From Acidimicrobiia bacterium (GTDB lineage Bacteria; Actinomycetota; Acidimicrobiia; Acidimicrobiales; AC-14), in the NCBI GenBank assembly GCA_023264995.1, contig JAHFUR010000003.1:1-64000 (forward strand): DNA of 64,000 nucleotides, read 5' to 3'. Each line of letters opens with the position of its first letter. Position 1 is the first letter of the stretch. The notes under the pieces were generated by a model. It worked only from the letters and a program-made list of their open reading frames with translations. It did not search any database and was not told the origin of the DNA. This document shows, in pieces, positions 1 to 64,000 of the stretch. A program made the position numbers and the translations under genes.

Positions 1-88
1 CCGCCCGTTCCTTCAGCTCAGGCGGGTACCTGCGCTGCGACGGGGACTGCTCTGTCGTTGATCCCATGCTCCATCCTCGTTCCCAAGG

Positions 89-292
89 TCAGGAGTGTCC
101 GCGAAACCCAGGGCGGTTCACCCGGTTGGTCCCGGTTAGCCCTTGGTCCACGTAGGTACGTTCGGTGCCGACGCCGAGGGCGGCCAAGGCATCTCGTTGG
201 GAGGTGAGGTCCTGTTCCTCGGTCGAGACACGGGCATAGCCTGCCCTGCAAGCGGTTCCGCTTATGGGACGTACCACGTCGCGTCCTAGCAC
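89..292 (-). pseudogene. Serine recombinase N-terminal fragment
   Basis: The 67-residue translation contains the N-terminal catalytic signature of resolvase/invertase serine recombinases: GYARVSTEEQDL, with the nucleophile Ser in ARVS, then a TSQRDAL segment and a YVDQGLTGTNR stretch. The frame ends directly after NRPGF, where intact family members continue for over 100 residues with the rest of the catalytic domain and a helix-turn-helix. This is therefore a truncated remnant. It marks the window edge as a mobile-element graveyard, in keeping with the broken genes that follow. The true upstream start cannot be fixed. Confidence 0.72.
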
Positions 293-650
293 GACCTGTC
301 GCTCCCGCCCCCGTGCCTCACGTGTACTAGGCGTTCAGGGCGCCCCAGTCGGGCGGCCGCGGTTGTCTCCCTGGGACACCTCGGGCTGTCGACCGGCACA
401 GCGCGGATACCAATCGATTGCCAGGCATGTTGTTACGCCAGAGGTCGCCGTCGGGCTTGAGCGGCTGCCAAGGCCAGCTCAGCTCAGCGATCCGTCCGGT
501 GTCGGCCGTCCTGGCGTGGCCCTCGTGATCCCGGGGTCCGCGTGGCCATCTGAACCGGGCCGGCGACCCTCCACATTGATCGCCGGGGCCGTGTCCCGCG
601 CGGCGGGCCGGCCTACGATCGTGGGTCGTAGCCGTCGTCAGGAGGCGATC
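293..650. other. Non-coding stretch, nothing recognised
   Basis: The open frames here lack family signatures and overlap on both strands. The only clear signal is an AGGAGG ribosome binding site at 640-645, which serves the gene starting at 651. Confidence 0.4.
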
Positions 651-1076
651 ATGCCTGAACACCCCAACGTCGCACGAGTCCGCCGGGGCTACGAGATCCG
701 GGGGAAGTCGATTGAGTTCAGCGAAAGCGCGAGGGCCGAGATCGAGGATCTCTTCCACCCGGACCTCGTGTACCACGGCCAGGGGAGCAGCCGGTTCGGC
801 CAGGACTTCGTTGGCCGCGACCAGTTCTTCTCGGTGGAGCGACAGCTCGGCGGCATGCTGCGCCAGATCGTACGGCAGGTCTTCGCCGACGAAGTCCACG
901 CCGTCGTCATCGCCGAGGTGCACGCCCAGCATGAGGGCAAGGAGACGGTCTGGACCGAGGCGGAGATCTTCCACTTCGGGCCGGACGGTCGGATCACCGA
1001 CACGTGGGGCATACCGACCGACCAGGCGGTTGTCGACGACTTCTGGTCCAGCGTCATGGCGAGCCCGCCGCAATAG
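651..1076 (+). CDS. SnoaL/NTF2-like protein
   Basis: A 141-residue protein with the SnoaL/NTF2-like pattern: an N-terminal helix (VARVRRGYEI), a short helix before FHPDLVYHGQG, a central GRDQFF segment and the C-terminal strand EIFHFGPDGRITDTWGIP. Such proteins fold into a small cone with an internal pocket and act as isomerases, hydrolases or ligand binders; the substrate cannot be told here. I chose ATG 651 over the longer in-frame extension because AGGAGG sits 6 nt upstream and the fold begins just after it. It stands alone between a recombinase fragment and a broken toxin-antitoxin pair. Confidence 0.75.
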   Translation: MPEHPNVARVRRGYEIRGKSIEFSESARAEIEDLFHPDLVYHGQGSSRFGQDFVGRDQFFSVERQLGGMLRQIVRQVFADEVHAVVIAEVHAQHEGKETVWTEAEIFHFGPDGRITDTWGIPTDQAVVDDFWSSVMASPPQ

Positions 1077-1376
1077 GCGCCCGTTTATCGGATCTCGATT
1101 GTTGTTCGGACGGGCTCCGCCCTGGACTGGAACCGCACCCCGCGGCTCCGGCGCTATGTCAGCGGCACGTGAAAACTCTCCCCACTATCGGCACGCGGAG
1201 CTGACAACTACTACGGAGTCCTCCCCGAACTGGCGTCAACACGAAGGCAATGGCGGCCATGGTCAACAGGAGACTCCGAGGATGCACCCAGGCGGCAATT
1301 CCCGACCGAGTCGATCGGAGGCGCTCAGGACAGCCATCGCCAGGCGCCGTTGTAGGCGACCTGCGCCGCGGGGAGA
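1077..1376. other. Intergenic stretch, no gene seen
   Basis: About 300 bases between the SnoaL-like gene and the toxin relic. I see no supported coding frame, RNA gene or clear hairpin. Confidence 0.35.
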
Positions 1377-1619
1377 TCAGCGAAGCCGGATGCGAACGAT
1401 GCCCACGTAGGGAACCTGCTCGTCGACGAAGTAGGTGACACTAATCCCGACGGCAGCTGATCCTCGAACAGCTGGACGCCGGCCACGACTTGGCCGATGG
1501 TCCGAGGCGGCCCGTCCGGCACCCAGGCGAACAGTTCGTCAGTGAGCGGCGCGATCCGCCGGCGTGAGCCTGTCGAGATCCGGCTGGGACGAGTCCGTAA
1601 GGAAGACCCGCCAGGTCAC
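1377..1619 (-). pseudogene. ParE/RelE-like toxin with two compensating frameshifts
   Basis: Reading the minus strand from GTG 1619 gives VTWRVFLTDSSQPDLDRL and a stop near 1540. The sense continues in another frame (DELFAWVPDGPPRTIGQVV... to about 1448), then returns to the first frame for ISVTYFVDEQVPYVGIVRIR and a TGA at 1377-1379. The joined product of about 80 residues resembles small RelE/ParE-type toxins: an N-terminal strand-helix, a middle GPP...LFEDQL segment and a C-terminal VTYFVDE..VRIR beta hairpin. The GTG overlaps the stop of the preceding small gene as GTGA, the usual toxin-antitoxin coupling. The two shifts may be real decay or sequencing error. The family is assigned by pattern only. 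Confidence 0.6.
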
Positions 1620-1801
1620 GCGGAGCGGCGGTGCGAGCGCTGGAGGTAATCCAGCAGCTCAGCCTTGTCGGAGAAGCCCCGAAGCGAGCCGTCAGCGATC
1701 TGGGCGCGGGCAGCCTCGACCGCAGCCGCCACGGCATCGTCGCCCACCTCGGCCCGCCACGCGTCGAGCAGGGGCGTCTGGCTGGAGCTCTCCTCCGACA
1801 T
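1616..1801 (-). CDS. Putative antitoxin upstream of the broken toxin
   Basis: A 61-residue acidic, helical protein (MSEESSSQTPLLDAWRAEV...) ending in a GFSDKAELLDYLQRSHRRS-like helix. Its TGA overlaps the GTG of the following toxin-like frame by 4 nt, so the two would be translated together. Size, charge and position fit a type II antitoxin, although I recognise no DNA-binding motif. ATG 1801 was preferred to the frame opening at 1915 because the extra residues are Arg-rich and unlike protein. It appears intact while its partner is broken, so an orphan antitoxin is likely if the frameshifts are real. Confidence 0.55.
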   Translation of the reverse strand: MSEESSSQTPLLDAWRAEVGDDAVAAAVEAARAQIADGSLRGFSDKAELLDYLQRSHRRSA

Positions 1802-2223
1802 GGCTACCAGGGTAGATCGGCCGCCGGCGACGAAGGCGACCACGACGTAGGCGGCGTGGCGGTCGAAGGTCTGGCGGGCGGTGGTCGACCGCAGCGCATC
1901 TCGCCCTCCCACCACTACCGGCTCACCGGCGACGGGGCAAGGTCGAGGTTCTCTCTACGCCTACCGCTACGTGTGACCGTCCGCGCTCGATCTGATGGCA
2001 TGCATCGTCGGCGTGACGCGCCGAAGTCCACGCGGTTGAGTCGGCTGCTCCCAAGGTCCCGAGCGCTCGCTCATCCGGCGAACGTGGCCAGCGTCGCCGA
2101 TCGGCCTCGATTGTCGATCCGGGTGTTGCCGGGCGGTGTTCACGATCATGATCAGCCGGCCCAGCTCGCCCGGCACGAAGAACCAGAACGGCCATCGAAC
2201 GGCATGGGCGCTGCGGGAGGAGG
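1802..2223. other. Intergenic stretch, no gene seen
   Basis: Frames on both strands read through this interval but are compositionally like shadows (long Arg/Pro/Ser runs) with no recognisable domain. It separates the antitoxin from the convergent end of the VOC gene's neighbourhood. Confidence 0.35.
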
Positions 2224-2724
2224 TCACGAGCCGCTCGCCGCGTCGTGTTCCAGCGCTCGCCGATCAGAGGTCTCACGGGGATCGTGCACGGTCGCCATGG
2301 CCGCGGTGTCGAGCTCGGTGTGGTGCTCGACGGTGTAGAAGCGGACCTCGTGGCCGTCGGGGTCGTGGAGCATGGGGAGAATCCACCCGATGGTGGCGAA
2401 GTGCACGCCGGCATGGGTCTCGCCCAGGGCGCTGAGCCGGTCGGCGAGGTCCTCGATCGAGGCCCTGTCGGGGACGCCGATGGCGAAGTAGTCGAAGCCG
2501 GCCGCCGCCTCGGCCCGCGCCGGGTCAAGGCGCAGGCCCAAGCCCGGACCACCATTGGGGTGGAGAAGCGAGTAGCCCATGAGCTCGCCGCCCTCCACGA
2601 ACTCCATGGCCACCTGATAACCCAGCCGGCTCTCGTACCAGTCCCGTGACCGAGCCAGGTCGCGCACGGGCAACTTGAGGTGGTGGACCCCGGCCAACAC
2701 CGGCGCTTGCGTCAACTCGGTCAT
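2224..2724 (-). CDS. VOC (glyoxalase/dioxygenase) family protein
   Basis: A 166-residue vicinal-oxygen-chelate protein. It opens with the typical strand VLAGVHHLKLPVRDLARSRDWYE (the metal ligand His is in VHHL) and closes with the second-module signature MLHDPDGHEVRFYTVEHH, whose Glu/His positions fit metal ligands of the fold. ATG 2724 is chosen because AAAGGAG lies 9-10 nt upstream; an earlier in-frame ATG at 2793 would overlap the divergent regulator gene. It is transcribed divergently from the TetR gene 52 bp away, so it is probably that regulator's target. The substrate (a lactoylglutathione-like or aromatic compound) is unknown. Confidence 0.85.
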   Translation of the reverse strand: MTELTQAPVLAGVHHLKLPVRDLARSRDWYESRLGYQVAMEFVEGGELMGYSLLHPNGGPGLGLRLDPARAEAAAGFDYFAIGVPDRASIEDLADRLSALGETHAGVHFATIGWILPMLHDPDGHEVRFYTVEHHTELDTAAMATVHDPRETSDRRALEHDAASGS

Positions 2725-2776
2725 GCTCCGCGCTCCTTTGCAGTCATCCTGCATTGCTGCTGCTATACTGCATACA
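2725..2776. promoter_or_regulatory. Divergent VOC/TetR control region with leaderless-type -10
   Basis: The 52-bp spacer between the divergent genes holds TATACT at 2764-2769. Its 7-nt distance to ATG 2777 would place transcription start on or next to the A of the start codon. No Shine-Dalgarno site precedes that ATG, so the TetR mRNA is probably leaderless, a common actinobacterial arrangement. The other side has AAAGGAG for the VOC gene. Repeated TGCAT/TGCTGC words could form the TetR operator, but I could not define a clean palindrome. Confidence 0.5.
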
Positions 2777-3430
2777 ATGTCGAAGAGTGTCAAGGCCTCA
2801 CCTGGGGTGCCTCGTGGACAGCGCCAGGTCGCTCGAACCGAGGGCCGGGTTCTGGCCGCCGCCGCCCGACTGTTTCTCGAGCGGGGCTACGCCGCCACCA
2901 CCCTGACCGACGTGGCCGAGGCGGCCGACGTGGGCGAGCGCACGGTCTATGTCCGCTTCGGCTCCAAGGCCCTGCTGTTCAAACGGGTCGTCGATGTGGC
3001 CGTCGTCGGCGACACGGCGCCGGTCGACGTGCTGGGCCGGGACTGGATGGAGCTGTCGTTCAGCGCGCCGACCCTGGAAGAACGGATCAGGGCCACGGCG
3101 TCCGCCAACCGCCAGATCCTGGAGCGCACCGGCGCCCTGTTCGCCGTGGCCCAACAGGCTGCCGCCGTCGAGCCGCTGATCGCCGAGTTCTGGCAGCAGG
3201 GTCGCGAGGGGATGCGGTACGGCCAGCGCATGGTCTGGACACGGATGGCCGGCGACGGTCTCCTGCCAACTGGTTGCGACCTGGAATGGATCATCGACAC
3301 CGCGAGCGTCGTCTCTTCCCCCGAGACCTATCTGCTCACGACCCGGATGATGGGTTGGGACCTCGACACCTATGAGGCCTGGCTCGTCACGACTCTCCGC
3401 CGCCTGTCAACAGGTCCCGCTCTCGACTGA
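2777..3430 (+). CDS. TetR/AcrR-family transcriptional regulator
   Basis: A 217-residue TetR-type repressor. Residues 13-60 carry the helix-turn-helix domain: ARTEGRVLAAAARLFLERGY, then ATTLTDVAEAADVGERTVYVRFGSK, then ALLFKRVVD. The rest is an all-helical ligand-binding region without a family I can name. The start is ATG 2777, preceded at 7 nt by a -10-like TATACT and by no ribosome binding site, which suggests leaderless translation. It is divergent from the VOC gene and is likely to repress it and itself, with the VOC enzyme's substrate or a related compound as inducer (inference). Confidence 0.88.
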   Translation: MSKSVKASPGVPRGQRQVARTEGRVLAAAARLFLERGYAATTLTDVAEAADVGERTVYVRFGSKALLFKRVVDVAVVGDTAPVDVLGRDWMELSFSAPTLEERIRATASANRQILERTGALFAVAQQAAAVEPLIAEFWQQGREGMRYGQRMVWTRMAGDGLLPTGCDLEWIIDTASVVSSPETYLLTTRMMGWDLDTYEAWLVTTLRRLSTGPALD

Positions 3431-3729
3431 GTCCTGCCCTGAAGCGCCACGTCCTGACTAGTGGTGCACCCGGCACTATGACGTTCATCCTCGGCGTTCC
3501 GCCGTCGCTCTGCCGGCGTTCTGGGACAGGGCTCGCCTTCGAGGACGCCCGATTATGGGGTTGACGGTGCCCCATCGAAGCGCAGTGTGGGGCGCGCAAG
3601 AAGCTGTGAGCAGACTGAACGCAGCCCCATTGGCGTCGATCGAATACCGAATAACGTGGGCGGCCCTTAGACTGTGTCCGAGGCAGCTTCTTCAGCAGCA
3701 TGCAAGAACCTAGGTACATTTGAGGACCG

Positions 3730-4249
3730 ATGACTAGCTTCGCGCGAGAGACTTGTCCGTCCGTCGCCTCTCTTAGCCATGTTGCGTTTCGTGAACGGTT
3801 CACTGAAGTTAATGCGCTCTACTGGTCAAGCATACCTCTTATCCAGATACTTGGACGAGAAGCGAAACTTCATGAAGCTGACGAGTACACAGTCGAAACC
3901 CTGAGACTCACTGGCCCGGACATCCGTCGGTTTAACTGGACCCTTGGTCGCTATGAACAACACGTCAAGGCTCATGCCACGTGGACTCGTGCAAACGCCG
4001 TGTTAGCTCTCGCGAGTGCGCTCGAAACCTACACGAGTGGGGTCGTACGTGCAGCAGTTCTTTCGGATCCGATTGGGATACCAGGTTGGCCGAAACCGCT
4101 CGATGGCATAGTCCTGCTAAAGCTGCAGCGACAGCAAGTACCTGACCTTGAACCATTCGTCAAGGGAACTTGGCATGCCCGTCTGGCCGCTTACGAACGG
4201 CGTTTCGGCTCAGTGCCTACCCTAGTTCGAGACCGCGAATACCCGGTTT
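3730..4249 (+). pseudogene. HEPN-like protein, 5' part, split by an ISL3 element
   Basis: Preceded by a GAGGA ribosome binding site, this frame encodes 168 host residues (MTSFARETCPSV... to ...FGSVPTLVRD, ending at 4233) and then runs into the insertion. It is helical and clearly lower in GC than the flanking chromosome. Removing 4234-5648 joins it in frame to the 3' part, giving about 301 residues with RMARNRVAH right after the junction. That RNxxxH motif is the catalytic signature of HEPN RNases. The intact gene was probably an Abi-like defence protein. As it stands it is disrupted, and the 5' piece ends in IS-derived codons. Confidence 0.72.
4234..4249. repeat. 16-bp direct repeat, left copy
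   Basis: CGCGAATACCCGGTTT abuts the left end of the insertion and is identical to 5638-5653 at the right end. Its first 11 bases equal the outer end of the element's right terminal repeat, and only the last five (GGTTT) are host sequence present after the right end. It is therefore not a simple target duplication. Confidence 0.8.
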
Positions 4250-4280
4250 GGCTCTACGCGACCAACCGGGGAGCACGGCC
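4250..4280. repeat. ISL3 left terminal inverted repeat
   Basis: This end starts GGCTCTACGCG and ends CGGGGAGCACGGCC. It pairs with the reverse complement of 5618-5648 at 25 of 31 positions, with mismatches at positions 3, 5, 7, 13, 14 and 17 from the outer end. Confidence 0.8.
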
Positions 4281-5561
4281 TCTGATTCTCGTTGCCTGAG
4301 GAGTCTGCCATTTCACGCCGCAGTGGAGAAGCAGCCGCAGCCTGTAGTTGTCCAGGTTGCGGAACCCATGGGCGACGCGCAGCACCTTCTTGATGAGCAA
4401 GTTCACCGCTTCGGTCGGACCGTTCGATGCGCCGGTGCTGTGATGGGCGAGGATCTCCGTCCGCCACTTCGTCATCGTCTTGGCCAGGCGGTGCAGCTCG
4501 GGGACCACCGACGACTTCGCCGCGGTCACGAAGGCATCGAAACGCAGTTCGGCCACCACCATGGTCCTGGCGGCGTACATCCATCGCAGGGCCTCCTTGG
4601 CCTGCCAGGTGACGTAGAGCTCGTCGTCGGGGTCACCGGCGGCCAGGCCGGCCTCCATCCGGGCCCTGGCGACCTCGCTGAGGCGCTCGTCGGCCCGCAG
4701 CAGCAGCCGGCGGATGCCGTAGAGCGGGTCACCCTTGCGCCCACGGTGGCCGAGCTCGTCGCGTTGCACTCGTCGGCGCACGTCGTCGACGGCCAGGTTG
4801 GCCAGGCGCACCACGTGAAATGGGTCAACGACCAGGGCGGCGTGGGCCAGCTTGACGGCCACGCCGGCCAGCCAGTTCTCGGAGCGCTTCTCCAACCAGT
4901 CCTCGACCACTCGGGCGCTGCGACCAGCGACGATGTCGAGCAGACGGCCGGCGACGATGTCGACGAAGCCGGTGACGAAGCTGGTGTGTCGGGTGGCGTT
5001 GGCCCGTTGCCAAGCCGTCTCGTCCAGGCCCAAGGCGCTCACGGCGCCGATGCGGCCCGGGTCCTCGACAAGAGGCGTGCCGTAGTCGCGGACCGCGTTC
5101 ATGACCGTGGCCCAGCCGACGCCAAGGGAGCGGGCCACCTGGGCCACGGCGTGGTTGTCCCGGCCCACCCTCCGGCACGCCTCGGCCCGGGCCCGCTCGG
5201 TCAGCGACGCCCTCGGGGCGATCAGCGGGCTCGACTCGCTCCAGCCCCTGACATCGCAGTCGGCATCACCGCAGCGCCACAGGCGCTTGACCCACACGAC
5301 CACCACCGGCCGGCCCCCGCAGGACAGGTCCCGGACCTTCGTCCGTCTCCGGCCCTTGGACAGCGCCCGCCCCCCACAGACCGAACAGCCGACGATGCCG
5401 GCCCTGGTCTCCACCAGCTGGTGCAGCTCGCCGTCGACTTCGACGGCGGCCAGCAGCACGAAACCCTCCAGGCCCAGTACGGCGACCGCGCTCTCGCTAC
5501 TCTCGAATCCCACCAGGGGCCTCCTTGATTCTCGGTTGCCTTCGACAGCTCCAAGAATCAC
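4254..5561 (-). CDS. ISL3-family transposase
   Basis: A 435-residue transposase. An N-terminal zinc-ribbon-like part has CSVCGG near residue 59 and a second pair (CGDADCDVRG) near residue 97. An HTH-like segment (VARSLGVGWATVMNAV) follows, then a DDE catalytic core: LGLDETAW supplies the first Asp, VVDPFHVVRLAN the second, and NGPTEAVNLLIKK the Glu, close to the C-terminus. This order and length are typical of ISL3 (DDE_Tnp_ISL3). The frame is complete, so the element may still be active. The gene fills almost the entire element, its stop being a few bases from the left terminus. Confidence 0.93.
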   Translation of the reverse strand: MILGAVEGNRESRRPLVGFESSESAVAVLGLEGFVLLAAVEVDGELHQLVETRAGIVGCSVCGGRALSKGRRRTKVRDLSCGGRPVVVVWVKRLWRCGDADCDVRGWSESSPLIAPRASLTERARAEACRRVGRDNHAVAQVARSLGVGWATVMNAVRDYGTPLVEDPGRIGAVSALGLDETAWQRANATRHTSFVTGFVDIVAGRLLDIVAGRSARVVEDWLEKRSENWLAGVAVKLAHAALVVDPFHVVRLANLAVDDVRRRVQRDELGHRGRKGDPLYGIRRLLLRADERLSEVARARMEAGLAAGDPDDELYVTWQAKEALRWMYAARTMVVAELRFDAFVTAAKSSVVPELHRLAKTMTKWRTEILAHHSTGASNGPTEAVNLLIKKVLRVAHGFRNLDNYRLRLLLHCGVKWQTPQATRIRGRAPRLVA

Positions 5562-5617
5562 CGAGGTCCCTGGCCTCAGGGGTGGATGGTCAAGCCTGTA
5601 AGGGCCGGGTACCTCTC

Positions 5618-5648
5618 GGCCGTGCTCCCCGCTTCATCGCGAATACCC
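5618..5648. repeat. ISL3 right terminal inverted repeat
   Basis: Its reverse complement begins GGGTATTCGCG and shares the inner 14 bases CGGGGAGCACGGCC with the left terminus. Its outer 11 bases recur beyond the left end at 4234-4244. Confidence 0.78.
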
Positions 5649-5653
5649 GGTTT
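5638..5653. repeat. 16-bp direct repeat, right copy
   Basis: Identical to 4234-4249. It comprises the last 11 bases of the insertion sequence and the first 5 bases of host sequence after it. Confidence 0.8.
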
Positions 5654-6050
5654 AGAGCGCCTAAGAATGGCACGAAATCGAGTTGCGCACCGGCTCGGTG
5701 GAGCCGACGAGAATGCGCCCACTCCACTTATCATGTATGCGCGAGATTCCATGATTCAGGTCCGAGCCGACCGGCTCAAAGAGTGGTTCCAAATGGTGTC
5801 GGACGTAGCGGAGGCCATCGACGAGCACCTCACTGCGAACTTCATAGGGAGCTACGAATTCCTCGAACTCTTCCACTGGTGGCGGGCTGGACCGCGGAGA
5901 GCAGCCGACGCGGTAGGAGTGAAGGTGGTCTCCCACCGCTTGCAGGAGGACGGCTTCCATGCCCTTGTCGGCGGTCGATGGCCGGGAATGGCGCGGTGGC
6001 TGGACAAGGAGTACACACGCGAACTCCGACGCTACTACTTATCCTTGTGA
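5649..6050 (+). pseudogene. HEPN-like protein, 3' part, downstream of the ISL3 element
   Basis: The frame GLERLRMARNRVAHRLGG... continues for 133 residues to a TGA and contains RNRVAH, the R-x4-H motif of HEPN ribonucleases, with the preferred Asn after Arg. Codon 5649 is exactly in frame with codon 4231-4233 of the 5' part. The C-terminal half is helical (LKEWFQMVSDVAEAIDEHL, FLELFHWWRAG). An ATG at 5586 inside the element keeps this part open, but it is unlikely to yield a functional protein without the N-terminal half. Confidence 0.72.
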
Positions 6051-6357
6051 GTGGACATTGTGGCATTTAGTGTCGACGGCTGTGGCAGCAATCGTTCGAG
6101 CGTGCTGCCCACGGTTAGGCGATAGGTGGACGAGGCCTTTAGTCGATGCCATTTGTAATTCGTGGACCGTTGGCGTCTGCCGGCCTCCGCTTTTGTCCTA
6201 CGAGTCGCCAGATCGGTTCCCCTGTTCCGTCGCGAGTGCGGCCTAAATACCCTCTTCTCTCTCTCACGACCCGGACGGCGGCCGTCGTTGACGCTTTCCC
6301 TTGGTGACGACCTTCCAAGCCAATGCGTTGCCGGCTGGCGTCACGGCTGTTGACTGT
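6051..6357. other. Intergenic stretch between convergent genes
   Basis: About 300 bases between the split HEPN-like gene and the convergent AbiJ-like gene. I see no supported frame or strong hairpin. Confidence 0.35.
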
Positions 6358-7314
6358 TCATGCGCTTCGTCGCTCGTATGTCTCAAAGATAAAGACGGCG
6401 AGCGTCGCAGCAGCGCCGACAGCCAGTCGCGCGTGTCGAGGGCCAAGGCCGCCTCGACCAACTGCCTTTCCGTGCCCTGTGCCGTATGCATTTCTCAACT
6501 CCGCAATCCCGGCGACAATGCTGGCCAGGTTTCCGAGCACACGCCGAATCGTATCTGCTGCGGCGGCGTCTGCCTTCACGCCATCTGGCGTCAGCTGAAG
6601 TTCCTTTGCCGTCTCCTTCACTAACCGCGGCAAATCCCATTTCTTGTTGACCTCGACACCAAGGGCGATTAGGACTGTGATGCATGAAGTCTCGATCAAC
6701 TCCTTCGCCGTGCCAATGGCCAGTTCGGGGTCGGACTCGATGCTCCCTTCCATGCGGGTGATCTGTTGCGTGAGATAATCGTGGTCACCGGGTCCGGCCG
6801 CGCGCTCCACCTGTCGGAGCACGCCGGGTACTGAGAGCCGACTCCGACCAGCGAAGACGGGTCGGCCTGAAATCTGGGTTACTTCAGTAATCTCGTAACC
6901 ATCGTGCCGGAGATGGTCATTATATATTGCTACCAACTCGTCCACCTCCCTACGCTCACGCCGCAGCGCTGGGTGTACCGTCTCGGCAAGAAAGCGAAGG
7001 AAGGTTTCGTCGTCGCACCTCAAAAGACTGAATCTGTCATCATAGAAGATCCAGTCGTTCTCCCAATCATCGTTGTTCACTCTATGCTGCCACACGTCTC
7101 GATATGCAGTCGGAAATCGCTTATCCGTTGAGGGCATGTTCTCCATGTCATACAATCGGCTGAGGAAGTCCGGCTCTTCAAAGCGCCCAGACCAGTTTAT
7201 GCCACGGACAGTGAACTCGTCGGCTAGCGCGAGACGGGTGATCTCTGTGATCGGCACTCCTCCAGAATACGGGAGGAGGATCGAGGTGGTGTCACAATTC
7301 GACCCGGTTGACAT
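6358..7314 (-). CDS. AbiJ-like abortive-infection protein (AbiJ N-terminal domain plus Abi C-terminal domain)
   Basis: The N-terminal part (from ITEITRLALADEFTVRGINWSGR through NNDDWENDWIFYDDRF to QISGRPVFAGRS) matches the AbiJ-type N-terminal domain as I know it. The C-terminal part carries the Abi_C signature RNAYGTGHG, a HEPN-type R-x6-H catalytic pair, followed by ARLAVGAAATLAVFIFETY. Such proteins abort phage infection, probably by RNA cleavage. ATG 7314 gives 318 residues; GTG 7257, immediately before PITEIT, is also possible, and neither has a well-spaced ribosome binding site. GC is low. It converges on the split HEPN-like gene and is divergent from the TIGR02391-like gene. Confidence 0.85.
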   Translation of the reverse strand: MSTGSNCDTTSILLPYSGGVPITEITRLALADEFTVRGINWSGRFEEPDFLSRLYDMENMPSTDKRFPTAYRDVWQHRVNNDDWENDWIFYDDRFSLLRCDDETFLRFLAETVHPALRRERREVDELVAIYNDHLRHDGYEITEVTQISGRPVFAGRSRLSVPGVLRQVERAAGPGDHDYLTQQITRMEGSIESDPELAIGTAKELIETSCITVLIALGVEVNKKWDLPRLVKETAKELQLTPDGVKADAAAADTIRRVLGNLASIVAGIAELRNAYGTGHGKAVGRGGLGPRHARLAVGAAATLAVFIFETYERRSA

Positions 7315-8036
7315 GTGCGGCCGGCTGGAAGCGGTTTCCGCGCGCGGGACGAGGTCGTGCCATCCCATAAGTGGGGCCATCCGCAGGGGTGGTGTGGCCT
7401 GTCGACTTGGGCGCAAGCCCGGCGCCTCGATCATGTTGCTTCTCGACTTGGGCCACGCGTCCTACATAATGCTGGCTGTCGAGCGGGCGGAGCCGAACGG
7501 CTGAAGCTCGGAGAACGTCGAGGCAGCCCTTGCCCTTGTGCAGTGCTTGAACCCAGCTCACTGGCTCCATCGCACCTAGGAGGCGAAGAACAGCAGGTGG
7601 TGCGCCGAAGGAGCCGGTATTTCTACCCGAGCCCGTGCCACCAACTAAGCAAGGCCGATCGGGCGAGGTACTCAAAGAGCCATAGAAGCATGGGAGTATC
7701 GTCTGCGGTCCATCGTCCGTCGAGCGCCGAAGTCGCCAGTCCGTCAGGACGTTCCGTCCAGCCGCCGTCGTCGTGCTTCCTCGGGCTCTCGCTACACGAG
7801 CGTCGGCTGCCCGACGCTTGTACGGCGCTTGCTTCCTTTGCGCGGACGCCGGAGCACGTCAAATATCCGGATCCTCCGGCCACGGCAGGTGTACCGTCAC
7901 GTTGTCGAACGAGTGTTCGGATCTCCTCGCTGACCAAGCCGCCGAGGCTGGGAGCGAAGGGAGGCTCGGGCCAGCGTTGAGAAGGCAGTTCTGGCGTCGC
8001 TCGACGGCAAGGTGGAATTGGAAAGGAGAAACGCCC
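7315..8036. other. Divergent intergenic region in the defence island
   Basis: About 720 bases between the divergent AbiJ-like and TIGR02391-like genes. Open frames here are shadows without domains. The only clear signal is AAAGGAG at 8022-8028, serving GTG 8037. It may hold promoters or a lost gene; I cannot identify either. Confidence 0.4.
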
Positions 8037-8861
8037 GTGAGCTCTACTGCGACGGTCACCCCCTCGTCGTTTCCGGCGGCGCTCATCGAAGCCGTCGCTC
8101 GTGAGCTCGCCGAGGCTGTGATCGGAAGTCGAATCAGTCAGCTGATTGCACCGCTGAGGGTTAGCGAAACCAGCGAGGAGGCGACTGGCACGAAGTGGAA
8201 GCGGCTCTTCAACGCTGTGGTAAGGGCTCAGAATCGTCAAGGCGACGGTCGGCCGCTGATCCGACTCGTCAGCGAGGTTATGCAGCCAGTTCGCTTCGAG
8301 TCGGTCGAGCAGTTCGAAGGGCACCGGGAGCGACTCAACGATCGACTCATCCTCTTCGGCTACCAGATCCGGGATGACGGAAAAGTCACACGTACCGTAG
8401 CCGCCAGCACCCTCGCTGAGGCCAAGCAACGAGCGAACGCATTGGTTGGCGAGTTGAGCCGCCGGGATGTCCATCCAGATGTTCTAGCCTTCTGTCGGGT
8501 TGAACTGCTGCAACAGAACTACTTTCACGCAGTGCTGGAAGCAGCTAAGAGCGTTGCGGACAAGATTCGGGTCTTGAGCGGACTGAATCTTGACGGCAGC
8601 CAGTTGATGGATGCAGCGTTCTCTATGAGCGGCGGAGATCCGATCATCGGATTCAATACGCTCTGCACCCAATGGGAACGCAGCGAACATGCCGGACTAG
8701 CGATGCTATGCAAGGGATTGTTCGGTACGTTCCGGAATCCGACTGCTCACGCTCCTCGTGTTCGGTGGGCAGTCGAGCAGACGGAGGCGCTGGATATGCT
8801 GACTATCGCCTCGATGCTTCACCGTCGTCTCGACGGCGCACTCGTCAAGGCGTCCCAATGA
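8037..8861 (+). CDS. TIGR02391/Ymh-like HEPN protein
   Basis: A 274-residue protein. The C-terminal domain matches the TIGR02391 (phage-linked Ymh) family: CRVELLQQNYFHAVLEAAKSVADKIR, then LDGSQLMDAAFS, then GLAMLCKGLFGTFRNPTAHAPR, then ALDMLTIASMLHRRLD. FRNPTAH holds the R-x4-H catalytic motif of HEPN RNases. The N-terminal 100 residues (ARELAEAVIGSRISQLIAPL...) form a helical domain I cannot assign, possibly the sensor. The start is GTG 8037 with AAAGGAG 9 nt upstream. The AbiU2-like gene follows on the same strand after 160 bp, which suggests one operon. GC is lower than in the flanking chromosome. Confidence 0.8.
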   Translation: MSSTATVTPSSFPAALIEAVARELAEAVIGSRISQLIAPLRVSETSEEATGTKWKRLFNAVVRAQNRQGDGRPLIRLVSEVMQPVRFESVEQFEGHRERLNDRLILFGYQIRDDGKVTRTVAASTLAEAKQRANALVGELSRRDVHPDVLAFCRVELLQQNYFHAVLEAAKSVADKIRVLSGLNLDGSQLMDAAFSMSGGDPIIGFNTLCTQWERSEHAGLAMLCKGLFGTFRNPTAHAPRVRWAVEQTEALDMLTIASMLHRRLDGALVKASQ

Positions 8862-9021
8862 CTTGTGAGCGGTCCGTCAGGCATTCGTACGCTGAGGTGC
8901 GTGGCTCACGGCGGAACCTTGCCCAGAACACTGGACCATGCCCGCTCTTCGGTGGCGCCGCCTCACACGGGTTCCACTGCACTGATGATCGGCCCCTCCC
9001 TGGTCGCGGAGGGTCCGAGGC

Positions 9022-9699
9022 ATGAGCGCCCAGCGGCTGTTGAAATGGCAACGCTGGATCGATGACGTAGGCGAAGACCTCTTTGAACTCTGGTTCGACG
9101 AGATCAGATGGCGGCAACTGCACGAGCTGGCTCGAGACAACACATCGTTGGCGGGCGCACACGTCGACGACTTCATTGGCTGGATCGACGGTCTATATCT
9201 GCAGGCGGCCGCCGTCGGCGTCCGTCGTCAATCAGAGGTAAGAAGCGACTCGATATCGATCGGCCGTTTGTTACGCGAGGTGGCCGAAGACCCAGCCGCA
9301 TTGCTCGCCGCACCGCTATATGCAGCAGTCTGCCAGGGCCACGCCTCGATTAGCGTGGGAGTATGTCCTTCGGAACATGACATAGCTCTAGCGGCGGAGA
9401 AAGATGCCTCACTCTTACGTGACGCAGCAACTTCCATTACTAAGTACGTTAACAAGAGCATCGCCCATCGAGCGAAGCTCCGGGCGCGGGGTGAATGGCC
9501 GCTGGACTCTCCGGCCGTCGAGCACGCTACCGGACTGCTCCGTGAAATACTTGGCCGCTATACCTTGGCCCTGAAGGGTACGCTGTTCCTCTCGGGGCCG
9601 TTGCCGGAGTATGACTGGATGGAGTCGTTTACGGTGCCATGGACGACGTCTGAACAGATTATTGAGTATTTCAGGCGCGATTATGGCGAGGACGACTAG
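9022..9699 (+). CDS. AbiU2-like HEPN protein
   Basis: A 225-residue helical protein resembling the HEPN AbiU2 family: a N-terminal EDLFELWFDEIRW helix, the segment AAVGVRRQSEVRSDSISIGRLLREV seen in that family, and the core TKYVNKSIAHRAKLR. In the core the HEPN His is present but the position five residues before it is Asn, not Arg. It may thus be a degenerate nuclease or a regulatory partner. A GGAGGG site precedes ATG 9022. It follows the TIGR02391-like gene on the same strand, is low in GC, and is followed by a short inverted repeat at 9693-9715. Confidence 0.68.
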   Translation: MSAQRLLKWQRWIDDVGEDLFELWFDEIRWRQLHELARDNTSLAGAHVDDFIGWIDGLYLQAAAVGVRRQSEVRSDSISIGRLLREVAEDPAALLAAPLYAAVCQGHASISVGVCPSEHDIALAAEKDASLLRDAATSITKYVNKSIAHRAKLRARGEWPLDSPAVEHATGLLREILGRYTLALKGTLFLSGPLPEYDWMESFTVPWTTSEQIIEYFRRDYGEDD

Positions 9700-9715
9700 T
9701 TAGTTAAGCTAGTCG
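9693..9715 (+). terminator. Weak inverted repeat at the end of the HEPN gene pair
   Basis: CGACTAG and CTAGTCG (7-bp arms, 9-nt loop) overlap the stop codon of the AbiU2-like gene. There is no U-tract, so the terminator call is tentative. Confidence 0.35.
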
Positions 9716-10352
9716 CTGCACCTCGCTACCGCCCACAGGTTATCGGGCGTTGCGGCATTCGGTCCAGGACGATTCGCAGTCATGCATGTTTCGATTTTGG
9801 TAGAGAGGCCGGGGCGTATAAGTGCTTCCCGCTATACATGCGGGTCTTGAGCAGTCCCGTTGCCGATAGTCGATGAGCGGCGCTGCGAGAGAGCAACGAC
9901 GCTTGATACCGCCCAGTATGGAAACGAATCGGGGGACGAACGGTAAGCCGCGACCGCCCCTAACCCGCGTCCCAGAGGACGCCGCCGGAAGCGCGCCTCG
10001 CGTCCCCGAGGTGCCGGTCTGGGCGTAGGCGGTCTTACTGCTGTCGTCGCCGCACCCGAACACTTGTTCCGACATCGGGCCGCGATCGGTACGCCCATGA
10101 CGAAGAGGTCGCGGGGCTGGCGCGTCGCAGGAACGGGCCGGTAGGGGGCACCGCCAGCCACAAGCCGGGCTCTAGAACATCCGGTCGAGGCGACACCGCC
10201 CGCGCCCGAGGTTTGGGGCCGATGGCGGACATGCCGCCACAGGATCGCTCGCCAGCGGCCCCGCAGGTGGAACGACGACCGGGGGTGCACGACGCGGCAA
10301 TCCCGTCCGCCGGTATCGTCCCCCCGGGCTGGACGCTGAAGGAAGGGGAACG
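9716..10352. other. Gene-poor boundary of the defence island
   Basis: About 640 bases in which GC rises back toward the chromosomal level. Frames on the minus strand are shadows of the next gene. I see no tRNA or direct repeat that would define an island attachment site. Confidence 0.35.
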
Positions 10353-11126
10353 ATGACCAACCACCCAGTGCTCCGCCGCGGCGTGGAGCCGAGTGACGCC
10401 GTCCGTGAGCTGCAGGACAAGCTCCGGGAGCACGGCGTCGACGTGGGGACGACCAACGGCCGGTTCGGCGCCCGTACCGAGGCGGCGGTGAATGCCTTCC
10501 AGCACGCCAACGGCCTCAAGAAATGCGGCATCGTCGGGCCTCAGACATGGGCGGCGCTCGACGGGCGGGTCGCGAGTGCAATCAATAGCAACGAGGCCGA
10601 GCACAGCGGCGCCGAGCACCCCGATCCCGTCGGCCAGATCGAGGCCTGGGGCTACGAGGACGGCGTGCGCGGCTTCCAGCAGTCCTTCGCCTGGGACGAC
10701 ATCGCGGTTGACGGTGACGCGGGGCCGGAGACGGCCCGTGCCGTGCAGAAGGTGGTGGACGCTGGCGGCCTGCTCTCTGCCCACTTCCACATGGACGAGT
10801 TTCGGTCGCACGGGAACGGCCGCCTCCGGATACACCGCGAGACGATCCGTTCCTGCGAACGCACCCGCGAGGCGATCGGTGGGCCGCTCGTCGTCCTGTC
10901 CGGCTACCGCGACCCCGAGCACAACGCCGCCATCGGCGGGGCTCCGGGCAGCCAGCACGTCAAAGGTACGGCCGTCGACCCCTCGCCCTACCTGGACCGT
11001 TCGGTCGTTGATGGGGCGGGCTGGGCAGGGATCGGCATCAGCCACGTGGCCAACCGAGGCAAGGTCGCCCACATGGACCGCCGAGACGTGCTCGGCGACC
11101 CGTCCGCCGAATTCGACAACAACTAG
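10353..11126 (+). CDS. Peptidoglycan-binding and M15-type D,D-peptidase-like (endolysin-like) protein
   Basis: A 257-residue protein. Residues 15-70 form a PG_binding_1 domain (AVRELQDKLREHGV, NGRFGARTEAAVNAFQ, GPQTWAAL), and residues 90-140 look like a second, weaker copy. Residues 145-250 form a peptidase M15-like domain (FHMDEFRSH, LVVLSGYRDPEHNAAIGG, SQHVKGTAVDPSPY, VAHMDRRD) whose His/Asp/His pattern fits a zinc site. I see no signal peptide, which is more like a phage endolysin than a secreted house-keeping enzyme. It would cleave peptidoglycan stem peptides. A GAAGGGGAACG site precedes ATG 10353. Confidence 0.82.
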   Translation: MTNHPVLRRGVEPSDAVRELQDKLREHGVDVGTTNGRFGARTEAAVNAFQHANGLKKCGIVGPQTWAALDGRVASAINSNEAEHSGAEHPDPVGQIEAWGYEDGVRGFQQSFAWDDIAVDGDAGPETARAVQKVVDAGGLLSAHFHMDEFRSHGNGRLRIHRETIRSCERTREAIGGPLVVLSGYRDPEHNAAIGGAPGSQHVKGTAVDPSPYLDRSVVDGAGWAGIGISHVANRGKVAHMDRRDVLGDPSAEFDNN

Positions 11127-11383
11127 CGATGAGGGCTGCCGCCTCGCCCATTCCCGTTCTGGGGGTCGTCCCGCAGGAGGATCCCTGAGCGGTACGGCTG
11201 CCTGGCCACACCGCTCGGCAACGGCAGCGTCCACAGGCGCGTCGCCGGCTGCATTGGGGGAACGCTTGCTCCACCAGCCGAGAGCGAGGCCCGGGAAGAA
11301 CCAACGCGATGTATCACCGAGATGGCGAGGCGCGTCTCGCTGTTGGCGGCCGCGGCAACGAGCAGCGGGCCAGGGAGGAACAG

Positions 11384-11989
11384 GTGTCACGCGCAAAGAG
11401 CAGTTCAGTCGTCCTCAAGTCCGCGCAGGCTGTGCTGATCTGCGGTTTCGTCGTCGCAGCATCGGCCACCGTCGCCGATGCCCACGGGGGCGGGACCGCC
11501 AAGGTGCACTCATGCGTCACGAAGCTGGGCGGAGTCGTCCGGGTCGTGGATGCGACCAATACCTGCCTGCTGACCGAGAGTCCCCTCGACTGGGACATCC
11601 AGGGCCCTGCGGGCATGCCCGGGGCCCAGGGCCCGCAAGGCCTCCAGGGCCCGCAAGGGCCGAAAGGAGTGACCGGTGGCGTCGGCCCCACGATCATCCG
11701 CCGTCTTGACCACGTGCTCGCCGACGGTCAGTCGACGCTGGCGAACCAGGGCAACGTGGCCTGCCAGCCGGGTGAGCAGGCCGTCGGTGGCGGCGCGAAC
11801 TTCGCCCAAACCAACCATGGGGACGCTCGGTTGACTGGCTCAGGGCCCCGCACCGGGACAGTTGACGCGCCGCTTGTGCCCGAGGACGGTTCCACATGGA
11901 CCGTCTGGCGTGCAACGGCGATCAACCCGGTCGACTCCGACCCGGGCCCCGTGACCCTTCGGGTGTACATCATCTGCGCGCCCGCTTGA
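11384..11989 (+). CDS. Secreted protein with a short collagen-like segment
   Basis: A 201-residue exported protein. The start is GTG 11384 with AGGGAGGAA just upstream, giving a signal peptide (SAQAVLICGFVVAASATVADAHG). Residues near 70-95 are a run of Gly-X-Y triplets (GPAGMPGAQGPQGLQGPQGP). The C-terminal domain has two Cys residues (CQPGEQ, IICAPA) and the segment QAVGGGANF, as in small actinobacterial secreted proteins of unknown function. Collagen-like triplets form stalks in some surface proteins; eight or so are too few for a long helix. No cell-wall sorting motif is visible. Confidence 0.75.
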   Translation: MSRAKSSSVVLKSAQAVLICGFVVAASATVADAHGGGTAKVHSCVTKLGGVVRVVDATNTCLLTESPLDWDIQGPAGMPGAQGPQGLQGPQGPKGVTGGVGPTIIRRLDHVLADGQSTLANQGNVACQPGEQAVGGGANFAQTNHGDARLTGSGPRTGTVDAPLVPEDGSTWTVWRATAINPVDSDPGPVTLRVYIICAPA

Positions 11990-12305
11990 TCCGCGTTCCC
12001 GGGGACGGCCCGCAGGACGTTCCTCCTGCGGGATCCCGGTCGTCGCCGTGGTACGCCTCTCTAGGGACCCAACCCGGCATTGATGACACGCACGCATTGG
12101 CCCTTCAGGTGCCGGCCCAGGGCATCCCCGTTACGAAGGAGCACCGCCCATCGGGGGATGAAGCCGAGCTGGGTCAGCATGCTGAGCTGGTCGATCACGG
12201 CCCAGTGTTCGACGAGCTTTGCCGTCGGCATATCGGCCGATGTGACACTCCTCCCAGGATGCCGACTTGCCCGACGCGCCCGCATGTTCGAGCCGAGTCC
12301 TGGCG
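11990..12305. other. Intergenic stretch upstream of the vapC relic
   Basis: An antitoxin gene would be expected just upstream of a vapC gene. I looked for a short VapB-like frame here and found none that is convincing, so the antitoxin is probably lost or unrecognisable. Confidence 0.35.
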
Positions 12306-12710
12306 GTGACCTACCTCCTCGACACGAGCGTCCTCACCCGGCTTCGTCACCCGGTCGTGCGGTCTCGCATCGATGCCCTCGACGCCGCCGGGTCGCCCGC
12401 TCGCCAATGACTGACCTCGAGATCGGGTTCTCCGCCCCGCACTCGGTTCGGACTGGGACCAGCTCATGGCCGCGGTGGCGGCGTTCGGGCTCGTGGAGAT
12501 CGAGCCCAGCCACTTCGCCCGGGCCCGGCAGGTGCAGCGCCTTCTTGCCGTTCGTGGCCTCAAGGGCAGGAAGGTGCCCGATCTCCTTATCGCCGCCGCC
12601 GGGGAGGCGACCGCGCGGACCGTCTGCACTACGACGGCAACTTCGACCACATCGCCGCCGTCACCAGCCAGCCCACTGAGTGGGTCGTTGCCCAAGGCAC
12701 GATCGACTGA
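12306..12710 (+). pseudogene. vapC-like PIN-domain toxin relic with three frameshifts
   Basis: The translation from GTG 12306 begins VTYLLDTSVLTRLRHP, the PIN-domain start with its first catalytic Asp, and stops at 12408-12410. The sense resumes as MTDLEIGFSA in another frame (12407 on), moves to a third frame at 12451 (DWDQLMAAVAAFGLVEIEPS...KVPDLLIAAAGE, with the conserved PDLLIAA acidic motif), and returns to the first near 12624 for HYDGNFDHIAAVT...VVAQGTID and TGA 12708. The joined product of about 134 residues is a normal VapC length. Three shifts in 400 bases argue for a dead gene. Confidence 0.8.
12537..12616 (+). repeat. 80-bp vapC segment, repeated inverted at 16261-16340
   Basis: This stretch, encoding the LLAVRGLKGRKVPDLLIAAAG part of the vapC relic, matches the reverse complement of 16261-16340 at 77 of 80 positions by eye. 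Confidence 0.85.
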
Positions 12711-12913
12711 TTGCCTTGCGCCAGGTCCAAGGCCCGGACCTTGGTGATCGAGGGGTCGTCGAGGCGGACCTGGCGGGCCAGCATTCGGACGTGACGGGAC
12801 GACCTCCGCGCCGATCCGGGCACCGCCGGTCGTCGTCGCGACCCACTGTCGGGCGGCGACGATGGCCGTGTACGGAGCCAGCGACTCCAAATCGTCGGAG
12901 CCATACTTGCGAC

Positions 12914-13309
12914 ATGGGCACCAAGGAGAACGTGGATCTTGTCCGTCGGTTCTATGCCGCCGGACCGGCTGACGATGACTCGTCCCGCGCCGATTTCGCC
13001 GTGCCCGACGTGGTGTGGCATGTGCCGGGCGCTAGTGCTGTATCCGGGCGGTACGAAGGCTACGACGAGGTGTTCCAAGTCATCGGCGATCGGATGCAGC
13101 CGTTGGACGGCTGGACGATCGATGTCCGCTATGTGATGGGAAATGAGGCCATGGTGGTGGCAGTCGTTGATCTCGTGGCGAGACGTGGGACGCACCGAGT
13201 CGAGAGTCGCGGCGCGCACACCTTCCGGTTTGCCCCGGATGGCCGGATCGCTGAGGTGTGGGGCTTTATCGAGGAGCAGAACCTTCTCGATGCCCTCTTC
13301 TCGTCCTAA
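12914..13309 (+). CDS. SnoaL-like polyketide cyclase/isomerase-fold protein
   Basis: A 131-residue SnoaL-type protein: MGTKENVDLVRRFYAA, then AVPDVVWHVPGASAVSGRYEGYDEVFQVI, and the final beta hairpin GAHTFRFAPDGRIAEVWGFIEEQNLLDALF, which is characteristic of the NTF2-like superfamily. It is a likely small-molecule isomerase, cyclase or ligand binder; no substrate can be inferred. ATG 12914 is preferred to the long upstream extension because the fold begins right after it. It is followed by a strong hairpin shared with the convergent methyltransferase gene. It is not closely similar to the SnoaL-like protein at 651-1076. Confidence 0.82.
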   Translation: MGTKENVDLVRRFYAAGPADDDSSRADFAVPDVVWHVPGASAVSGRYEGYDEVFQVIGDRMQPLDGWTIDVRYVMGNEAMVVAVVDLVARRGTHRVESRGAHTFRFAPDGRIAEVWGFIEEQNLLDALFSS

Positions 13310-13349
13310 CCAAGCTCTCGAGGTCGGCCCGACCAGCAGGCCGCAAGCC

Positions 13350-13378
13350 GATCCGGCTGCGGGACCCGCAGCCGGATC
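13350..13378. terminator. Perfect hairpin between convergent genes
   Basis: The arms GATCCGGCTGCGGG and CCCGCAGCCGGATC (14 bp, perfect) are separated by a single base. The hairpin lies 40 bases after the SnoaL-like gene and about 100 bases before the end of the convergent methyltransferase gene. There is no U-tract, but its position fits a bidirectional terminator. Confidence 0.6.
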
Positions 13379-13481
13379 CTCTACGACCCCGGACGTCGTT
13401 CCTCTCGGGGGACCCCAGGACGTCGCTCCCTTACGCGAAGCGGGACCTCTCGGCTGCTGAGCGTGAATCTGGTACCCAGGG

Positions 13482-14555
13482 TCAGGGCCGAACGGCATAC
13501 AGCCGGAAGAAGCCGCCGTCGACGTCGAGTACGGCCACCGACCGAAACCCCGCCTCCTGGGCCAGCTCTCGGACCGTCTGCTCCCGGAGAACGGTGCCGA
13601 TGGCGGCCGAGGGTTGCTCGGCCATGGACGCCGGCAGGCAATGCGTGATGCTCCAGCCATACATCATCCGCTCGAGCTCGTCCCCCGGTGCGGTGAACGT
13701 AGGGGCCACGGCCTCATCCGCCAGCAACAGCGCGCCGCCGTCGGCCAGGGCGGATCGGATCGAGGCCAACACGTCGACGGGACGGGCCAGGTCGTGGAGC
13801 GCTTCGAGGAGGAGCACCACGTCAAACGGCCCGGCGCGGGTGAGCGAGGACGCATCCGTGCATTCGAAGCGAACCTGCAGGCCTTCCTTGTCGGCGACGG
13901 CAAGGGCCTCCTGGATCGACGCGGCGTCATTGTCGATGCCCAGGACATCGGCGTGCGGGAAGGCGCGCGCTACGGCCATCGTGGACCAGCCCAGCCCGCA
14001 CGCCACGTCGGCGACGCGGCCTCCGGTGGTGAGGCGCTCCACGATCGGCCCGAGCGCGGGCAACCACTCGTCGACGAGAGCGGAGGAGAACACGGGGCGA
14101 TTGATCGCGCCCTGGCCCCCTCGTAGGTCGGCTCCATAGCTTGCGAACGGCACGCCCTCACCGCTGCGGTAGGCCGCCGCCACCTCATCTAGGGCCGAAG
14201 CAATGCCGACGACGAGCCGGGCGAGGGGGGCAACGTAGTCAAGCGCCGTGGGATCGCACACAACGCCGGCGTGGTCGCCCGGCAAGTCGTACCGCCGAGC
14301 CTGTGCGTCGGCGGAGACGTCGTCGACGGTGAGGACACCGGCCACCGCCTGCTGCTCGAGCCACTCCTGCGCGTACCTGGGCGCGATGTCGGCCCGCTCG
14401 GCGAGCTCTTGGACCGTCGCCGGGCCCGAGCGCAGCGCTCGGTAGAGCCCCAGCCGGTCGCCGAGGTAGATCCCGAACAGCTCGAGGGCACCTGTCGTCG
14501 CCGTGATCACTCGTTGGTCGAGGCTTGGAGCAAGAGGTTCGGATGTGCCGCTCAT
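13482..14555 (-). CDS. Class I SAM-dependent methyltransferase with N-terminal winged helix
   Basis: A 357-residue protein. Residues 20-90 form a winged-helix-like domain (ELFGIYLGDRLGLYRALRSGPATVQELAERADIAPRYAQEWLEQQ), as in Rv2258c-type and O-methyltransferase families. The Rossmann domain follows, with motif I VADVACGLGWSTMAVARAFP, the acidic end of strand 2 in VLGIDNDAASI, FDVVLLLEALHDLARP and ALADGGALLLADEAV. It methylates an unknown small molecule. ATG 14555 was chosen because the conserved fold begins about 15 residues later; a longer frame exists but is Arg-rich. It converges on the SnoaL-like gene. Confidence 0.85.
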   Translation of the reverse strand: MSGTSEPLAPSLDQRVITATTGALELFGIYLGDRLGLYRALRSGPATVQELAERADIAPRYAQEWLEQQAVAGVLTVDDVSADAQARRYDLPGDHAGVVCDPTALDYVAPLARLVVGIASALDEVAAAYRSGEGVPFASYGADLRGGQGAINRPVFSSALVDEWLPALGPIVERLTTGGRVADVACGLGWSTMAVARAFPHADVLGIDNDAASIQEALAVADKEGLQVRFECTDASSLTRAGPFDVVLLLEALHDLARPVDVLASIRSALADGGALLLADEAVAPTFTAPGDELERMMYGWSITHCLPASMAEQPSAAIGTVLREQTVRELAQEAGFRSVAVLDVDGGFFRLYAVRP

Positions 14556-14803
14556 GCCACGTAGCTTGCCCGATTCGCGGAGCGATTCGCCGAGCCTCTC
14601 CATCGCTCCTATTGCACCGTGCCGCCAGATGACAACGAACACCTCATACTCCCGGCAGGCGGACACTCCACCCCCGGCTGACGGACACCAGGAACCCTGG
14701 TGGGCGGACAGCGCAAGTCGTGTTCGCATCCGCGCAACCGTGCTGCCCGGCGGGTTGGCTCGAGGTCTCCACGCCATCGAGACACCCACCGGAGGGGACG
14801 TTG

Positions 14804-14960
14804 ATGAAGTCTGCCAGGGAGATGATGGAGATCCTCGAGTCCTTTGACCTGACCCGCTGCAACTAGTCCGCCGCCCGACTGGCCGCCGGCTCATCGACCC
14901 TCACCCTGGCCCGCCCGAAGCCGCAGCGTTGGGTGGCGAAGCTGATCAGGCGTCCAGCTG
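14804..14960 (+). pseudogene. IS21-type istA N-terminal relic
   Basis: After a GGAGGGG site, the frame MKSAREMMEILESFDLTRCN stops at TAG 14864. Reading through, the next codons give SAARLA. This resembles the start of IS21-family IstA, where a MEIL..FDLT segment is followed by an HTH beginning with an AA-LAG-type helix. Nothing further of the transposase or of IstB can be followed, and similarity fades by about 14960 (the end point is approximate). A short relic interrupted by an amber codon is the best reading. Confidence 0.5.
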
Positions 14961-15043
14961 ACGGCCTGGCACTGATCGTCGGCCGTGGTATCACAGCGGC
15001 AGCCACGCCCCTCTGGGCAGTGACCATACGAAAGGACACGCAC

Positions 15044-15610
15044 GTGGGAAAGAAGTCGCTCTGGATCGGTGCGGCGTTGGCCGCCGCAGCCGTCTCGGTG
15101 GTGCTCCCCCTGGCCCCGGTCGGCGCTGCGCCGCCAACCGGGACGGTCACCGTCACCAATACCGCCGCCAACCCGGTCCCCGTGACCGGCACCGTCAATG
15201 TCGGCGGGCCCGTCACCGTCGGTGGAACGGTGAGCGTCGGTGGAACGGTGAGCGTCGGTGGAACGGTGAACATCGGCGGTACAAGTGCCCCGCTGGCGGT
15301 CGTCCCTTCCACGCCCGCCGCCGGTCACAGCTACGGGATCCCGGTCCAGAGCCTGCTCGCCGGCGACAACTACACCTTCACCGATGCCCGCTACGCCATG
15401 AAGATGTCGACCGCCACGGTCTGGGCGAGCCAGCTCGTGCAGATCTCCTTCACCTCAGCTTCCGCCGGCGCCGATCCCCTGCTCGTCGTCACCGACGGCC
15501 GGCTGGCGATCCCGCTGCCCCAGCCGTTCCAGACCAGCAGCAGCGTCAAGGTCACCTGCATGGCGACGTCCGGCTCCTGCTACTTCCAATTCTCGATGGT
15601 CGGCTCCTGA
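15044..15610 (+). CDS. Secreted protein with GGTVSV repeats
   Basis: A 188-residue exported protein. The start is GTG 15044 with AAAGGA at 15031-15036, giving KKSLWIGAALAAAAVSVVLPLAPVGAA as signal peptide. A low-complexity stretch of Val-Gly-Gly-Thr units follows (PVTVGGTVSVGGTVSVGGTVNIGG), then a C-terminal domain of about 110 residues with one Cys pair (VTCMATSGSCYF) that I do not recognise. The repeats would form short beta strands. The upstream ATG-less extension to 14933 lies in the IS21 relic and is rejected. Confidence 0.7.
   Translation: MGKKSLWIGAALAAAAVSVVLPLAPVGAAPPTGTVTVTNTAANPVPVTGTVNVGGPVTVGGTVSVGGTVSVGGTVNIGGTSAPLAVVPSTPAAGHSYGIPVQSLLAGDNYTFTDARYAMKMSTATVWASQLVQISFTSASAGADPLLVVTDGRLAIPLPQPFQTSSSVKVTCMATSGSCYFQFSMVGS
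15231..15284 (+). repeat. 18-bp tandem repeat within the secreted protein gene
   Basis: GTGAGCGTCGGTGGAACG occurs twice in perfect tandem and a third time in altered form (GTGAACATCGGCGGTACA), encoding the VSVGGT units. Confidence 0.75.
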
Positions 15611-15730
15611 CGCAGCGGCATCAGAGCCGGCTGTCGAGGCTGGGCCGGGAGCCGGATCCTCGGTGATCGCATCACTTGAGGAAGCGTCGGCCGGGCTAGA
15701 TCGCCCGCGGCTCGGTAACGTGCAACGCGC

Positions 15731-16168
15731 ATGCCCATCAAGTTCGAGAACGTCGGCATCGCCGTCCGCGACCTGGACGCGACGATCGCCTTCTTCACCG
15801 ACCTCGGGCTGACCGTCCTGGGCCGGGACACGGTCAGTGGAGAATGGGCGGACACCGCCGTCGGCCTCGACGGCAACCACGCCAACATCGCCATGCTCCA
15901 GACGCCCGACGGCACTGGTCGCCTCGAGCTCTTCGAGTACATCCACCCCGACGCCATCGAGACGGAGCCCACACAGCCCAACGAGATCGGCATGCACCGC
16001 GTCGCCTTCTCGGTCGACGACATCGGCGAGGCCCTCGAGATCGCCGCCAGGCACGGCTGCCACCCGCTGCGCGGCGTGGCCACCTACCAAGACGTCTACA
16101 AGCTCACCTATGTGCGCGGCCCCAGCGGCATCATCGTGATGCTCGCCGAGGAGCTGAACAAGAGCTGA
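15731..16168 (+). CDS. VOC (glyoxalase) family protein
   Basis: A 145-residue vicinal-oxygen-chelate protein: KFENVGIAVRDLDATIAFFTDLGLTV at the start, LELFEYIHPDA at the end of the first module with a Glu in the metal-ligand position, NEIGMHRVAFSVDDIGEALE starting the second module with its His, and YVRGPSGIIVMLAEEL at the C-terminus with the final Glu. All elements of a one-domain, dimeric VOC enzyme are present. The substrate is unknown. It stands alone, followed by the inverted vapC fragment. Confidence 0.88.
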   Translation: MPIKFENVGIAVRDLDATIAFFTDLGLTVLGRDTVSGEWADTAVGLDGNHANIAMLQTPDGTGRLELFEYIHPDAIETEPTQPNEIGMHRVAFSVDDIGEALEIAARHGCHPLRGVATYQDVYKLTYVRGPSGIIVMLAEELNKS

Positions 16169-16260
16169 CTATTGGGCCCACGGGCGCACGACCATGGGCA
16201 CGCGGAGCGTGCCGCTGACCGGGCGACCAGGGAGGCCTCCTGACGGACGTTGAGCGGTCA

Positions 16261-16340
16261 GCGCGGACGCCTCCCCGGCAGCGGCGATAAGGAGATCGGG
16301 CACCCTCCTGCCCTTGAGGCCACGAACGGCAAGAAGGCGC
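16261..16340 (-). pseudogene. Isolated vapC fragment (inverted copy of 12537-12616)
   Basis: On the minus strand this gives the LLAVRGLKGRRVPDLLIAAAGEA part of a PIN-domain toxin, with three base differences from the copy at 12537-12616. Nothing before or after it continues the gene. The rest of the 276-base interval between the VOC and subtilase genes shows only a GATCGA/GATCGG short-word stretch near 16395-16440. Confidence 0.75.
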
Positions 16341-16444
16341 GTGTTCGGTCACACCGTCGCGGCGGGCACCGCACCCCCCGATCCGTCGATATGGCGCCGC
16401 CACGATCGGGATCGGGGATTGGGATCGAGATCGAGATCGGGCGG

Positions 16445-19400
16445 TCACGGCGTGCCGGCGAGGAGGACGTACCAGCCGGGAGCGATGACGCCGTAGTCGG
16501 AACGGCAGGTGCCGTCGAACGCGCCGGCCGTGACGAAGACGGCATCCGTCGTGCCGCCGGCCCGGAAGGCCGTCGGGGCGTACAGGGCGATCATCGATCT
16601 CGGGTAGGCGGAGCAGGTGGCCCCCGTGCGCCCCGTCCATCCGGTGGCCACGAGGACCGTCGGTGACAGCTTTCCCCAGCCCGCCGGCACGACGATGCTG
16701 CCGATCGGCGTCCACGTGCTGGCGGCGAGGTCATAGACCGCGGCGGACCACACTCCCGGCTGGGACTGCAGCACGAGGAGGTAGTAGAAGTGGTTCGCCA
16801 TCCAGTTGAACGGGACGGTGGTGGCCTGGGTAGCGACGCCGGCCCCGCTGATGGCGACGACGGCCGTCTTGCCTGCCGACCCGGTGGTGAGGCCGACGAT
16901 GCCCCGCACCGGGCTTCCCTCGAAGCCGAAGCTGATCGCGTCCAGGTACTCCGGGCCAAGCTGGCCGGCCGTCGCCGCCGGGTCATTCAGGGTGCCGATC
17001 CACGTCCCCAGGCCGTCCAGAGGGGCGGGTGAGGTCTGCGTCCACAGCGCGTAGGGAGCCCGCATGGTCGCCGTGCCGGGTGGCCGCGTCGTCGTGGTCG
17101 TCGTCGGGGGCAGCGTGGTCGTGGTCGTCGTCGTGATCGGGGCCTGTACGGTCATCGTGACGGCCGCCCGGACCGCCGTGTGCCCGTCGCTGACGTCGTA
17201 GGTAAAGGCGTCGGGCCCGGCGTAGCCGGCGTCGGGCCGGTAGGTGATCGTCCCGTCAGGGTTGACGGCCGCCGTGCCGTGGGGCGGGTCCGACACCGCG
17301 ACCACCTGGAGCATCTCGCCGTCGAACTCGTAGTCGTTGGCCAGGACGGGAACGGTCGTGACGCTGCCCTGGGCGACCTCGGCGCGGTCGTCGCCGGCGT
17401 ACGGAGGGTCGTCCACCGGGGAGATCGTGATGGTGATGGCGCCGATGTCGAGGCCACCCAATCCGTCGGTCACGGCGTACTCGATGGTCTGGGAGCCGTA
17501 GAGGTTGGCATATGGGATATACCGGACGACTCCGGGGGCCTCCTCCTGTGCCGACCCGCCCGGCGGGCCGTACACGCCGTAGATGGCCAGGGTGCCGCCC
17601 TGGGGATTGAGGTCGTTGGCCAGCACCCGGATATCCACGGGTGTGTCCTCGACCGTGGACGCCGTGTCGTCAACCGCCAGTGGGGCCACGGTGACCGTGA
17701 TCGTCGCCCGGTCCGCGCCCCCCCGACCGTCGGTGATCTCGTAGGTCAGCACGTCGGTGCCGGTGAAGCCGGTGCCTGGTGTGTAGCTGACGACGTTCCC
17801 CGGGAGCACGCTGGCCATGCCTCGGCCCTGAGAGACGCTTGTGACCTGGAGCGGGTCCCCGTTGAGGTCGCTGTCGTTGGCGAGGACCGGCAGCCGGACG
17901 TTGTGGGTGGCGACGGTCGCCCCTTTGTCGTCGGCCGCATCGGGCGCGGTGTTGCCGATCGAGCGCGGGGTCTCGAAACGCAACGCCATCGCCGGCCCGA
18001 ACAGCGCGACCTCGTTGAAGGAGTAGGCCCGCCCGACGAGGCCCGATTCGTTCTCGATGCCGATCGTGGCTGACGCGCCTCTCACCAACGGGTCGTCGCT
18101 CAGCCGGCGGTACTGGAGCACGATCCCGCCGTGCTGTTCGAGGATCACCTCGAAGTCAAACCGGGCGGCCGTCCCGCTGGCGAAGCGGACGTTGCGCCAC
18201 TCGATGACGAACCGCCGCTCCGGTTCGACGCCCAGCGTCGCGGTCCGCACGCTCGAGAGGCCGTCCACCACGAGGTCGTCCCAGAACACGTAGATGGTTG
18301 CGTTCGGAGCCTCGACGTCGGGGATGGCGCGGTTGGCGTGGGTGACAATGGCATCGGTCAGCCCCACCACGCCATTGGTGGCGACGCCGGCGGTGCGGTA
18401 GGTCTTCCCGTAATAGCTGATCGGGAACGGCAGCGTGACACCGGCAACCGCGTCGTCGCCGGTCAGCGGCAGGATCGCATCGGCTTCCACGTAGGCGGAA
18501 GGAACCGGCTGACAGAAGTAGCCAAAGGCGTCGCGCCGGAACCCTAACGAGAGCTCGACGGTGGTGTCGGCGCCGAGGTGGACGGTTGTCGTCGCTGTGC
18601 CGAGGCAGAAGCGTCCCGACGCCGAGATGACCCAGTCGCCGTCGGGGATGGACGCGAACCGGAAGAGGCCGGTGGCATCAGTGACGACAGGCGGGACGGG
18701 GGCGCCGACGATGGACACCGAGGCGGCCGTGGGCGCCCCGACATTGTCGAGGATCCTCCCGCTCACCGAGTGGCGGGGCAGAGGCGCCAGCGAGAAACCC
18801 ACGACGGTCGTCCGGTCTGCCACCACGTTGACCTGGGACGATGCGCTGGCGTACCCGTACGCGCTGACCTGGATCTGGACGGGCCCAGTGGCGACGCGCT
18901 CCGTGAAGGCCCCCGTCGAGCTCGTGGTGACGTTCCGTGTGAACGTGCCGGCATCGACCGATCGGACCCGCGCACCGGTCACGGGGAGCCCGGTCGCCAG
19001 GTCGACGACGGTGCCGGACAATATGCCGGTAGGGCCGCGTGGCGAGCGGAGCACCGCAGCCAGGGCGTCGAGACGGCCTTCGCCCCATACGCCGTTGTCG
19101 GCCGCGGTGCCGCCGCACGTCAGGTCGGCCACATCGACAGCGGAGGCGTCCAGGACTGACCGGGTGGCGACCACATCGCCGATCAGCGCCGGGACAGCCG
19201 ACCACATCAGGGCCACCGTGCCAGCGACGTGGGGTGCCGCCATCGAGGTCCCGCTGAGCGTGTCATAGCCGCCGCCCGGGACCGCGCTCCGCACGCTCGC
19301 GCCCGGTGCCGTGATGTCGGGCTTCATCGGGCCGGCGCCCGAGCCCCGGCTCGAGAACGAGGTGATGGCGCCGGAACGATCGGAGGCACCGACCGCGTAG

Positions 19401-20500
19401 CTCTCCGCGTAGTCGCCGGGGGATCCTGCCGAGCCACATGCGGGCCCTGCGTTGCCATTGGCGAATACCGGGAAGATGCCGGCCGCCACCCAGGCGGCGA
19501 CAACATCGCGGTACCAGGTGTCCCCGCCCGGCCCGGCCCAGGAGTTGTTGACGATATTCGGCCGGAGGTCGGGGCGCGGGTTCCTCCCGTTCAGGTCGGT
19601 CGGGGCCAGCAGCCACTGCCCGCCGGCCAGGAGGGCCGACCGTGAGCACACGTTCGATTCGCATCCCTTTGCTGCGATCCAGCGGGCGCCGGGTGCCACG
19701 CCGACGGCGTTCTGGTCGTCGACGGCCCCGCCGACCATGGTCCCCATGGTGTGGGTGCCGTGCTCGGTGTTGTCGCAGGGCGCGAGGGACGGCGACCCGC
19801 AGACGCTCGAGGGGTCGAACCAGTTGTAGTTATGGTCGAAGGTCCCGTCGCCGCGGTTGCCCCGGTACTGGTTGACCAGCGCCGGGTGGTCGAACTGCAC
19901 CCCCGTGTCCAGATTGGCGACGACGATGCCCCGGCCGGTGACCTCCAGGTCGCTCCACACCGCCGGCGCGTTGATGGCGGCGATGTTCCACTCGACCCCG
20001 GCGGACGCGATGCTGGCGGCCGGCGCCGGCTCGGGGATCGACAGGGGGCGGTCGGCTTCGACCTTGGCCACGTCGGACCGGGCGGCCAGCTCCCGCATCA
20101 GGCCCTTCGGCCCGTGGACCTTGCCCGTATTGGCGATCCAGTAGCTCTCGAACCGTACGCCCCGCGCCGCGAGCAGGCGGGCGACGCCGGCTTGGCTGGT
20201 GGTCGACGTGCGCTGAAGCCCGTCGACGACCGCCCGGCCGCGGTCGGCCCAGGCCAGCCCCGGGCCGGCCGTGCCGACGTCCGCCTTGGCCCCGAAGGTC
20301 ACCCAGAAGTCGACGGCCTGGCCGTCGGGGAGGGCGAGCAGGCCGGCCTCGATCTTGGCGTCCGACGCCGCCGCCGGCGGCGTGGGCACGCCCACCACCT
20401 GGGCCAGGGCGGCGGCGAGGGTCAGGACAACGACCCAGAGGGTTCTAGGCCGCCGCGGGGTACGCCTCCGGAGCGCGGTCGCCGCCTCGGTGCACTCCAT
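16445..20500 (-). CDS. Large secreted subtilisin-like (S8) protease with Ig-like repeats
   Basis: 1351 residues. A signal peptide lies at 20-46, with a propeptide to about 165. The S8 catalytic domain spans about 170-480: Asp198 in NLDTGVQFDHP, His247 in EHGTHTMGT, the oxyanion Asn in FANGNAG and Ser419 in GTSMAAPHVAG. Two carboxypeptidase-regulatory-like modules follow (GTVVDLATGLPVTGARV near 500 and GRILDNVGAP near 585), then a domain with NFDDL-like VFWDDLVVDG. Three cadherin/VCBS-like repeats come next (LANDSDLNGDPL, LANDLNPQGG, LANDYEFDGEML), then a Thr/Pro linker and a C-terminal domain with no LPxTG or transmembrane anchor. It is an extracellular protease, bacillopeptidase-F-like, with adhesive or spacer modules. 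Confidence 0.93.
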   Translation of the reverse strand: MECTEAATALRRRTPRRPRTLWVVVLTLAAALAQVVGVPTPPAAASDAKIEAGLLALPDGQAVDFWVTFGAKADVGTAGPGLAWADRGRAVVDGLQRTSTTSQAGVARLLAARGVRFESYWIANTGKVHGPKGLMRELAARSDVAKVEADRPLSIPEPAPAASIASAGVEWNIAAINAPAVWSDLEVTGRGIVVANLDTGVQFDHPALVNQYRGNRGDGTFDHNYNWFDPSSVCGSPSLAPCDNTEHGTHTMGTMVGGAVDDQNAVGVAPGARWIAAKGCESNVCSRSALLAGGQWLLAPTDLNGRNPRPDLRPNIVNNSWAGPGGDTWYRDVVAAWVAAGIFPVFANGNAGPACGSAGSPGDYAESYAVGASDRSGAITSFSSRGSGAGPMKPDITAPGASVRSAVPGGGYDTLSGTSMAAPHVAGTVALMWSAVPALIGDVVATRSVLDASAVDVADLTCGGTAADNGVWGEGRLDALAAVLRSPRGPTGILSGTVVDLATGLPVTGARVRSVDAGTFTRNVTTSSTGAFTERVATGPVQIQVSAYGYASASSQVNVVADRTTVVGFSLAPLPRHSVSGRILDNVGAPTAASVSIVGAPVPPVVTDATGLFRFASIPDGDWVISASGRFCLGTATTTVHLGADTTVELSLGFRRDAFGYFCQPVPSAYVEADAILPLTGDDAVAGVTLPFPISYYGKTYRTAGVATNGVVGLTDAIVTHANRAIPDVEAPNATIYVFWDDLVVDGLSSVRTATLGVEPERRFVIEWRNVRFASGTAARFDFEVILEQHGGIVLQYRRLSDDPLVRGASATIGIENESGLVGRAYSFNEVALFGPAMALRFETPRSIGNTAPDAADDKGATVATHNVRLPVLANDSDLNGDPLQVTSVSQGRGMASVLPGNVVSYTPGTGFTGTDVLTYEITDGRGGADRATITVTVAPLAVDDTASTVEDTPVDIRVLANDLNPQGGTLAIYGVYGPPGGSAQEEAPGVVRYIPYANLYGSQTIEYAVTDGLGGLDIGAITITISPVDDPPYAGDDRAEVAQGSVTTVPVLANDYEFDGEMLQVVAVSDPPHGTAAVNPDGTITYRPDAGYAGPDAFTYDVSDGHTAVRAAVTMTVQAPITTTTTTTLPPTTTTTTRPPGTATMRAPYALWTQTSPAPLDGLGTWIGTLNDPAATAGQLGPEYLDAISFGFEGSPVRGIVGLTTGSAGKTAVVAISGAGVATQATTVPFNWMANHFYYLLVLQSQPGVWSAAVYDLAASTWTPIGSIVVPAGWGKLSPTVLVATGWTGRTGATCSAYPRSMIALYAPTAFRAGGTTDAVFVTAGAFDGTCRSDYGVIAPGWYVLLAGTP

Positions 20501-20651
20501 GGCGCCAACATCGGCCCACGGCCCGGCCGGCTGAATGGTGCACTTGCTCTACATCGGCGCTACGAGCGAGCTTTCGCGACGTGTGTCCGGCTGGCAACGG
20601 CAACTCGGGGTGGCCGGTCCCCCGGCCGGTGCTGCCGCGAACGTGTTCCCG

Positions 20652-21170
20652 TCAGGGCTTAGCCACGTGCCAGACCCCACCAATGCCGTCCCCGTTCACC
20701 TCGCCGGCCTGGAAGTCGCCGGCGTAGCGGTAGAGCGGCTTGCCTGACACGGTGACCTGCTTGGTGCCGTCCGGTCGCTCAAACGTGGCCACGGCTGCGA
20801 CGCCCGCCCCACCAACCGGTACGCCCGCGCCCGTGAACAGCAGGGCGGGCCAGGTCTGGAGGCACGCCCCGGTGCAGCCGCTCGTGGCGGCGCTGTAGCC
20901 GTAGTCATCGCCGGCGCTGTCGCCGTCGAAGAAGTACAGAGAGCGGCCAGTTGGGTCGACCAGGATGGTCCCGAAGCGAGTGTTGCTCGCGGTCGCCACG
21001 GCGGTGGTACGCGGGAGCGTGGTTGCAGCGGCGGCAGTAGGCGCAGGGCCGGCCGCCGTGGTCGTCGCCTGCGCTCCTGCGGTCGAGGTGGTCTCGCCGC
21101 TGCCCCCGCAGGCCGAGGTGAGTACAGCCACCACCACGACCAGCGCCCAGCGAGTTCCCCGGTCGCCCAT
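20652..21170 (-). CDS. COG4315-type secreted lipoprotein
   Basis: A 172-residue lipoprotein. The signal peptide ALVVVVAVLTSACGG has its lipobox Cys at about residue 21, followed by a Thr/Ala linker. One and a half repeats of the 'secreted repeat' family (COG4315, PF03640) follow: FGTILVDPTGRSLYFFDGD, then CTGACLQTWPALL with the conserved Cys pair, and KQVTVSGKPLYRYAGDFQAGEVNGDGIGGVWHV. The function of the family is unknown. It is divergent from the flavin oxidoreductase gene starting at 21292. Confidence 0.87.
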   Translation of the reverse strand: MGDRGTRWALVVVVAVLTSACGGSGETTSTAGAQATTTAAGPAPTAAAATTLPRTTAVATASNTRFGTILVDPTGRSLYFFDGDSAGDDYGYSAATSGCTGACLQTWPALLFTGAGVPVGGAGVAAVATFERPDGTKQVTVSGKPLYRYAGDFQAGEVNGDGIGGVWHVAKP

Positions 21171-21291
21171 ACCCCCTACTACTGGTCGAGGCCCGAAATG
21201 GATTGCGACATCAGGTGGAACCCCGGGTGCGCGACGCTTGCCGGGTGAGCACGCACCAGGAGCCCGCCGGGGGCATGCAGACGTTCTGCCG

Positions 21292-22701
21292 GTGACAACG
21301 TCGTTGGAGACTGACTACCTCGTGGTGGGTGCGGGGGCCATGGGTATGGCCTTCACGGACGCGCTGGTCGATCACGCCGACGTGCACGTCACGCTGGTCG
21401 ACCGCCGCCACGCGGCTGGCGGGCACTGGCTCGACGCCTACCCGTTCGTCCAGCTGCACCAGGCGTCGTCGTTCTACGGCGTGGCGTCGACGGTCCTCGG
21501 GAGCGGCGCCGTGCAGCTGCGCGGGCCGGAGGCAGGGCTCCATGAACGGGCGCGTCGGTCGGGTGTCCAGGCGTACTACGACGACATCCTCCACCGCCGC
21601 CTCCTCGGGACGGGGCGGGTCACCTTTCTCGGAGCAAGCGAGTACACCGCCCGCGGCGCGTCCCACTTGGTGACATCCCTTGTCTCGGGAGAGACCGTGG
21701 AGGTGGACGTGCGCCGCCGCGTCGTCGACGCCACCTACCTGTCGCCGACGATCCCCGCCACGACGCCGGCGCCGTTCAAGGTCGCTGACGACGTCCAGGT
21801 CGCAGCCATCAACGAGCTCGCCCGGTTGACCGGGACCCCGAGGACCTACGTGATCGTCGGCTCCGGCAAGACCGCGACCGACGGGATCGTGTGGCTGTTG
21901 GTCAACGGAGTCGCACCGGACCGGATCGTCTGGGTACGCCCCCGCGACCCGTGGATGCTCAATCGCGCCGTCGTCCAACCCGACCCGGTCGTGGGGCTCA
22001 GGCTGGCGGCCGACACCATGGAGGCGGCTGCCTCAGCTAGGTCGCTCGACGACCTGTTCCTGCGTCTCGAAGCCGCGGGTGTGATGCTCCGGATCGACAA
22101 GGACGTCATTCCCACGATGGCCAAGACCCCCACGCTGGCGACATGGGAGCTCGATCTGCTCCGCACCATCGAGCACGTCGTTCGTCTGGGGCACATCAAG
22201 CACGTCACCCGACGCGAGATCGTCCTCGACCAGGGCTCAGTCCCTCTGGGGCCAGGCTCGCTCGTCGTGCACTGCGCCGCCTCCGGGTTGCGGTACCCAC
22301 CCCTGGTCCCCCTCTGGGGCCCCGACAAGGTACGACTTCAGACGATCCGTGCCGGGTTCCCGTGCTTCGGCGCGGCCCTGGCCGGGTACGTGGAAGCGAC
22401 CCGCGACGACGACCGGGAGCGGAACCGGCTGTGCCCGCCCAACACCCTGCCCGACAGCCCGGCCAGCTGGGCGCGGATGCAGGTGCGCGGGACCATCGCC
22501 GCCCGTACCTTCGGCGCCGAGGACGACATCGCCGCCTGGGCAAACGGCTGTGCCTTGAACCCGGCGCGCATCGAACCCTCCCAACGCCTCGACCCGGCCG
22601 TGCAGGCCGTCGCCGGCCGGCTGGCCGAGCATGCCGAACACGGCCTCGCCCGGATGGCCGAACTGGCGAACGAACCGCTGGAGCGCGTGGGCCCGGGCTG
22701 A
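21292..22701 (+). CDS. NAD(P)/FAD-binding oxidoreductase
   Basis: A 469-residue flavoprotein-like enzyme. The N-terminus has the dinucleotide-binding motif YLVVGAGAMGMAFTDALVDH followed by VTLVDRRHAAGGHW, as in FAD monooxygenase-type proteins. A second nucleotide site lies at VIVGSGKTATDGIVWLL near residue 185. The closing third includes VVHCAASGLRYPP and FGAALAGYVEA. The substrate is unknown. GTG 21292 was chosen because the first FAD strand begins within ten residues; a longer frame to 20965 runs back over the divergent lipoprotein gene. It stands alone on the plus strand. Confidence 0.83.
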   Translation: MTTSLETDYLVVGAGAMGMAFTDALVDHADVHVTLVDRRHAAGGHWLDAYPFVQLHQASSFYGVASTVLGSGAVQLRGPEAGLHERARRSGVQAYYDDILHRRLLGTGRVTFLGASEYTARGASHLVTSLVSGETVEVDVRRRVVDATYLSPTIPATTPAPFKVADDVQVAAINELARLTGTPRTYVIVGSGKTATDGIVWLLVNGVAPDRIVWVRPRDPWMLNRAVVQPDPVVGLRLAADTMEAAASARSLDDLFLRLEAAGVMLRIDKDVIPTMAKTPTLATWELDLLRTIEHVVRLGHIKHVTRREIVLDQGSVPLGPGSLVVHCAASGLRYPPLVPLWGPDKVRLQTIRAGFPCFGAALAGYVEATRDDDRERNRLCPPNTLPDSPASWARMQVRGTIAARTFGAEDDIAAWANGCALNPARIEPSQRLDPAVQAVAGRLAEHAEHGLARMAELANEPLERVGPG

Positions 22702-22897
22702 GGCAGCACTGTCTCTGGGTCGCGAACGGCAACGCGAGCCCTGGTCGAGAGCTGAGCCGCCGCCGTGGGGCGCCGGCATCACGGTCACATCCTCCCTGTC
22801 ATGTATGCAGACGGGCGACCCGAGGTGCAGCTCGCCGGGCGGTAGGTGCGCCGATCATCCATTGCAGCGGCGGGACGGTGATGCGAACGTGGCCTCG

Positions 22898-23245
22898 ATG
22901 GCCGAGACCCTCGAGCCCTGGTCGGACCGGACGCCGGAGCGGCACCTCTTCGGGCGCGCCCCACGCTTCGGTCTGGCCAACGACGCCGACCGTCGGCTGG
23001 AGGGCCCGGCGGCGGGCGGCCCGCCCGCCGAACCGCCCCGGCGCCGGCGGGAGCGGGGACCGTTCCTGACCTACCTCTCATTGCCGTGGTCCTACTCAGA
23101 CCAGCCGGGCCGCGACCGCTGGCACCGTTTCCAGTGCCGGCGGGGCCGCCACGAGATGACCGGCGGGCACGACCAGCACATCGGTGGCACGATCGTCTAC
23201 GTCGAACGCCAGTGCCGATGGTGCGCGGCGAGCCCGGCGATCTGA
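22898..23245 (+). CDS. Small Cys-containing protein of unknown function
   Basis: A 115-residue protein. The C-terminal third, WHRFQCRRGRHEMTGGHDQHIGGTIVYVERQCRWC, has paired Cys and His residues spaced as in small zinc-binding modules and resembles short actinobacterial proteins of unknown function. The middle is Arg/Pro/Gly-rich. ATG 22898 is a plausible start; GTG 22889 would add three residues. It lies 46 nt upstream of the cupin gene on the same strand and may be co-transcribed. The function is not known. Confidence 0.55.
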   Translation: MAETLEPWSDRTPERHLFGRAPRFGLANDADRRLEGPAAGGPPAEPPRRRRERGPFLTYLSLPWSYSDQPGRDRWHRFQCRRGRHEMTGGHDQHIGGTIVYVERQCRWCAASPAI

Positions 23246-23291
23246 GCCGGGCCCTGGAAGCTGGCGGCACCGTGACAACCGAGGAGAGCAC

Positions 23292-23654
23292 ATGGCAGGC
23301 GTAGAGATCAGGAACTTCGATCCGCCGGACGAGACCAGGACGCCTCCGAACACCAAGATCGAGGTCGTCGCAGTCGGCGGGGCCACCGTGGGCCGCCTGA
23401 CCCTCCAGCCCGGCTGGCGCTGGTCCGAGTCCATCAAGCCGATCGTCGGCTCCGACGACTGCCGGACACACCATCTCGGCATCATGCTGAGCGGGCGGCT
23501 GCACGTCGTCCACAGCGACGGCTCCGAGGCCGACGTGGCTCCAGGCGACGTGTACAACATCCAGCCCGGTCACGACGCGTGGGTCGTCGGTGACGAGCCG
23601 GTCGTCGGGGTCGAGTTCGACACGGCGACGGCGGCGACGTTCGCCAAGGGCTGA
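23292..23654 (+). CDS. Cupin-domain protein
   Basis: A 120-residue single-domain cupin. VVAVGGATVGRLTLQPGWRWSESI is cupin motif 1, and GIMLSGRLHVVHSDGSEADVAPGDVYNIQPGHDAWVVG spans the turn and motif 2. Several metal-ligand His positions appear substituted (RWSES at motif 1), though HH and H residues remain in CRTHHLG and PGHD. It may bind a small ligand or act as an isomerase; no specific activity can be given. ATG 23292 follows GAGGAG. A second cupin at 62141 has a related architecture. Confidence 0.85.
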   Translation: MAGVEIRNFDPPDETRTPPNTKIEVVAVGGATVGRLTLQPGWRWSESIKPIVGSDDCRTHHLGIMLSGRLHVVHSDGSEADVAPGDVYNIQPGHDAWVVGDEPVVGVEFDTATAATFAKG

Positions 23655-23663
23655 CCCCAGCCG

Positions 23664-24899
23664 TCAGCCAGGCCGCAGCGACCGCCGGCGAGCCTCCAGG
23701 AACCGACGCTCGGCCTCGTTGGTCGCCAGGGCCGCGGCCCTGGCGTAGGCCTGCGCCGCCTCTGCACTGCGGCCGAGCCGGCGGAGAAGGTCGGCGCGGG
23801 TGGCGTGGAACAGGTGGTAGCCGTCGAGGTGGAGGGCCTCGACCTCGACGAGCCCCACTGCCGGCCCCCGCACCTCGGCGACGGCGACGGCCCGGTTGAG
23901 GGCGACGACCGGCGTCGGCGACACGGCCAGGAGCTGGTCGTACAGGGCGACGATCTGCGACCAGTCGGTGGCCGCAGCCGCCGGCGCGTCGCTGTGCACC
24001 GCGTTGATGGCCGCTTGGATCTGGTAGGGCCCGGGCCGGCCCCGCCGGAGGCAGGCCCGCACCAGGGCCTGGCCCTCGCCGATCAGCGCACGGTCCCACA
24101 GGGCTCGGTCCTGGTCGGCCAGGAGGACAAGCGACCCGTCGCCCGTCGCCCGGGCCGGGCGGCGGGCCTCAGTGAGCAGCAGCAGGGCGAGCAGCCCGAC
24201 AACCTCGGGCTCGTCGGGCATGAGGTCGGCCAGCAGGCGGGCCAGGCGGATGGCCTCGGCGCACAGGTCGGCCCGCACCAGCTCGGCGCCCGAGCTGGCG
24301 GCGTAGCCCTCGTTGAAGACCAGGTACACGACGGCCAGCACGGGGAGGAGCCGGTCGGGGAGCTCGGCATCGCGCGGCACCCGATAAGGGATGCCGGCGG
24401 CCTTGATCTTGCGCTTGGCCCGTACCAAGCGCTGGGCCATGGTGGCCTCCGGCACGAGGAAGGCCCGGGCGATCTCGCCGGTCTCGAGGCCGCCGAGGAG
24501 GCGGAGGGTCAGGGCCACCTGGGCCGCGGGGGCCAGCGCCGGGTGGCAGCAGGTGAAGATCAGCCGGAGCCGGTCGTCGGTCACGGGCCCAACCTCCTCC
24601 GGGGGCTCGTCGCGTCGGGAAAGCCGGGTGGCTTCGGCCTGGCGGTCGCCGCGCGTCGACTCCCGGCGATGGCGGTCGATCGCCCGGTTCCGGGCCGTTG
24701 TCACGATCCAGCCCCCTGGGTTCGGGGGGACGCCCGTCACCGGCCAGCGCTCGACGGCCACGGCGAACGCGTCCTGCACCGCCTCCTCGGCGAGATCGAT
24801 GTCGCCGAGGAGGCGGACCAGGGTGGCGACGGCCCGGCCGAACTCCCGCCGGAAGGTGGCGTCGACCGCGGTGGCATCGGTGGGCGCAGGCGGGGGCAC
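23664..24899 (-). CDS. ECF-type RNA polymerase sigma factor with C-terminal TPR-like domain (ECF42-like)
   Basis: About 411 residues. Sigma-2 region: [38 protein letters not shown] and [18 protein letters not shown]. Sigma-4: [38 protein letters not shown] long helical C-terminal half with [14 protein letters not shown] and TPR-like repeats is typical of ECF42 factors, which act without an anti-sigma factor. GTG 24899 is preferred to ATG 24956: it lies 5 nt after the stop of the YCII gene and is preceded by GGAGG, whereas the ATG would overlap that gene by about 50 nt. The partner YCII/DGPF gene upstream is the usual genomic companion of this group. Confidence 0.88.
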
Positions 24900-24904
24900 T
24901 GGCG

Positions 24905-25261
24905 CTAGGCCTCCGGGACCCCCTGGAAGGGCCGGACCTCGACGGGGCTCTGACACGCCACCGTGGCCCGGGCCGCCCAGGCCAGGGCGGCGTCGAGGTC
25001 GGGCGCTTCGATGATCCAGAACCCGCCGAGCTGCTCCTTGGTCTCGGCGAAGGGCCCGTCGGTGGTGAGCACGTCGCCATTGACCGCCTTGACCACGGTG
25101 GCGGTGTCGGCCGGGTGGAGGCCGCCGGCGAACACCCAGACCCCGGCGGCCTGGATCTCCGCGTTCAGCACGTCGACGTCCTTCATGGCCTGGGCCATGT
25201 CCTCCTCGGACGGGGCGGCGGCGCCCTCGACCATGTACACCGACAGCAGGTACTGGGTCAT
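24905..25261 (-). CDS. YCII/DGPF-domain protein, partner of the ECF42-like sigma factor
   Basis: A 118-residue YCII-related protein: [17 protein letters not shown] at the start and [35 protein letters not shown] at the end, with the DGPF tetrapeptide that names the family. These ferredoxin-like dimeric proteins are almost always encoded next to ECF42-type sigma factors and often belong to their regulons; the biochemical role is unsettled. ATG 25261 has GGGAGA upstream. It is first in a two-gene operon with the sigma factor. Confidence 0.9.
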
Positions 25262-25377
25262 CGGAATCTCCCTCGGGTCACGCACCGGCACGGTGCCGGT
25301 CCTCACCATGTCTACGAACGGCGACCACGCCGATCGACACCCACCGGGAAGATTCTTCCCGCAACGGCCCGCAGCGC

Positions 25378-26202
25378 GTGTGGTCCAATGCGTCGGTGCG
25401 ACAGCCGAGCCTCGAGGCGCTCGTCGCCCAGCTCTCGACCGCCGGGTTCGTCGCCGCTCGGGAGGAGGCCGCCGAGCTGCTCGCCGCCGCCGGCGACGAC
25501 GCCGAACGGCTCGCCTTCATGGTCCGGCGCCGGCTCACCGGCGAGCCCCTGGCCTGGATCACCGGTCAGACGGTCTTCTGCGGGATCGCGGTGCAGGTCG
25601 ACGCCGGCGTGTACGTGCCCCGGTGGCAGAGCGAGCCCCTGGCCCGGCGGGCCGTCGACCTCCTCCCGCCAGGAGGGGTCGGCGTCGACCTGTGCACCGG
25701 CTCCGGCGCCATCGCCCGGACCATGGCCTGGCACCGCCCGGATGCCCGGGTGGTGGCGTCGGACGCCGACCCCCGGGCGGTGGCCTGCGCGCGGGCGAAC
25801 GGCGTCGAGGCCTACCTCGGCGACCTCTTCGCGCCGCTCCCGGCGGCGCTGGCCGGGCGGGTCGACGTGGTGGCGGGGGTGCCGCCGTATGTCCCCACGC
25901 CGGCGTTGCCGTTGCTGCCCCGCGACACCCTGGCCCACGAGGCGAAGCTGGCGTACGACGGCGGGCCGGACGGTTGCGACATCCTCCGCCGCGCTCTCGC
26001 CGGCGCGCCGCGCTTCCTGCGGCCCGGCGGCGCCATCGTCCTGGAGCTGGGCGGCGACCAGGCCGCCGCCCTGGCCGGCGACCTGGCCGGCCATGGCTAC
26101 GTCGACATCACCGTCCTGGCCGACGAGGAGGGCGATGCCCGGGGCCTCGAGGCCACCTTCGCCGGTGGCCCGCCGGAGGCCGCCGGCATGCGCGACCATT
26201 GA
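25378..26202 (+). CDS. PrmC/HemK-like methyltransferase with altered NPPY motif
   Basis: A 274-residue protein with HemK/PrmC layout: an N-terminal helical domain (AREEAAELLAAAG, RRLTGEPLAWITGQTVFCGIAVQVDAGVYVPR), then the Rossmann domain with motif I VGVDLCTGSGAIARTMAWHRP and motif II VVASDADPRAVACARAN. The usual NPPY reads VPPY (168-171, AGVPPYVPT), so the Asn that binds the Gln amide in PrmC is missing. It may have lost glutamine methylation or act on another substrate. The start is GTG 25378; GTG 25396 is an equally possible alternative. The next gene begins 6 nt after its stop. Confidence 0.8.
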   Translation: MWSNASVRQPSLEALVAQLSTAGFVAAREEAAELLAAAGDDAERLAFMVRRRLTGEPLAWITGQTVFCGIAVQVDAGVYVPRWQSEPLARRAVDLLPPGGVGVDLCTGSGAIARTMAWHRPDARVVASDADPRAVACARANGVEAYLGDLFAPLPAALAGRVDVVAGVPPYVPTPALPLLPRDTLAHEAKLAYDGGPDGCDILRRALAGAPRFLRPGGAIVLELGGDQAAALAGDLAGHGYVDITVLADEEGDARGLEATFAGGPPEAAGMRDH

Positions 26203-26207
26203 GGCGG

Positions 26208-26471
26208 ATGGCTGACCAGGAGGAGATCGACCGTCTCCGGGCGGAGTTGGAGGGGTGGCGCCGGCGGGCCGAGGTGGCCGAGGCCGTCGCCGCCGAACGC
26301 CTGGCCCGGGCCGAGTCGGCGGAACGGGCGCTGCGGGCCGCCGAGGTGGCCGTCCCCACCCGAGACGCCGAAGGCTTCGACGACGTGCTCGATGCGCCGG
26401 CGCCGGCGCCGCTCCCCCGCCCGGCCACCCTCCGCGAGCGCTGGCGCCGGTACACCGAGACCATCAACTAG
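26208..26471 (+). CDS. Small coiled-coil protein of unknown function
   Basis: An 87-residue protein. Residues 1-47 (DQEEIDRLRAELEGWRRRAEVAEAVAAERLA...) form a heptad-patterned coiled coil, followed by a Pro/Ala linker and a basic helix RERWRRYTETIN. ATG 26208 lies 6 nt after the PrmC-like stop, so it is translationally linked to it. It precedes the DUF445 gene by 43 nt. I recognise no family. Confidence 0.65.
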   Translation: MADQEEIDRLRAELEGWRRRAEVAEAVAAERLARAESAERALRAAEVAVPTRDAEGFDDVLDAPAPAPLPRPATLRERWRRYTETIN

Positions 26472-26514
26472 AGAGAACGACCGCCGGCGGCGGTCGGTCG
26501 GTCAGGATGTCGGC

Positions 26515-27762
26515 GTGCGCGCGGCGTCGGAGGAGTCGAGGCGCCACCAGCTCCGGGTCACCAAGCGCCGGGCCACAGGCCTGCTCGCCGCGGTGAGCGC
26601 GATCTTCCTCGCCACCGCGATCTGGGGCGGGAACGGCACGTGGGCCGGCTACCTGGAGGCTACGGCGGCGGCCTCGATGGTCGGCGGCCTGGCCGACTGG
26701 TTCGCGGTCACGGCCCTGTTCCGCCGGCCGCTCGGGCTGCCGATCCCCCACACCGCCATCGTCGTGGAGCGCAAGGACCAGTTCGGGGCCACCCTTGCCG
26801 CCTTCATGCAGGAGAGCTTCCTCACGCCGGAGGTGCTCGTTGAGCGGGCCCGGGCCGCGGACGTGGTCGGGCGGCTCGGCCGTTGGCTGGCCGACGACGA
26901 CCATGCGGCCCGGGTGGCCGCCGAGGTGGCCGACGCCGCCGTGGCCGGCGCCGACCTCCTTCGCGACGACGACGTGCACCGGGTCATCGAGGACGTGGTG
27001 CGGGCCCGGGTGGAAGCCGTGGCCCTGGCCCCCCTCGCCGGCCGCGCGTTGCGGTTCCTCACCCAGGACGGCCGCCACGACGAGCTCCTCGACGCGGTCC
27101 TGGTCGGGGCCGACCGGTACCTCGGCGCCCACGGCGCGGAGCTGCGGGCCCAGCTCGGCGCCCGGTCGCCCTGGTGGCTACCGGGTGCGGTCGAGGACCG
27201 CATCTTCGACCGGCTGCTCGACGGCGCGCGCGCCGTGCTCCAGGACATGGCCGGCGACCGAGGCCACGACCTGCGCCGGCAGTTCGACACCCGGCTGCGC
27301 CTGCTGGCCGCCGAGCTCGAAACGTCGATGGACCTTCTCGAGCGCGGTGAGCAGTTCAAGCACGACCTCCTGGCCCAGCCTCAGGTCCGCGAGTGGGTGG
27401 CGTCGTCGTGGGCCGACGCCAAGGTGGCGCTCCGGGCCGAGGCGTGCGACCCGAGTTCCCAGCTCCGCCGGCAACTGGCGGCGGCAATCGCCGCCGGCGG
27501 CCGCCGGTTGCAGGCCGACAGCGAGCTGGCTGCGACGGTCCAGACGGCCCTCGACCGCGGTGTGGCGTACCTGGCCGACCACTTCGACGGTGACATCGCC
27601 GGGTTCATCAGCGGGACGATCGCCCGCTGGGACGCGGCGGAGACTGCATCACGCCTGGAGCTCCTGCTGGGCCCGGACCTCCAGTACGTCCGGGTCAACG
27701 GCACGGTGGTCGGCGCCATCGCCGGCCTGGCCCTCCACGCTGTCTCGGCCGCGTTGTCGTGA
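26515..27762 (+). CDS. DUF445-family membrane protein
   Basis: A 415-residue protein of the DUF445 family. An N-terminal membrane part (RATGLLAAVSAIFLATAIWGG) leads into the conserved AAASMVGGLADWFAVTALFRRPLGLPIPHTAIVV block. Long amphipathic helices follow (LLAAELETSMDLLERGEQ, ELAATVQTALDRGVAYLADHF), and the protein ends with VRVNGTVVGAIAGLALHAVSAAL as the final membrane helix. The function is unknown; it is widespread in actinobacteria. GTG 26515 is used because the longer frame overlaps the preceding coding gene. Confidence 0.87.
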   Translation: MRAASEESRRHQLRVTKRRATGLLAAVSAIFLATAIWGGNGTWAGYLEATAAASMVGGLADWFAVTALFRRPLGLPIPHTAIVVERKDQFGATLAAFMQESFLTPEVLVERARAADVVGRLGRWLADDDHAARVAAEVADAAVAGADLLRDDDVHRVIEDVVRARVEAVALAPLAGRALRFLTQDGRHDELLDAVLVGADRYLGAHGAELRAQLGARSPWWLPGAVEDRIFDRLLDGARAVLQDMAGDRGHDLRRQFDTRLRLLAAELETSMDLLERGEQFKHDLLAQPQVREWVASSWADAKVALRAEACDPSSQLRRQLAAAIAAGGRRLQADSELAATVQTALDRGVAYLADHFDGDIAGFISGTIARWDAAETASRLELLLGPDLQYVRVNGTVVGAIAGLALHAVSAALS

Positions 27763-27818
27763 CCTGGGGGACCGCCTGATATGACCGGGCGGGGCCCGGT
27801 GGCCCATACTCGCCCCCG

Positions 27819-28112
27819 ATGACTCAAAAGTTCCGCACTGTCGCCATGATCGAAGCCGTCACGTACCTCATCCTGCTGGTGCTGGTCGTGGTCAAGCGGG
27901 TCATCCACGGCCCCGACCTGGTGCCGGTCATGGGGCCCATCCACGGGATCGCCTTCCTGGCCTACCTTTTCCTGACGCTTCGGGTCCGCGAGGAGCAGGG
28001 GTGGACCGGCGCCCAGACGCTGATCGTCATCGTGGCCTCGGCGCTGCCCTTCGGTGCTTTCGTCGTGAACAGCCGCATGGTGCACGACCCGGCGCCGGCG
28101 TCGACCCGCTAG
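27819..28112 (+). CDS. DUF3817-family membrane protein
   Basis: A 97-residue integral membrane protein with three hydrophobic segments: FRTVAMIEAVTYLILLVLVVVKRVIHG, MGPIHGIAFLAYLFLTLRV and LIVIVASALPFGAFVVNSRM. The GPIHG and LPFG motifs are typical of DUF3817 (integral membrane, YbaN/YdzA-like). The function is unknown. ATG 27819 has no strong ribosome binding site and may use a short leader. Confidence 0.83.
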   Translation: MTQKFRTVAMIEAVTYLILLVLVVVKRVIHGPDLVPVMGPIHGIAFLAYLFLTLRVREEQGWTGAQTLIVIVASALPFGAFVVNSRMVHDPAPASTR

Positions 28113-28157
28113 CCCTGAGGTAGCTTCGGCTGACTACTCGATGCAGGAGGCGACGCG

Positions 28158-28406
28158 GTGGCTGAAGGTTTAGAGGAGGCTCGTAAGAAGCTCGACGACG
28201 AGTACGGGCAGGTTCGGCGGCACCTCGACAAGATCCACGCCGCCCTCGACCGGGTCGACGCGGCCGGTCCGGAGGACGACCTCTACGACCTGCTCAAGGA
28301 CCTCGAGGACGCGGTGAAGGAGGTCCGCAACGGCGGCCTGATCGGCTCCGGGGCCAAGGGGCACAAGCGGGCCCTGGACAACTACCGGGAACGCAAGGTC
28401 GACTGA
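28158..28406 (+). CDS. Small charged helical protein of unknown function
   Basis: An 82-residue protein, strongly charged and helical (GLEEARKKLDDEYGQVRRHLDKIHAALDRVD, DLYDLLKDLEDAVKEVRNGG), ending in KALDNYRERKVD-like basic residues. GTG 28158 is preceded by AGGAGG at 28145-28150. It is followed by a terminator-like hairpin at 28558. I recognise no family; size and charge would suit a nucleoid or structural adaptor, but that is a guess. Confidence 0.65.
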   Translation: MAEGLEEARKKLDDEYGQVRRHLDKIHAALDRVDAAGPEDDLYDLLKDLEDAVKEVRNGGLIGSGAKGHKRALDNYRERKVD

Positions 28407-28557
28407 GCGGGCGACGACCGGCGCCCTCCGCCGGTGAGGCGCACCGACGGCGGAGGACCGGGGGTTCTGCGCCTGGCGAGTAGCGCGGGAACGGCCTTTG
28501 GGAGGCCCGGTCGCTCCGCCGTCGGTGTGGAGCCACGCATCCTGTCGTCTGGTGCCA

Positions 28558-28588
28558 CCGGGAACTTGAGGCTCCCGGGGTAGTTTTT
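28558..28588 (+). terminator. Hairpin with T-tract
   Basis: CCGGGA and TCCCGG (6-bp arms, 9-nt loop) are followed by GGTAGTTTTT. The pattern fits a factor-independent terminator about 150 bases after the small charged-helical gene and directly ahead of the next start. Confidence 0.6.
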
Positions 28589-28592
28589 CGGC

Positions 28593-28799
28593 GTGTTCCT
28601 CGGCAACGACCTCCTGCCCTACCTGGTCCTGGCCCTGGGCGGCGCCCTCGTCTTCGGGAACGGCATGGCCCTGGTCCGCCCGCCCAAGGAGGCCAAGAAG
28701 GGTGAGCTGACCCGCGCCCCGGTCGGGCGCAGCGCCGTCATGATCGGCATCGGCTTCGTGGCTGCCGTGTGGGCTCTGGCCAGCCTGGTCACTGGCTAG
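28593..28799 (+). CDS. Small membrane protein of unknown function
   Basis: A 68-residue protein with two membrane segments: LLPYLVLALGGALVFGNGMALV and VMIGIGFVAAVWALASLVTG, linked by a basic loop (RPPKEAKKGELTR). GTG 28593 immediately follows a terminator-like element, and there is no clear Shine-Dalgarno site, so a leaderless message is possible. The next gene begins 28 nt downstream. Confidence 0.65.
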   Translation: MFLGNDLLPYLVLALGGALVFGNGMALVRPPKEAKKGELTRAPVGRSAVMIGIGFVAAVWALASLVTG

Positions 28800-28827
28800 G
28801 GCCAGCCGGGCCGCCGCCGCCGGCGGC

Positions 28828-29397
28828 GTGCTCGGACCGCTGGCCTTCGTGGGCGCATGGGCCGGCCTGGGTGCCATCGCCGGCCGGTACGACCCCACCC
28901 GGGATGCCATCAGCAAGCTGGCCGCGCTCGGTACCCCCACCCGCCCGGCGATGACCGCCGGCCTCCTGGCCCTGGGCGCGGGCATGGCCCTCTACGGGCT
29001 TGCCCTCCGGCCGGGGCCCGAGCGGCCCTGGGAGCGGGGGGCCAGCCCCGGTTGGCCGCTGCCCATCGTCAACGGTGCCACGGCCTTCGCCGTCGCCCTT
29101 CTCCCCCTCGGCGGCGGTCACGACGGCGCCCATGGTGCGGCGGCGGCCGTGGGCTACGTCAGCCTGGCGGCCATCCCGGTGGTGGTGGGGCGCCGGCGCC
29201 CGATGGGGGTGGTGATCGGCGCCGGCGCCGGCGCCTGCCTGCTGGCCAGTGCCCTGGTCGACCGGTCGGGCCTCCTCCAGCGGCTGGGGCTCACCGTGGC
29301 CCAGGCGTGGGTGGTCGTCAGCGCGGTGGGCCTGCTTCGCCGGCGGCGGAGTAGCGACGAGCCCGCGACATCGGCGGGCTGGCGATCGCGCACCTGA
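28828..29397 (+). CDS. DUF998-like membrane protein
   Basis: A 189-residue membrane protein. The start VLGPLAFVGAWAGLGAIAGRYDPTRDAISKLAALGTP has the YDPTRDAISKLAA block of DUF998 proteins. Several further hydrophobic helices follow: MTAGLLALGAGMALYGLAL, VSLAAIPVVVG and AQAWVVVSAVGLL. The function is unknown. GTG 28828 is the first usable start after the preceding stop. It is convergent with the S9 peptidase gene, the two stops being 10 nt apart. Confidence 0.72.
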   Translation: MLGPLAFVGAWAGLGAIAGRYDPTRDAISKLAALGTPTRPAMTAGLLALGAGMALYGLALRPGPERPWERGASPGWPLPIVNGATAFAVALLPLGGGHDGAHGAAAAVGYVSLAAIPVVVGRRRPMGVVIGAGAGACLLASALVDRSGLLQRLGLTVAQAWVVVSAVGLLRRRRSSDEPATSAGWRSRT

Positions 29398-29407
29398 CCC
29401 CGCACGC

Positions 29408-31249
29408 TCACTCCTCGAACCGGCCACCCAGGTGCTTGGCCAGGAAGCGTTCGGCGGCGGCGAAGAACCTCAGCCGGTTCTCCGGCTTGGCGAACCCGTG
29501 GCCCTCGTCGGGGAAGAGCATGTACTCGTGGTCGATGCCCTTCTCGACCAGGGCGGCCACGATCTGCTCGGCCTCGGCCTGCTTGACCCGGGGGTCATTC
29601 GCCCCCTGGGCGATGAGGAGGGGGATGCGGATGTCGCCGGCCTTGGAGAGGGGCGAGCGCTCCCACATGAACGCCTCTTCGGTCTCGGGGTTGCCCACCC
29701 GGGTGTGGAACTGGGCGATCATCGGCGCCCAGTAGGGCGGGATGGACTCGATGAGGGTCTTGAGGTTCGACGGGCCGACGATGTCGACGGCGCAGGCGAA
29801 CACGTCGGGCGTGAAGGCGGCGCCGGCCAGGGCCGCGTAGCCGCCATAGGAGCCGCCGTAGATGGCCACCCGCGACCGGTCGGCGTGGCCGTGGTCGACC
29901 ACCCAGTCGACCGCGTCGAGCAGGTCGTCGTGCATCTTGGCGCCCCACTCCTTGTCGCCGGCGTTCACGAAGTCCTTCCCGTAGCCGGTGGAGCCCCGGA
30001 AGTTGACCTGCACGCACAGGTAGCCACGGTTGGCCAGCCACTGGGCCTGGGAGTCGAAGCCCCACCCGTCGCGCGCCCAGGGGCCGCCGTGCACGTTCAG
30101 CACGGTCGGCAGGGCCTCCCGGGCCTCGCCCGGCGGGAAGGTGAGGTAGCCGTGGATGGTGAGGCCGTCGCGGGCTTGGTAGGCGAACGGCTCCATCTTG
30201 GCCAGCTGGTACTGGGCCAGGGCCGGTTGGTGCTCGAAGAGGAACGTCGCCTCCTTCGAGCCCCGGCGGTAGACGTAGTAGCGCACCGGGCCGTCGTCGT
30301 TCACGTAGGCGGCCAGCCAGGTGCCGTCGGCGTCGTCCTGGCCGACCAGGCTCAGGTCGCCCGGGTCGACGGCGGCCAGCGCGGCGAAGTCGGCCTCGAC
30401 CGCCGGGTCGAGGATCTGGTAGGTCGTCCGCTCCTTCACGAACGTGACGGCCTGCGGCTCCCGGGTGTCGGGGTGGAGGCGGACACCGGCGACGTCGTAC
30501 TGGGGGTCCTCGGCGATCACCGTCGTCGCGCCGGTGGCGATGTCGAGCCTGACCAGCCGGCCGGCGTTGGCCCCCACCGAGGAGATGACCCACAGGGCAG
30601 TGCCGTCCTGAGTGAACGCCACCGGCTCGGTGGTGAGGGAGTCGTCCTGGCCGTACTGGAGCAGGGGGCGCCACTCGTCCTGCACTGTGTCGCGCACCAT
30701 CACGACCATCCCGCCATCGGGCAAAGGGGCCACGCCGGCCCGGACCTTGAAATCGGCGTCGACGAGGAAGCCGATGAACCCGGGGTTCTCCACCACCTTC
30801 ACCAGTTCCCCGCTGGGGAGGTCGAGGCGGTAGACGTCATGGAGCTCGGGATTGTCGCGGTTGAGGCCGACCAGGATGGTGTCGGGAAAGTGCTTGTCGC
30901 TCTCCTCCACCCGGGCCTGGACCCCGTCGAACGGCGTCAGGTCACGGGTGGCGCCGGTTTCGAGGTCGACGCCGAACAGGTGCCAGTCCTCGTCGCCCCC
31001 CACGTCCTGCACGTAGAGAAGGTGCCGGTTGTCGTGGGCCCAGAAGAACGACCGGATCCCCCGGTCGCGGTCGGCGGTCACGGCCGTGGCCGCCTCCAAC
31101 GGGGCCCCGACCTGGCCGACCCACACGTTGAGCACGCCGGCGTCCGGAGCGATCCAGCCCATGCGGGTGCCGTCCGGGGAGATGCGGGGGCCGATCCGCT
31201 CCGGGTTGCCGAACAGGACCTGGCGGGGGACGAGGGGCACGGTGCTCAT
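29408..31249 (-). CDS. S9-family prolyl oligopeptidase-like peptidase
   Basis: A 613-residue cytoplasmic serine peptidase. Residues 1-350 form a beta-propeller with WD/PD40-like repeats (RISPDGTRMGWIAPD, RSFFWAHDNRHLLYVQD). The C-terminal alpha/beta-hydrolase domain has LNVHGGPWARDGWGFD, the nucleophile Ser in IYGGSYGGYAALAG, the Asp in IAQGANDPRVKQAE and the His in FPDEGHGFAKPEN. No signal peptide is seen. It would degrade short peptides, acylaminoacyl-peptidase-like. ATG 31249 is selected since the propeller begins at once; the upstream extension to 31321 is Arg-rich. Confidence 0.93.
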   Translation of the reverse strand: MSTVPLVPRQVLFGNPERIGPRISPDGTRMGWIAPDAGVLNVWVGQVGAPLEAATAVTADRDRGIRSFFWAHDNRHLLYVQDVGGDEDWHLFGVDLETGATRDLTPFDGVQARVEESDKHFPDTILVGLNRDNPELHDVYRLDLPSGELVKVVENPGFIGFLVDADFKVRAGVAPLPDGGMVVMVRDTVQDEWRPLLQYGQDDSLTTEPVAFTQDGTALWVISSVGANAGRLVRLDIATGATTVIAEDPQYDVAGVRLHPDTREPQAVTFVKERTTYQILDPAVEADFAALAAVDPGDLSLVGQDDADGTWLAAYVNDDGPVRYYVYRRGSKEATFLFEHQPALAQYQLAKMEPFAYQARDGLTIHGYLTFPPGEAREALPTVLNVHGGPWARDGWGFDSQAQWLANRGYLCVQVNFRGSTGYGKDFVNAGDKEWGAKMHDDLLDAVDWVVDHGHADRSRVAIYGGSYGGYAALAGAAFTPDVFACAVDIVGPSNLKTLIESIPPYWAPMIAQFHTRVGNPETEEAFMWERSPLSKAGDIRIPLLIAQGANDPRVKQAEAEQIVAALVEKGIDHEYMLFPDEGHGFAKPENRLRFFAAAERFLAKHLGGRFEE

Positions 31250-31330
31250 GCCCGGAAGCCTCGCAGATCGGCGCTGGTCACGGGCACGCCGCCCCGACGT
31301 GCGGATCCGCCCACCGGCCACGTAGCGTCG

Positions 31331-31723
31331 GTGGCCGTGAGCTCACCCGCCGTCACCCGAGGCAGCGACATCTCGCCCCTCGACGCCTTCATGCGCCGCC
31401 TCCTCCGCCTGCCCCCGGGGAACGACCCGGGCCGCACGGCCGAGAAGGTGTTCGGCACCTCGCTGCTGATCTCCTCGGTCCGCTGCCTGCTCACCTACGT
31501 GCTGCTGCCCCTCCTCAAGCCGGTCATCGACCTCAGCGGCGGCGTCGGCCCGGTGCTCGGGCTGGTCATCGGAGCGGTCTCGGGTACGGCCATCGTGTTC
31601 TCGATGCGCCGCTTCTGGCGGGCCAACCACCGCTGGCGCTGGGGGTACACCGTCCTCGGAGGGGGCATCCTGGTCCTCCTGGTCGTGCAGGCCGTCGGGG
31701 ACATCGTCGCCCTGGTCTCGTGA
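31331..31723 (+). CDS. Small membrane protein of unknown function
   Basis: A 130-residue protein. It has a short soluble N-terminus (DISPLDAFMRRLLRLPPGND), an amphipathic segment, then three hydrophobic helices: LLISSVRCLLTYVLLPLLKPVIDL, VGPVLGLVIGAVSGTAIVFSM and VLGGGILVLLVVQAVGDIVALV. It is divergent from the S9 peptidase gene 81 bp away and convergent with the AAA ATPase gene. GTG 31331 or GTG 31337 can serve as start. No family is recognised. Confidence 0.7.
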   Translation: MAVSSPAVTRGSDISPLDAFMRRLLRLPPGNDPGRTAEKVFGTSLLISSVRCLLTYVLLPLLKPVIDLSGGVGPVLGLVIGAVSGTAIVFSMRRFWRANHRWRWGYTVLGGGILVLLVVQAVGDIVALVS

Positions 31724-31831
31724 CCTGCGGCTGACCTTCCGCCGAGCCGCCGGCGCCGGCCGGGCGTCCCTGCTCATCCGTATCGACTACGTCGTCACCT
31801 TCGCCGGCCTGGCTGCGCCGGCGCCGATGGG

Positions 31832-34800
31832 TCAGGACGACCATTCGATCGGGCTGTCGGGCTCGTAGGCGCAGGTCCGGCCCGTGCGCACCGACCGGCG
31901 GAGGTGGCGGCCCAGGTCGGGGTGGACCGCCTCGACCCGGCTGATGGCGTCGCGCACCCGGGCCGTCACCGTCTGGCGAGCCCGCTCGGCCGGGTCGCCG
32001 GCTCGCCGGGGCCGGCCCCCGAGCCCGTAGGCGGCCGAGAGCTGGGCCACGAGCGCGTCCTTCTCGGCGATGGCTCGGGACGACCGGGCCGTGTCGGCGG
32101 CGCGGTCGGCGTCGTCGATCTCCTCGTCGAGGTCGGCCAGCCGGCGCCGGTAGGCGTCGCGGGCCGTGGCGTCGATGAGCTCCCCGAGGTCGCCCGGTTC
32201 GTAGAGGCCGTCGGCGGCGACATTGGCGCGTGCCGGGCCAATCGCTCCGGCCAGCTCGACGGCCGGGAAGGGCCGGCCCGGCTCGGCCAGGAGGCGAGCC
32301 AGGTCGCGCAGGCCCTTCGAGTCCCGGAGCCGGACCTCCCGGCCGGCGTGCACCAGGCGCCAGACTTCTCCTTCCCGGCGGAAGACGTTGGCGCCCCCCG
32401 GCTCCGGCGCGGTGGCGCCAGCGCCAGTATCGGCCGCACCATCGAGCAGCCCGTCGACCTCGGCGATCAGCCGGTCCACCCCCAGGTCTCGGTACAGCCG
32501 GCCGGCCTCGATGAGCTGGGCCCGGTCGTGGAGGCCGGCGCCGGCAACGAGCCGGATCCGGGCCACGAGCAGGGTGGCCCCGATCCGCTCGCACGAGCGG
32601 ACCGCCGCCTCGAAGTGGGCCGCGGCGTCCTCGGGTCGACCGAGGGCCGCGGCCAGCGTGCCCAGGGCCCGCTCGACCGGGCCCCGCACCGCGGCACCGA
32701 TGCCCTCCACCGCGAAGAGGCGGCGATGGGGGAGCAGGGTGTCGTAGGCCCACTCGGCCGCCGGGTGGGGCCCGATGATCCCGACGATCTCCGACACCTG
32801 GCAGACCATCGGGAGCCACTCGGAGTCGCGCTCGGCCCCGGGCAGCCGAGCGGCGGCACTGTCGAGGAGGGCGCGGGCCGGGCCGGGCCGGCCCGTCTGG
32901 GCCGCGCACAACGACCGGGTAACCAGCGGCCAGACCCCAGGGAAGGTTTCCAGGCCCGAGCCGGCCAGCAGCTCGGCCACCGCGTCGGCATCGCCGACCT
33001 CGGACAGCAGGTGCCAGCGCAGGGTGGTGGTGAGCATCACCGCGTTCTCGCTGTCGGACTCGCGCCCCATGGCCTGCGCGTCGGCGAGGGCGGCCCACGC
33101 CTCGTCGAGCCGGCCGTCCATCGCCGCCCGCATCGACCGCCACAGTGGGACGTACCAGCTGTACACGGGCCGGCGCAGGGCGGCCGCCGTCGTGGCGAAC
33201 GCCTGGATCTCCCGGTCGGTGGCGTCGAAGTCGCCCTGTTCCATGAGCGCGACCACCGACAGGCGCCGGCCGAGCAGCTCCAGGCGCGGGTCTCGGAGGC
33301 GGGCGGCCAGGTCGACGATCTCCGCGGCGAGGGCCAACCGGGCGCTGGCGTGCTCCGGCCCGGAGATGGCGTCGCAGCGGGCCGCCAGGGCCTGGACCAG
33401 GGCAGCCCCGTCGCCGGACGCCCGCGCCAGTTCCACCGCCTCCTCGGTCAGCCGGGCCCGCCGGTCGACGCCGTCGAGAAAGGACACCGCGACGGCCAGC
33501 CGGGCCATCACTGACGCCCGCCGGGCCAGTTCGTCGGAGGCCAGCCCGTCAAGGGCCTCGCCGAGCAGGTCGATCTGCTGGCGGTCGAGCATGGTGACCT
33601 CGAACCCGACCGTGCCGCTCATGCCGAGAGCGGCAGAGGCCAGGAGGTCGGCCCGGCCGGCGGCCCGGGCCGCCCCGGCGGCGTCGAGGTAGGTGCTGCG
33701 GGACCCGGCCCGGTCCCCGCTGGCCTCCTGGGCGTCACCCAGGGCCAGGAGCAGCTCGGCCCGGCCGGCGGCGCCACCCGCGGCAGCCGTCAGGTGGGCG
33801 GCGTGGGTGAACCACGTGACCGCCTCCTCGTAGGCCAGCATGGCCATGGCCCGCCGTCCCGCCTCCGTGGCGTACACCGCGGCCCGGGACGCGGCCGACG
33901 GCCCGGCGGCCAGGAAGTGACGGGCCAGGTCGACCGGCTCGACGGCCCGGCCGTCGGCCCGAAGCCGCTCCAACGCCTCGCCCACCCGATCGTTGAGGCG
34001 CGCCCGCGACGCCGGCGCATCGAGCTCCAGGACGACGTCGCGCACCAGAGCGTTGGAGAAGGTCCCGGTGACCGGCCCGAGCGACGTCACGACCCCGGCC
34101 CCGGCCGCCGGCCCGAGCGCGTCGAGCAGCGAAAGGTCGTCCTGGCCGAGCGCCTCGGCCAGGACGTCGAGCCGGAAGGTCGTCCCGACGACCGCGGCGG
34201 CGGAAAGGGCGGCCCGCGTCTCGGGGCCGAGGTCCAGGAGCCGCTCGCCCACGAGCGCACGCGTCGACTCGGGAACGATGGCGGCGACCGCCGCGGCGTC
34301 GGCCCGCCCGCCGTGGGCGTCCAGCGCCAGCAGCACCTCCTGGGCCAGCAGCGGGTTGCCACTCGTCCGCCGGTGGACGGCGGCGGCCAGCGACGGGTCG
34401 ATCTCCCGGCCGGCCACGCCCGCCAACAGCGCGGCCAACGGCTCCACGCCGAGGGGGGCCAGGGCCACGACCTGGCCCCGGCGGAGCAGGTCGGTGGCGG
34501 TCGCGCCCGACGGCCGTACCTCGCCCGTACGCCAGGTGGCGAGGATGACGACCGGCAGCGCCCGGAGGCGGGGGGCGAGGTGGGCCACGAGGAGCCACGA
34601 CGACGGGTCCCCGTTGTGCAGGTCGTCGAGGACGACCAGGAGGGGTTGCTCGGCGGCCGCCGCGGTGAGCAGGGCGACGACGTCCTCGTACAGCTCGGCC
34701 CGGGCCTGTTCCCGGTCGGCGGCGCCGGCCGGGGGCTCGGGCCGGTGCCGGGCGTCGGCCAGGCGGACGGCGGCCGGCCACTCCCGCTCGGCCCGCCGGC

Positions 34801-35071
34801 GCAGGTCGTCGTGGCCTCGGAGCAGGTCACCCAGGGCCTGGGTCCACGGCCAGTAGGCCGGCATGGTCCCGGCCGGCCCGCACGTCGCCCAGATGACCAG
34901 GTAGGGCGCGGGCGCCGCCGTCGCCACCTCGTCGGCCAGGCGGGTCTTGCCGATACCGGCGGCGCCGGTGAGGACCAGGACGGCGCCGGCGCCGGCCCGG
35001 GCCTGCCCCAGCGCCTTGGCGATGGCGCGCCGCTCCGCCTCCCGCCCTACGAACGGAGCGACACCGACCAT
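31832..35071 (-). CDS. Large AAA/STAND-type ATPase with TPR-like repeats
   Basis: 1079 residues. An N-terminal AAA_16 module has FVGREAERRAIAKALG, Walker A GAAGIGKT at 36-43 and Walker B LLVVLDDLHNGD. A second regulatory part follows (GLDPLAAL-type winged helix near 200-300), then about 500 residues of helical TPR-like repeats. The C-terminal domain has EVWRLVHAGREVRLRDSKGLRDLARLLAEPG and a terminal LRRSVRTGRTCAYEPDSPIEW block. That block takes the place of the LuxR helix-turn-helix of related MalT-like regulators. It is likely a signal-transduction ATPase; ligand and target are unknown. ATG 35071 places the conserved VGRE motif at residue 9. Confidence 0.85.
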   Translation of the reverse strand: MVGVAPFVGREAERRAIAKALGQARAGAGAVLVLTGAAGIGKTRLADEVATAAPAPYLVIWATCGPAGTMPAYWPWTQALGDLLRGHDDLRRRAEREWPAAVRLADARHRPEPPAGAADREQARAELYEDVVALLTAAAAEQPLLVVLDDLHNGDPSSWLLVAHLAPRLRALPVVILATWRTGEVRPSGATATDLLRRGQVVALAPLGVEPLAALLAGVAGREIDPSLAAAVHRRTSGNPLLAQEVLLALDAHGGRADAAAVAAIVPESTRALVGERLLDLGPETRAALSAAAVVGTTFRLDVLAEALGQDDLSLLDALGPAAGAGVVTSLGPVTGTFSNALVRDVVLELDAPASRARLNDRVGEALERLRADGRAVEPVDLARHFLAAGPSAASRAAVYATEAGRRAMAMLAYEEAVTWFTHAAHLTAAAGGAAGRAELLLALGDAQEASGDRAGSRSTYLDAAGAARAAGRADLLASAALGMSGTVGFEVTMLDRQQIDLLGEALDGLASDELARRASVMARLAVAVSFLDGVDRRARLTEEAVELARASGDGAALVQALAARCDAISGPEHASARLALAAEIVDLAARLRDPRLELLGRRLSVVALMEQGDFDATDREIQAFATTAAALRRPVYSWYVPLWRSMRAAMDGRLDEAWAALADAQAMGRESDSENAVMLTTTLRWHLLSEVGDADAVAELLAGSGLETFPGVWPLVTRSLCAAQTGRPGPARALLDSAAARLPGAERDSEWLPMVCQVSEIVGIIGPHPAAEWAYDTLLPHRRLFAVEGIGAAVRGPVERALGTLAAALGRPEDAAAHFEAAVRSCERIGATLLVARIRLVAGAGLHDRAQLIEAGRLYRDLGVDRLIAEVDGLLDGAADTGAGATAPEPGGANVFRREGEVWRLVHAGREVRLRDSKGLRDLARLLAEPGRPFPAVELAGAIGPARANVAADGLYEPGDLGELIDATARDAYRRRLADLDEEIDDADRAADTARSSRAIAEKDALVAQLSAAYGLGGRPRRAGDPAERARQTVTARVRDAISRVEAVHPDLGRHLRRSVRTGRTCAYEPDSPIEWSS

Positions 35072-35116
35072 CCCAACCCTTCGTCCCTCGCCAGCACCCC
35101 GGCGAGGAGCGTACGC

Positions 35117-35566
35117 CTACGACTCGGCGGTGGCCTTCATCCGGCGCAGGGTCTCCCGCATCCCAAGGATGAGGTCGTGCTCGCGCTCGGGCCAGGTGAC
35201 GCCCGTCCCGAGCTTGGTGGACCAGCGCCCGAAGGGACCGGGCACCCGGACGATCTCGAAGGACTCGGTGACCTGGCACCCGCCGTCAGCCGGTGCCAGG
35301 TCGTAGCGCCAGGTGGTCTCGCCCCGCCCCACGCTGAAAGCGAACGCCTTCCCTGGCGTGGCCTCGGTCACGGTGCACTTCGACGACCACGCGCCTCGCC
35401 GCTTGTTGCGGCCCTTGAACCGGGCGCCGACAACCGCGTGGTCGGCGCCGCCGATCCACTCGGCGGAGACGGCTTCGGGGCTCCATTCCCCGATGCGAGT
35501 GACATCGGCCACCATGTCCCACACCTTCTCGCAGGGCGCGAGGATCTCGATGGACTCCGAAGGCAT
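35117..35566 (-). CDS. SRPBCC (polyketide cyclase/START-like) protein
   Basis: A 149-residue protein of the SRPBCC superfamily: SIEILAPCEKVWDMVADVTRIGEWSPEAVSAEWIGG, then VGARFKGRNKRRGAWSSKCTVTEATPGKAFAFSV and a C-terminal amphipathic helix HDLILGMRETLRRMKA. The fold makes a hydrophobic ligand cavity. It lies 10 nt after the membrane-protein gene and forms the third gene of an operon with the histidine kinase. The ligand is unknown. Confidence 0.85.
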   Translation of the reverse strand: MPSESIEILAPCEKVWDMVADVTRIGEWSPEAVSAEWIGGADHAVVGARFKGRNKRRGAWSSKCTVTEATPGKAFAFSVGRGETTWRYDLAPADGGCQVTESFEIVRVPGPFGRWSTKLGTGVTWPEREHDLILGMRETLRRMKATAES

Positions 35567-35576
35567 GTGTGGCCTC

Positions 35577-36284
35577 CTACCCGTTGGTGGCGAAGCGGGA
35601 CGTGGTCCGGGCGCCGAGCGCCGGGGCCGGGCTCAACCCTAGGTCAGCCCAGCCGACCGCGGCGAGTGCGCCGAAGAGGACGACGATGCCGGCGAGGAAC
35701 GCCGGCTGCAGCGCCGCCGCCTCGCCGATCGCCAGCAGGACGGACCCGGCCCCCAGGGCCCACGCCGCCCAGGCCGGCGCCGTCGCCGTCCGGTGGAGGC
35801 CCACTGCGAGCACGATCAGGCCGGCGGAGAGCGTGAGCCCGAGGATCCCGAAGGGGACGACGATGCCGGCGCTGTGGGTGAGGTGGTCGAAGGCCTGGGT
35901 GGCCGCGGCCCGGTCCGAGACCTGGGCCAGCTGCCAGCCACCGAACCCCTCAGCGGCGACGAGCGCCGCCGTGCAGAACAGCCCGACGACGGCCAGCCCC
36001 GTGCCCCACAGCTCGAGACGGGGCGCCTCGGCGCGGAGCCGGCGGCCGAGGCTCAGGACGGCGGGGACGAGCAGGGCGGTGGCCGCCACGTACAGCAGGT
36101 GGGCGACGTACCAGCGGTTCAGCGACGCGGCCACGATCTTGAGCTGGTCGCCGGCATCGGTGACCTCGCGCGGATGGATGAGGGCCCCGGCCAGCAGGAA
36201 GGCAGGGGCGCCGATCAGGGCCGCGCCTCCCATCCGCCGGCGTGCCGTCATGGTCGCGGGGTTGGTGGTCGTCATCTCGGTCAT
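35577..36284 (-). CDS. Multi-pass membrane protein of unknown function
   Basis: A 235-residue protein with about six hydrophobic helices: ALIGAPAFLLAGALI, WYVAHLLYVAATALLVPAVLSL, GTGLAVVGLFCTAALVAA, IVVPFGILGLTLSAGLIVLAVGL, AAWALGAGSVLLAIG and AFLAGIVVLFGALAAVGW. The conserved-looking HPREVTDAGDQLKIVAAS loop follows helix 1. Its ATG overlaps the stop of the histidine kinase gene as ATGA, so the two are translationally coupled. It may be a sensor partner or target of that kinase (inference from linkage). Confidence 0.75.
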   Translation of the reverse strand: MTEMTTTNPATMTARRRMGGAALIGAPAFLLAGALIHPREVTDAGDQLKIVAASLNRWYVAHLLYVAATALLVPAVLSLGRRLRAEAPRLELWGTGLAVVGLFCTAALVAAEGFGGWQLAQVSDRAAATQAFDHLTHSAGIVVPFGILGLTLSAGLIVLAVGLHRTATAPAWAAWALGAGSVLLAIGEAAALQPAFLAGIVVLFGALAAVGWADLGLSPAPALGARTTSRFATNG

Positions 36285-37786
36285 CTGGCTCTCCTCTCGG
36301 TGTCGACTGGGAGGCGCGAGATAGGGCCTCGCGGCGGCGAGAAGTCGGGCGCGTGGTGCAGCCCGCCGGCGACCGCCGGGATCCAGACCGTCACCGTCGT
36401 CCCGGCGTCCGGAGAGCTCGCCACCTCGACGAGGCCGTCGTGCTGGTTGACCAGGCCCTGGACCTGGGCCAACCCCAGGCCGGTGCCCCGACCAACTGGC
36501 TTGGTGGAGAAGAACGGCTCGAAGATGCGGGGGAGGACGTCGGGGGCGATCCCCGCCCCCCTGTCCGACACGGCGATGCGAGCCCAGGGCGTCGGCCCCG
36601 ACCCGGGCCGGCGGGCGAGGCCCAGGGTGATGTCGACGTCACCGCCCGCCGGGCTGGCGTCGGTGGCATTGGTGACGAGGTTGCGCACGATCTGCTCGAG
36701 CCGACCGGGATCGGCCATGACCCGATGCCCGCGGCCGTCGGTCTCGAAGCAGATCGGGGCCCAGGGTGGTTGGCTGCGCTGCAGGGCGGGCACGAGGTCC
36801 TGGAAGAAATCGTCGAGGTCGACCGCCACCAGGCGGAGCGGGCCCTGATGGGCAAAGTCGAGGAACTGCCAGACCATGGCCGCCGCCCGCTCGGCCTCCC
36901 TCCGGAGGTGGCCGACCTGGTCGCGGCCAGCCTGGTCGAGGCCGGCCTGGCCTTCGAGGAGCTGGGCCGACAGGCTGATCACGGTCACCACGTTGTTGAA
37001 ATCGTGGGCCACGCCGGCCGCCAGCTGGCCGAGGGCGGCCAGGTGCTCCTGCTGCGCGGTACGGGCCTTGGCCGCCGCCACCGCGGCCCGGAGGCTCTCC
37101 TCGTTGTCCCGGAGGAACCGCTCGGTGCGCAGGCTGGCGGCGTAGAGGGTGGCGTTGTCGATGGCCAGCGCGGCCTGGTCGGCCAGGTCCTCCAGGAGGA
37201 TCCGGTCGGCCTCGGTGTACGGCGGGCTGGGGAGCGTCCTAACCACCGTGGTGGTGCCGATCACCCGCCCCCGGACGAGGAGCGGCGCGGTGACCATGCC
37301 GCAGACGTCGAGGTCGTCCAGGAGCCGGCGGTACTCAGTCTTGACCAGGGCGCGCAGCTCCGCCGCCGGCCGGAAGAAGGTCTCGCCCGTCCGGACCACC
37401 ACGGCGTCGGTCCCCTCGTCGACCCGCTGACGGGAGGACGCCAGCACCCGGGCGGCCAGCGCCGTCCTGTCCGGGTCACGGCCCTGGAGGGCGGCCAGCT
37501 CGAGCCACTCACCATCGTCGGAAACGAGACTGATGGCGCACATGTCGCCGATCAGCTGGCTGACCCGCTCGGCGAGAAGGGGGAGCAGGCGGCCGAGGTC
37601 GGGCACCGACAGGTTGGCCGCGTGGGCGAAGCTGGCCAGGACCTCGGACCGGGCGACCTCGGCCTGCCGATGGACTGCGCCGGCCGCCGGCCTCGGAGGT
37701 GGCACCCGATGGCGCTCGACCGAGAGCGCGGCTCGGGATGTACCCCACGCTCGCGGGGCCGCTCGGGCCCATCGTCGTGACGACAC
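36281..37786 (-). CDS. GAF-domain sensor histidine kinase
   Basis: About 501 residues, with no transmembrane segment. A GAF domain spans roughly 70-230 (LLPLLAERVSQLIGDMCAISLVS, MVTAPLLVRGRVIGTTTVVRT, LLEDLADQAALAIDNATLY). It is followed by LAALGQLAAGVAHDFNNVVTVI with the phospho-acceptor His, and a HATPase_c domain with the N box (QIVRNLVTNATDA), G1 (VSDRGAGIAPDV), F box (IFEPFFSTKP) and G2 (GRGTGLGLAQVQGL). GTG 37786 has AAGGGAGG 6 nt upstream; the longer frame to 37936 is Arg-rich. No response regulator gene is adjacent. Operon order is kinase, membrane protein, SRPBCC protein. Confidence 0.9.
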   Translation of the reverse strand: MSSRRWARAAPRAWGTSRAALSVERHRVPPPRPAAGAVHRQAEVARSEVLASFAHAANLSVPDLGRLLPLLAERVSQLIGDMCAISLVSDDGEWLELAALQGRDPDRTALAARVLASSRQRVDEGTDAVVVRTGETFFRPAAELRALVKTEYRRLLDDLDVCGMVTAPLLVRGRVIGTTTVVRTLPSPPYTEADRILLEDLADQAALAIDNATLYAASLRTERFLRDNEESLRAAVAAAKARTAQQEHLAALGQLAAGVAHDFNNVVTVISLSAQLLEGQAGLDQAGRDQVGHLRREAERAAAMVWQFLDFAHQGPLRLVAVDLDDFFQDLVPALQRSQPPWAPICFETDGRGHRVMADPGRLEQIVRNLVTNATDASPAGGDVDITLGLARRPGSGPTPWARIAVSDRGAGIAPDVLPRIFEPFFSTKPVGRGTGLGLAQVQGLVNQHDGLVEVASSPDAGTTVTVWIPAVAGGLHHAPDFSPPRGPISRLPVDTERRAR

Positions 37787-37952
37787 CGTCGACCTCCCTT
37801 CGGAGAGCTGCCAGCCGTCGCTCCCGGCTCGGCCCGCAGCCTCCTCCTGCCGATGGTACCGACCAAAATCCCGAATTGTTGACGTTCGCGCTTGCCAACG
37901 CCGGCGATGGCACCGGTACCATCGGCCGAAGTGCATGCCCGGAGAGGAACGA

Positions 37953-38069
37953 ATGAGAATCGGTAGGGAAGAGCCAGCGATCGTCGTGGAACCGGCGGAA
38001 GACCCGGTCCGGAGGCCGGCGGTGGAGCCGGCGCCCGCACCGGAGCGGGAGCCGGTGAGAACGGCCTAG
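37953..38069 (+). CDS. Small acidic/Pro-rich protein (38 residues)
   Basis: A short gene with GGAGAGGA at 37941-37948 and ATG 37953, encoding 38 residues. It begins MRIGREEPAIVVEPAEDP and is followed by Pro/Glu/Ala-rich sequence. Short proteins of this kind (a basic N-terminus, then VEP and Pro-rich sequence) occur in other actinobacteria as far as I recall, without known function. The next gene starts 4 nt after its stop, which supports a real, co-translated unit. Confidence 0.6.
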   Translation: MRIGREEPAIVVEPAEDPVRRPAVEPAPAPEREPVRTA

Positions 38070-38073
38070 CCGG

Positions 38074-38613
38074 GTGCTTGATTTCACCGTTCCCGATTCC
38101 GTCACACCGATCGTGGCCTGGCGCTACTGGCGCCTCGGCGTGGGCGACGGGCGGCTGCGCTCGCTGACCGGTCGCCACCAGCCGTGGGCCCCCGGCCAGG
38201 CCCTCCAGGCCCGGTGCCGCTTCGACGACGTCGACCGGTCGGACTGGCGCTACCGGCTGGTCAGCGGGTTCAGCACCGAGCCCCACCCGGCGCCGGCCGA
38301 GGGGTGCACGTGCGGCCTGTACGCGGCCCGTACCCTGGAGGATCTCCGGGGCCAGATGCTGTTCGGCCTCAGCCGCATGGTGGTGGGCCAAGTGTCGCTC
38401 TGGGGCAAGGTCGTGCCCGGCCAGCACGGGTACCGCGCCGAGTTCGCCTACCCCCATCGGCTCTGCGTCTTCGACGGCTCGGTCCGGCGCGACGCCGGCG
38501 TGCTCGACGCGCTGTCGGCCTACGGCGTGCCGGTCGAGGTCGTGGGCGACCGCCAGGGAGCCTTCAGCCCGGTGCGGGCCGTCGCCCGCGCCTTCCGGGG
38601 CCTCACCGGGTAG
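38074..38613 (+). CDS. Conserved actinobacterial protein of unknown function
   Basis: A 179-residue soluble protein. Features are IVAWRYWRLGVGDGRLRSLTG, a Cys pair CTCGLYAARTLEDL, the segment VVGQVSLWGKVVPGQHGYRAEFAYPHRLCVF, and a terminal VEVVGDR helix. A Cys-x-Cys-Gly followed by W-GKVV and GYRAE-YP is a pattern I recall from proteins of unknown function in actinobacteria. GTG 38074 lies 4 nt after the 38-residue gene. It converges on the dhaM-ptsHI fusion, and the two frames overlap by a few bases at 38603-38613. Confidence 0.65.
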   Translation: MLDFTVPDSVTPIVAWRYWRLGVGDGRLRSLTGRHQPWAPGQALQARCRFDDVDRSDWRYRLVSGFSTEPHPAPAEGCTCGLYAARTLEDLRGQMLFGLSRMVVGQVSLWGKVVPGQHGYRAEFAYPHRLCVFDGSVRRDAGVLDALSAYGVPVEVVGDRQGAFSPVRAVARAFRGLTG

Positions 38614-41101
38614 CGCCGGCGGCCAGGAGCCGGCGCACCTCGGCTGCCGTGCCGAGGGTCAGCGCTTCCTGGGCCAGCACTAAGGCCCGGCCCGAGTCGA
38701 CCTCCCGGACGGCCTGCTTGACGCCGGCCACGGCCGCCGGCGGCACGGAAAGCTCGGTGATGCCGAGGCCGACCAGGACGGGCACGGCGAGCACGTCGGC
38801 GGCCAGGGCGCCGCACACGCCCACCCTGGCCCCGACGTCGGCGCCGGCGACGGCGACCATGTGGACGAGCCCGAGCACGGCCGGGTCGAGGGCGTCGCCG
38901 AGCCCGGCCACCGCGGCGTTGGTGCGGTCGGCCGCCATGGCGTACTGGGTGAGGTCGTTGGTGCCGATGGAAAGGAAGTCGACCTCGCCCGCCAGGTGGG
39001 CGGCGGCCAGGGCCGCGGCCGGCACCTCCACCATGATCCCGACCTTCATCCGGGCCGGGACGGCCCGGCCCTCGTCGGCCATCGCCGCCATGGCCTCGGC
39101 GATGAGGGCCCGCGACCGGCGGACCTCGTCGACCGTGGTCACCATCGGGAACATGATCCGGACCGGGTGGTCCACCGCCACCCGCAGGACAGCCCGGATC
39201 TGGGTCGCCAGCAACTCGGGACGGGCCAGCCCCAGGCGGAGGCCCCGCAGGCCGAGGGCCGGGTTGGCCTCGTGGCGCCCGTCGGCGGGGAGCCAGGCGA
39301 CGGGCTTGTCGGCGCCGGCGTCGAGGGTCCGCACCACGAGCGGGCGCCCCTCGAGCCCGACAGCCAGTTCGAGGTAGGCCCGGTACTGCTCGTCCTCGTC
39401 GGGCGCGGTGTCCCGGTCGAGGAAGAGGAACTCAGTCCGGAGCAGGCCGACGCCGTCGGCGCCACTGGCCACGATCGCCGCCGCCTCGTGCGCCGACCCT
39501 GCGTTGGCCTCGACCAGGACCCGGAGGCCGTCCCGGGTCACCGCCACCGCCCCGGCCGCGGCTCGGGCCCCCGCCTGCCGGCGCCGGGCGTCGGCCCCCC
39601 GGGCGGCGAGGAGGGCTCCGACCTCGGGAGTCGGGTCGACGAAGAGCGCCCCCGTATCGCCGTCGAGCACGAGCGGCGCCCCCTCGGCGATAGTCAGCAC
39701 GCCGGCGCCGAGGCCGACGACCGCGGGGATCCCGAGGGCCCGGGCCACCAGGGCACCGTGGCCGAGCGGGCCGCCCGTGGCCGCGGCCAGGCCGACAACG
39801 AAGGCGGGGTCGAGCCCGGCCAGGTCGCCGGGAGAAAGCTCGGTCACGACGACGATGCCCGCTTCGGTGACCCGCTCCCCGGCCCGGCCGGGGCCCAACA
39901 AGTGGACCAGGACGCGGTTGCCCACGTCGACGACGTCTGCCGCCCGGCCCTGGAGGTACGGGTCGTCGAGGCTGCGGTAGGCGCCGGCCATCGACATCAC
40001 CGCCTCGTGCCACGCCTGCGCCCCGTTCACGCCGGCGGTCAGCACAGCCTGGCGGGCGGGACCGAGCAGGGCTTCGTCGTCGAGGTACAGGAGGTGGGCG
40101 TCGAGGATGGCGGCCCTGTCCTCGCCGACAACCGCGGCCAGGGCAGTCCTCGCCCGGCCCAGGTCGTGCCGGGTCGCCACCAACGCCCGCCAGAGCGCGT
40201 CCCATTCTGCGGCGGGACCGGCTCCCGGACCGACGGGGACGGGTGGGACCACGGGCCGGAGATGGCGTGCGAGCCCCGAGGCGATGCCCGGGGAGGCGGG
40301 CAGGCCGCTGTAGGTGGCCCCGGCGACGAGGCCGGGGCCCGGTGTCGGAGCGATGGGCGCTTCGCCGTCGCCGAAACCGAGGCCGTCGCCGGCGAGGGCC
40401 ACGAGCGCGGCCACGACGGCCGCCGCTTCGGGGCCCCGGGCCATGATGTGCAGCTCGTGGCCCACGCGGGCGCCGAGAGTGGACACGGCATTGATGCTGC
40501 GCCCGCTGGCCGGGCCCCGGCCGGCCGTCACGTTGGTGATCGTCACCTCGGCGTCGTACCGGCCGGCCGTGGCCACGATGCGGGCCGCCGGGCGGGCATG
40601 AAGCCCGAGCGGGTTGCCAACGACGACGGTCGCCTCGTCGTCCGCGGCGGGCCACGCCGGCGGTGGGGCCCCCCGGCCCGGCTCGGCGGCCGGCGTCCCC
40701 AGGTGGGCGCGCTTGCCGGCCAGGCCGGCCCGGGCCTCGGCCGCCACCTCGGCCAAGCTCAAACCGGCGCGAGCAGCGACGGCCGCGCTCACCGCCCCCT
40801 CCACGAACGGCGCGTCCGAGAGCACGACCTGGGCAGCGATGTCGGGGCCGAGCATCTCCAGGGCGGTCTCGGCGCTGAGCAGCGCGCTCCCCAGGTCCAT
40901 GAGCACGAGCACGCCGCCCAACCCGAGGCTCGCTTCGATCGCGGCCATGACCAGCAAGGCGTCGGTCCCCAGCGCGTCGGCGGCCAGGCGGGTGCCCCCC
41001 GCCACCTCGATGACGATGTCGGGCCCGCCCATCTCCCGGGCCAGCGCGGCCACAGCCTCGGCCAGCTCCGCGCTGTGCGACACGAGGACGATCCCGACCA
41101 T
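38603..41101 (-). CDS. dhaM: DhaM-HPr-Enzyme I fusion phosphotransferase
   Basis: 832 residues in three parts. Residues 1-130 are the DhaM EIIA(Man)-like domain (MVGIVLVSHSAELAEAV with active His9, LGLGGVLVLMDLGSALLS). Residues 165-250 are HPr (VGNPLGLHARPAARIV with the phospho-His). Residues 275-832 are Enzyme I: the active-site His in GGPLGHGALVARALGIP, VGLLRTEFLFLDRD, LGLRGLRLGL, MVEVPAAALAA, FLSIGTNDLTQYAMA and VGVCGALAAD. It would take phosphate from PEP and pass it through HPr and DhaM to the ADP bound in DhaL. E. coli DhaM has only a truncated Enzyme I, whereas here the PEP-binding C-terminal domain is present. It is last in the glycerol operon, 8 nt after glpC. Confidence 0.92.
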   Translation of the reverse strand: MVGIVLVSHSAELAEAVAALAREMGGPDIVIEVAGGTRLAADALGTDALLVMAAIEASLGLGGVLVLMDLGSALLSAETALEMLGPDIAAQVVLSDAPFVEGAVSAAVAARAGLSLAEVAAEARAGLAGKRAHLGTPAAEPGRGAPPPAWPAADDEATVVVGNPLGLHARPAARIVATAGRYDAEVTITNVTAGRGPASGRSINAVSTLGARVGHELHIMARGPEAAAVVAALVALAGDGLGFGDGEAPIAPTPGPGLVAGATYSGLPASPGIASGLARHLRPVVPPVPVGPGAGPAAEWDALWRALVATRHDLGRARTALAAVVGEDRAAILDAHLLYLDDEALLGPARQAVLTAGVNGAQAWHEAVMSMAGAYRSLDDPYLQGRAADVVDVGNRVLVHLLGPGRAGERVTEAGIVVVTELSPGDLAGLDPAFVVGLAAATGGPLGHGALVARALGIPAVVGLGAGVLTIAEGAPLVLDGDTGALFVDPTPEVGALLAARGADARRRQAGARAAAGAVAVTRDGLRVLVEANAGSAHEAAAIVASGADGVGLLRTEFLFLDRDTAPDEDEQYRAYLELAVGLEGRPLVVRTLDAGADKPVAWLPADGRHEANPALGLRGLRLGLARPELLATQIRAVLRVAVDHPVRIMFPMVTTVDEVRRSRALIAEAMAAMADEGRAVPARMKVGIMVEVPAAALAAAHLAGEVDFLSIGTNDLTQYAMAADRTNAAVAGLGDALDPAVLGLVHMVAVAGADVGARVGVCGALAADVLAVPVLVGLGITELSVPPAAVAGVKQAVREVDSGRALVLAQEALTLGTAAEVRRLLAAGATR

Positions 41102-41109
41102 CGAAGGGT

Positions 41110-42327
41110 TCAGAGCTCGAGACCGTACGCCCAGAAGAGCAGGGCGACGGGGTGCACAGACGAGTGGTCCGACGCCGCGGTGATCTGCCACCTGCAGGTC
41201 TCCCCGTCGCAGGCCACGACGTCGGGGTTGCCGGTCCGCACCTGCTCGAACAACGGCTCGCCGACGGCCATGGCGATGCCGTACTTCTCCTTCTTGAGGC
41301 CGTACGTGCCGGCGATGCCGCAGCAGCCGCCGGCGCTCTCGACGACCTCCATGCCGGGGACGAGCCGCAACAGGTCGAGCGCCGGCGTGCCCATGGCGTG
41401 GCCCCGTTGCTGGCAGGGCGCGTGGTAGAGGACACGGAGGGGAAGGCGCCGGAAGTCGGTGTCGAGCGCGCCCTGGTCGTGGAGGTCGAGCAGGAACTCG
41501 CAGATGTCGTAGGTGCGCTCCCCCATGGCCCGCAGGTCCTCGTCGGCCAGGCCGAGGATCTCCCGGCCCTCGCGTTTGAGCATCAGGCCGCAGCTGCTCG
41601 AACTGGCGACAACGGGTTCGTCCCCGCCGCCGGCGGCCAGGTCGTGAGCCAGATGGCGCAGGGTGCGCCGGGCCGGCTCGAACAGGCCGTTGGACTGCAG
41701 CGGCAGCCCGCAGCAGCCCTGGTCGGGGACACGGACCTGGACGCCGTTGCGCTCGAGCACGGCGACCACCATGCGCCCGAGGTCGGGCTCGAACCAGTTG
41801 GTGCTGCACCCGTGGAAGTAGACGACCGAGCGGCCGTCGGGGTGGACCCCGGCGCCGCGGCGGTGGCTGCGTGCCCAGCGCTGGAAGCTGCGGGGCGCAT
41901 AGGGCGGGACCGGGGCCGAATGGTGGAGCCCGACCGCCCGCTCCAACACCCACCGGGCCGGGCCGTTGGCCATGACCCGGTTGACGACGGGCGCCACCGG
42001 CGACCCCATCGGGCCGGTGACCCCGGGCCGGGCCAGGACGCGGTCCCGCAGCGGCGCGCCCACCTCCGCCTTGTACGCCGCCCGGGCCCGCGAGTTGATC
42101 TCGGCGATCTTCACACCGTGCGGGCAGACCTGGGAGCAGATCCCGCAGCCGGAGCAGTAGTCGACGGAGTGGTCGGCCGAGGCGCCGGGCTGGCGGAACC
42201 GCTCGGCCTGCGGACCTTCGTACTTCGGCCCGGGGAACAGCGGGGTCACCTGGGCCACCGGGCACGCCGTCTCGCAGATCGTGCATTTCACGCAATGGTC
42301 GAGCGACGCCCGGACGGGGTCTTCCAT
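41110..42327 (-). CDS. glpC: Anaerobic-type glycerol-3-phosphate dehydrogenase subunit C
   Basis: A 405-residue iron-sulphur protein. Two 4Fe-4S clusters are bound by CVKCTICETACP and CSGCGICSQVCPHG in the first 75 residues. Two CCG domains follow (GCSTNWFEPDLGR with DQGCCGLPLQSNG; YHAPCQQRGHAMG with SAGGCCGIAGTYG). GlpC anchors GlpAB to the membrane and passes electrons to quinone. Its ATG overlaps the glpB stop by one base. A cytoplasmic flavin complex of this type normally operates without oxygen, though actinobacterial use may be wider. Confidence 0.9.
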   Translation of the reverse strand: MEDPVRASLDHCVKCTICETACPVAQVTPLFPGPKYEGPQAERFRQPGASADHSVDYCSGCGICSQVCPHGVKIAEINSRARAAYKAEVGAPLRDRVLARPGVTGPMGSPVAPVVNRVMANGPARWVLERAVGLHHSAPVPPYAPRSFQRWARSHRRGAGVHPDGRSVVYFHGCSTNWFEPDLGRMVVAVLERNGVQVRVPDQGCCGLPLQSNGLFEPARRTLRHLAHDLAAGGGDEPVVASSSSCGLMLKREGREILGLADEDLRAMGERTYDICEFLLDLHDQGALDTDFRRLPLRVLYHAPCQQRGHAMGTPALDLLRLVPGMEVVESAGGCCGIAGTYGLKKEKYGIAMAVGEPLFEQVRTGNPDVVACDGETCRWQITAASDHSSVHPVALLFWAYGLEL

Positions 42328-43592
42328 CAGCCCTCCTCGGTCAGGACCGACATCGCCGCGTGGTAGCCGGTGGCCACGCTGATGCCGTCGCCCGACTTCT
42401 CCTTCCACGGCTCGGCGCCGGCCAGGGTGGCGCCCGCCACCCGCACGTTGTCGTAGAGCACCGCGCCGCGGGCGTCGACGGGCCGGAGCCATCGGTCGAC
42501 GGCGATGCCGGCGGTGGCCAGGGGGTGATGGTCGAGATAGCCGGGCAGGAAGCGGGCGGCGCCGTCGTCGGCTCCGGTCACCGGCAGGCCCAGCACCGGC
42601 TCGCGCACCACACGGTGGCTGTCCATCACCAGCCCGCCCGCGGCCCAGCCCCCGGTGGCGAGGACCAGGGCGGCGGTCGGGTAGAACCGCCGGCCGTTGG
42701 CCGTGCCCGACCAGACACCGCGCACCCGGTACCCGTCGGTCTCCACCCCCACCACCTCGGCACCGATCACGACCCGGGCCCCGGCCCGGCGGGCGGCAGC
42801 CATGAGCACGGTGAACATGCGGAGGCCGGGGACCGACGGCGGGAGCGTCGGTATCTCGAAGATCGGCCGCTCGACCCGGGCCTCGAGCTCCTCCCAGGCC
42901 TGCTCGGCGCCGGCCAGGCCGAGGACGGCGGGGACGCCGAGCACCTCGTCGGCGGCCAGGCGGCCCTGTAAGGCGGCGGCGAAGTCGGCCCGGAACCGGG
43001 GGTCCTCGAACCGGCGGGCGTACCCAAGGGGGCCGGCGTCGACCCGGCCCCCGGGCGAGAGGTCGACCTCGACGGCCCGGGCACCCACGGCCGTCCCGGC
43101 CGGCGTGGTGGCGAGGGCCAGGTTCCCGGCCACGAGGGACGGGTAGAAGTCCTTGAGCCCGGGAAGGCCGACGATCGCGTAGGGACCGCCGCCCCGGAGG
43201 TCGCCGGCGGCCATGGTCTGCGGCGCGACCGCCGCCGGCTTGCACACGCCCGCCGCCGTGGGCAGGAGGAAGTTGCGGCCGAGGTCGCCGACGTACCGGG
43301 GGTCGGTCAAATGGCCCTTGAGCCAGCCCACCGCCTCCTCGACCACCCCGGCGCCGACCCGGGCGTACGGGTGGTCGGGGTGCTCGGCCACAAATGCCGG
43401 GAGAGCGCCGGCCGGCGACATCACCGGCGCCGGCGTGTAGCCCAGGACGTCGATGGTGGCCCCGCTGAGGTGCGTGGCGCCGAAGCCCTTGGCCAGGATG
43501 CGAGCCCGGCGCCCGGCCTCGGCCAGCCGCAGGGCAGCCACCAGGCCGGCCATGCCGGCCCCGACGACCACGATCTCGCCGTCGTCGCTCAC
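42327..43592 (-). CDS. glpB: Glycerol-3-phosphate dehydrogenase subunit B
   Basis: A 421-residue flavoprotein. EIVVVGAGMAGLVAALRLAEAGRRARILAKGFGATHLSGATIDVLGY is the FAD-binding start typical of GlpB. A second region, GARVVIGAEVVGVETDGYRV, leads to AALVLATGGWAAGGLVMDS, and the protein ends VATGYHAAMSVLTEEG. GlpB links GlpA to GlpC in the membrane complex. The GTG start (43592) overlaps the glpA stop by 4 nt, and its stop overlaps glpC by 1 nt, so all three subunits are translationally coupled. Confidence 0.87.
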   Translation of the reverse strand: MSDDGEIVVVGAGMAGLVAALRLAEAGRRARILAKGFGATHLSGATIDVLGYTPAPVMSPAGALPAFVAEHPDHPYARVGAGVVEEAVGWLKGHLTDPRYVGDLGRNFLLPTAAGVCKPAAVAPQTMAAGDLRGGGPYAIVGLPGLKDFYPSLVAGNLALATTPAGTAVGARAVEVDLSPGGRVDAGPLGYARRFEDPRFRADFAAALQGRLAADEVLGVPAVLGLAGAEQAWEELEARVERPIFEIPTLPPSVPGLRMFTVLMAAARRAGARVVIGAEVVGVETDGYRVRGVWSGTANGRRFYPTAALVLATGGWAAGGLVMDSHRVVREPVLGLPVTGADDGAARFLPGYLDHHPLATAGIAVDRWLRPVDARGAVLYDNVRVAGATLAGAEPWKEKSGDGISVATGYHAAMSVLTEEG

Positions 43593-45166
43593 GGCGCGCC
43601 GGCCGCCGCCGGGAGGTGCTCGACATCCAGGAGGCCCTGGTACAGCCAGTCGTCGAGGCGGGCCTGGCGGAGCTGGTCCCCGTAGAGGATGGGGGCCAGG
43701 CCCTTCCACCGCTCCTGGAGGAAGTCGAGCAGGGCCCGGTTGGCCGTCGCCTGGTCGAGCCGCTCCTGGTGGTGGAGGATCCCGGTGGCCCGGTAGGTGC
43801 AGAACCCGCCCTGGCAGGGGCCCATGCCCAGCCGGAGCGCCCGGCGGATGTCGTCGATGTTCGCCGTCGGCCGGCGGTCGAGGGCCTCGGTGAGGTCCCG
43901 GCGCGACACGAGCTCGCACTCACAGACGAGCTGGTCGTCGAGCAGGTGGCGCTCCCGCTGGGCGAGACGCGAGCCGACCGCGTAGTACGCGCCCGGCTCC
44001 GAGTCGGGAAGGGGGAGCGTGGCCGTACGGCACGGCCGGTCCGTTCCCGGGCTCGCCATCCGGGCCACCAGGTCCATCGTCTCCTCCGCCATCAACCGGA
44101 AGGTGGTCGCCTTCCCGCCGGTGATGGTGACGAACCCGTCGAGCCCGTCACGCTGGCGATGGTCGAGGAGCGTGTGGGCCCGGGTGATGTCGCGGGTCTT
44201 CTCGTCACCCGGCTCCTTGGCGCCGAATAGGGGGCGGGCGCCGGCCCACACCCGCAGCGCCCGGGCCTTGCGGAACCCGGGCACGAGCTTCTCCCCCTCG
44301 TCCAGCATGTGGTCGACCTCGGCCTGGGTGACCTCGAGCTGGTCGGGATCGGTGACCGGGGAGTCGGTGGTGCCGACAACCGAGACCGTCCGGATGGGGA
44401 CGATGATGTCGCCGTCGGAGGGCATCGTGCACCGGTTGAGCACGGTGTTCACGATGCGGTGGTTCATGGCGATCATGATCCCCTTGCCCGGGACGACGTC
44501 GACCGGTCGGCAACCGGCCAGCGCCGCCAGCTGGCCGGCCCACGCGCCGGTGGCGTTGACCGTCACCTGGGCCCGGACCGTGAGCGTCACGCCCGTGCGA
44601 ACGTCGACAGTGACCACGCCGGCGACTGCGTCCCCATTGCGCAGGACCTCGGTCACGCGGTGATAGGTGAGGACGCGTGCCCCGTGCTCGACGGCCGACC
44701 GTGCGCACGCCCATGCCAGCTTCCAGGCGTCCATCGACGCGTCGGCCACCAGGAAGGCCCGGCGGATGTCGGGATTGAGCGCCGGCTCCCGCACGAGGGC
44801 GGCGCCAACCTCGATCTCCTCAACGCCGACTCCCGTGGCGGCACAGCCGGCCAGGAACCGGTCGCCGAACTCGACGTCGTCCCACGGCGTGGTGACGAAG
44901 AGGCCACCAGTGTCCTCGATGCAGTCGGCCGCGATCCGGCGCAGCACGCCGTTCTCGGCCGCGCACTCCCGGGCCGCCTGCGGGTCCTTGACCGCGTAGC
45001 GGCCGCCCGAGTGGAGGAGCCCGTGGTAACGCCCGGTCGTCCCCTCGGCCAGGTCCTTGCGCTCCACCAGCACGGTGGCAAAGCCGCGCAGGGCCGCGTC
45101 GCGGGCCACGCCGACCCCGGTCGCGCCGCCTCCGATGACGAGCACCTCGGTTTCGATGGTCTGCAT
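43589..45166 (-). CDS. glpA: Glycerol-3-phosphate dehydrogenase subunit A
   Basis: A 525-residue FAD enzyme that oxidises glycerol-3-phosphate to DHAP. FAD site: TEVLVIGGGATGVGVARDAALRGFATVLVERKDLAEGTTGRYHGLLHSGGRYA. Substrate-domain landmarks are NATGAWAGQLAAL, VVGTTDSPV and TITGGKATTFRLMAEE. The C-terminal domain holds CECE and CQGGFC, the Cys set of a BFD-like [2Fe-2S] domain that separates GlpA from the aerobic GlpD. GGAGG precedes ATG 45166. It follows glpK by 59 nt. Confidence 0.93.
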   Translation of the reverse strand: MQTIETEVLVIGGGATGVGVARDAALRGFATVLVERKDLAEGTTGRYHGLLHSGGRYAVKDPQAARECAAENGVLRRIAADCIEDTGGLFVTTPWDDVEFGDRFLAGCAATGVGVEEIEVGAALVREPALNPDIRRAFLVADASMDAWKLAWACARSAVEHGARVLTYHRVTEVLRNGDAVAGVVTVDVRTGVTLTVRAQVTVNATGAWAGQLAALAGCRPVDVVPGKGIMIAMNHRIVNTVLNRCTMPSDGDIIVPIRTVSVVGTTDSPVTDPDQLEVTQAEVDHMLDEGEKLVPGFRKARALRVWAGARPLFGAKEPGDEKTRDITRAHTLLDHRQRDGLDGFVTITGGKATTFRLMAEETMDLVARMASPGTDRPCRTATLPLPDSEPGAYYAVGSRLAQRERHLLDDQLVCECELVSRRDLTEALDRRPTANIDDIRRALRLGMGPCQGGFCTYRATGILHHQERLDQATANRALLDFLQERWKGLAPILYGDQLRQARLDDWLYQGLLDVEHLPAAAGAP

Positions 45167-45225
45167 GCACGTACCTCCGGGAGGGCCGGCGACGGTGCGG
45201 CCGCCGGCCCCGGCGCGGATGGGGG

Positions 45226-46725
45226 CTACTCGACCCAGTCGAAGGTGCGGGTCACGGCCTTCTTCCAGAGCTTGTAGTCGTGCTCCCGCCGATCGGCGTC
45301 CATCACCGGCGTCCAGCGCTTGTCCTCGCCCCAGTTGGCCCGCAGGTCCTCGACCTCGGCCCAGAACCCGGTGGCCAGGCCGGCGGCGTACGCCGCTCCA
45401 AGCGACGTGGTCTCGGCCACCGTCGGCCGCACGACCGGCACCCCGAGGACGTCGGACTGGAACTGCATGAGCAGCTCGTTGCCCACCATGCCGCCGTCGA
45501 CCTTCAGCGCGGTCAGGGCCACGCCGGAGTCGGCGTTCATGGCGTCGACGACCTCCTTGGTCTGCCACGCCGTCGCTTCGAGCGCGGCCCGGGCCAGGTG
45601 GCCCTTGGTGACGTAGCGGGTAAGGCCGGCGATCACCCCTCGGGCGTCGCTCTTCCAGTACGGCGCGAAGAGGCCGGAGAAGGCGGGCACGAAGTAGCAG
45701 CCGCCGTTGTCGTCCACGCTGCGGGCCAGGGCTTCGATCTCAGGCGCCGACTTGATGATCCCGAGGTTGTCGCGCAGCCACTGGACCAGCGCGCCGGTGA
45801 TGGCGATGGAACCTTCCAGGCAGTAGACGGCCGGCTGGTCGCCGATCTTGTAGCCGAGGGTGGTCAGGAGCCCGCTCGAGGACTGGACAGCGTGATGACC
45901 GGTGTTGAGCAGGAGGAAGTTGCCCGTTCCGTAGGTGTTCTTGGCCTCGCCGACGGAGAAGCAGGTCTGGCCGAACAAGGCGGCCTGCTGGTCGCCGAGG
46001 TCGCCGGCCACGGGGATGCCCCGGAGCGCCAGCTCGTGGATCTCGCCGTAGACCTCGCTCGAGGCCCGGATGCTCGGGAGCATGGCCCGGGGGATGCCGA
46101 GGATGGCGAGGATCTCCGGGTCCCAGTCGAGGGTACGGAGGTCCATCAGCATCGTGCGGCTGGCGTTGGACACGTCGGTGACGTGCACGCCGCCATCCGG
46201 GCCGCCGGTCAGGTTCCAGATGAGCCAGGTGTCGATGTTGCCGAAGAGGACGTCGCCGGCCTCGGCCTTGGCCTTGATCCCTTCGACGTTGTCCAGGAGC
46301 CACTTGATCTTCGGGCCCGAAAAATAGGTGGCGATGGGAAGCCCGGTCTTGCCCCGGAACCGGTCCTGGCCGCCGTCGGCCATCAACATGTTGCAGATCA
46401 CATCTGTGCGGGTGTCCTGCCAGACGAGGGCGTTGTGCACGGGCTTGCCCGACACGCGGTCCCACAGGACTGTCGTCTCCCGCTGGTTGGTGATCCCGAC
46501 CGCGGTGAGGTCGTGGTGGTCGATGCCGGCCTTGGCCAGGGCCATTGGGACGACCTCGTGCACGCGGTTCATGATCTCCAACGGGTCGTGCTCCACCCAT
46601 CCGGGCTTCGGGTAGATCTGCTCGTGTTCCTTCTGTTCGACGGCCACCACCTTGCCGGCGTGGTCGAAGACCATGAACCGGGTGCTCGTCGTCCCCTGGT
46701 CGATCGCTCCTACGTACCTGCCCAT
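45226..46725 (-). CDS. glpK: Glycerol kinase
   Basis: A 499-residue FGGY kinase: [21 protein letters not shown] (phosphate 1 loop), [76 protein letters not shown] and [27 protein letters not shown]. It phosphorylates glycerol to glycerol-3-phosphate for GlpABC. GAAGGAGA precedes ATG 46725. Length and every motif are those of a functional enzyme. It follows dhaL by 17 nt. Confidence 0.96.
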
Positions 46726-46742
46726 GTCTCTCCTTCGCTGTT

Positions 46743-47405
46743 CTACGTACGTACTGCTCCGCTGTGTGCCTGCCCTCCGAGCTGTTCGGCCCCGCAGTGG
46801 ACCAGGAGGTAGCTCGACGTGGCTCCGGGGTCCTGATGGCCGGCGCTGCGCTCGCCGAGGTAGCTGGCCCGGCCCTTCCGGGCCACCATCGGCACCGTCG
46901 CCTTGACCCCCGCCCGCGCCGCCACCGCCGCGGCATGCCACGCCTCACCGGCGGTGGCGCCGGACTCGACCGCGTGCCGGAATGCCGCCGCCGCCGGCAC
47001 CAGCGCGTCCACCATGGTCTTGTCGCCGAGGACCGCCTTGCCCCGGGCCTGCACCCCCTCCACCCCGGCATCGAGCGCCGCGGCCCAGCCGTCCCCGTCG
47101 AGCTCGGAGCGGCCCGCCGTCGCTGTCGCCATCCGCAGGAACACGGTGCCGTACAGGGGCCCGCTGGCGCCGCCGACGGTGGACACGAGGGTCATCCCGA
47201 CCGTCTTGAGCAGGGCGCCGATGTCGTCACCGGCCGGCGTGGCGTCCAGCTTGGCCACGACGGCCCGCATGCCGCGGTCCATGTTCGTACCGTGGTCGGC
47301 ATCGCCGATGGCCGCGTCGAGCTCGGTCAGCCGGTCGCGGTGCTCGGCGATCTCCGCCTGGAAGGCTCGGGCCCAACGGGCGACGTCGGCCGCCGAATCG
47401 GTCAA
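46743..47405 (-). CDS. dhaL: Dihydroxyacetone kinase subunit DhaL (ADP-binding)
   Basis: A 220-residue Dha[22 protein letters not shown] supplies the Asp and His residues that hold the Mg-nucleotide, then [36 protein letters not shown] and [29 protein letters not shown] stays bound and is rephosphorylated by DhaM in the PTS-dependent system. The start is TTG 47405, one base after the dhaK stop, with no in-frame ATG for the next 40 residues. Translation is presumably coupled to dhaK. Confidence 0.92.
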
Positions 47406-47406
47406 G

Positions 47407-48408
<1,002 letters not shown>

Positions 48409-48422
48409 GATGGTCGCGCCCC

Positions 48423-49142
48423 TTAGTTCGGCCAGACGAGGTTGAAGATCACGCTGCCGATGATCCCGCCGATGATCGGGGCGACGACGGGCACGATCGC
48501 GTAGCTCCAGTCCGAGTCGCCCTTGCCGGCGATGGGGAGGAAGGCGTGGGCGATGCGGGGGCCGAGGTCACGGGCCGGGTTGATGGCGTACCCGGTCGGG
48601 CCGCCGAGGGAAAGGCCGAGCGACAGGACGAGGAGGCCGATGAGCAACGGGCCGACGCCGCTGGCCGCCGCGCCCTTGTTGATGCCGATGGCGAGGACAC
48701 CGATGAGCAGCATCGCCGTGCCGATCACCTCGGTGATGGCGTTCTGCAGCGGCTTGCGGATAGCGGGGCCGGTCGAGAAACAGGCCAGCTTCAGGCCGGG
48801 GTCGACCGTCTCCTTCCAGTGGGGCAGGTAGGCCAGCCACACCAGCACGGCGCCGAGAATGGCACCGGCGAACTCGCCGGCCAGGTAGATCGGGACCTCT
48901 TTCCACGGGAAGTCACCCGTTGCCGCCAGGCCGAGCGTGACCGCCGGGTTGAGGTGCGCGCCGCTGAAGGGGCCGGCGGCGTAGACCCCGATGGTCACGG
49001 CCATCCCCCACCCGAACGTGATGACGATCCAGCCCGAGTTCTGCGCCTTCGACTTGGTCAGGAGGACAGCGGCCACGACACCGTTGCCCAACAGGATCAG
49101 GATCGCCGTGCCCACCAGCTCAGATACGAAATTGTTGTCCAT
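48423..49142 (-). CDS. glpF: Aquaglyceroporin / glycerol uptake facilitator
   Basis: A 239-residue MIP-family channel with six membrane helices. The two NPA boxes are [12 protein letters not shown] and [13 protein letters not shown]; the Asp after NPAR in the second box is typical of glycerol-conducting members rather than strict water channels. GGAGA-type purines precede ATG 49142. It is the first gene of the eight-gene glycerol operon, so the promoter should lie upstream of it. It lets glycerol (and perhaps dihydroxyacetone) enter by diffusion. Confidence 0.94.
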
Positions 49143-49463
49143 CTCCAGGCCCTCTCTCCCGCCCCGCGCCGAACGGTCGAGCGGCGCCGGGAACCGGGAA
49201 CAGCGGCACGCAAAGGGGCCGGGCGACCGGGGCTACCGGACCGTTCCGCTGCGTCCCTCTGTGCGTCGACGTCAAGTGTGCTCCTTGCGTCCCGTCGCCG
49301 GCTGGTCGCCCGGACGGCTCGGGACCGGATCCCAGTAGGCCCGTTGCGAGGTGCATCGGAAAGAGCCGCTCACGTCAAACTCCCTGGTGCACGCGCACTA
49401 GTCCGCCGTCGCGATGGCCGACCGCAGGTGGCTGAGCAGGCTCCGGACGGCGGCCCAGCTCGT
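49143..49463. other. Upstream region of the glycerol operon
   Basis: About 320 bases that must hold the promoter of the operon read to the left from 49142. A TTGACG word occurs on the minus strand near 49279-49284, but I found no convincing -10 at the right distance, and no regulator gene (GlpR, DhaR or DhaS) is adjacent. Confidence 0.35.
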
Positions 49464-49820
49464 CTACCGCAAGCCGCTCACCACGATGCCGGCGCCCACG
49501 GCCACGGCGACACCGGCAAGCGCCACCAGGCCGCCGAGGGCGCACGCCAGCACGACGAGCAGGACGCCCGACCGCAGTCGGGCCCACAGCGTGGTCGGTC
49601 TCGTCGCGTAGAAGCGCAGGCCAGGTAGGTCGGTGGTCTCGTGCGGATCCGCGTGGACCGCGCCGGACGCCCTCGGGGGCGCCGGACGCAGGCCGATGCT
49701 CGGGCTGCCCATCCGCCCGCGCCGAGCCGTCGCGGCCGGCCAATTCACGTCGCTGAAGGCGACGCGGGCGACGACGAGGACGGTGACCATGATCACGCCG
49801 GAGCTGACGAGGAGCGTCAT
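49464..49820 (-). CDS. Small two-helix membrane protein of unknown function
   Basis: A 118-residue protein with an N-terminal hydrophobic helix (MTLLVSSGVIMVTVLVVARVAF), a central polar loop of about 60 residues, and a C-terminal helix (VLLVVLACALGGLVALAGVAVAVGAGIVV). I recognise no family. It lies between the glycerol operon and the NarL-type regulator, all on the minus strand, without tight spacing to either. Confidence 0.55.
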   Translation of the reverse strand: MTLLVSSGVIMVTVLVVARVAFSDVNWPAATARRGRMGSPSIGLRPAPPRASGAVHADPHETTDLPGLRFYATRPTTLWARLRSGVLLVVLACALGGLVALAGVAVAVGAGIVVSGLR

Positions 49821-50100
49821 GGCCGGCGTCGGATCCTGTCCTGGCTCGTCGCCGTCGACGTCGGTCCCGCCTCCGCTCGGGGACGCCTTGATGATCCTTC
49901 GCTCAAGTGCACAGCCGGTCGCAACCTTTTGCCCTTTCTCGTCCGTTCAGAAGTCGCCGGGGTCTGGGGCAACGCGCGACGCCTCGAGGTCGTGCCGATG
50001 CGGCACGGTCACCCGAACGCGTTCCCTACCTCCGCTACCCCACCTTGCCGATCGCAAACCGACCAGGACGGGGGCACTCGTCGGCCCGGGCTCGTCGGCC

Positions 50101-50778
50101 TCAGCTCCGGTGGATCAGCCCCTCGCGGCTGGCCACGGCGACGGCCTCGAGCCGTGAGTGGGCCCCCAGCTTGGTCAGGACGTTCTGGATGTGGTTGCGC
50201 ACCGTGTTGGTCGACACGAAGAGCCGGCGGGCGATCGCCTCCTTCGAGGCACCCTCGGCGAGGAGGTCGAGCACCTCGCGCTCCCGGGACGTCAGATCGG
50301 AGCCCAGTCCATGCTGCGTCCGGCGCAGACGCGGGAGCAGCCGGGCGAGCATGTCGGGCGAGACGAGCGACTCTCCGTTGGCCGCCAGCCGGACTGCAGT
50401 GGTGAGCTCGTCGCCACCCTTGTGCTTGGTCACGTAACCGGAACACCCGGCCTCGATGGCGGCAACGAGCACGTCCTCGTCGAGGAACGACGTGAGCATC
50501 ACGATGTGCACCGTCGGCTGGGCCGCCTTGATGGCGGCCGCGGCCAAGACGCCGTCACCGTCGGGCAGGCCGTAGTCCATGAGGACGACGTCAGGCCGCA
50601 GCGACGACGCGAGCTGGCAGACGGCAGCCATGGTCCCGGCCACCCCGACAACCTCAATGTCGGGCTGGGCGCCGAGGACCATGGCCAGGCCCTGGGCCAC
50701 GACGGAGTGGTCGTCACAGACGATGACCCGGATCCGCTCACCGGCCACGAGCTGCCTGGCGTCACTCGACCACGTCAC
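50101..50778 (-). CDS. NarL/FixJ-family response regulator
   Basis: A 225-residue regulator. The receiver domain is at 15-130: [12 protein letters not shown] with the acidic pair, [12 protein letters not shown] with the phosphorylatable Asp, VMLTSF, and [11 protein letters not shown] with the Lys. The LuxR-type helix-turn-helix is at 160-220: [57 protein letters not shown]. All phospho-transfer residues are present. It has no adjacent kinase; the orphan GAF kinase at 36281-37786 is one possible partner, though that is a guess. The start is GTG 50778. Confidence 0.92.
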
Positions 50779-50839
50779 CGTCGTGGTTCACCTCATCCGG
50801 TCGTCTTCGTCTGAGCCAAGGGTAGGCGCCCGGCGGCCA

Positions 50840-51664
50840 CTACTCCGGCGGCCGTCCCGCCCCGAGCGGCCCTTGGAGCCCGGTAGGGAGCCCGAGCGTC
50901 ACGGACAGGCCGTAGTGGTCGGAGGCGGCCAGGGTGGGATCGGCCCGGTCGACCTCGTCGAACACGAGCCGGGCGGCGGCCACCTGCAGCCGGTCGTTGA
51001 CGAACACGTAATCCAAGACGCTGCCCGGCCCGGACGCGCCGCGACGGAGCGGCGTCGGAACGGTGCGGGCCGGCTCATGACCGTGGACCTCGGCGAAGGC
51101 CGACCGCAGGTGGTCGGTGAGGAGGGACACCGTGGGCGAGCCCGGACGGGCGTTGAAGTCGCCGAGGAGCACCGCCGGCAGGCGCGGTCTGGAACCCATC
51201 CAGTCGACGAGCCGGCGGGCCTGCGCGGCCCGGAGCCCCTCACCCCCCAGCCCGAGGTGGGTGTTGTAGACGTCAAGCAACCCACCGCCGGGCGGGCGGA
51301 CGGTCACGACCTGCGCCACGCGGCCCTTGGCCCCGCCCCGAGCGGCCCTGGGAGCGGGGACCACTGCCCCGAGGTCGAGCCAGGCCGTGGCCACGACTGG
51401 CAGCCGGGCCAGCACGCCGATCCCCTCCCAGAGCCCCGCCGGGCCCGTCTTGGCCCGGCGGTACACGGTGTAGCGGAGGCAGCCGCCGCTCACCCGGTCG
51501 ACCTCGCGCTGGATCCAGGCGGCCTGGTCAGGGAGCATCCGCACCTCCTGGAGCCCCACCACGTCCGGCGCCAGCTCGACGAGCTGGCGCACAAGCAGCG
51601 GGCGCCGCTCCCGCCATCGGTCGGCGGTGTTACGCAGGTTGAGGGTGACGACGTGCACCGTCAT
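50840..51664 (-). CDS. Endonuclease/exonuclease/phosphatase-family protein
   Basis: A 274-residue EEP-fold hydrolase: VHVVTLNLRNTADRW with the first Asn, DVVGLQEV with the metal-binding Glu, LLDVYNTHLGLGGEGLRAAQARRLVDWM with the catalytic His, VLLGDFNARPGS with the Asp/Asn pair, SVLDYVFVND and ASDHYGLSV with the final Asp-His. No signal peptide is seen. Substrates of this family range from nucleic acids to inositol phosphates and sphingomyelin. ATG 51664 lies 52 nt from the divergent pyruvate kinase start. Confidence 0.9.
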   Translation of the reverse strand: MTVHVVTLNLRNTADRWRERRPLLVRQLVELAPDVVGLQEVRMLPDQAAWIQREVDRVSGGCLRYTVYRRAKTGPAGLWEGIGVLARLPVVATAWLDLGAVVPAPRAARGGAKGRVAQVVTVRPPGGGLLDVYNTHLGLGGEGLRAAQARRLVDWMGSRPRLPAVLLGDFNARPGSPTVSLLTDHLRSAFAEVHGHEPARTVPTPLRRGASGPGSVLDYVFVNDRLQVAAARLVFDEVDRADPTLAASDHYGLSVTLGLPTGLQGPLGAGRPPE

Positions 51665-51716
51665 GGCCGGAACCCTACGAGCGGAGGCCCACGGTCGCGG
51701 CTCTATCGTCGGCCCC

Positions 51717-53156
51717 ATGGAGCGACGCACCAAGATCGTGGCCACGGTCGGGCCGGCATCGAGCTCGGCCGACGTCCTGCGCCGGATGATCGACGCCGGC
51801 ATGAACATGGCCCGCCTGTCCCTGGCCCACGGGCCGGTGGAGGAGACCCTCGAGCGCATCCGGCTCGTCCGCGCCGTGGCCGAGGAGGCCGGGCGGATCA
51901 TCGGCGTCCTGGTCGACCTCCCTGGCCCGAAGATCCGCACCGCCAGCTTCGAGCAGGAGGTGTACCTGGTCGAGGGGGACACGGTGGAGCTGGTCCAGGC
52001 CGGCCCGGGTTCGACCAGCGATTGGCGGCGGATCGCCGTCGACTACCCGGGCATCGCCGACCACCTCCGCGAGGGTGACCGGGTGCCGCTCGGCGACGGC
52101 GGGATCAGCCTCTTCGTCGAGCAGGTCAGCGGTGACCGGGCGATGGCACGCGTCCGTTCCGGTGGCCGGCTGGCGGGCCGTCCCGGCGTCGCCCTCCCAC
52201 CGTCGCGGTTCCCCCTGGAGTCGCCCACCCCGGAGGACCTGCGGCTCCTCGACCGGGTCTGTGCCGCCGATGTCGACGCGGTGGCCATCTCCTTCGTCCG
52301 CTCCGGGGCCGACGTGGAACGGGTCCGTCAAGCCAGCGGGCCCGACGGGCCCATGCTCGTGGCCAAGATCGAGACACAGGAGGCCGTCGACGCCTTGGAG
52401 GAGGTGATCGCCGTGGCCGACGGGGTGATGGTGGCCCGGGGCGACCTCGGCATCCGCTGCGCGCTGGAGGACGTCCCCCACTACCAGAAGCGGATCATCG
52501 CCACCGGGGTGGCCTACGGCCGGCCGGTCATCACGGCCACCCAGATGCTCGAGTCCATGCTCCGGGCGCCCACACCGACCAGGGCCGAGGTCAGCGACGT
52601 GGCCAATGCCGTCCTCGACGGGAGCAGCGCCCTGATGCTCTCGGGCGAGACCGCCATCGGCGACGACCCGGTGGCCGCCGTCGCCACCATGGCCCGGATC
52701 GTCACCCGGGCCGAGCGGGAGTTCGACTACCAGACCTGGGGCCGGGAGCTCGGCGCCCAACAGGTGGCCGAGCACCGGGGGGCACCAGTTTCGGTCCGCA
52801 TCACCGCCGCCATCTCGGCGGCGGCCTGGCGGGCCGCCAACGACGCCGGCGCGGTGGCCATCATCGCCTGCACCAACAGCGGGACGACCGCCCGGGCCAT
52901 CTCCCGCTTCCGCCCGGTGATCCCGGTGCTCGGCGTCACTCCCTCGGTGCGGACGGCCCGCCAGCTCTCGGTGGGCTGGGGCATCACCCCGATCGTCACC
53001 CACCAGCACGGGACGACGAATGACATCGTCTGGTTCGCGGTCAGTGCCGCGGCCGAGTCCGGGATGGTCAAGAAGGGCGACATCGTGGCCGTGCTGGTCG
53101 GCTCCCCGGAGGAGCCGACGCCGACGACCGATGTGTTGCGGCTCGTCACGATCTAA
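51717..53156 (+). CDS. pyk: Pyruvate kinase
   Basis: A 479-residue enzyme converting PEP and ADP to pyruvate and ATP. MERRTKIVATVGPASSS opens the barrel; GMNMARLSLAHG replaces the common RLNFSHG. Further landmarks are LVDLPGPKIRT, DVDAVAISFVRSGADV, MLVAKIETQEAVDALEEVI (catalytic Lys), VMVARGDLGI and PVITATQMLESMLRAPTPTRAEVSDVANAVLDGSSALMLSGETAIG. The C-terminal domain ends normally. It faces the EEP-hydrolase gene and is followed 29 nt later by sodC. It makes ATP from the PEP that also feeds the DhaM-EI fusion. Confidence 0.95.
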   Translation: MERRTKIVATVGPASSSADVLRRMIDAGMNMARLSLAHGPVEETLERIRLVRAVAEEAGRIIGVLVDLPGPKIRTASFEQEVYLVEGDTVELVQAGPGSTSDWRRIAVDYPGIADHLREGDRVPLGDGGISLFVEQVSGDRAMARVRSGGRLAGRPGVALPPSRFPLESPTPEDLRLLDRVCAADVDAVAISFVRSGADVERVRQASGPDGPMLVAKIETQEAVDALEEVIAVADGVMVARGDLGIRCALEDVPHYQKRIIATGVAYGRPVITATQMLESMLRAPTPTRAEVSDVANAVLDGSSALMLSGETAIGDDPVAAVATMARIVTRAEREFDYQTWGRELGAQQVAEHRGAPVSVRITAAISAAAWRAANDAGAVAIIACTNSGTTARAISRFRPVIPVLGVTPSVRTARQLSVGWGITPIVTHQHGTTNDIVWFAVSAAAESGMVKKGDIVAVLVGSPEEPTPTTDVLRLVTI

Positions 53157-53185
53157 CTTGGCGGCCCTCACGAGAGGAGCGGACC

Positions 53186-53767
53186 ATGAAGCGCAGGTAC
53201 CTGGCCGTCCTCGCCCTCGCCGGCCTCCTACTGGCCGCGTGCGGCGACGATAAGGACACCAAGAGCACCGCCGCGGCGGGGACCACCACCACCGTCGCCC
53301 GGCCGGCGGCCGTTGCCGACCTGGCCGGCCCCGACGGCAAGCCCGTGGGCCGGGTCACCTTCACCGAGAGCGCCGGCCACCTGGTGGTCGAAGGGAAGCT
53401 GACCGACCTGCCGCCTGGGTTCCACGGGTTCCACATCCATGCCGTGGGCAAGTGCGAGGCCGGGACGCCGGCGTTCACCACTGCGGGCGGCCACCTCACC
53501 GTCGGCACCCAGCTCCACCCGGCCCACGCCGGCGACCAGCCCGTGCTGCTCGTCCTGAGCGACAACACGAGCGACATCCGCTTCGCCACGGACCGCTACA
53601 CGCTGGCCGACCTCCTCAACCCTGACGGCCGGGCGGTCATCATCCACGCCAACCCGGACAACTACGGCAACATCCCCACCCGCTACGCGCCCAAGGTCGA
53701 CGCCACCACCCAGGCCACCGGTGATGCCGGCGACCGCATCGCCTGCGGCGTGGTGAAGCGGCCCTGA
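53186..53767 (+). CDS. sodC: Copper/zinc superoxide dismutase lipoprotein
   Basis: A 193-residue exported SOD. The lipoprotein signal LAVLALAGLLLAACGDD has its lipobox Cys near residue 19, followed by a Thr-rich linker. The SodC fold has the copper ligands in FHGFHIHAVGKCE, zinc-site residues in TAGGHLTVGTQLHPAHAGD, the late copper His in VIIHANPDNYGNIPTRY, and the disulphide partner in RIACGVV. It converts superoxide at the cell surface. GAGAGGAG precedes ATG 53186. Confidence 0.93.
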   Translation: MKRRYLAVLALAGLLLAACGDDKDTKSTAAAGTTTTVARPAAVADLAGPDGKPVGRVTFTESAGHLVVEGKLTDLPPGFHGFHIHAVGKCEAGTPAFTTAGGHLTVGTQLHPAHAGDQPVLLVLSDNTSDIRFATDRYTLADLLNPDGRAVIIHANPDNYGNIPTRYAPKVDATTQATGDAGDRIACGVVKRP

Positions 53768-53898
53768 GGCCAGGCCGCCGCCGCAGCGCGGTAGCGTTTT
53801 CCCGCGGCTCCGCATGGAGCCGCCGCGTGACCACGTCGCACCAGACCAGACCGCACCACACGACACCTCTTCACAACACGACGTCATAAGGCCGGGGA

Positions 53899-55095
53899 AT
53901 GCGTTCCGAGCACAAGCCTGCAGGCCCTGGCGGCGCCGACCGGGACGAGGCGCGGCACGACGGCCGCCGCGCGGTGCTGGTCTTCCTCGGGATCGCCGCC
54001 GCCCTCTTCGTGGTGTCGGCCGTGTCGTCGATCTGGCTGTCCCACCCTGGGGACCAGGTCATCCCGCCGTTCCACGGTTGGCGCTGGCTCCAGGGCTGGG
54101 CCGAGTGGGACTCGGGGTGGTATGCGGCCATCGCCCAGGGCGGGTACGGGTACATCCCGGGCCATCAGTCGACCATCGCCTTCTTCCCCACCTACCCGTT
54201 GATGATGCGGGCGGTGGCGGTCGCAGTCCGCAACGCCTACGTCGCCGGCGTGCTCGTCACCGTGGCCTCGGGAGCGGCCGCCACCCGGCTCTTCCACGGT
54301 TGGCTGAGCGAGCGCATGACCCCCCACCAGGCCCGCTCGGCCCTTGGCCTGCTGCTCCTGTACCCGTACGCCTTCTTCCTCTACGGCGCCGTCTACCCCA
54401 CGGCGCTCTTTGTGATGACCCTGGTCGGGGCGTTCGTCCTTCTGGAGCATGACCATCCCTGGCTGGCCGGGCTCGTCGGCGCGCTGGCCACCGCGGCCAG
54501 GCCCACCGGGGTAGTACTGATCGTCGCTCTGGCCGTTCGGGCCTACGAGCGCAGCAGGGAGCCCGGCCGACAGGGCATGGCGCCGGCCCGCCCCGTGTGG
54601 CGCGAGGCCGGCGTCCTGCTCTCCGTCCTCGGCCTGGGCGCCTTCTGCTTCTACCAGTGGCGGCGGTTCGGCGACCCGTTCGCGTTCATCACCGTGCAGT
54701 CGGCGTGGGGCCAGGAGAGCGGGCTGCACACGTGGCTCAAGGTGCGGTTCTTCCAGGACCTGGCCACCCTGCCGCACCGCAACCTGCTCGCGTCGCTCAC
54801 CTATCTCGCCCACCCCATCCTCACCGTCGGCGCGCTGGCCCTGGTCCCGAGGGTGTTCCGCCGCTTCGGGTACGGCTACGGCACCTACGCGCTCCTGATG
54901 ATCCTGGTCCCGGCCCTCAGCACCAAGAACTTCTTCGGCATGAGCCGCTACCTGCTCGCCGCGTTCCCGTGCTTCGCCGTCGCCGGCGAGCTCCTGGCCG
55001 AACGGCCCCGGTTGGCGGCGTTCGTCTACCCGGCCGCCGGCCTCGGCCTGGTCGCCCTGACCGCGGCCTACAGCCAGGGCTACTACCTGTCCTGA
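53899..55095 (+). CDS. PIG-V-like mannosyltransferase (integral membrane)
   Basis: A 398-residue polytopic protein resembling GT-C glycosyltransferases of the PIG-V group: an early loop with WLQGWAEWDSGWYAAIAQGGY (WDSxWY with the catalytic Asp), TIAFFPTYPLMMRA, LLLLYPYAFFLYGAVYPTALFVMTL, ALATAARPTGVVLIVAL and KNFFGMSRYLLAAFPCFAVAGELL. It would use a polyprenyl-phosphate sugar to glycosylate a lipid or protein outside the membrane. An ATG preceded by GGGGA is used. It stands alone on the plus strand. Confidence 0.87.
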   Translation: MRSEHKPAGPGGADRDEARHDGRRAVLVFLGIAAALFVVSAVSSIWLSHPGDQVIPPFHGWRWLQGWAEWDSGWYAAIAQGGYGYIPGHQSTIAFFPTYPLMMRAVAVAVRNAYVAGVLVTVASGAAATRLFHGWLSERMTPHQARSALGLLLLYPYAFFLYGAVYPTALFVMTLVGAFVLLEHDHPWLAGLVGALATAARPTGVVLIVALAVRAYERSREPGRQGMAPARPVWREAGVLLSVLGLGAFCFYQWRRFGDPFAFITVQSAWGQESGLHTWLKVRFFQDLATLPHRNLLASLTYLAHPILTVGALALVPRVFRRFGYGYGTYALLMILVPALSTKNFFGMSRYLLAAFPCFAVAGELLAERPRLAAFVYPAAGLGLVALTAAYSQGYYLS

Positions 55096-55119
55096 CCTCT
55101 ACCTGCCTGACCACCGAGG

Positions 55120-56208
55120 TCAGGCGGCCCGGGCGCCTACCGCCGAGGCGAGGAACGAGGCGATACGGTCGACGCTGGACTGCTCGCGGGGCGCATCCGC
55201 CACCGGCGGCCCAAGCCCGTGCGAGTCCATGTCCAGCGGGTCGAACGGGCGGACGACGGGCTTGAGCTGCTGCTGGAGGCTGGCGCTGGCGTTCGGGGCC
55301 ACCACGACCTCGCTCTTGGCCAATGCCTGGCCCAGCCGCTGGGCGTCGACGGCCGTCACCGTGCTGGAGCGCTCGCCCAGGGTCATCAGCACCGGCACCT
55401 TGACGCCGGCGGCGTCGACGACCGGGTCGACCGAGAACAGCGCCCGGAAGAACCCGTCCTGGCCCGGAGGAAGGGCGCTCTGGAACTCGGGACGGACGGA
55501 ATCGCGCGGGGGGAGCGCGCCGGTGGTCAGCAAGCCATCGATCATGGCCCGAAAGGCATCGGACGACGTCGAGCCGGCGGCGAACTTGTACCCGTCGGCC
55601 CAGACGTCGACCAGCGGCCGGCCGGGTGTCGACACCAGGGCCACGCTCTTCACCCGCGGGTCCGAAGCCGCCAACTTCAAGGCGATGACGCCGCCCATGT
55701 CGTGGCCGACGATGGCGATGCGGGCCGGGTCGACCTCCTGGCGCTGGCTCAGGAAGCCGAGCGCCTCCTTGGCATCGCCCACCATGTCGTCCCAGCTCAA
55801 CTGCTGGCCCGGCTCGAGCTGGCTGTCTCCCACGCCCCGGTGGTCGTAGCGCATCGTCACCATGCCCGCCGCGGTCAGGGCCGCGCTCAGATCCTTGTAC
55901 AGCGGGTCGGCGGGGCGGGCCACGATGGGGCCGTCACGGTTCGTGGCGCCGGGCCCAGGGATGATGAGCACCGCCGGCGAGGCCCCCTTGGCCGTCGGGG
56001 GGACGGCGAGGGTGGCGCCCATGTGGAGCTTGGCCGCGCCGACGAACTGCACGTCGCGCTCGCCGGGCGTGGGCCGGAACTCGTTGTCGAGGCCGACGCC
56101 GGCGTTCCCGCCGCCCCCACCCGAGCATGCCGCGGTGACGAAGGCCAGGCTCGCGACGAGCGCCAGCACCTTGCCACGTTGCCCCCGTACCTGCCGATGT
56201 GTCCGCAC
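55120..56208 (-). CDS. Alpha/beta-hydrolase lipoprotein
   Basis: About 362 residues. The lipoprotein signal VLALVASLAFVTAACSGGGG precedes an alpha/beta-hydrolase domain with AVLIIPGPGATNRDGP, MRYDHRGVGDS, and VGHDMGGVIALKLA, where Asp replaces Ser in the usual GHSxGG elbow. VLMTLGERSSTV and a terminal DSHGLGPP contribute the remaining acid and His regions. Asp as nucleophile occurs in haloalkane dehalogenases and epoxide hydrolases; that specificity cannot be settled here. GTG 56208 is chosen because the signal peptide begins shortly after; ATG-like starts further upstream add basic residues. Confidence 0.77.
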   Translation of the reverse strand: MRTHRQVRGQRGKVLALVASLAFVTAACSGGGGGNAGVGLDNEFRPTPGERDVQFVGAAKLHMGATLAVPPTAKGASPAVLIIPGPGATNRDGPIVARPADPLYKDLSAALTAAGMVTMRYDHRGVGDSQLEPGQQLSWDDMVGDAKEALGFLSQRQEVDPARIAIVGHDMGGVIALKLAASDPRVKSVALVSTPGRPLVDVWADGYKFAAGSTSSDAFRAMIDGLLTTGALPPRDSVRPEFQSALPPGQDGFFRALFSVDPVVDAAGVKVPVLMTLGERSSTVTAVDAQRLGQALAKSEVVVAPNASASLQQQLKPVVRPFDPLDMDSHGLGPPVADAPREQSSVDRIASFLASAVGARAA

Positions 56209-56286
56209 GGTCCGGAGTTTACGAACGGGCGTCCCTGAGCGGATCAGGGACAACCCCGACGCCACCCCCGAGGGCGGCGTCGCCGG

Positions 56287-57132
56287 TCAGCCGGCGGAGA
56301 GCGTGTGGCGCAGGAAGAAGGCGACGGCCAGGCGCGGGACCTCGGCCGGGATCTCGTGCCCGCCCGGATGGACGTAGGTGGCCAACTCGAGGCCACCTCG
56401 ACCGGGCTCGGAGCGCAGGAAGCCGGTCACCGTGGCCGACCTCGGGTCGGCGCCGAGCTTGCGCTCCGCCGGCGGGATGCTGAGCTTCTGGATCGCGTAG
56501 GGGACGATCGGGTCGGCCACGCCCATCACCATGAACATGGACCGGGCCGGGCTGGCGGCAAGGAGCGCGGCCGATGGCTGGGCTGAGATCGTCGTGCTGG
56601 CCGCGATGCCGCCGCCCCGCTGGCTCACCAGGAGGGAGGCGAAGGCGGCGCCGTTCGAGTGGCCCATGACGTAGACCCGCTGACTGTCGACCGGGAGCTT
56701 GGCCCGGAGCGTGCCCAGCATGGTGTCGTAGAAGGCGATGTCGCGATCGCCGCTCTCCCCCGCCACCGTCTGCCACCCGGGCAGCAGGCCCTCGGGGTCG
56801 GTGATGCCCTTGTGGCCGGGTAGCCCGTCCGGGTAGACGACGACGGCCTCCGGCCACAGGGCTTGGAGACCGACCATCCACTCGGCGACCGCTCCGGTGC
56901 CACCGTGGCCGTGGAACATGAACACCACGGGGACGGCGTGGGTGAGGTTGGCGGGCACGACGACCACTGCGGTCCGGGCCGCGCCGGCGACGGGGAAGGA
57001 GAGGACGTGGCGTCCCGGCGCATAGGGGTCGGCGGGCACCGCCGCCGACGCTCGGCCGATCCCGGCGCCAGCAGCCAGCATGTCGACGGTTAGGACGATC
57101 CCCACCAGGGCACGGCGCCGGAAACGAGTCAT
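56287..57132 (-). CDS. LpqC-like secreted esterase (PHB depolymerase family)
   Basis: A 281-residue exported hydrolase: signal peptide FRRRALVGIVLTVDMLAAGAGIGRASA, then HVLSFPVAGAARTAVVVVPANL, VVFMFHGHGGTGAV, the nucleophile Ser in YVMGHSNGAAFASLL, the Asp region VMGVADPIVPYA, and His in YVHPGGHEIP. The order and spacing match LpqC and related poly(3-hydroxybutyrate)-depolymerase-like esterases. The substrate in vivo is unknown. It begins near another secreted-hydrolase gene in the same orientation. Confidence 0.87.
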   Translation of the reverse strand: MTRFRRRALVGIVLTVDMLAAGAGIGRASAAVPADPYAPGRHVLSFPVAGAARTAVVVVPANLTHAVPVVFMFHGHGGTGAVAEWMVGLQALWPEAVVVYPDGLPGHKGITDPEGLLPGWQTVAGESGDRDIAFYDTMLGTLRAKLPVDSQRVYVMGHSNGAAFASLLVSQRGGGIAASTTISAQPSAALLAASPARSMFMVMGVADPIVPYAIQKLSIPPAERKLGADPRSATVTGFLRSEPGRGGLELATYVHPGGHEIPAEVPRLAVAFFLRHTLSAG

Positions 57133-57201
57133 ACCGATGTTGTCGGCCGGCCACGGGCGGACCCTGAGGGGCTCGTGGTCGGCGACAACATCCTCACGCT
57201 G

Positions 57202-57678
57202 CTACAGGCGGCTGACGGCCTTCCTGGCCAGGTCGGTCATCTTCGCCTCGTCCGGCGCGCCCGGGCCGGTGTAGTCGAGGCGCAGGTTCGTCTGGCCCTT
57301 CAGCACCTGGATGAAGGTGTACTGGCCGATGCCCGCGTAGGTGGCCTTGTCGCCCACGCCGCTGACCGCGGTGCCCCCTGCGGTCCGCAGCGCGCTGTCG
57401 AACAGCCCGCTGCCGCCGCCAGAGATGCCGGCACTGAACTTGCCGCCCCCGTCCGTGGCCCAGTCGCACACGTTCTGCGCCTGCGTCCCGTCCTTGACGG
57501 CCTGACCGAGCGCCGTCTGGATCTCATCGGCCTTGAGGAGGCTGCAGGGCTTCCCCAACGCGGTCGCGTCGTCCCCCAAGCCACATGCCGACAGACCGGC
57601 GGTCATGGCCGCGACTGCGAAGAGCGCCCCGATCTTGCGGCCCGCGCCCCGGCCTGCGGTCCGATAGCTGTCCCCCAC
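57202..57678 (-). CDS. DUF3558-like lipoprotein
   Basis: A 158-residue lipoprotein: signal KIGALFAVAAMTAGLSACGLG with a lipobox Cys, then PCSLLKADEIQTALGQ, VCDWATDGGGKFSAGIS, FDSALRTAGGTAV and TNLRLDYTGPG. The PCxLL and CxWA Cys pair is typical of DUF3558 proteins, whose function is unknown. GTG 57678 has GAGGGAGGA 7 nt upstream. Residues from GDDATA to the C-terminus match the lipoprotein at 59193-59645 at roughly half the positions, and the leaders before the two GTG codons are also alike, so they are paralogues. Confidence 0.83.
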   Translation of the reverse strand: MGDSYRTAGRGAGRKIGALFAVAAMTAGLSACGLGDDATALGKPCSLLKADEIQTALGQAVKDGTQAQNVCDWATDGGGKFSAGISGGGSGLFDSALRTAGGTAVSGVGDKATYAGIGQYTFIQVLKGQTNLRLDYTGPGAPDEAKMTDLARKAVSRL

Positions 57679-57794
57679 GAACGTGTCCTCCCTCACCCTG
57701 GAGGCAGGAGCGCCGCCTGCGCGCCCTGCCTGTTTCCTCGAACATGCGGAGCATAGGGCGAGTGACTCTACGACGCGTCCCCCCACCCCAACTC

Positions 57795-57826
57795 TCGTCC
57801 CGGCGGCCCCGCGGCCGCCGGGACGA
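57795..57826 (-). terminator. Perfect 14-bp hairpin downstream of the beta-propeller gene
   Basis: TCGTCCCGGCGGCC and GGCCGCCGGGACGA (14-bp perfect arms, 4-nt loop) lie 40 bases after the stop of the propeller gene and before the DUF3558-like gene in the same orientation. There is no T-tract. Confidence 0.65.
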
Positions 57827-57865
57827 ACCCAGTCGCCGCGCGCGCTGTCGCGACGGGCGACAGGG

Positions 57866-58975
57866 TCAGCGAGCAGCGATCCCCGCGGCGCCGGCGGGCA
57901 GGCCGGGGGCGGCGGGGAGGGCAGTGAGGCTGCCGTCGGCCTCGATGGCGAATGCGCCGACGGTGCCGTTGCTGATGCGGGCGTAGAGGAACCGGCTGTC
58001 ACGGCTGGTGGCCAGATCGGTGGCGCCGGCGGCCGTCGAGGCCGTCTTGCCCCCCGGCGTAAGGAGCGTCAGCGTCCCGTCGGGTGCGATGGCGTACCCG
58101 CTGATCGAGCTGCTGCCGGCGTTGCCGGCGTAGGCGTACCGGCCGTCGATCGTGGTGACGACCCAGCACGCCGCCGTCTCGGTGGTGGGTACGGAGGCAC
58201 TGATGACGGAGACGCCGCTCGACGACACCGCCAGCGACGACACCGCGCTCGCACCGGCCTGGCCGCCGAAGGCCTCGGAAACGATGGCGTGGCCCCGGCG
58301 GTCGAAGTCGAAGCCGAAGGGCGTGACGCCGGGGCTGGGCGACACAGTCGGGCCTGAGGCCAGGCCGTCCCGGCCCACCTCGTAGACGTCGATCTGGTTG
58401 GTGGCCCGCTCGGTCACGACCAGGCGCCGGCCGTCCGGCGTGAAGGAGACCTGGCCGGGTGCGGTGGCCGTCCCGCTCAGCGCCCGGGTCGAGCCGGCCA
58501 GCGGGGTCAGAGCGCCGGCAGAGATCGAGAAGCCGGTGATGTTGCCGGGGTTGCCGGCGTTCAGGACGTAGAGGAAGCGGCCGTCGGTCGTGAGGCTCGT
58601 CGGCATGGCGCCCCCGGACGCCACTGTGCCGACGCGGTCGAGGCCGCCCCGGGGGTTGACCCGGAACGAGGTGATGCTCTGGCTCCCGGCATTGACGGCG
58701 TACACGTAGCGCTCGGCGCGGTCGACGATGATCGCGCCCTGGGAGCCGAGGCCGCCGCTGGTGCCGGTCCCGCCGGTCGCGTAGGTGCCGGCCGGCGTGA
58801 GGTCGCCGCCGGCGCCCCGGGTGTACTCGATCACGGAGTTCCCGCCCACCTGGTTGCTGAGCACGTACACGGCCCCCACCGCCGACGACGCGCCGGCGGG
58901 GGACGGCGCGAAGCCGACGAGTAGGGCGGAGAGGACGCCCACCGCAAGGGCGAGGGCGCGTCGGAACAGGTGCAT
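57866..58975 (-). CDS. Secreted lactonase-type beta-propeller protein
   Basis: A 369-residue exported protein. The signal is RRALALAVGVLSALLVGFAPSPAGA. Six to seven blades follow, each with a YVLN/YVYAVN-type strand: VYVLSNQVGGN, YVYAVNAGSQSITSF, FLYVLNAGNPGNITGF, RLVVTERATNQIDVYE, YAYAGNAGSSSISGYAI and FLYARISNGTVGAF. This is the pattern of 6-phosphogluconolactonase-like (Lactonase, PF10282) propellers, but secreted forms more often bind or scaffold. GGAGG precedes ATG 58975. It sits between the two DUF3558-like paralogues. Confidence 0.87.
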   Translation of the reverse strand: MHLFRRALALAVGVLSALLVGFAPSPAGASSAVGAVYVLSNQVGGNSVIEYTRGAGGDLTPAGTYATGGTGTSGGLGSQGAIIVDRAERYVYAVNAGSQSITSFRVNPRGGLDRVGTVASGGAMPTSLTTDGRFLYVLNAGNPGNITGFSISAGALTPLAGSTRALSGTATAPGQVSFTPDGRRLVVTERATNQIDVYEVGRDGLASGPTVSPSPGVTPFGFDFDRRGHAIVSEAFGGQAGASAVSSLAVSSSGVSVISASVPTTETAACWVVTTIDGRYAYAGNAGSSSISGYAIAPDGTLTLLTPGGKTASTAAGATDLATSRDSRFLYARISNGTVGAFAIEADGSLTALPAAPGLPAGAAGIAAR

Positions 58976-59192
58976 TGGACCTCCAAGGTTCGGGTTCGGC
59001 AACAAGCCCTCGGACGCCCACCCGGCGGGTCGGTCCGAGCTGTTTGGTTGCCGGCACTGTCCGCGTCGCCCCGGCCGGCGTTACATCGCCGGTCCGGCGC
59101 CGGGCCGGGGAGACCGTCACGTCCTATGCTCCGCAGGTCGGGCAACAAGCGGGCGTTCCTATCGCAACGCCTCCAGGTGAGAGGACATGTTC

Positions 59193-59645
59193 GTGGGGCG
59201 CAGCGACCGGACGATGGTGCTGGCGGCGATCGTGACGATGTGGGTCGCCCTCTCGGGGTGTGGGATGGGCAACGACGCAACCGCCACGAAGGCGAACCCC
59301 TGCGACCTCCTTACCCTGGACGAGATCCAGGCCGCGACCGGCCAGATGCCGGCGGCCGGGGCCCGGGCCGAGAACGTCTGCACCTGGGCCACTGAGGATG
59401 GGGGCATGTTCAGCCTCGGCATCACCCCGGGCGGCGACGCCGTGTTCGACAGCGCGATGAGGACCGAAGGCGCATCCGGGGTCGCAGGCATCGCCGACAG
59501 GGCCCTGCACATGCGTGGCGGCCAGGTCACCTTCATGCAGGCCTTGCGGGGCCCCACGAACCTACGCCTCGACTACTCAGGGCCGAAGCCCCCCGACGAC
59601 GGGACCATGACCGACTTGCTGAAGAAGGCACTGGCTCGCCTGTAG
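59193..59645 (+). CDS. DUF3558-like lipoprotein, paralogue of 57202-57678
   Basis: A 150-residue lipoprotein: VLAAIVTMWVALSGCGMGNDATAT with a lipobox Cys, then NPCDLLTLDEIQAATGQM, VCTWATEDGGMFSLGI, VFDSAMRTEGASGV and TNLRLDYSGPKPPDD. I place the start at GTG 59193, not at ATG 59187: GAGAGGA is 8 nt from the GTG but only 1 nt from the ATG, and the paralogue uses the equivalent GTG. The function of the family is unknown. It is divergent from the propeller gene. Confidence 0.83.
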   Translation: MGRSDRTMVLAAIVTMWVALSGCGMGNDATATKANPCDLLTLDEIQAATGQMPAAGARAENVCTWATEDGGMFSLGITPGGDAVFDSAMRTEGASGVAGIADRALHMRGGQVTFMQALRGPTNLRLDYSGPKPPDDGTMTDLLKKALARL

Positions 59646-59722
59646 GCACCATGGAGCCTCGCTGGGACACGATGAGCGTCGTGGTAGGCAACAGGCCGTC
59701 CCCGAGCCCGGCCGGTCACTGA

Positions 59723-60454
59723 GTGCGCCGGCTCTTCCCGTCGGCCGAGGACGACGTCGACCTGGCCGGCGTCTACGGGCCAGGCCAGGCTGCGCCGGGC
59801 CGGCCCTGGGTCCGGCTCAACATGGTCGCGAGTGTCGACGGCGCCACGGCGGTGGACGGGCTCTCGGGCGGCCTCGGCGGGCCGGCCGACCACCACGTCT
59901 TCGCCACTTTGCGGTCGCTGGCCGACATCATCCTCGTGGCCGCCGGCACCATGCGGGCCGAGGGGTACGGCCCCGCCCGCCTGACCTCGGCCCTGGTCGA
60001 GGCCCGGCGCCGGCGGGGTCAACCTGACGTCCCGCCCATCGCCGTGGTCACGCGGGGCTGCCGTCTCGACTGGGGTTCCCCGTTCTTCACCGACGCCGCC
60101 GCCCGGCCGATCATCCTCACCGCCGCCGCCGCAGCCGCCGAGGACCGGGAGCGGGCTGCGGAGGTGGCCGATGTCGTGCTTGCCGGCACCGATGGGGTCG
60201 ACCTGGGGCGGGCCATTGCCGCCCTCGCCGACCGGGGAGCGCGTTCGGTGCTGGTGGAAGGCGGGCCGACGCTGAACGGCCAGTTCGCCGCCGCCGGCCT
60301 GCTCGACGAGGTGTGCCTGACCCTCTCGCCCCGGCTGGCCGGCGGCAGCGCCCTGCGGATCCTGGCGTCGGCCCAGCTCGGCTCGGTATCGCCGCTCTCG
60401 CTGGCTTCGGTGTGCGAGGACGACGGGTTCCTCTTCCTCCGCTACCTGGTCTGA
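59723..60454 (+). CDS. RibD C-terminal-like reductase
   Basis: A 243-residue stand-alone protein of the RibD_C/dihydrofolate-reductase fold: WVRLNMVASVDGATAVDGLSGGLGGPADHHVFATLRSLADIILVAAGTMRAEGYGPAR, then VLVEGGPTLNGQFAAAGLLDEVCLTLSPRLAGG. These are the NADPH and substrate signatures of pyrimidine reductases. With no RibD deaminase domain or riboflavin genes near by, the substrate may be a riboflavin intermediate or something else. GTG 59723 is used. Its TGA abuts the stop of the convergent regulator gene with no gap (TGATCA). Confidence 0.87.
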   Translation: MRRLFPSAEDDVDLAGVYGPGQAAPGRPWVRLNMVASVDGATAVDGLSGGLGGPADHHVFATLRSLADIILVAAGTMRAEGYGPARLTSALVEARRRRGQPDVPPIAVVTRGCRLDWGSPFFTDAAARPIILTAAAAAAEDRERAAEVADVVLAGTDGVDLGRAIAALADRGARSVLVEGGPTLNGQFAAAGLLDEVCLTLSPRLAGGSALRILASAQLGSVSPLSLASVCEDDGFLFLRYLV

Positions 60455-62023
60455 TCAGGCATCGCCTTCGTACTCCGGGAGGAGGCCAGGCTGGACCGCG
60501 TACATGCTGGCCGTCGCTCGGCTCGACGCCCCGATCTTGGCGTAGATGTTCTCGACGTGGGTGCCGGCCGTCTTGGCCGAGATGCCCAGGGCCAGGGCGA
60601 TCTGCTTGTTGGAGCAGCCCCGGGAAATGAGGCGGACCACCTCGACCTCGCGGTGGGTGAGGCCGTCGGGGCCCTGGCGCCGGCGGGACACCCGATGGCC
60701 GGCGATGCCGAGCACCGCGTCGACGGCGTCGCCGTCGAGCCGGCCGGCCTGGACCTCGGCACGCAGTTCCCCACCCGCCTCCTCCCGGTCGAGGGCCGGG
60801 CGGTGCGGCCGGCGCTCCCGCATCGCCTGGTAGGCGTCGGCCACGCCGAGGATGCGTGCCGGCGGCCCGATCGACGCGCCCGAGAGCCCGCGGGGGTACC
60901 CCGAGCCGTCAAGACGCTCGCGAACCTGGACCGCGATCCGCCCGACCGGTGCCAGCACCGAGGACTGGGACACCATCCGCTCGGTCAGGTACGGGTGCAG
61001 GCGGACCCGCTCCCACTGCGACGCCGACAGCGGGCCGGGCTTGTCCCAGATGCTGTTCGAGACGCCGAGCCGTCCGAACCCGAGCACCCAGCCGGCCCGG
61101 CGCACGGCGCGGGTCTCGGCGGCGGCCAGGCCCATGGCCTCGGCCGCGCCCGCGGCGAGGTCCGCCACCGCGCCGGAGTGGCCCAGCGTGTACGGCGACT
61201 TCAGATCGACGAACCGGCCGATGGCGGCCAGGGCGGCATCCACCTCCGCCGGCGCGAGCCGGTGGCTGAGCGCGGGCTCGGCGTCGATGACCGCGTCCCA
61301 GGAGCCGATCTCGTCGAGACCATGAAGAACCTTCTCGGCATCGGCGGTCACGACGGCCACCATGGACGGGTCGAACTGCTTGCCCGAGCGGCGTTGGGCG
61401 ACCGAGACGGCGGCGTCGACGCCACCGGACCGGTGGGCGACCTCCATGAACTCGGCCAGCTGGCAGATCCGTGACACCAGGGGCACCTCAGGCCCGGCCA
61501 AGTCGCCGGGGTAGCCGTGCCCGTCCCAGCGCTCGTACGACGCGGCCAGGGCGGCGAGGACGTCGTCGGGCAGACCGAGCTCCTCGCCCAGGGCCCGGGC
61601 CGCCTGGGCGTGGCCGGCGATCATCCCGTCGACCTCCTTCCAACCGGAGGTGGCGAAGTCGAACGCCACCCGTACGCGGTGCAGCGGCGTCCCGCCTGAA
61701 CCGAGCAGGCGGAGCATGGCGGCGATGTCGCCGAGGCTCATCGGTTCGTGGCCGTACTTGGTGGCCCGCATGGCGATGTCGTCGCCGAACCACTGGGCCT
61801 GTTCGTAGGAGTCGGTGTGGCAGCCGACGTTGACGAGCAGGGCCGTGTAGTAGACGGCGGCCCGCCCGGCCTCGTCCACGTCGAGGTGCTCGGCGATGCG
61901 CAGTGCGATGCGGCACTGGCGGAGCACGTGCTCCATGGGCTGGGAGAAGCCGAGGTCGATGCCGAGGGACAGGGCGGCGAGCAGTTCGGCGATGCCGACG
62001 CTGGCGGGAACCTCCTCCTCCAC
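60455..62023 (-). CDS. LuxR-type regulator with two degenerate HD-GYP-like domains
   Basis: About 522 residues. N-terminal HD-like domain: AALLVNVGCHTDSYEQAQWFGDD and ASYERWDGHGYPGDL near 163-175. Second domain 270-410: H282 in GHSGAV, GWVLGFGRLGV where HD should be (G315-F316), H343 in RLHPYLTE and VRERLDGSGYP where HHExxDGxGYP is expected. C-terminal LuxR HTH: GLTHREVEVVRLISRGCSNKQIALALGISAKTAGTHVENIYAKIGA. The loss of metal ligands suggests a ligand sensor rather than a cyclic-di-GMP phosphodiesterase. GTG 62023 is the first start before the conserved N-terminus; no strong ribosome binding site is seen. Confidence 0.85.
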   Translation of the reverse strand: MEEEVPASVGIAELLAALSLGIDLGFSQPMEHVLRQCRIALRIAEHLDVDEAGRAAVYYTALLVNVGCHTDSYEQAQWFGDDIAMRATKYGHEPMSLGDIAAMLRLLGSGGTPLHRVRVAFDFATSGWKEVDGMIAGHAQAARALGEELGLPDDVLAALAASYERWDGHGYPGDLAGPEVPLVSRICQLAEFMEVAHRSGGVDAAVSVAQRRSGKQFDPSMVAVVTADAEKVLHGLDEIGSWDAVIDAEPALSHRLAPAEVDAALAAIGRFVDLKSPYTLGHSGAVADLAAGAAEAMGLAAAETRAVRRAGWVLGFGRLGVSNSIWDKPGPLSASQWERVRLHPYLTERMVSQSSVLAPVGRIAVQVRERLDGSGYPRGLSGASIGPPARILGVADAYQAMRERRPHRPALDREEAGGELRAEVQAGRLDGDAVDAVLGIAGHRVSRRRQGPDGLTHREVEVVRLISRGCSNKQIALALGISAKTAGTHVENIYAKIGASSRATASMYAVQPGLLPEYEGDA

Positions 62024-62140
62024 GGGACGGAGACTAGGCCCGAACCGATAGATCCGGTGATCGCCCGATTGTCGCCGGCGGCCCCCCGGGGGATGGTGGT
62101 CGCAGCACCCAGCACCGCCGAACCCCTGGAGGGAACCAGC

Positions 62141-62512
62141 ATGTCGAAGGTATCGAAGACCACCACCGACAAGGTCGTCGAATTCCCGATCGCGGAAGAC
62201 CGCTCGAGCGACCTCGACGGGTACACGGTGAACTTCGTCACGATCAAGGAGGCGCACTCCATGGCCGGGATGCTGGCCAGCCTGCCCGGCGGCCACTGCG
62301 CCTGCCCCCACTGGGGGTACGTGTTCTCGGGCCGCATGGTCGTCCACTACGAGGACCACGACGACGTCATCGAGGCCGGCGACGCCTACTACCTGGCGCC
62401 CGGCCACGTGCCCGAGATCGACGCCGGCACCGAGTTCTTGATGTTCAGTCCCGCCGACGAGCTGAAGGCCACCGACGCCGCCATCATGGCGGCGCTGTCC
62501 TCAGCCGGCTGA
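62141..62512 (+). CDS. Cupin-domain protein
   Basis: A 123-residue single cupin: HSMAGMLASLPGGHCACPHWGYVFSGRMVVHYEDHDDVIEAGDAYYLAPGHVPEIDAGTEFLMFSP. It retains His in GGHCACPHWG and in PGH, a set that can bind a metal. GGAGGG precedes ATG 62141. It is divergent from the HD-GYP/LuxR regulator, which may control it. The function is unknown. Confidence 0.85.
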   Translation: MSKVSKTTTDKVVEFPIAEDRSSDLDGYTVNFVTIKEAHSMAGMLASLPGGHCACPHWGYVFSGRMVVHYEDHDDVIEAGDAYYLAPGHVPEIDAGTEFLMFSPADELKATDAAIMAALSSAG

Positions 62513-62583
62513 CCGGGCGGCGGGGCCGCGGCCACTCGCGTCCAACCCGTAACGCGAGGGCGGTCGGCGCGGACGAACGGGGC

Positions 62584-63228
62584 ATGGACAAGAACGTCAG
62601 CACGCGTCGATTGGGTGGAGCGGGGGCGGTGGCCGCCATGGCCGTCGCCCTGATGGCCGGCTGCGGCTCCGGCCGGTCGGGCCCGCCGGCCGCCTCGCCT
62701 CCCGCCGCCGCCGTCCGAAGCTTCGTCGGGACCGCCCAGGGCACGACGGCGTTCGTGTCCGTCGTGGTCGACGGCTCGCGGGCATTGGCCTACATCTGCG
62801 ACGGCGTGCCCGGTGATCCGGCCGGGACGACGCCGACGGTCCAGGCCTGGTTCAACGGCGCCTCCGACGGCACCACCGTCGACGTGCAGCAGCCGGCCGG
62901 ACGCCTCCAGTTGCAGCTCACCAGCACGGGCATGACGGGCACGGTGAGCCTGGCCGACGGCCGCCGGTTGGCAGTCAGCGGCCAGGCGGCCGCGGCCGAC
63001 GCCGGCCTCTACCGGGCTGAGTCCACCGGTGCGGGCGGCAAGGTGGTTGCCGGATGGATCCTCGCTGCCGACGGTCAGCAGCGGGGAGGTTTCGGCGTCG
63101 AGAACGGGGGCACGACCAAGCTCTCCGCGGTGCGGCCGCTCACCCTCTCGCAGCCGGTCTTCAGCGTGCAGGGCATCGCCACGGCCCGCATCGCCAAGGT
63201 CGGGATCACGCCGATCCCGATCCCGTGA
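62584..63228 (+). CDS. Lipoprotein of unknown function
   Basis: A 214-residue lipoprotein: signal GGAGAVAAMAVALMAGCGSG with a lipobox Cys, a Pro/Ala linker, then a beta-rich domain (FVGTAQGTTAFVSVVVDGSRALAYICDG, VDVQQPAGRLQLQLTSTGMTGTVSLADGRRLAV). It ends IAKVGITPIPIP. I recognise no family. The stop lies only 3 nt from that of the convergent ThDP-enzyme gene. Confidence 0.77.
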   Translation: MDKNVSTRRLGGAGAVAAMAVALMAGCGSGRSGPPAASPPAAAVRSFVGTAQGTTAFVSVVVDGSRALAYICDGVPGDPAGTTPTVQAWFNGASDGTTVDVQQPAGRLQLQLTSTGMTGTVSLADGRRLAVSGQAAAADAGLYRAESTGAGGKVVAGWILAADGQQRGGFGVENGGTTKLSAVRPLTLSQPVFSVQGIATARIAKVGITPIPIP

Positions 63229-63231
63229 CGA

Positions 63232-64000
63232 TCAGACCAGCAGCGGGTCGGCGATGACCTCGACCAGCGCCGGCCCGGGGTGGGCCAGCGCGTTGCCGAT
63301 GGCGCCGGCCAGTTGGTCGGCGGTTGACACGCGGTAGCCGGCCGCGCCGCAGAGCTGTGCGAAGGCGGCGAAGTCGGGGTTGTGGAGCCCGGTCTGCCAC
63401 ACGCTCCACTCCCCCGCCCGCTGCTCCTTGCTGATCTTGCCCAGTTCGCCGTTGTTGAGCAGCACGTGGGTGATGTTCATGCCGTACTTCACGGCGGTCG
63501 TGATCTCCATGGCGTACTGGCCGAAACCCCCGTCGCCGGAGATGCTCACGACGGGCCGGGCCGGCGCGTCGCTGCCCCGCCGGCGGTCGCCGACCGCCGC
63601 CCACGCTCCCATCGCCGCGGGGAAGGCGAAGCCGATGGAACCGAGGTAGCCGGACATCAGCACGTCCTGGCGGCCCGACACCTCGAAGTACCGGCCGAAC
63701 GAGTACGCGTTGTTCCCCACGTCGACGCAGAGCACCGCGTCCTCGGGCACCAATGTGCTCATGGCGTCGAACACCGCCGCCGAGTTCACGCCGCGGCCGA
63801 AGTCGTCCTGCCGCCGCCGGCGCTTCTCCTCCCGCCAGATGGCCCAACGCTCGGCGACTTCAGGGCGCTGGTCCACGCACGCCGGCCGCCCTGGGAGCGC
63901 CTCGGCCATCATCGCCGCGGCGACTCCGACGTCGCCCAGAACCGGTACTTCCACTGCGTGGAAACGGCCAAGCGCCATCGGGTCGAAGTCCACCTGCACG
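63232..64000 (-). CDS. ThDP-dependent enzyme (acetolactate synthase/pyruvate oxidase-like), cut by the window edge
   Basis: At least 256 residues of the C-terminal part; the gene runs off the right edge. VQVDFDPMALGRF ends the central ThDP-enzyme domain. The pyrophosphate-binding domain is complete: AVLCVDVGNNAYSFGRYFEVSGRQDVLMSGYLGSIGFAFPAAMGA, then ISGDGGFGQYAMEITTAVKYGMNITHVLLNNGELG, the GDG...NN metal-ThDP motif. ALVEVIADPLLV closes it. The sequence fits pyruvate oxidase or acetolactate-synthase-like enzymes; which one needs the missing N-terminal half. Confidence 0.85.
   Translation of the reverse strand, partial: VQVDFDPMALGRFHAVEVPVLGDVGVAAAMMAEALPGRPACVDQRPEVAERWAIWREEKRRRRQDDFGRGVNSAAVFDAMSTLVPEDAVLCVDVGNNAYSFGRYFEVSGRQDVLMSGYLGSIGFAFPAAMGAWAAVGDRRRGSDAPARPVVSISGDGGFGQYAMEITTAVKYGMNITHVLLNNGELGKISKEQRAGEWSVWQTGLHNPDFAAFAQLCGAAGYRVSTADQLAGAIGNALAHPGPALVEVIADPLLV

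Follow-up and report, generated by a model that had tools for sequence, protein, structure and literature searches.

A probable defence island with three intact HEPN-type Abi genes and a fourth interrupted by an ISL3 element in an Acidimicrobiia bacterium

Do four HEPN/Abi-type genes that lie within 6 kb of each other work together as one defence system, or do they act separately? The question is raised by positions 3,730 to 9,715 of the window, i.e. the whole stretch of 64,000 nucleotides analysed here, from contig JAHFUR010000003.1 of an Acidimicrobiia bacterium. The preliminary description of this region read it as a candidate uncharacterised defence locus, and the ORFs named there are present at or near the places where it put them. 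The idea of one uncharacterised locus is mostly not upheld, as the genes belong to separate families that are already described. The explanation that we favour as fairly probable is a horizontally acquired defence island consisting of three intact, probably independent abortive-infection (Abi) genes of the HEPN type (AbiJ_NTD3-Abi_C, solo TIGR02391/Ymh, and AbiU2-like) and a fourth gene destroyed by an ISL3 element. We prefer this explanation because of the composition of the island, the family profiles, the conserved catalytic residues of AbiJ and Ymh, the predicted fold of Ymh, and the defence genes found beside the relatives.

Composition and setting of the island

The GC contents of the AbiJ, Ymh, and AbiU2-like genes are 0.571, 0.590, and 0.580, respectively, and those of the two halves of the broken HEPN gene are 0.547 and 0.601. 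The lower GC pointed out in the preliminary description is thus confirmed, since these values (0.55–0.60) lie far from that of the chromosomal reference (0.727, sd 0.027, minimum 0.676), which comprises the 30 genes called between 16 and 64 kb in the window. The difference is also clear at third codon positions (0.50–0.69 in the island genes versus 0.904, sd 0.046, in the reference genes), and all the island genes were passed over by a simple gene-calling method that took its codon usage from the window itself. Four HEPN/Abi-type genes therefore do lie in one island of foreign composition, the role of which is most plausibly anti-phage. Two of the three kinds of relics said to lie nearby are found, an ISL3 transposase and the truncated N-terminus of a resolvase (89–292, minus strand, 4.6e-9), but the toxin relic could not be confirmed; the sole candidate tried, a short ORF at 1616–1915 on the minus strand, gives no Pfam match. 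An empty-site test via a flanking gene within the same family found no orthologous neighbourhood.

A HEPN gene interrupted by an ISL3 element

The HEPN-like halves noted earlier exist, but the split protein is a single HEPN gene interrupted by an ISL3-family insertion sequence. The original gene had about 300 codons. Its N-terminal half (RiboL-PSP-HEPN-like) occupies positions 3730–4249 and its C-terminal half, in which the RNRVAH motif can be read, occupies positions 5649–6050, both on the plus strand. The 1.4-kb element between them (4250–5648, minus strand) is bounded by 31-nt imperfect inverted repeats (4250–4280 and 5618–5648) and encodes a transposase recognised by profile matches (4254–5561, minus strand). 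Partial copies of the element elsewhere in the genome (87–91%) have identical end points. No simple 8-bp target duplication was found. The element has GGTTT on either side, and its right tip recurs as an 11-bp copy on the left flank, just before its left end.

The joined halves align with intact plasmid proteins over 99% of their length (E 1e-22). Though the joined halves themselves give no Pfam match, an intact homologue exceeds the Pfam cut-off for RiboL-PSP-HEPN (PF18735, 4.3e-7), and Arg188, Asn189, and His193 are invariant in an alignment of four sequences, so that the RN-x3-H motif of the family is conserved. The copy in the window differs from the family in being split by the ISL3 element, with the halves out of frame with each other. 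The gene is almost certainly dead, because its N-terminal piece is without the catalytic motif and is not in frame with the C-terminal piece.

This damage raises the alternative that the whole island is decaying and that the remaining genes are also non-functional, which would further fit the truncated resolvase and the segment at 7315–8036, where no gene can be recognised. Against this, there is no interruption in the AbiJ, Ymh, and AbiU2-like genes, and the catalytic residues of AbiJ and Ymh are preserved. We regard general decay as quite unlikely.

The AbiJ and Ymh genes and their neighbours

The profile searches proposed in the preliminary description give matches for AbiJ_NTD3, Abi_C, and TIGR02391, whereas HEPN_AbiU2 stays below threshold. 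The AbiJ-type gene (6358–7314, minus strand) carries both AbiJ_NTD3 and the HEPN domain Abi_C with the motif RNAYGTGH; for the ORF at 6358–7434, the Pfam E-values are 5.5e-56 and 1.5e-27, respectively. The gene probably starts near 7314 to give a protein of 318 residues, because the homologues have no counterpart of the first ~40 residues of the 358-residue ORF. In the 318-residue numbering, Arg274, Asn275, and His281 are invariant in the homologue alignment, suggesting that the protein is probably an RNase. The AbiJ model of PADLOC matches the C-terminal part only (2.6e-11). Homologues are common on plasmids, and one of them directly follows a GajA/GajB pair. AbiJ proteins with such N-terminal domains and HEPN were described in 2013 (PMC3710099); the gene in the window has both domains in the described order with the motif conserved, and no notable difference from that family. 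The word "uncharacterised" therefore fits the island only in part, given this earlier description of AbiJ and given that Ymh is a relative of PD-Lambda-3_B over its full length.

The solo TIGR02391/Ymh gene (8037–8861, plus strand) encodes a HEPN protein of 274 residues with the motif RNPTAH. Pfam searches with the ORF at 7773–8861 give Hypoth_Ymh at 5.6e-37, and TIGR02391 matches at 2.9e-34. A start at 7773 is not credible, judging from the ribosome-binding site ggaaaggag in front of GTG 8037 and from the homologues, which start nearby. GTG 8037 is most likely the start, and the 88 preceding residues of the ORF are therefore probably untranslated. The N-terminal domain had been called unassigned, a view that we abandon, since the PD-Lambda-3_B profile of PADLOC (PDLC03987) covers the 274 residues end to end (1.3e-69, profile positions 6–266 of 270). 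The domain is therefore standard for the family, and we reject an additional domain in front of it, where the 88 residues of the ORF are most likely untranslated.

Arg233, Asn234, and His238 of Ymh are invariant in 62 sequences and agree with the R-x4-6-H pattern, suggesting that Ymh is also probably an RNase. The structure predicted from these 62 sequences has a pLDDT of 86.5. With VIA-align, the C-terminal part of the model has its best matches in two HEPN domains, one from sacsin (Z 7.5, 109 residues, rmsd 3.6) and one from AbiA (Z 5.9, 103 residues, rmsd 4.0), both Z scores being below 8, in a range that helical proteins may reach by chance and that does not prove a HEPN fold. Plain Foldseek of the model against PDB and BFVD found no significant match, and Ymh, AbiJ, and AbiU2 profiles brought up nothing meaningful when used to search PDB sequences.

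PD-Lambda-3 itself, a system obtained by functional selection (PMC9519451), is the closest described relative. Besides the full-length match to its B component, the Ymh in the window shares 44% identity with the protein encoded at an E. coli plasmid locus that has hits to both the A and the B profile. However, a 159-residue A gene lies immediately upstream of B in that plasmid, as it does in Proteobacteria, and is absent from the window: a tblastn search there with the A protein from E. coli gave no match, and the PADLOC profile of PD-Lambda-3_A has no match among the island proteins scanned. Eight of the sampled loci, most or all of them from Proteobacteria, have a close homologue of PD-Lambda-3_A beside Ymh, whereas the Ymh in the window belongs to a clade the named members of which are actinobacterial. 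Because the A gene is absent, we do not call the system in the window PD-Lambda-3.

The relatives of both genes lie among defence genes, including Gabija, PD-Lambda-3_A, a Hachiman-like helicase, DRT, R-M, and other Abi genes. The closest relative of Ymh (66%) follows a complete Gabija pair; others adjoin a Hachiman-like helicase or a UG13a reverse transcriptase, and the neighbour in two actinobacterial plasmids is a convergent Abi_2-type protein. Among the neighbours of 88 sampled Ymh loci, many defence families are matched, with no constant partner. Solo copies occur in 41 viral contigs, and in the temperate phages IPP34 and TP712 solo Ymh lies in the lysogeny region, on the integrase side of the genome near repressor genes.

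AbiJ is one of these neighbours, at three of 129 Ymh loci, always in tight tandem on the same strand and in two orders and two lineages: AbiJ precedes Ymh in L057 (47-bp gap) and L128 (15-bp gap), and follows it in L167 (6-bp gap), where the Ymh is confirmed by Pfam. In a further locus (L048), a short C-terminal remnant of AbiJ adjoins Ymh (E 7e-5). The adjacency in the window and in three other loci hints that the two genes are not independent. The N-terminal domains of the two proteins also have weak profile similarity (hhalign E 3e-4, probability 40%), exceeding that of all 300 column shuffles, and Ymh domains fused to AbiJ-NTD1/2 have been reported (PMC3710099). These observations would suit an undescribed two-protein HEPN module with related N-terminal domains, arranged divergently in the window, the members of which could regulate each other or form a mixed pair. 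Such a module is nevertheless unlikely in our estimation. Only three of the 129 loci have the tandem, with L057 and L128 representing one lineage (Ymh 88% identical); counted from the AbiJ side, 2 of 5 viral loci have the two genes together, and none of the 8 plasmid or 7 genome loci does; other defence genes are equally frequent beside Ymh; and the two genes in the window are divergent, at a distance of ~720 bp.

If AbiJ and Ymh act as separate defence genes, their mode of action may follow the proposal made for Abi proteins, in which N-terminal domains sense phage and restrain a HEPN toxin that kills (PMC3710099). The N-terminal domain of each protein would hold back its C-terminal HEPN domain until a phage cue lifts the restraint. 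The freed HEPN domains would cut RNA by means of the R-N-x(3 or 5)-H motif, translation would stop, and the infected cell would yield no phage. We infer the RNase activity of the island genes and their part in phage defence from families, motifs, and context.

The AbiU2-like gene and the meaning of the island

The last gene of the island (9022–9699, plus strand) encodes a divergent AbiU2-like protein of 225 residues with the motif NKSIAH. The window protein itself is below the Pfam cut-off for HEPN_AbiU2 (E 0.099, 12.5 bits versus 26.8), but all five members of the subfamily alignment match the profile (best 1e-6), so that the link to HEPN_AbiU2 made in the preliminary description holds for the subfamily. 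The AH of the motif is invariant in the subfamily, as is the RR pair at 68–69. However, none of the five members has an arginine at the canonical HEPN position, in disagreement with R-x4-6-H. RNase action of this protein is doubtful, because the histidine is kept but the arginine is lacking. The relatives are only 23–24% identical, and none was found in the viral contigs or plasmids searched. A structure predicted from the single sequence was unusable (pLDDT 38).

The TIGR02391-like and AbiU2-like genes had been proposed to be a pair. They are on the same strand, 160 bp apart, with no terminator-like site found in between and with similar GC, which speaks in favour of a two-gene system. The neighbourhood survey suggested along with that proposal was run from both sides and finds them together nowhere else: a profile search within the flanks fetched gives an AbiU2-like gene at none of 129 Ymh loci, and Ymh is present at none of the four loci with a clear AbiU2-like relative, the latter sample being small and its members as divergent as stated above. 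A system made of these two genes is thus very improbable.

Three intact genes and a broken one, from separate known families, make this a fairly ordinary defence island, and its genes are further members of families that are already known. Two aspects extend beyond the island. Stand-alone Ymh, annotated only as "TIGR02391 family protein", is often carried by defence islands, plasmids, and viral contigs, in most cases with no PD-Lambda-3_A partner, which raises the easily tested question of whether it acts by itself, together with AbiJ, or with changing partners. The AbiU2-like subfamily, in which the HEPN arginine is missing, raises the question of whether all the defence proteins called HEPN are RNases.

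Tandems of AbiJ and Ymh relatives

In three other loci, an AbiJ_NTD3-Abi_C gene, related to AbiJ of the island, and a gene for the TIGR02391/Ymh HEPN protein (Ymh) form a tight tandem (L057:5033-6831, L128:3026-4810, and L167:3833-5503). These tandems comprise both gene orders and two lineages, and the two genes are a possible module. In L128, a RES-domain gene (4830-5609; Pfam, 5.5e-19) lies 20 bp downstream of the tandem, and a fragment resembling PD-Lambda-3_A, the PADLOC partner of Ymh, is found on the opposite strand (8453-8782).

In another genome, the gene immediately upstream of the AbiJ relative (L192:5192-6097) encodes a 301-residue protein whose N-terminus is hydrophobic and which contains the motif RNEIVH. 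The protein gave no match in Pfam or PADLOC, and is possibly a membrane HEPN protein.

Ymh in plasmids and phages

In two actinobacterial plasmids (L014:4995-6753 and L016:4971-6525), Ymh is convergent with a gene for an Abi_2-type protein carrying the motif RNRVAH or RNRIAH. The solo Ymh genes of phages IPP34 and TP712 (L208:3995-4801 and L209:3977-4786) are flanked by the early lytic genes on one side and the repressor/integrase side on the other, a common position for exclusion genes carried by prophages.

Mobile-element borders and the AbiU2-like arginine pair

A 16-bp direct repeat, CGCGAATACCCGGTTT, lies at window positions 4234-4249 and 5638-5653, at the borders of the ISL3 element splitting the HEPN gene. 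Of these 16 bp, 11 are identical to the right tip of the element and occur again beside its left end, in each case with GGTTT after them; the repeat may reflect insertion via a tandem or circular form. Upstream of the island, a truncated serine-recombinase N-terminal domain is encoded at 89-292 on the reverse strand (Resolvase, 4.6e-9).

Arg68 and Arg69 are invariant across the AbiU2-like subfamily lacking the HEPN arginine (window member, 9022-9699), and this RR pair might stand in for the missing arginine in the putative active site.
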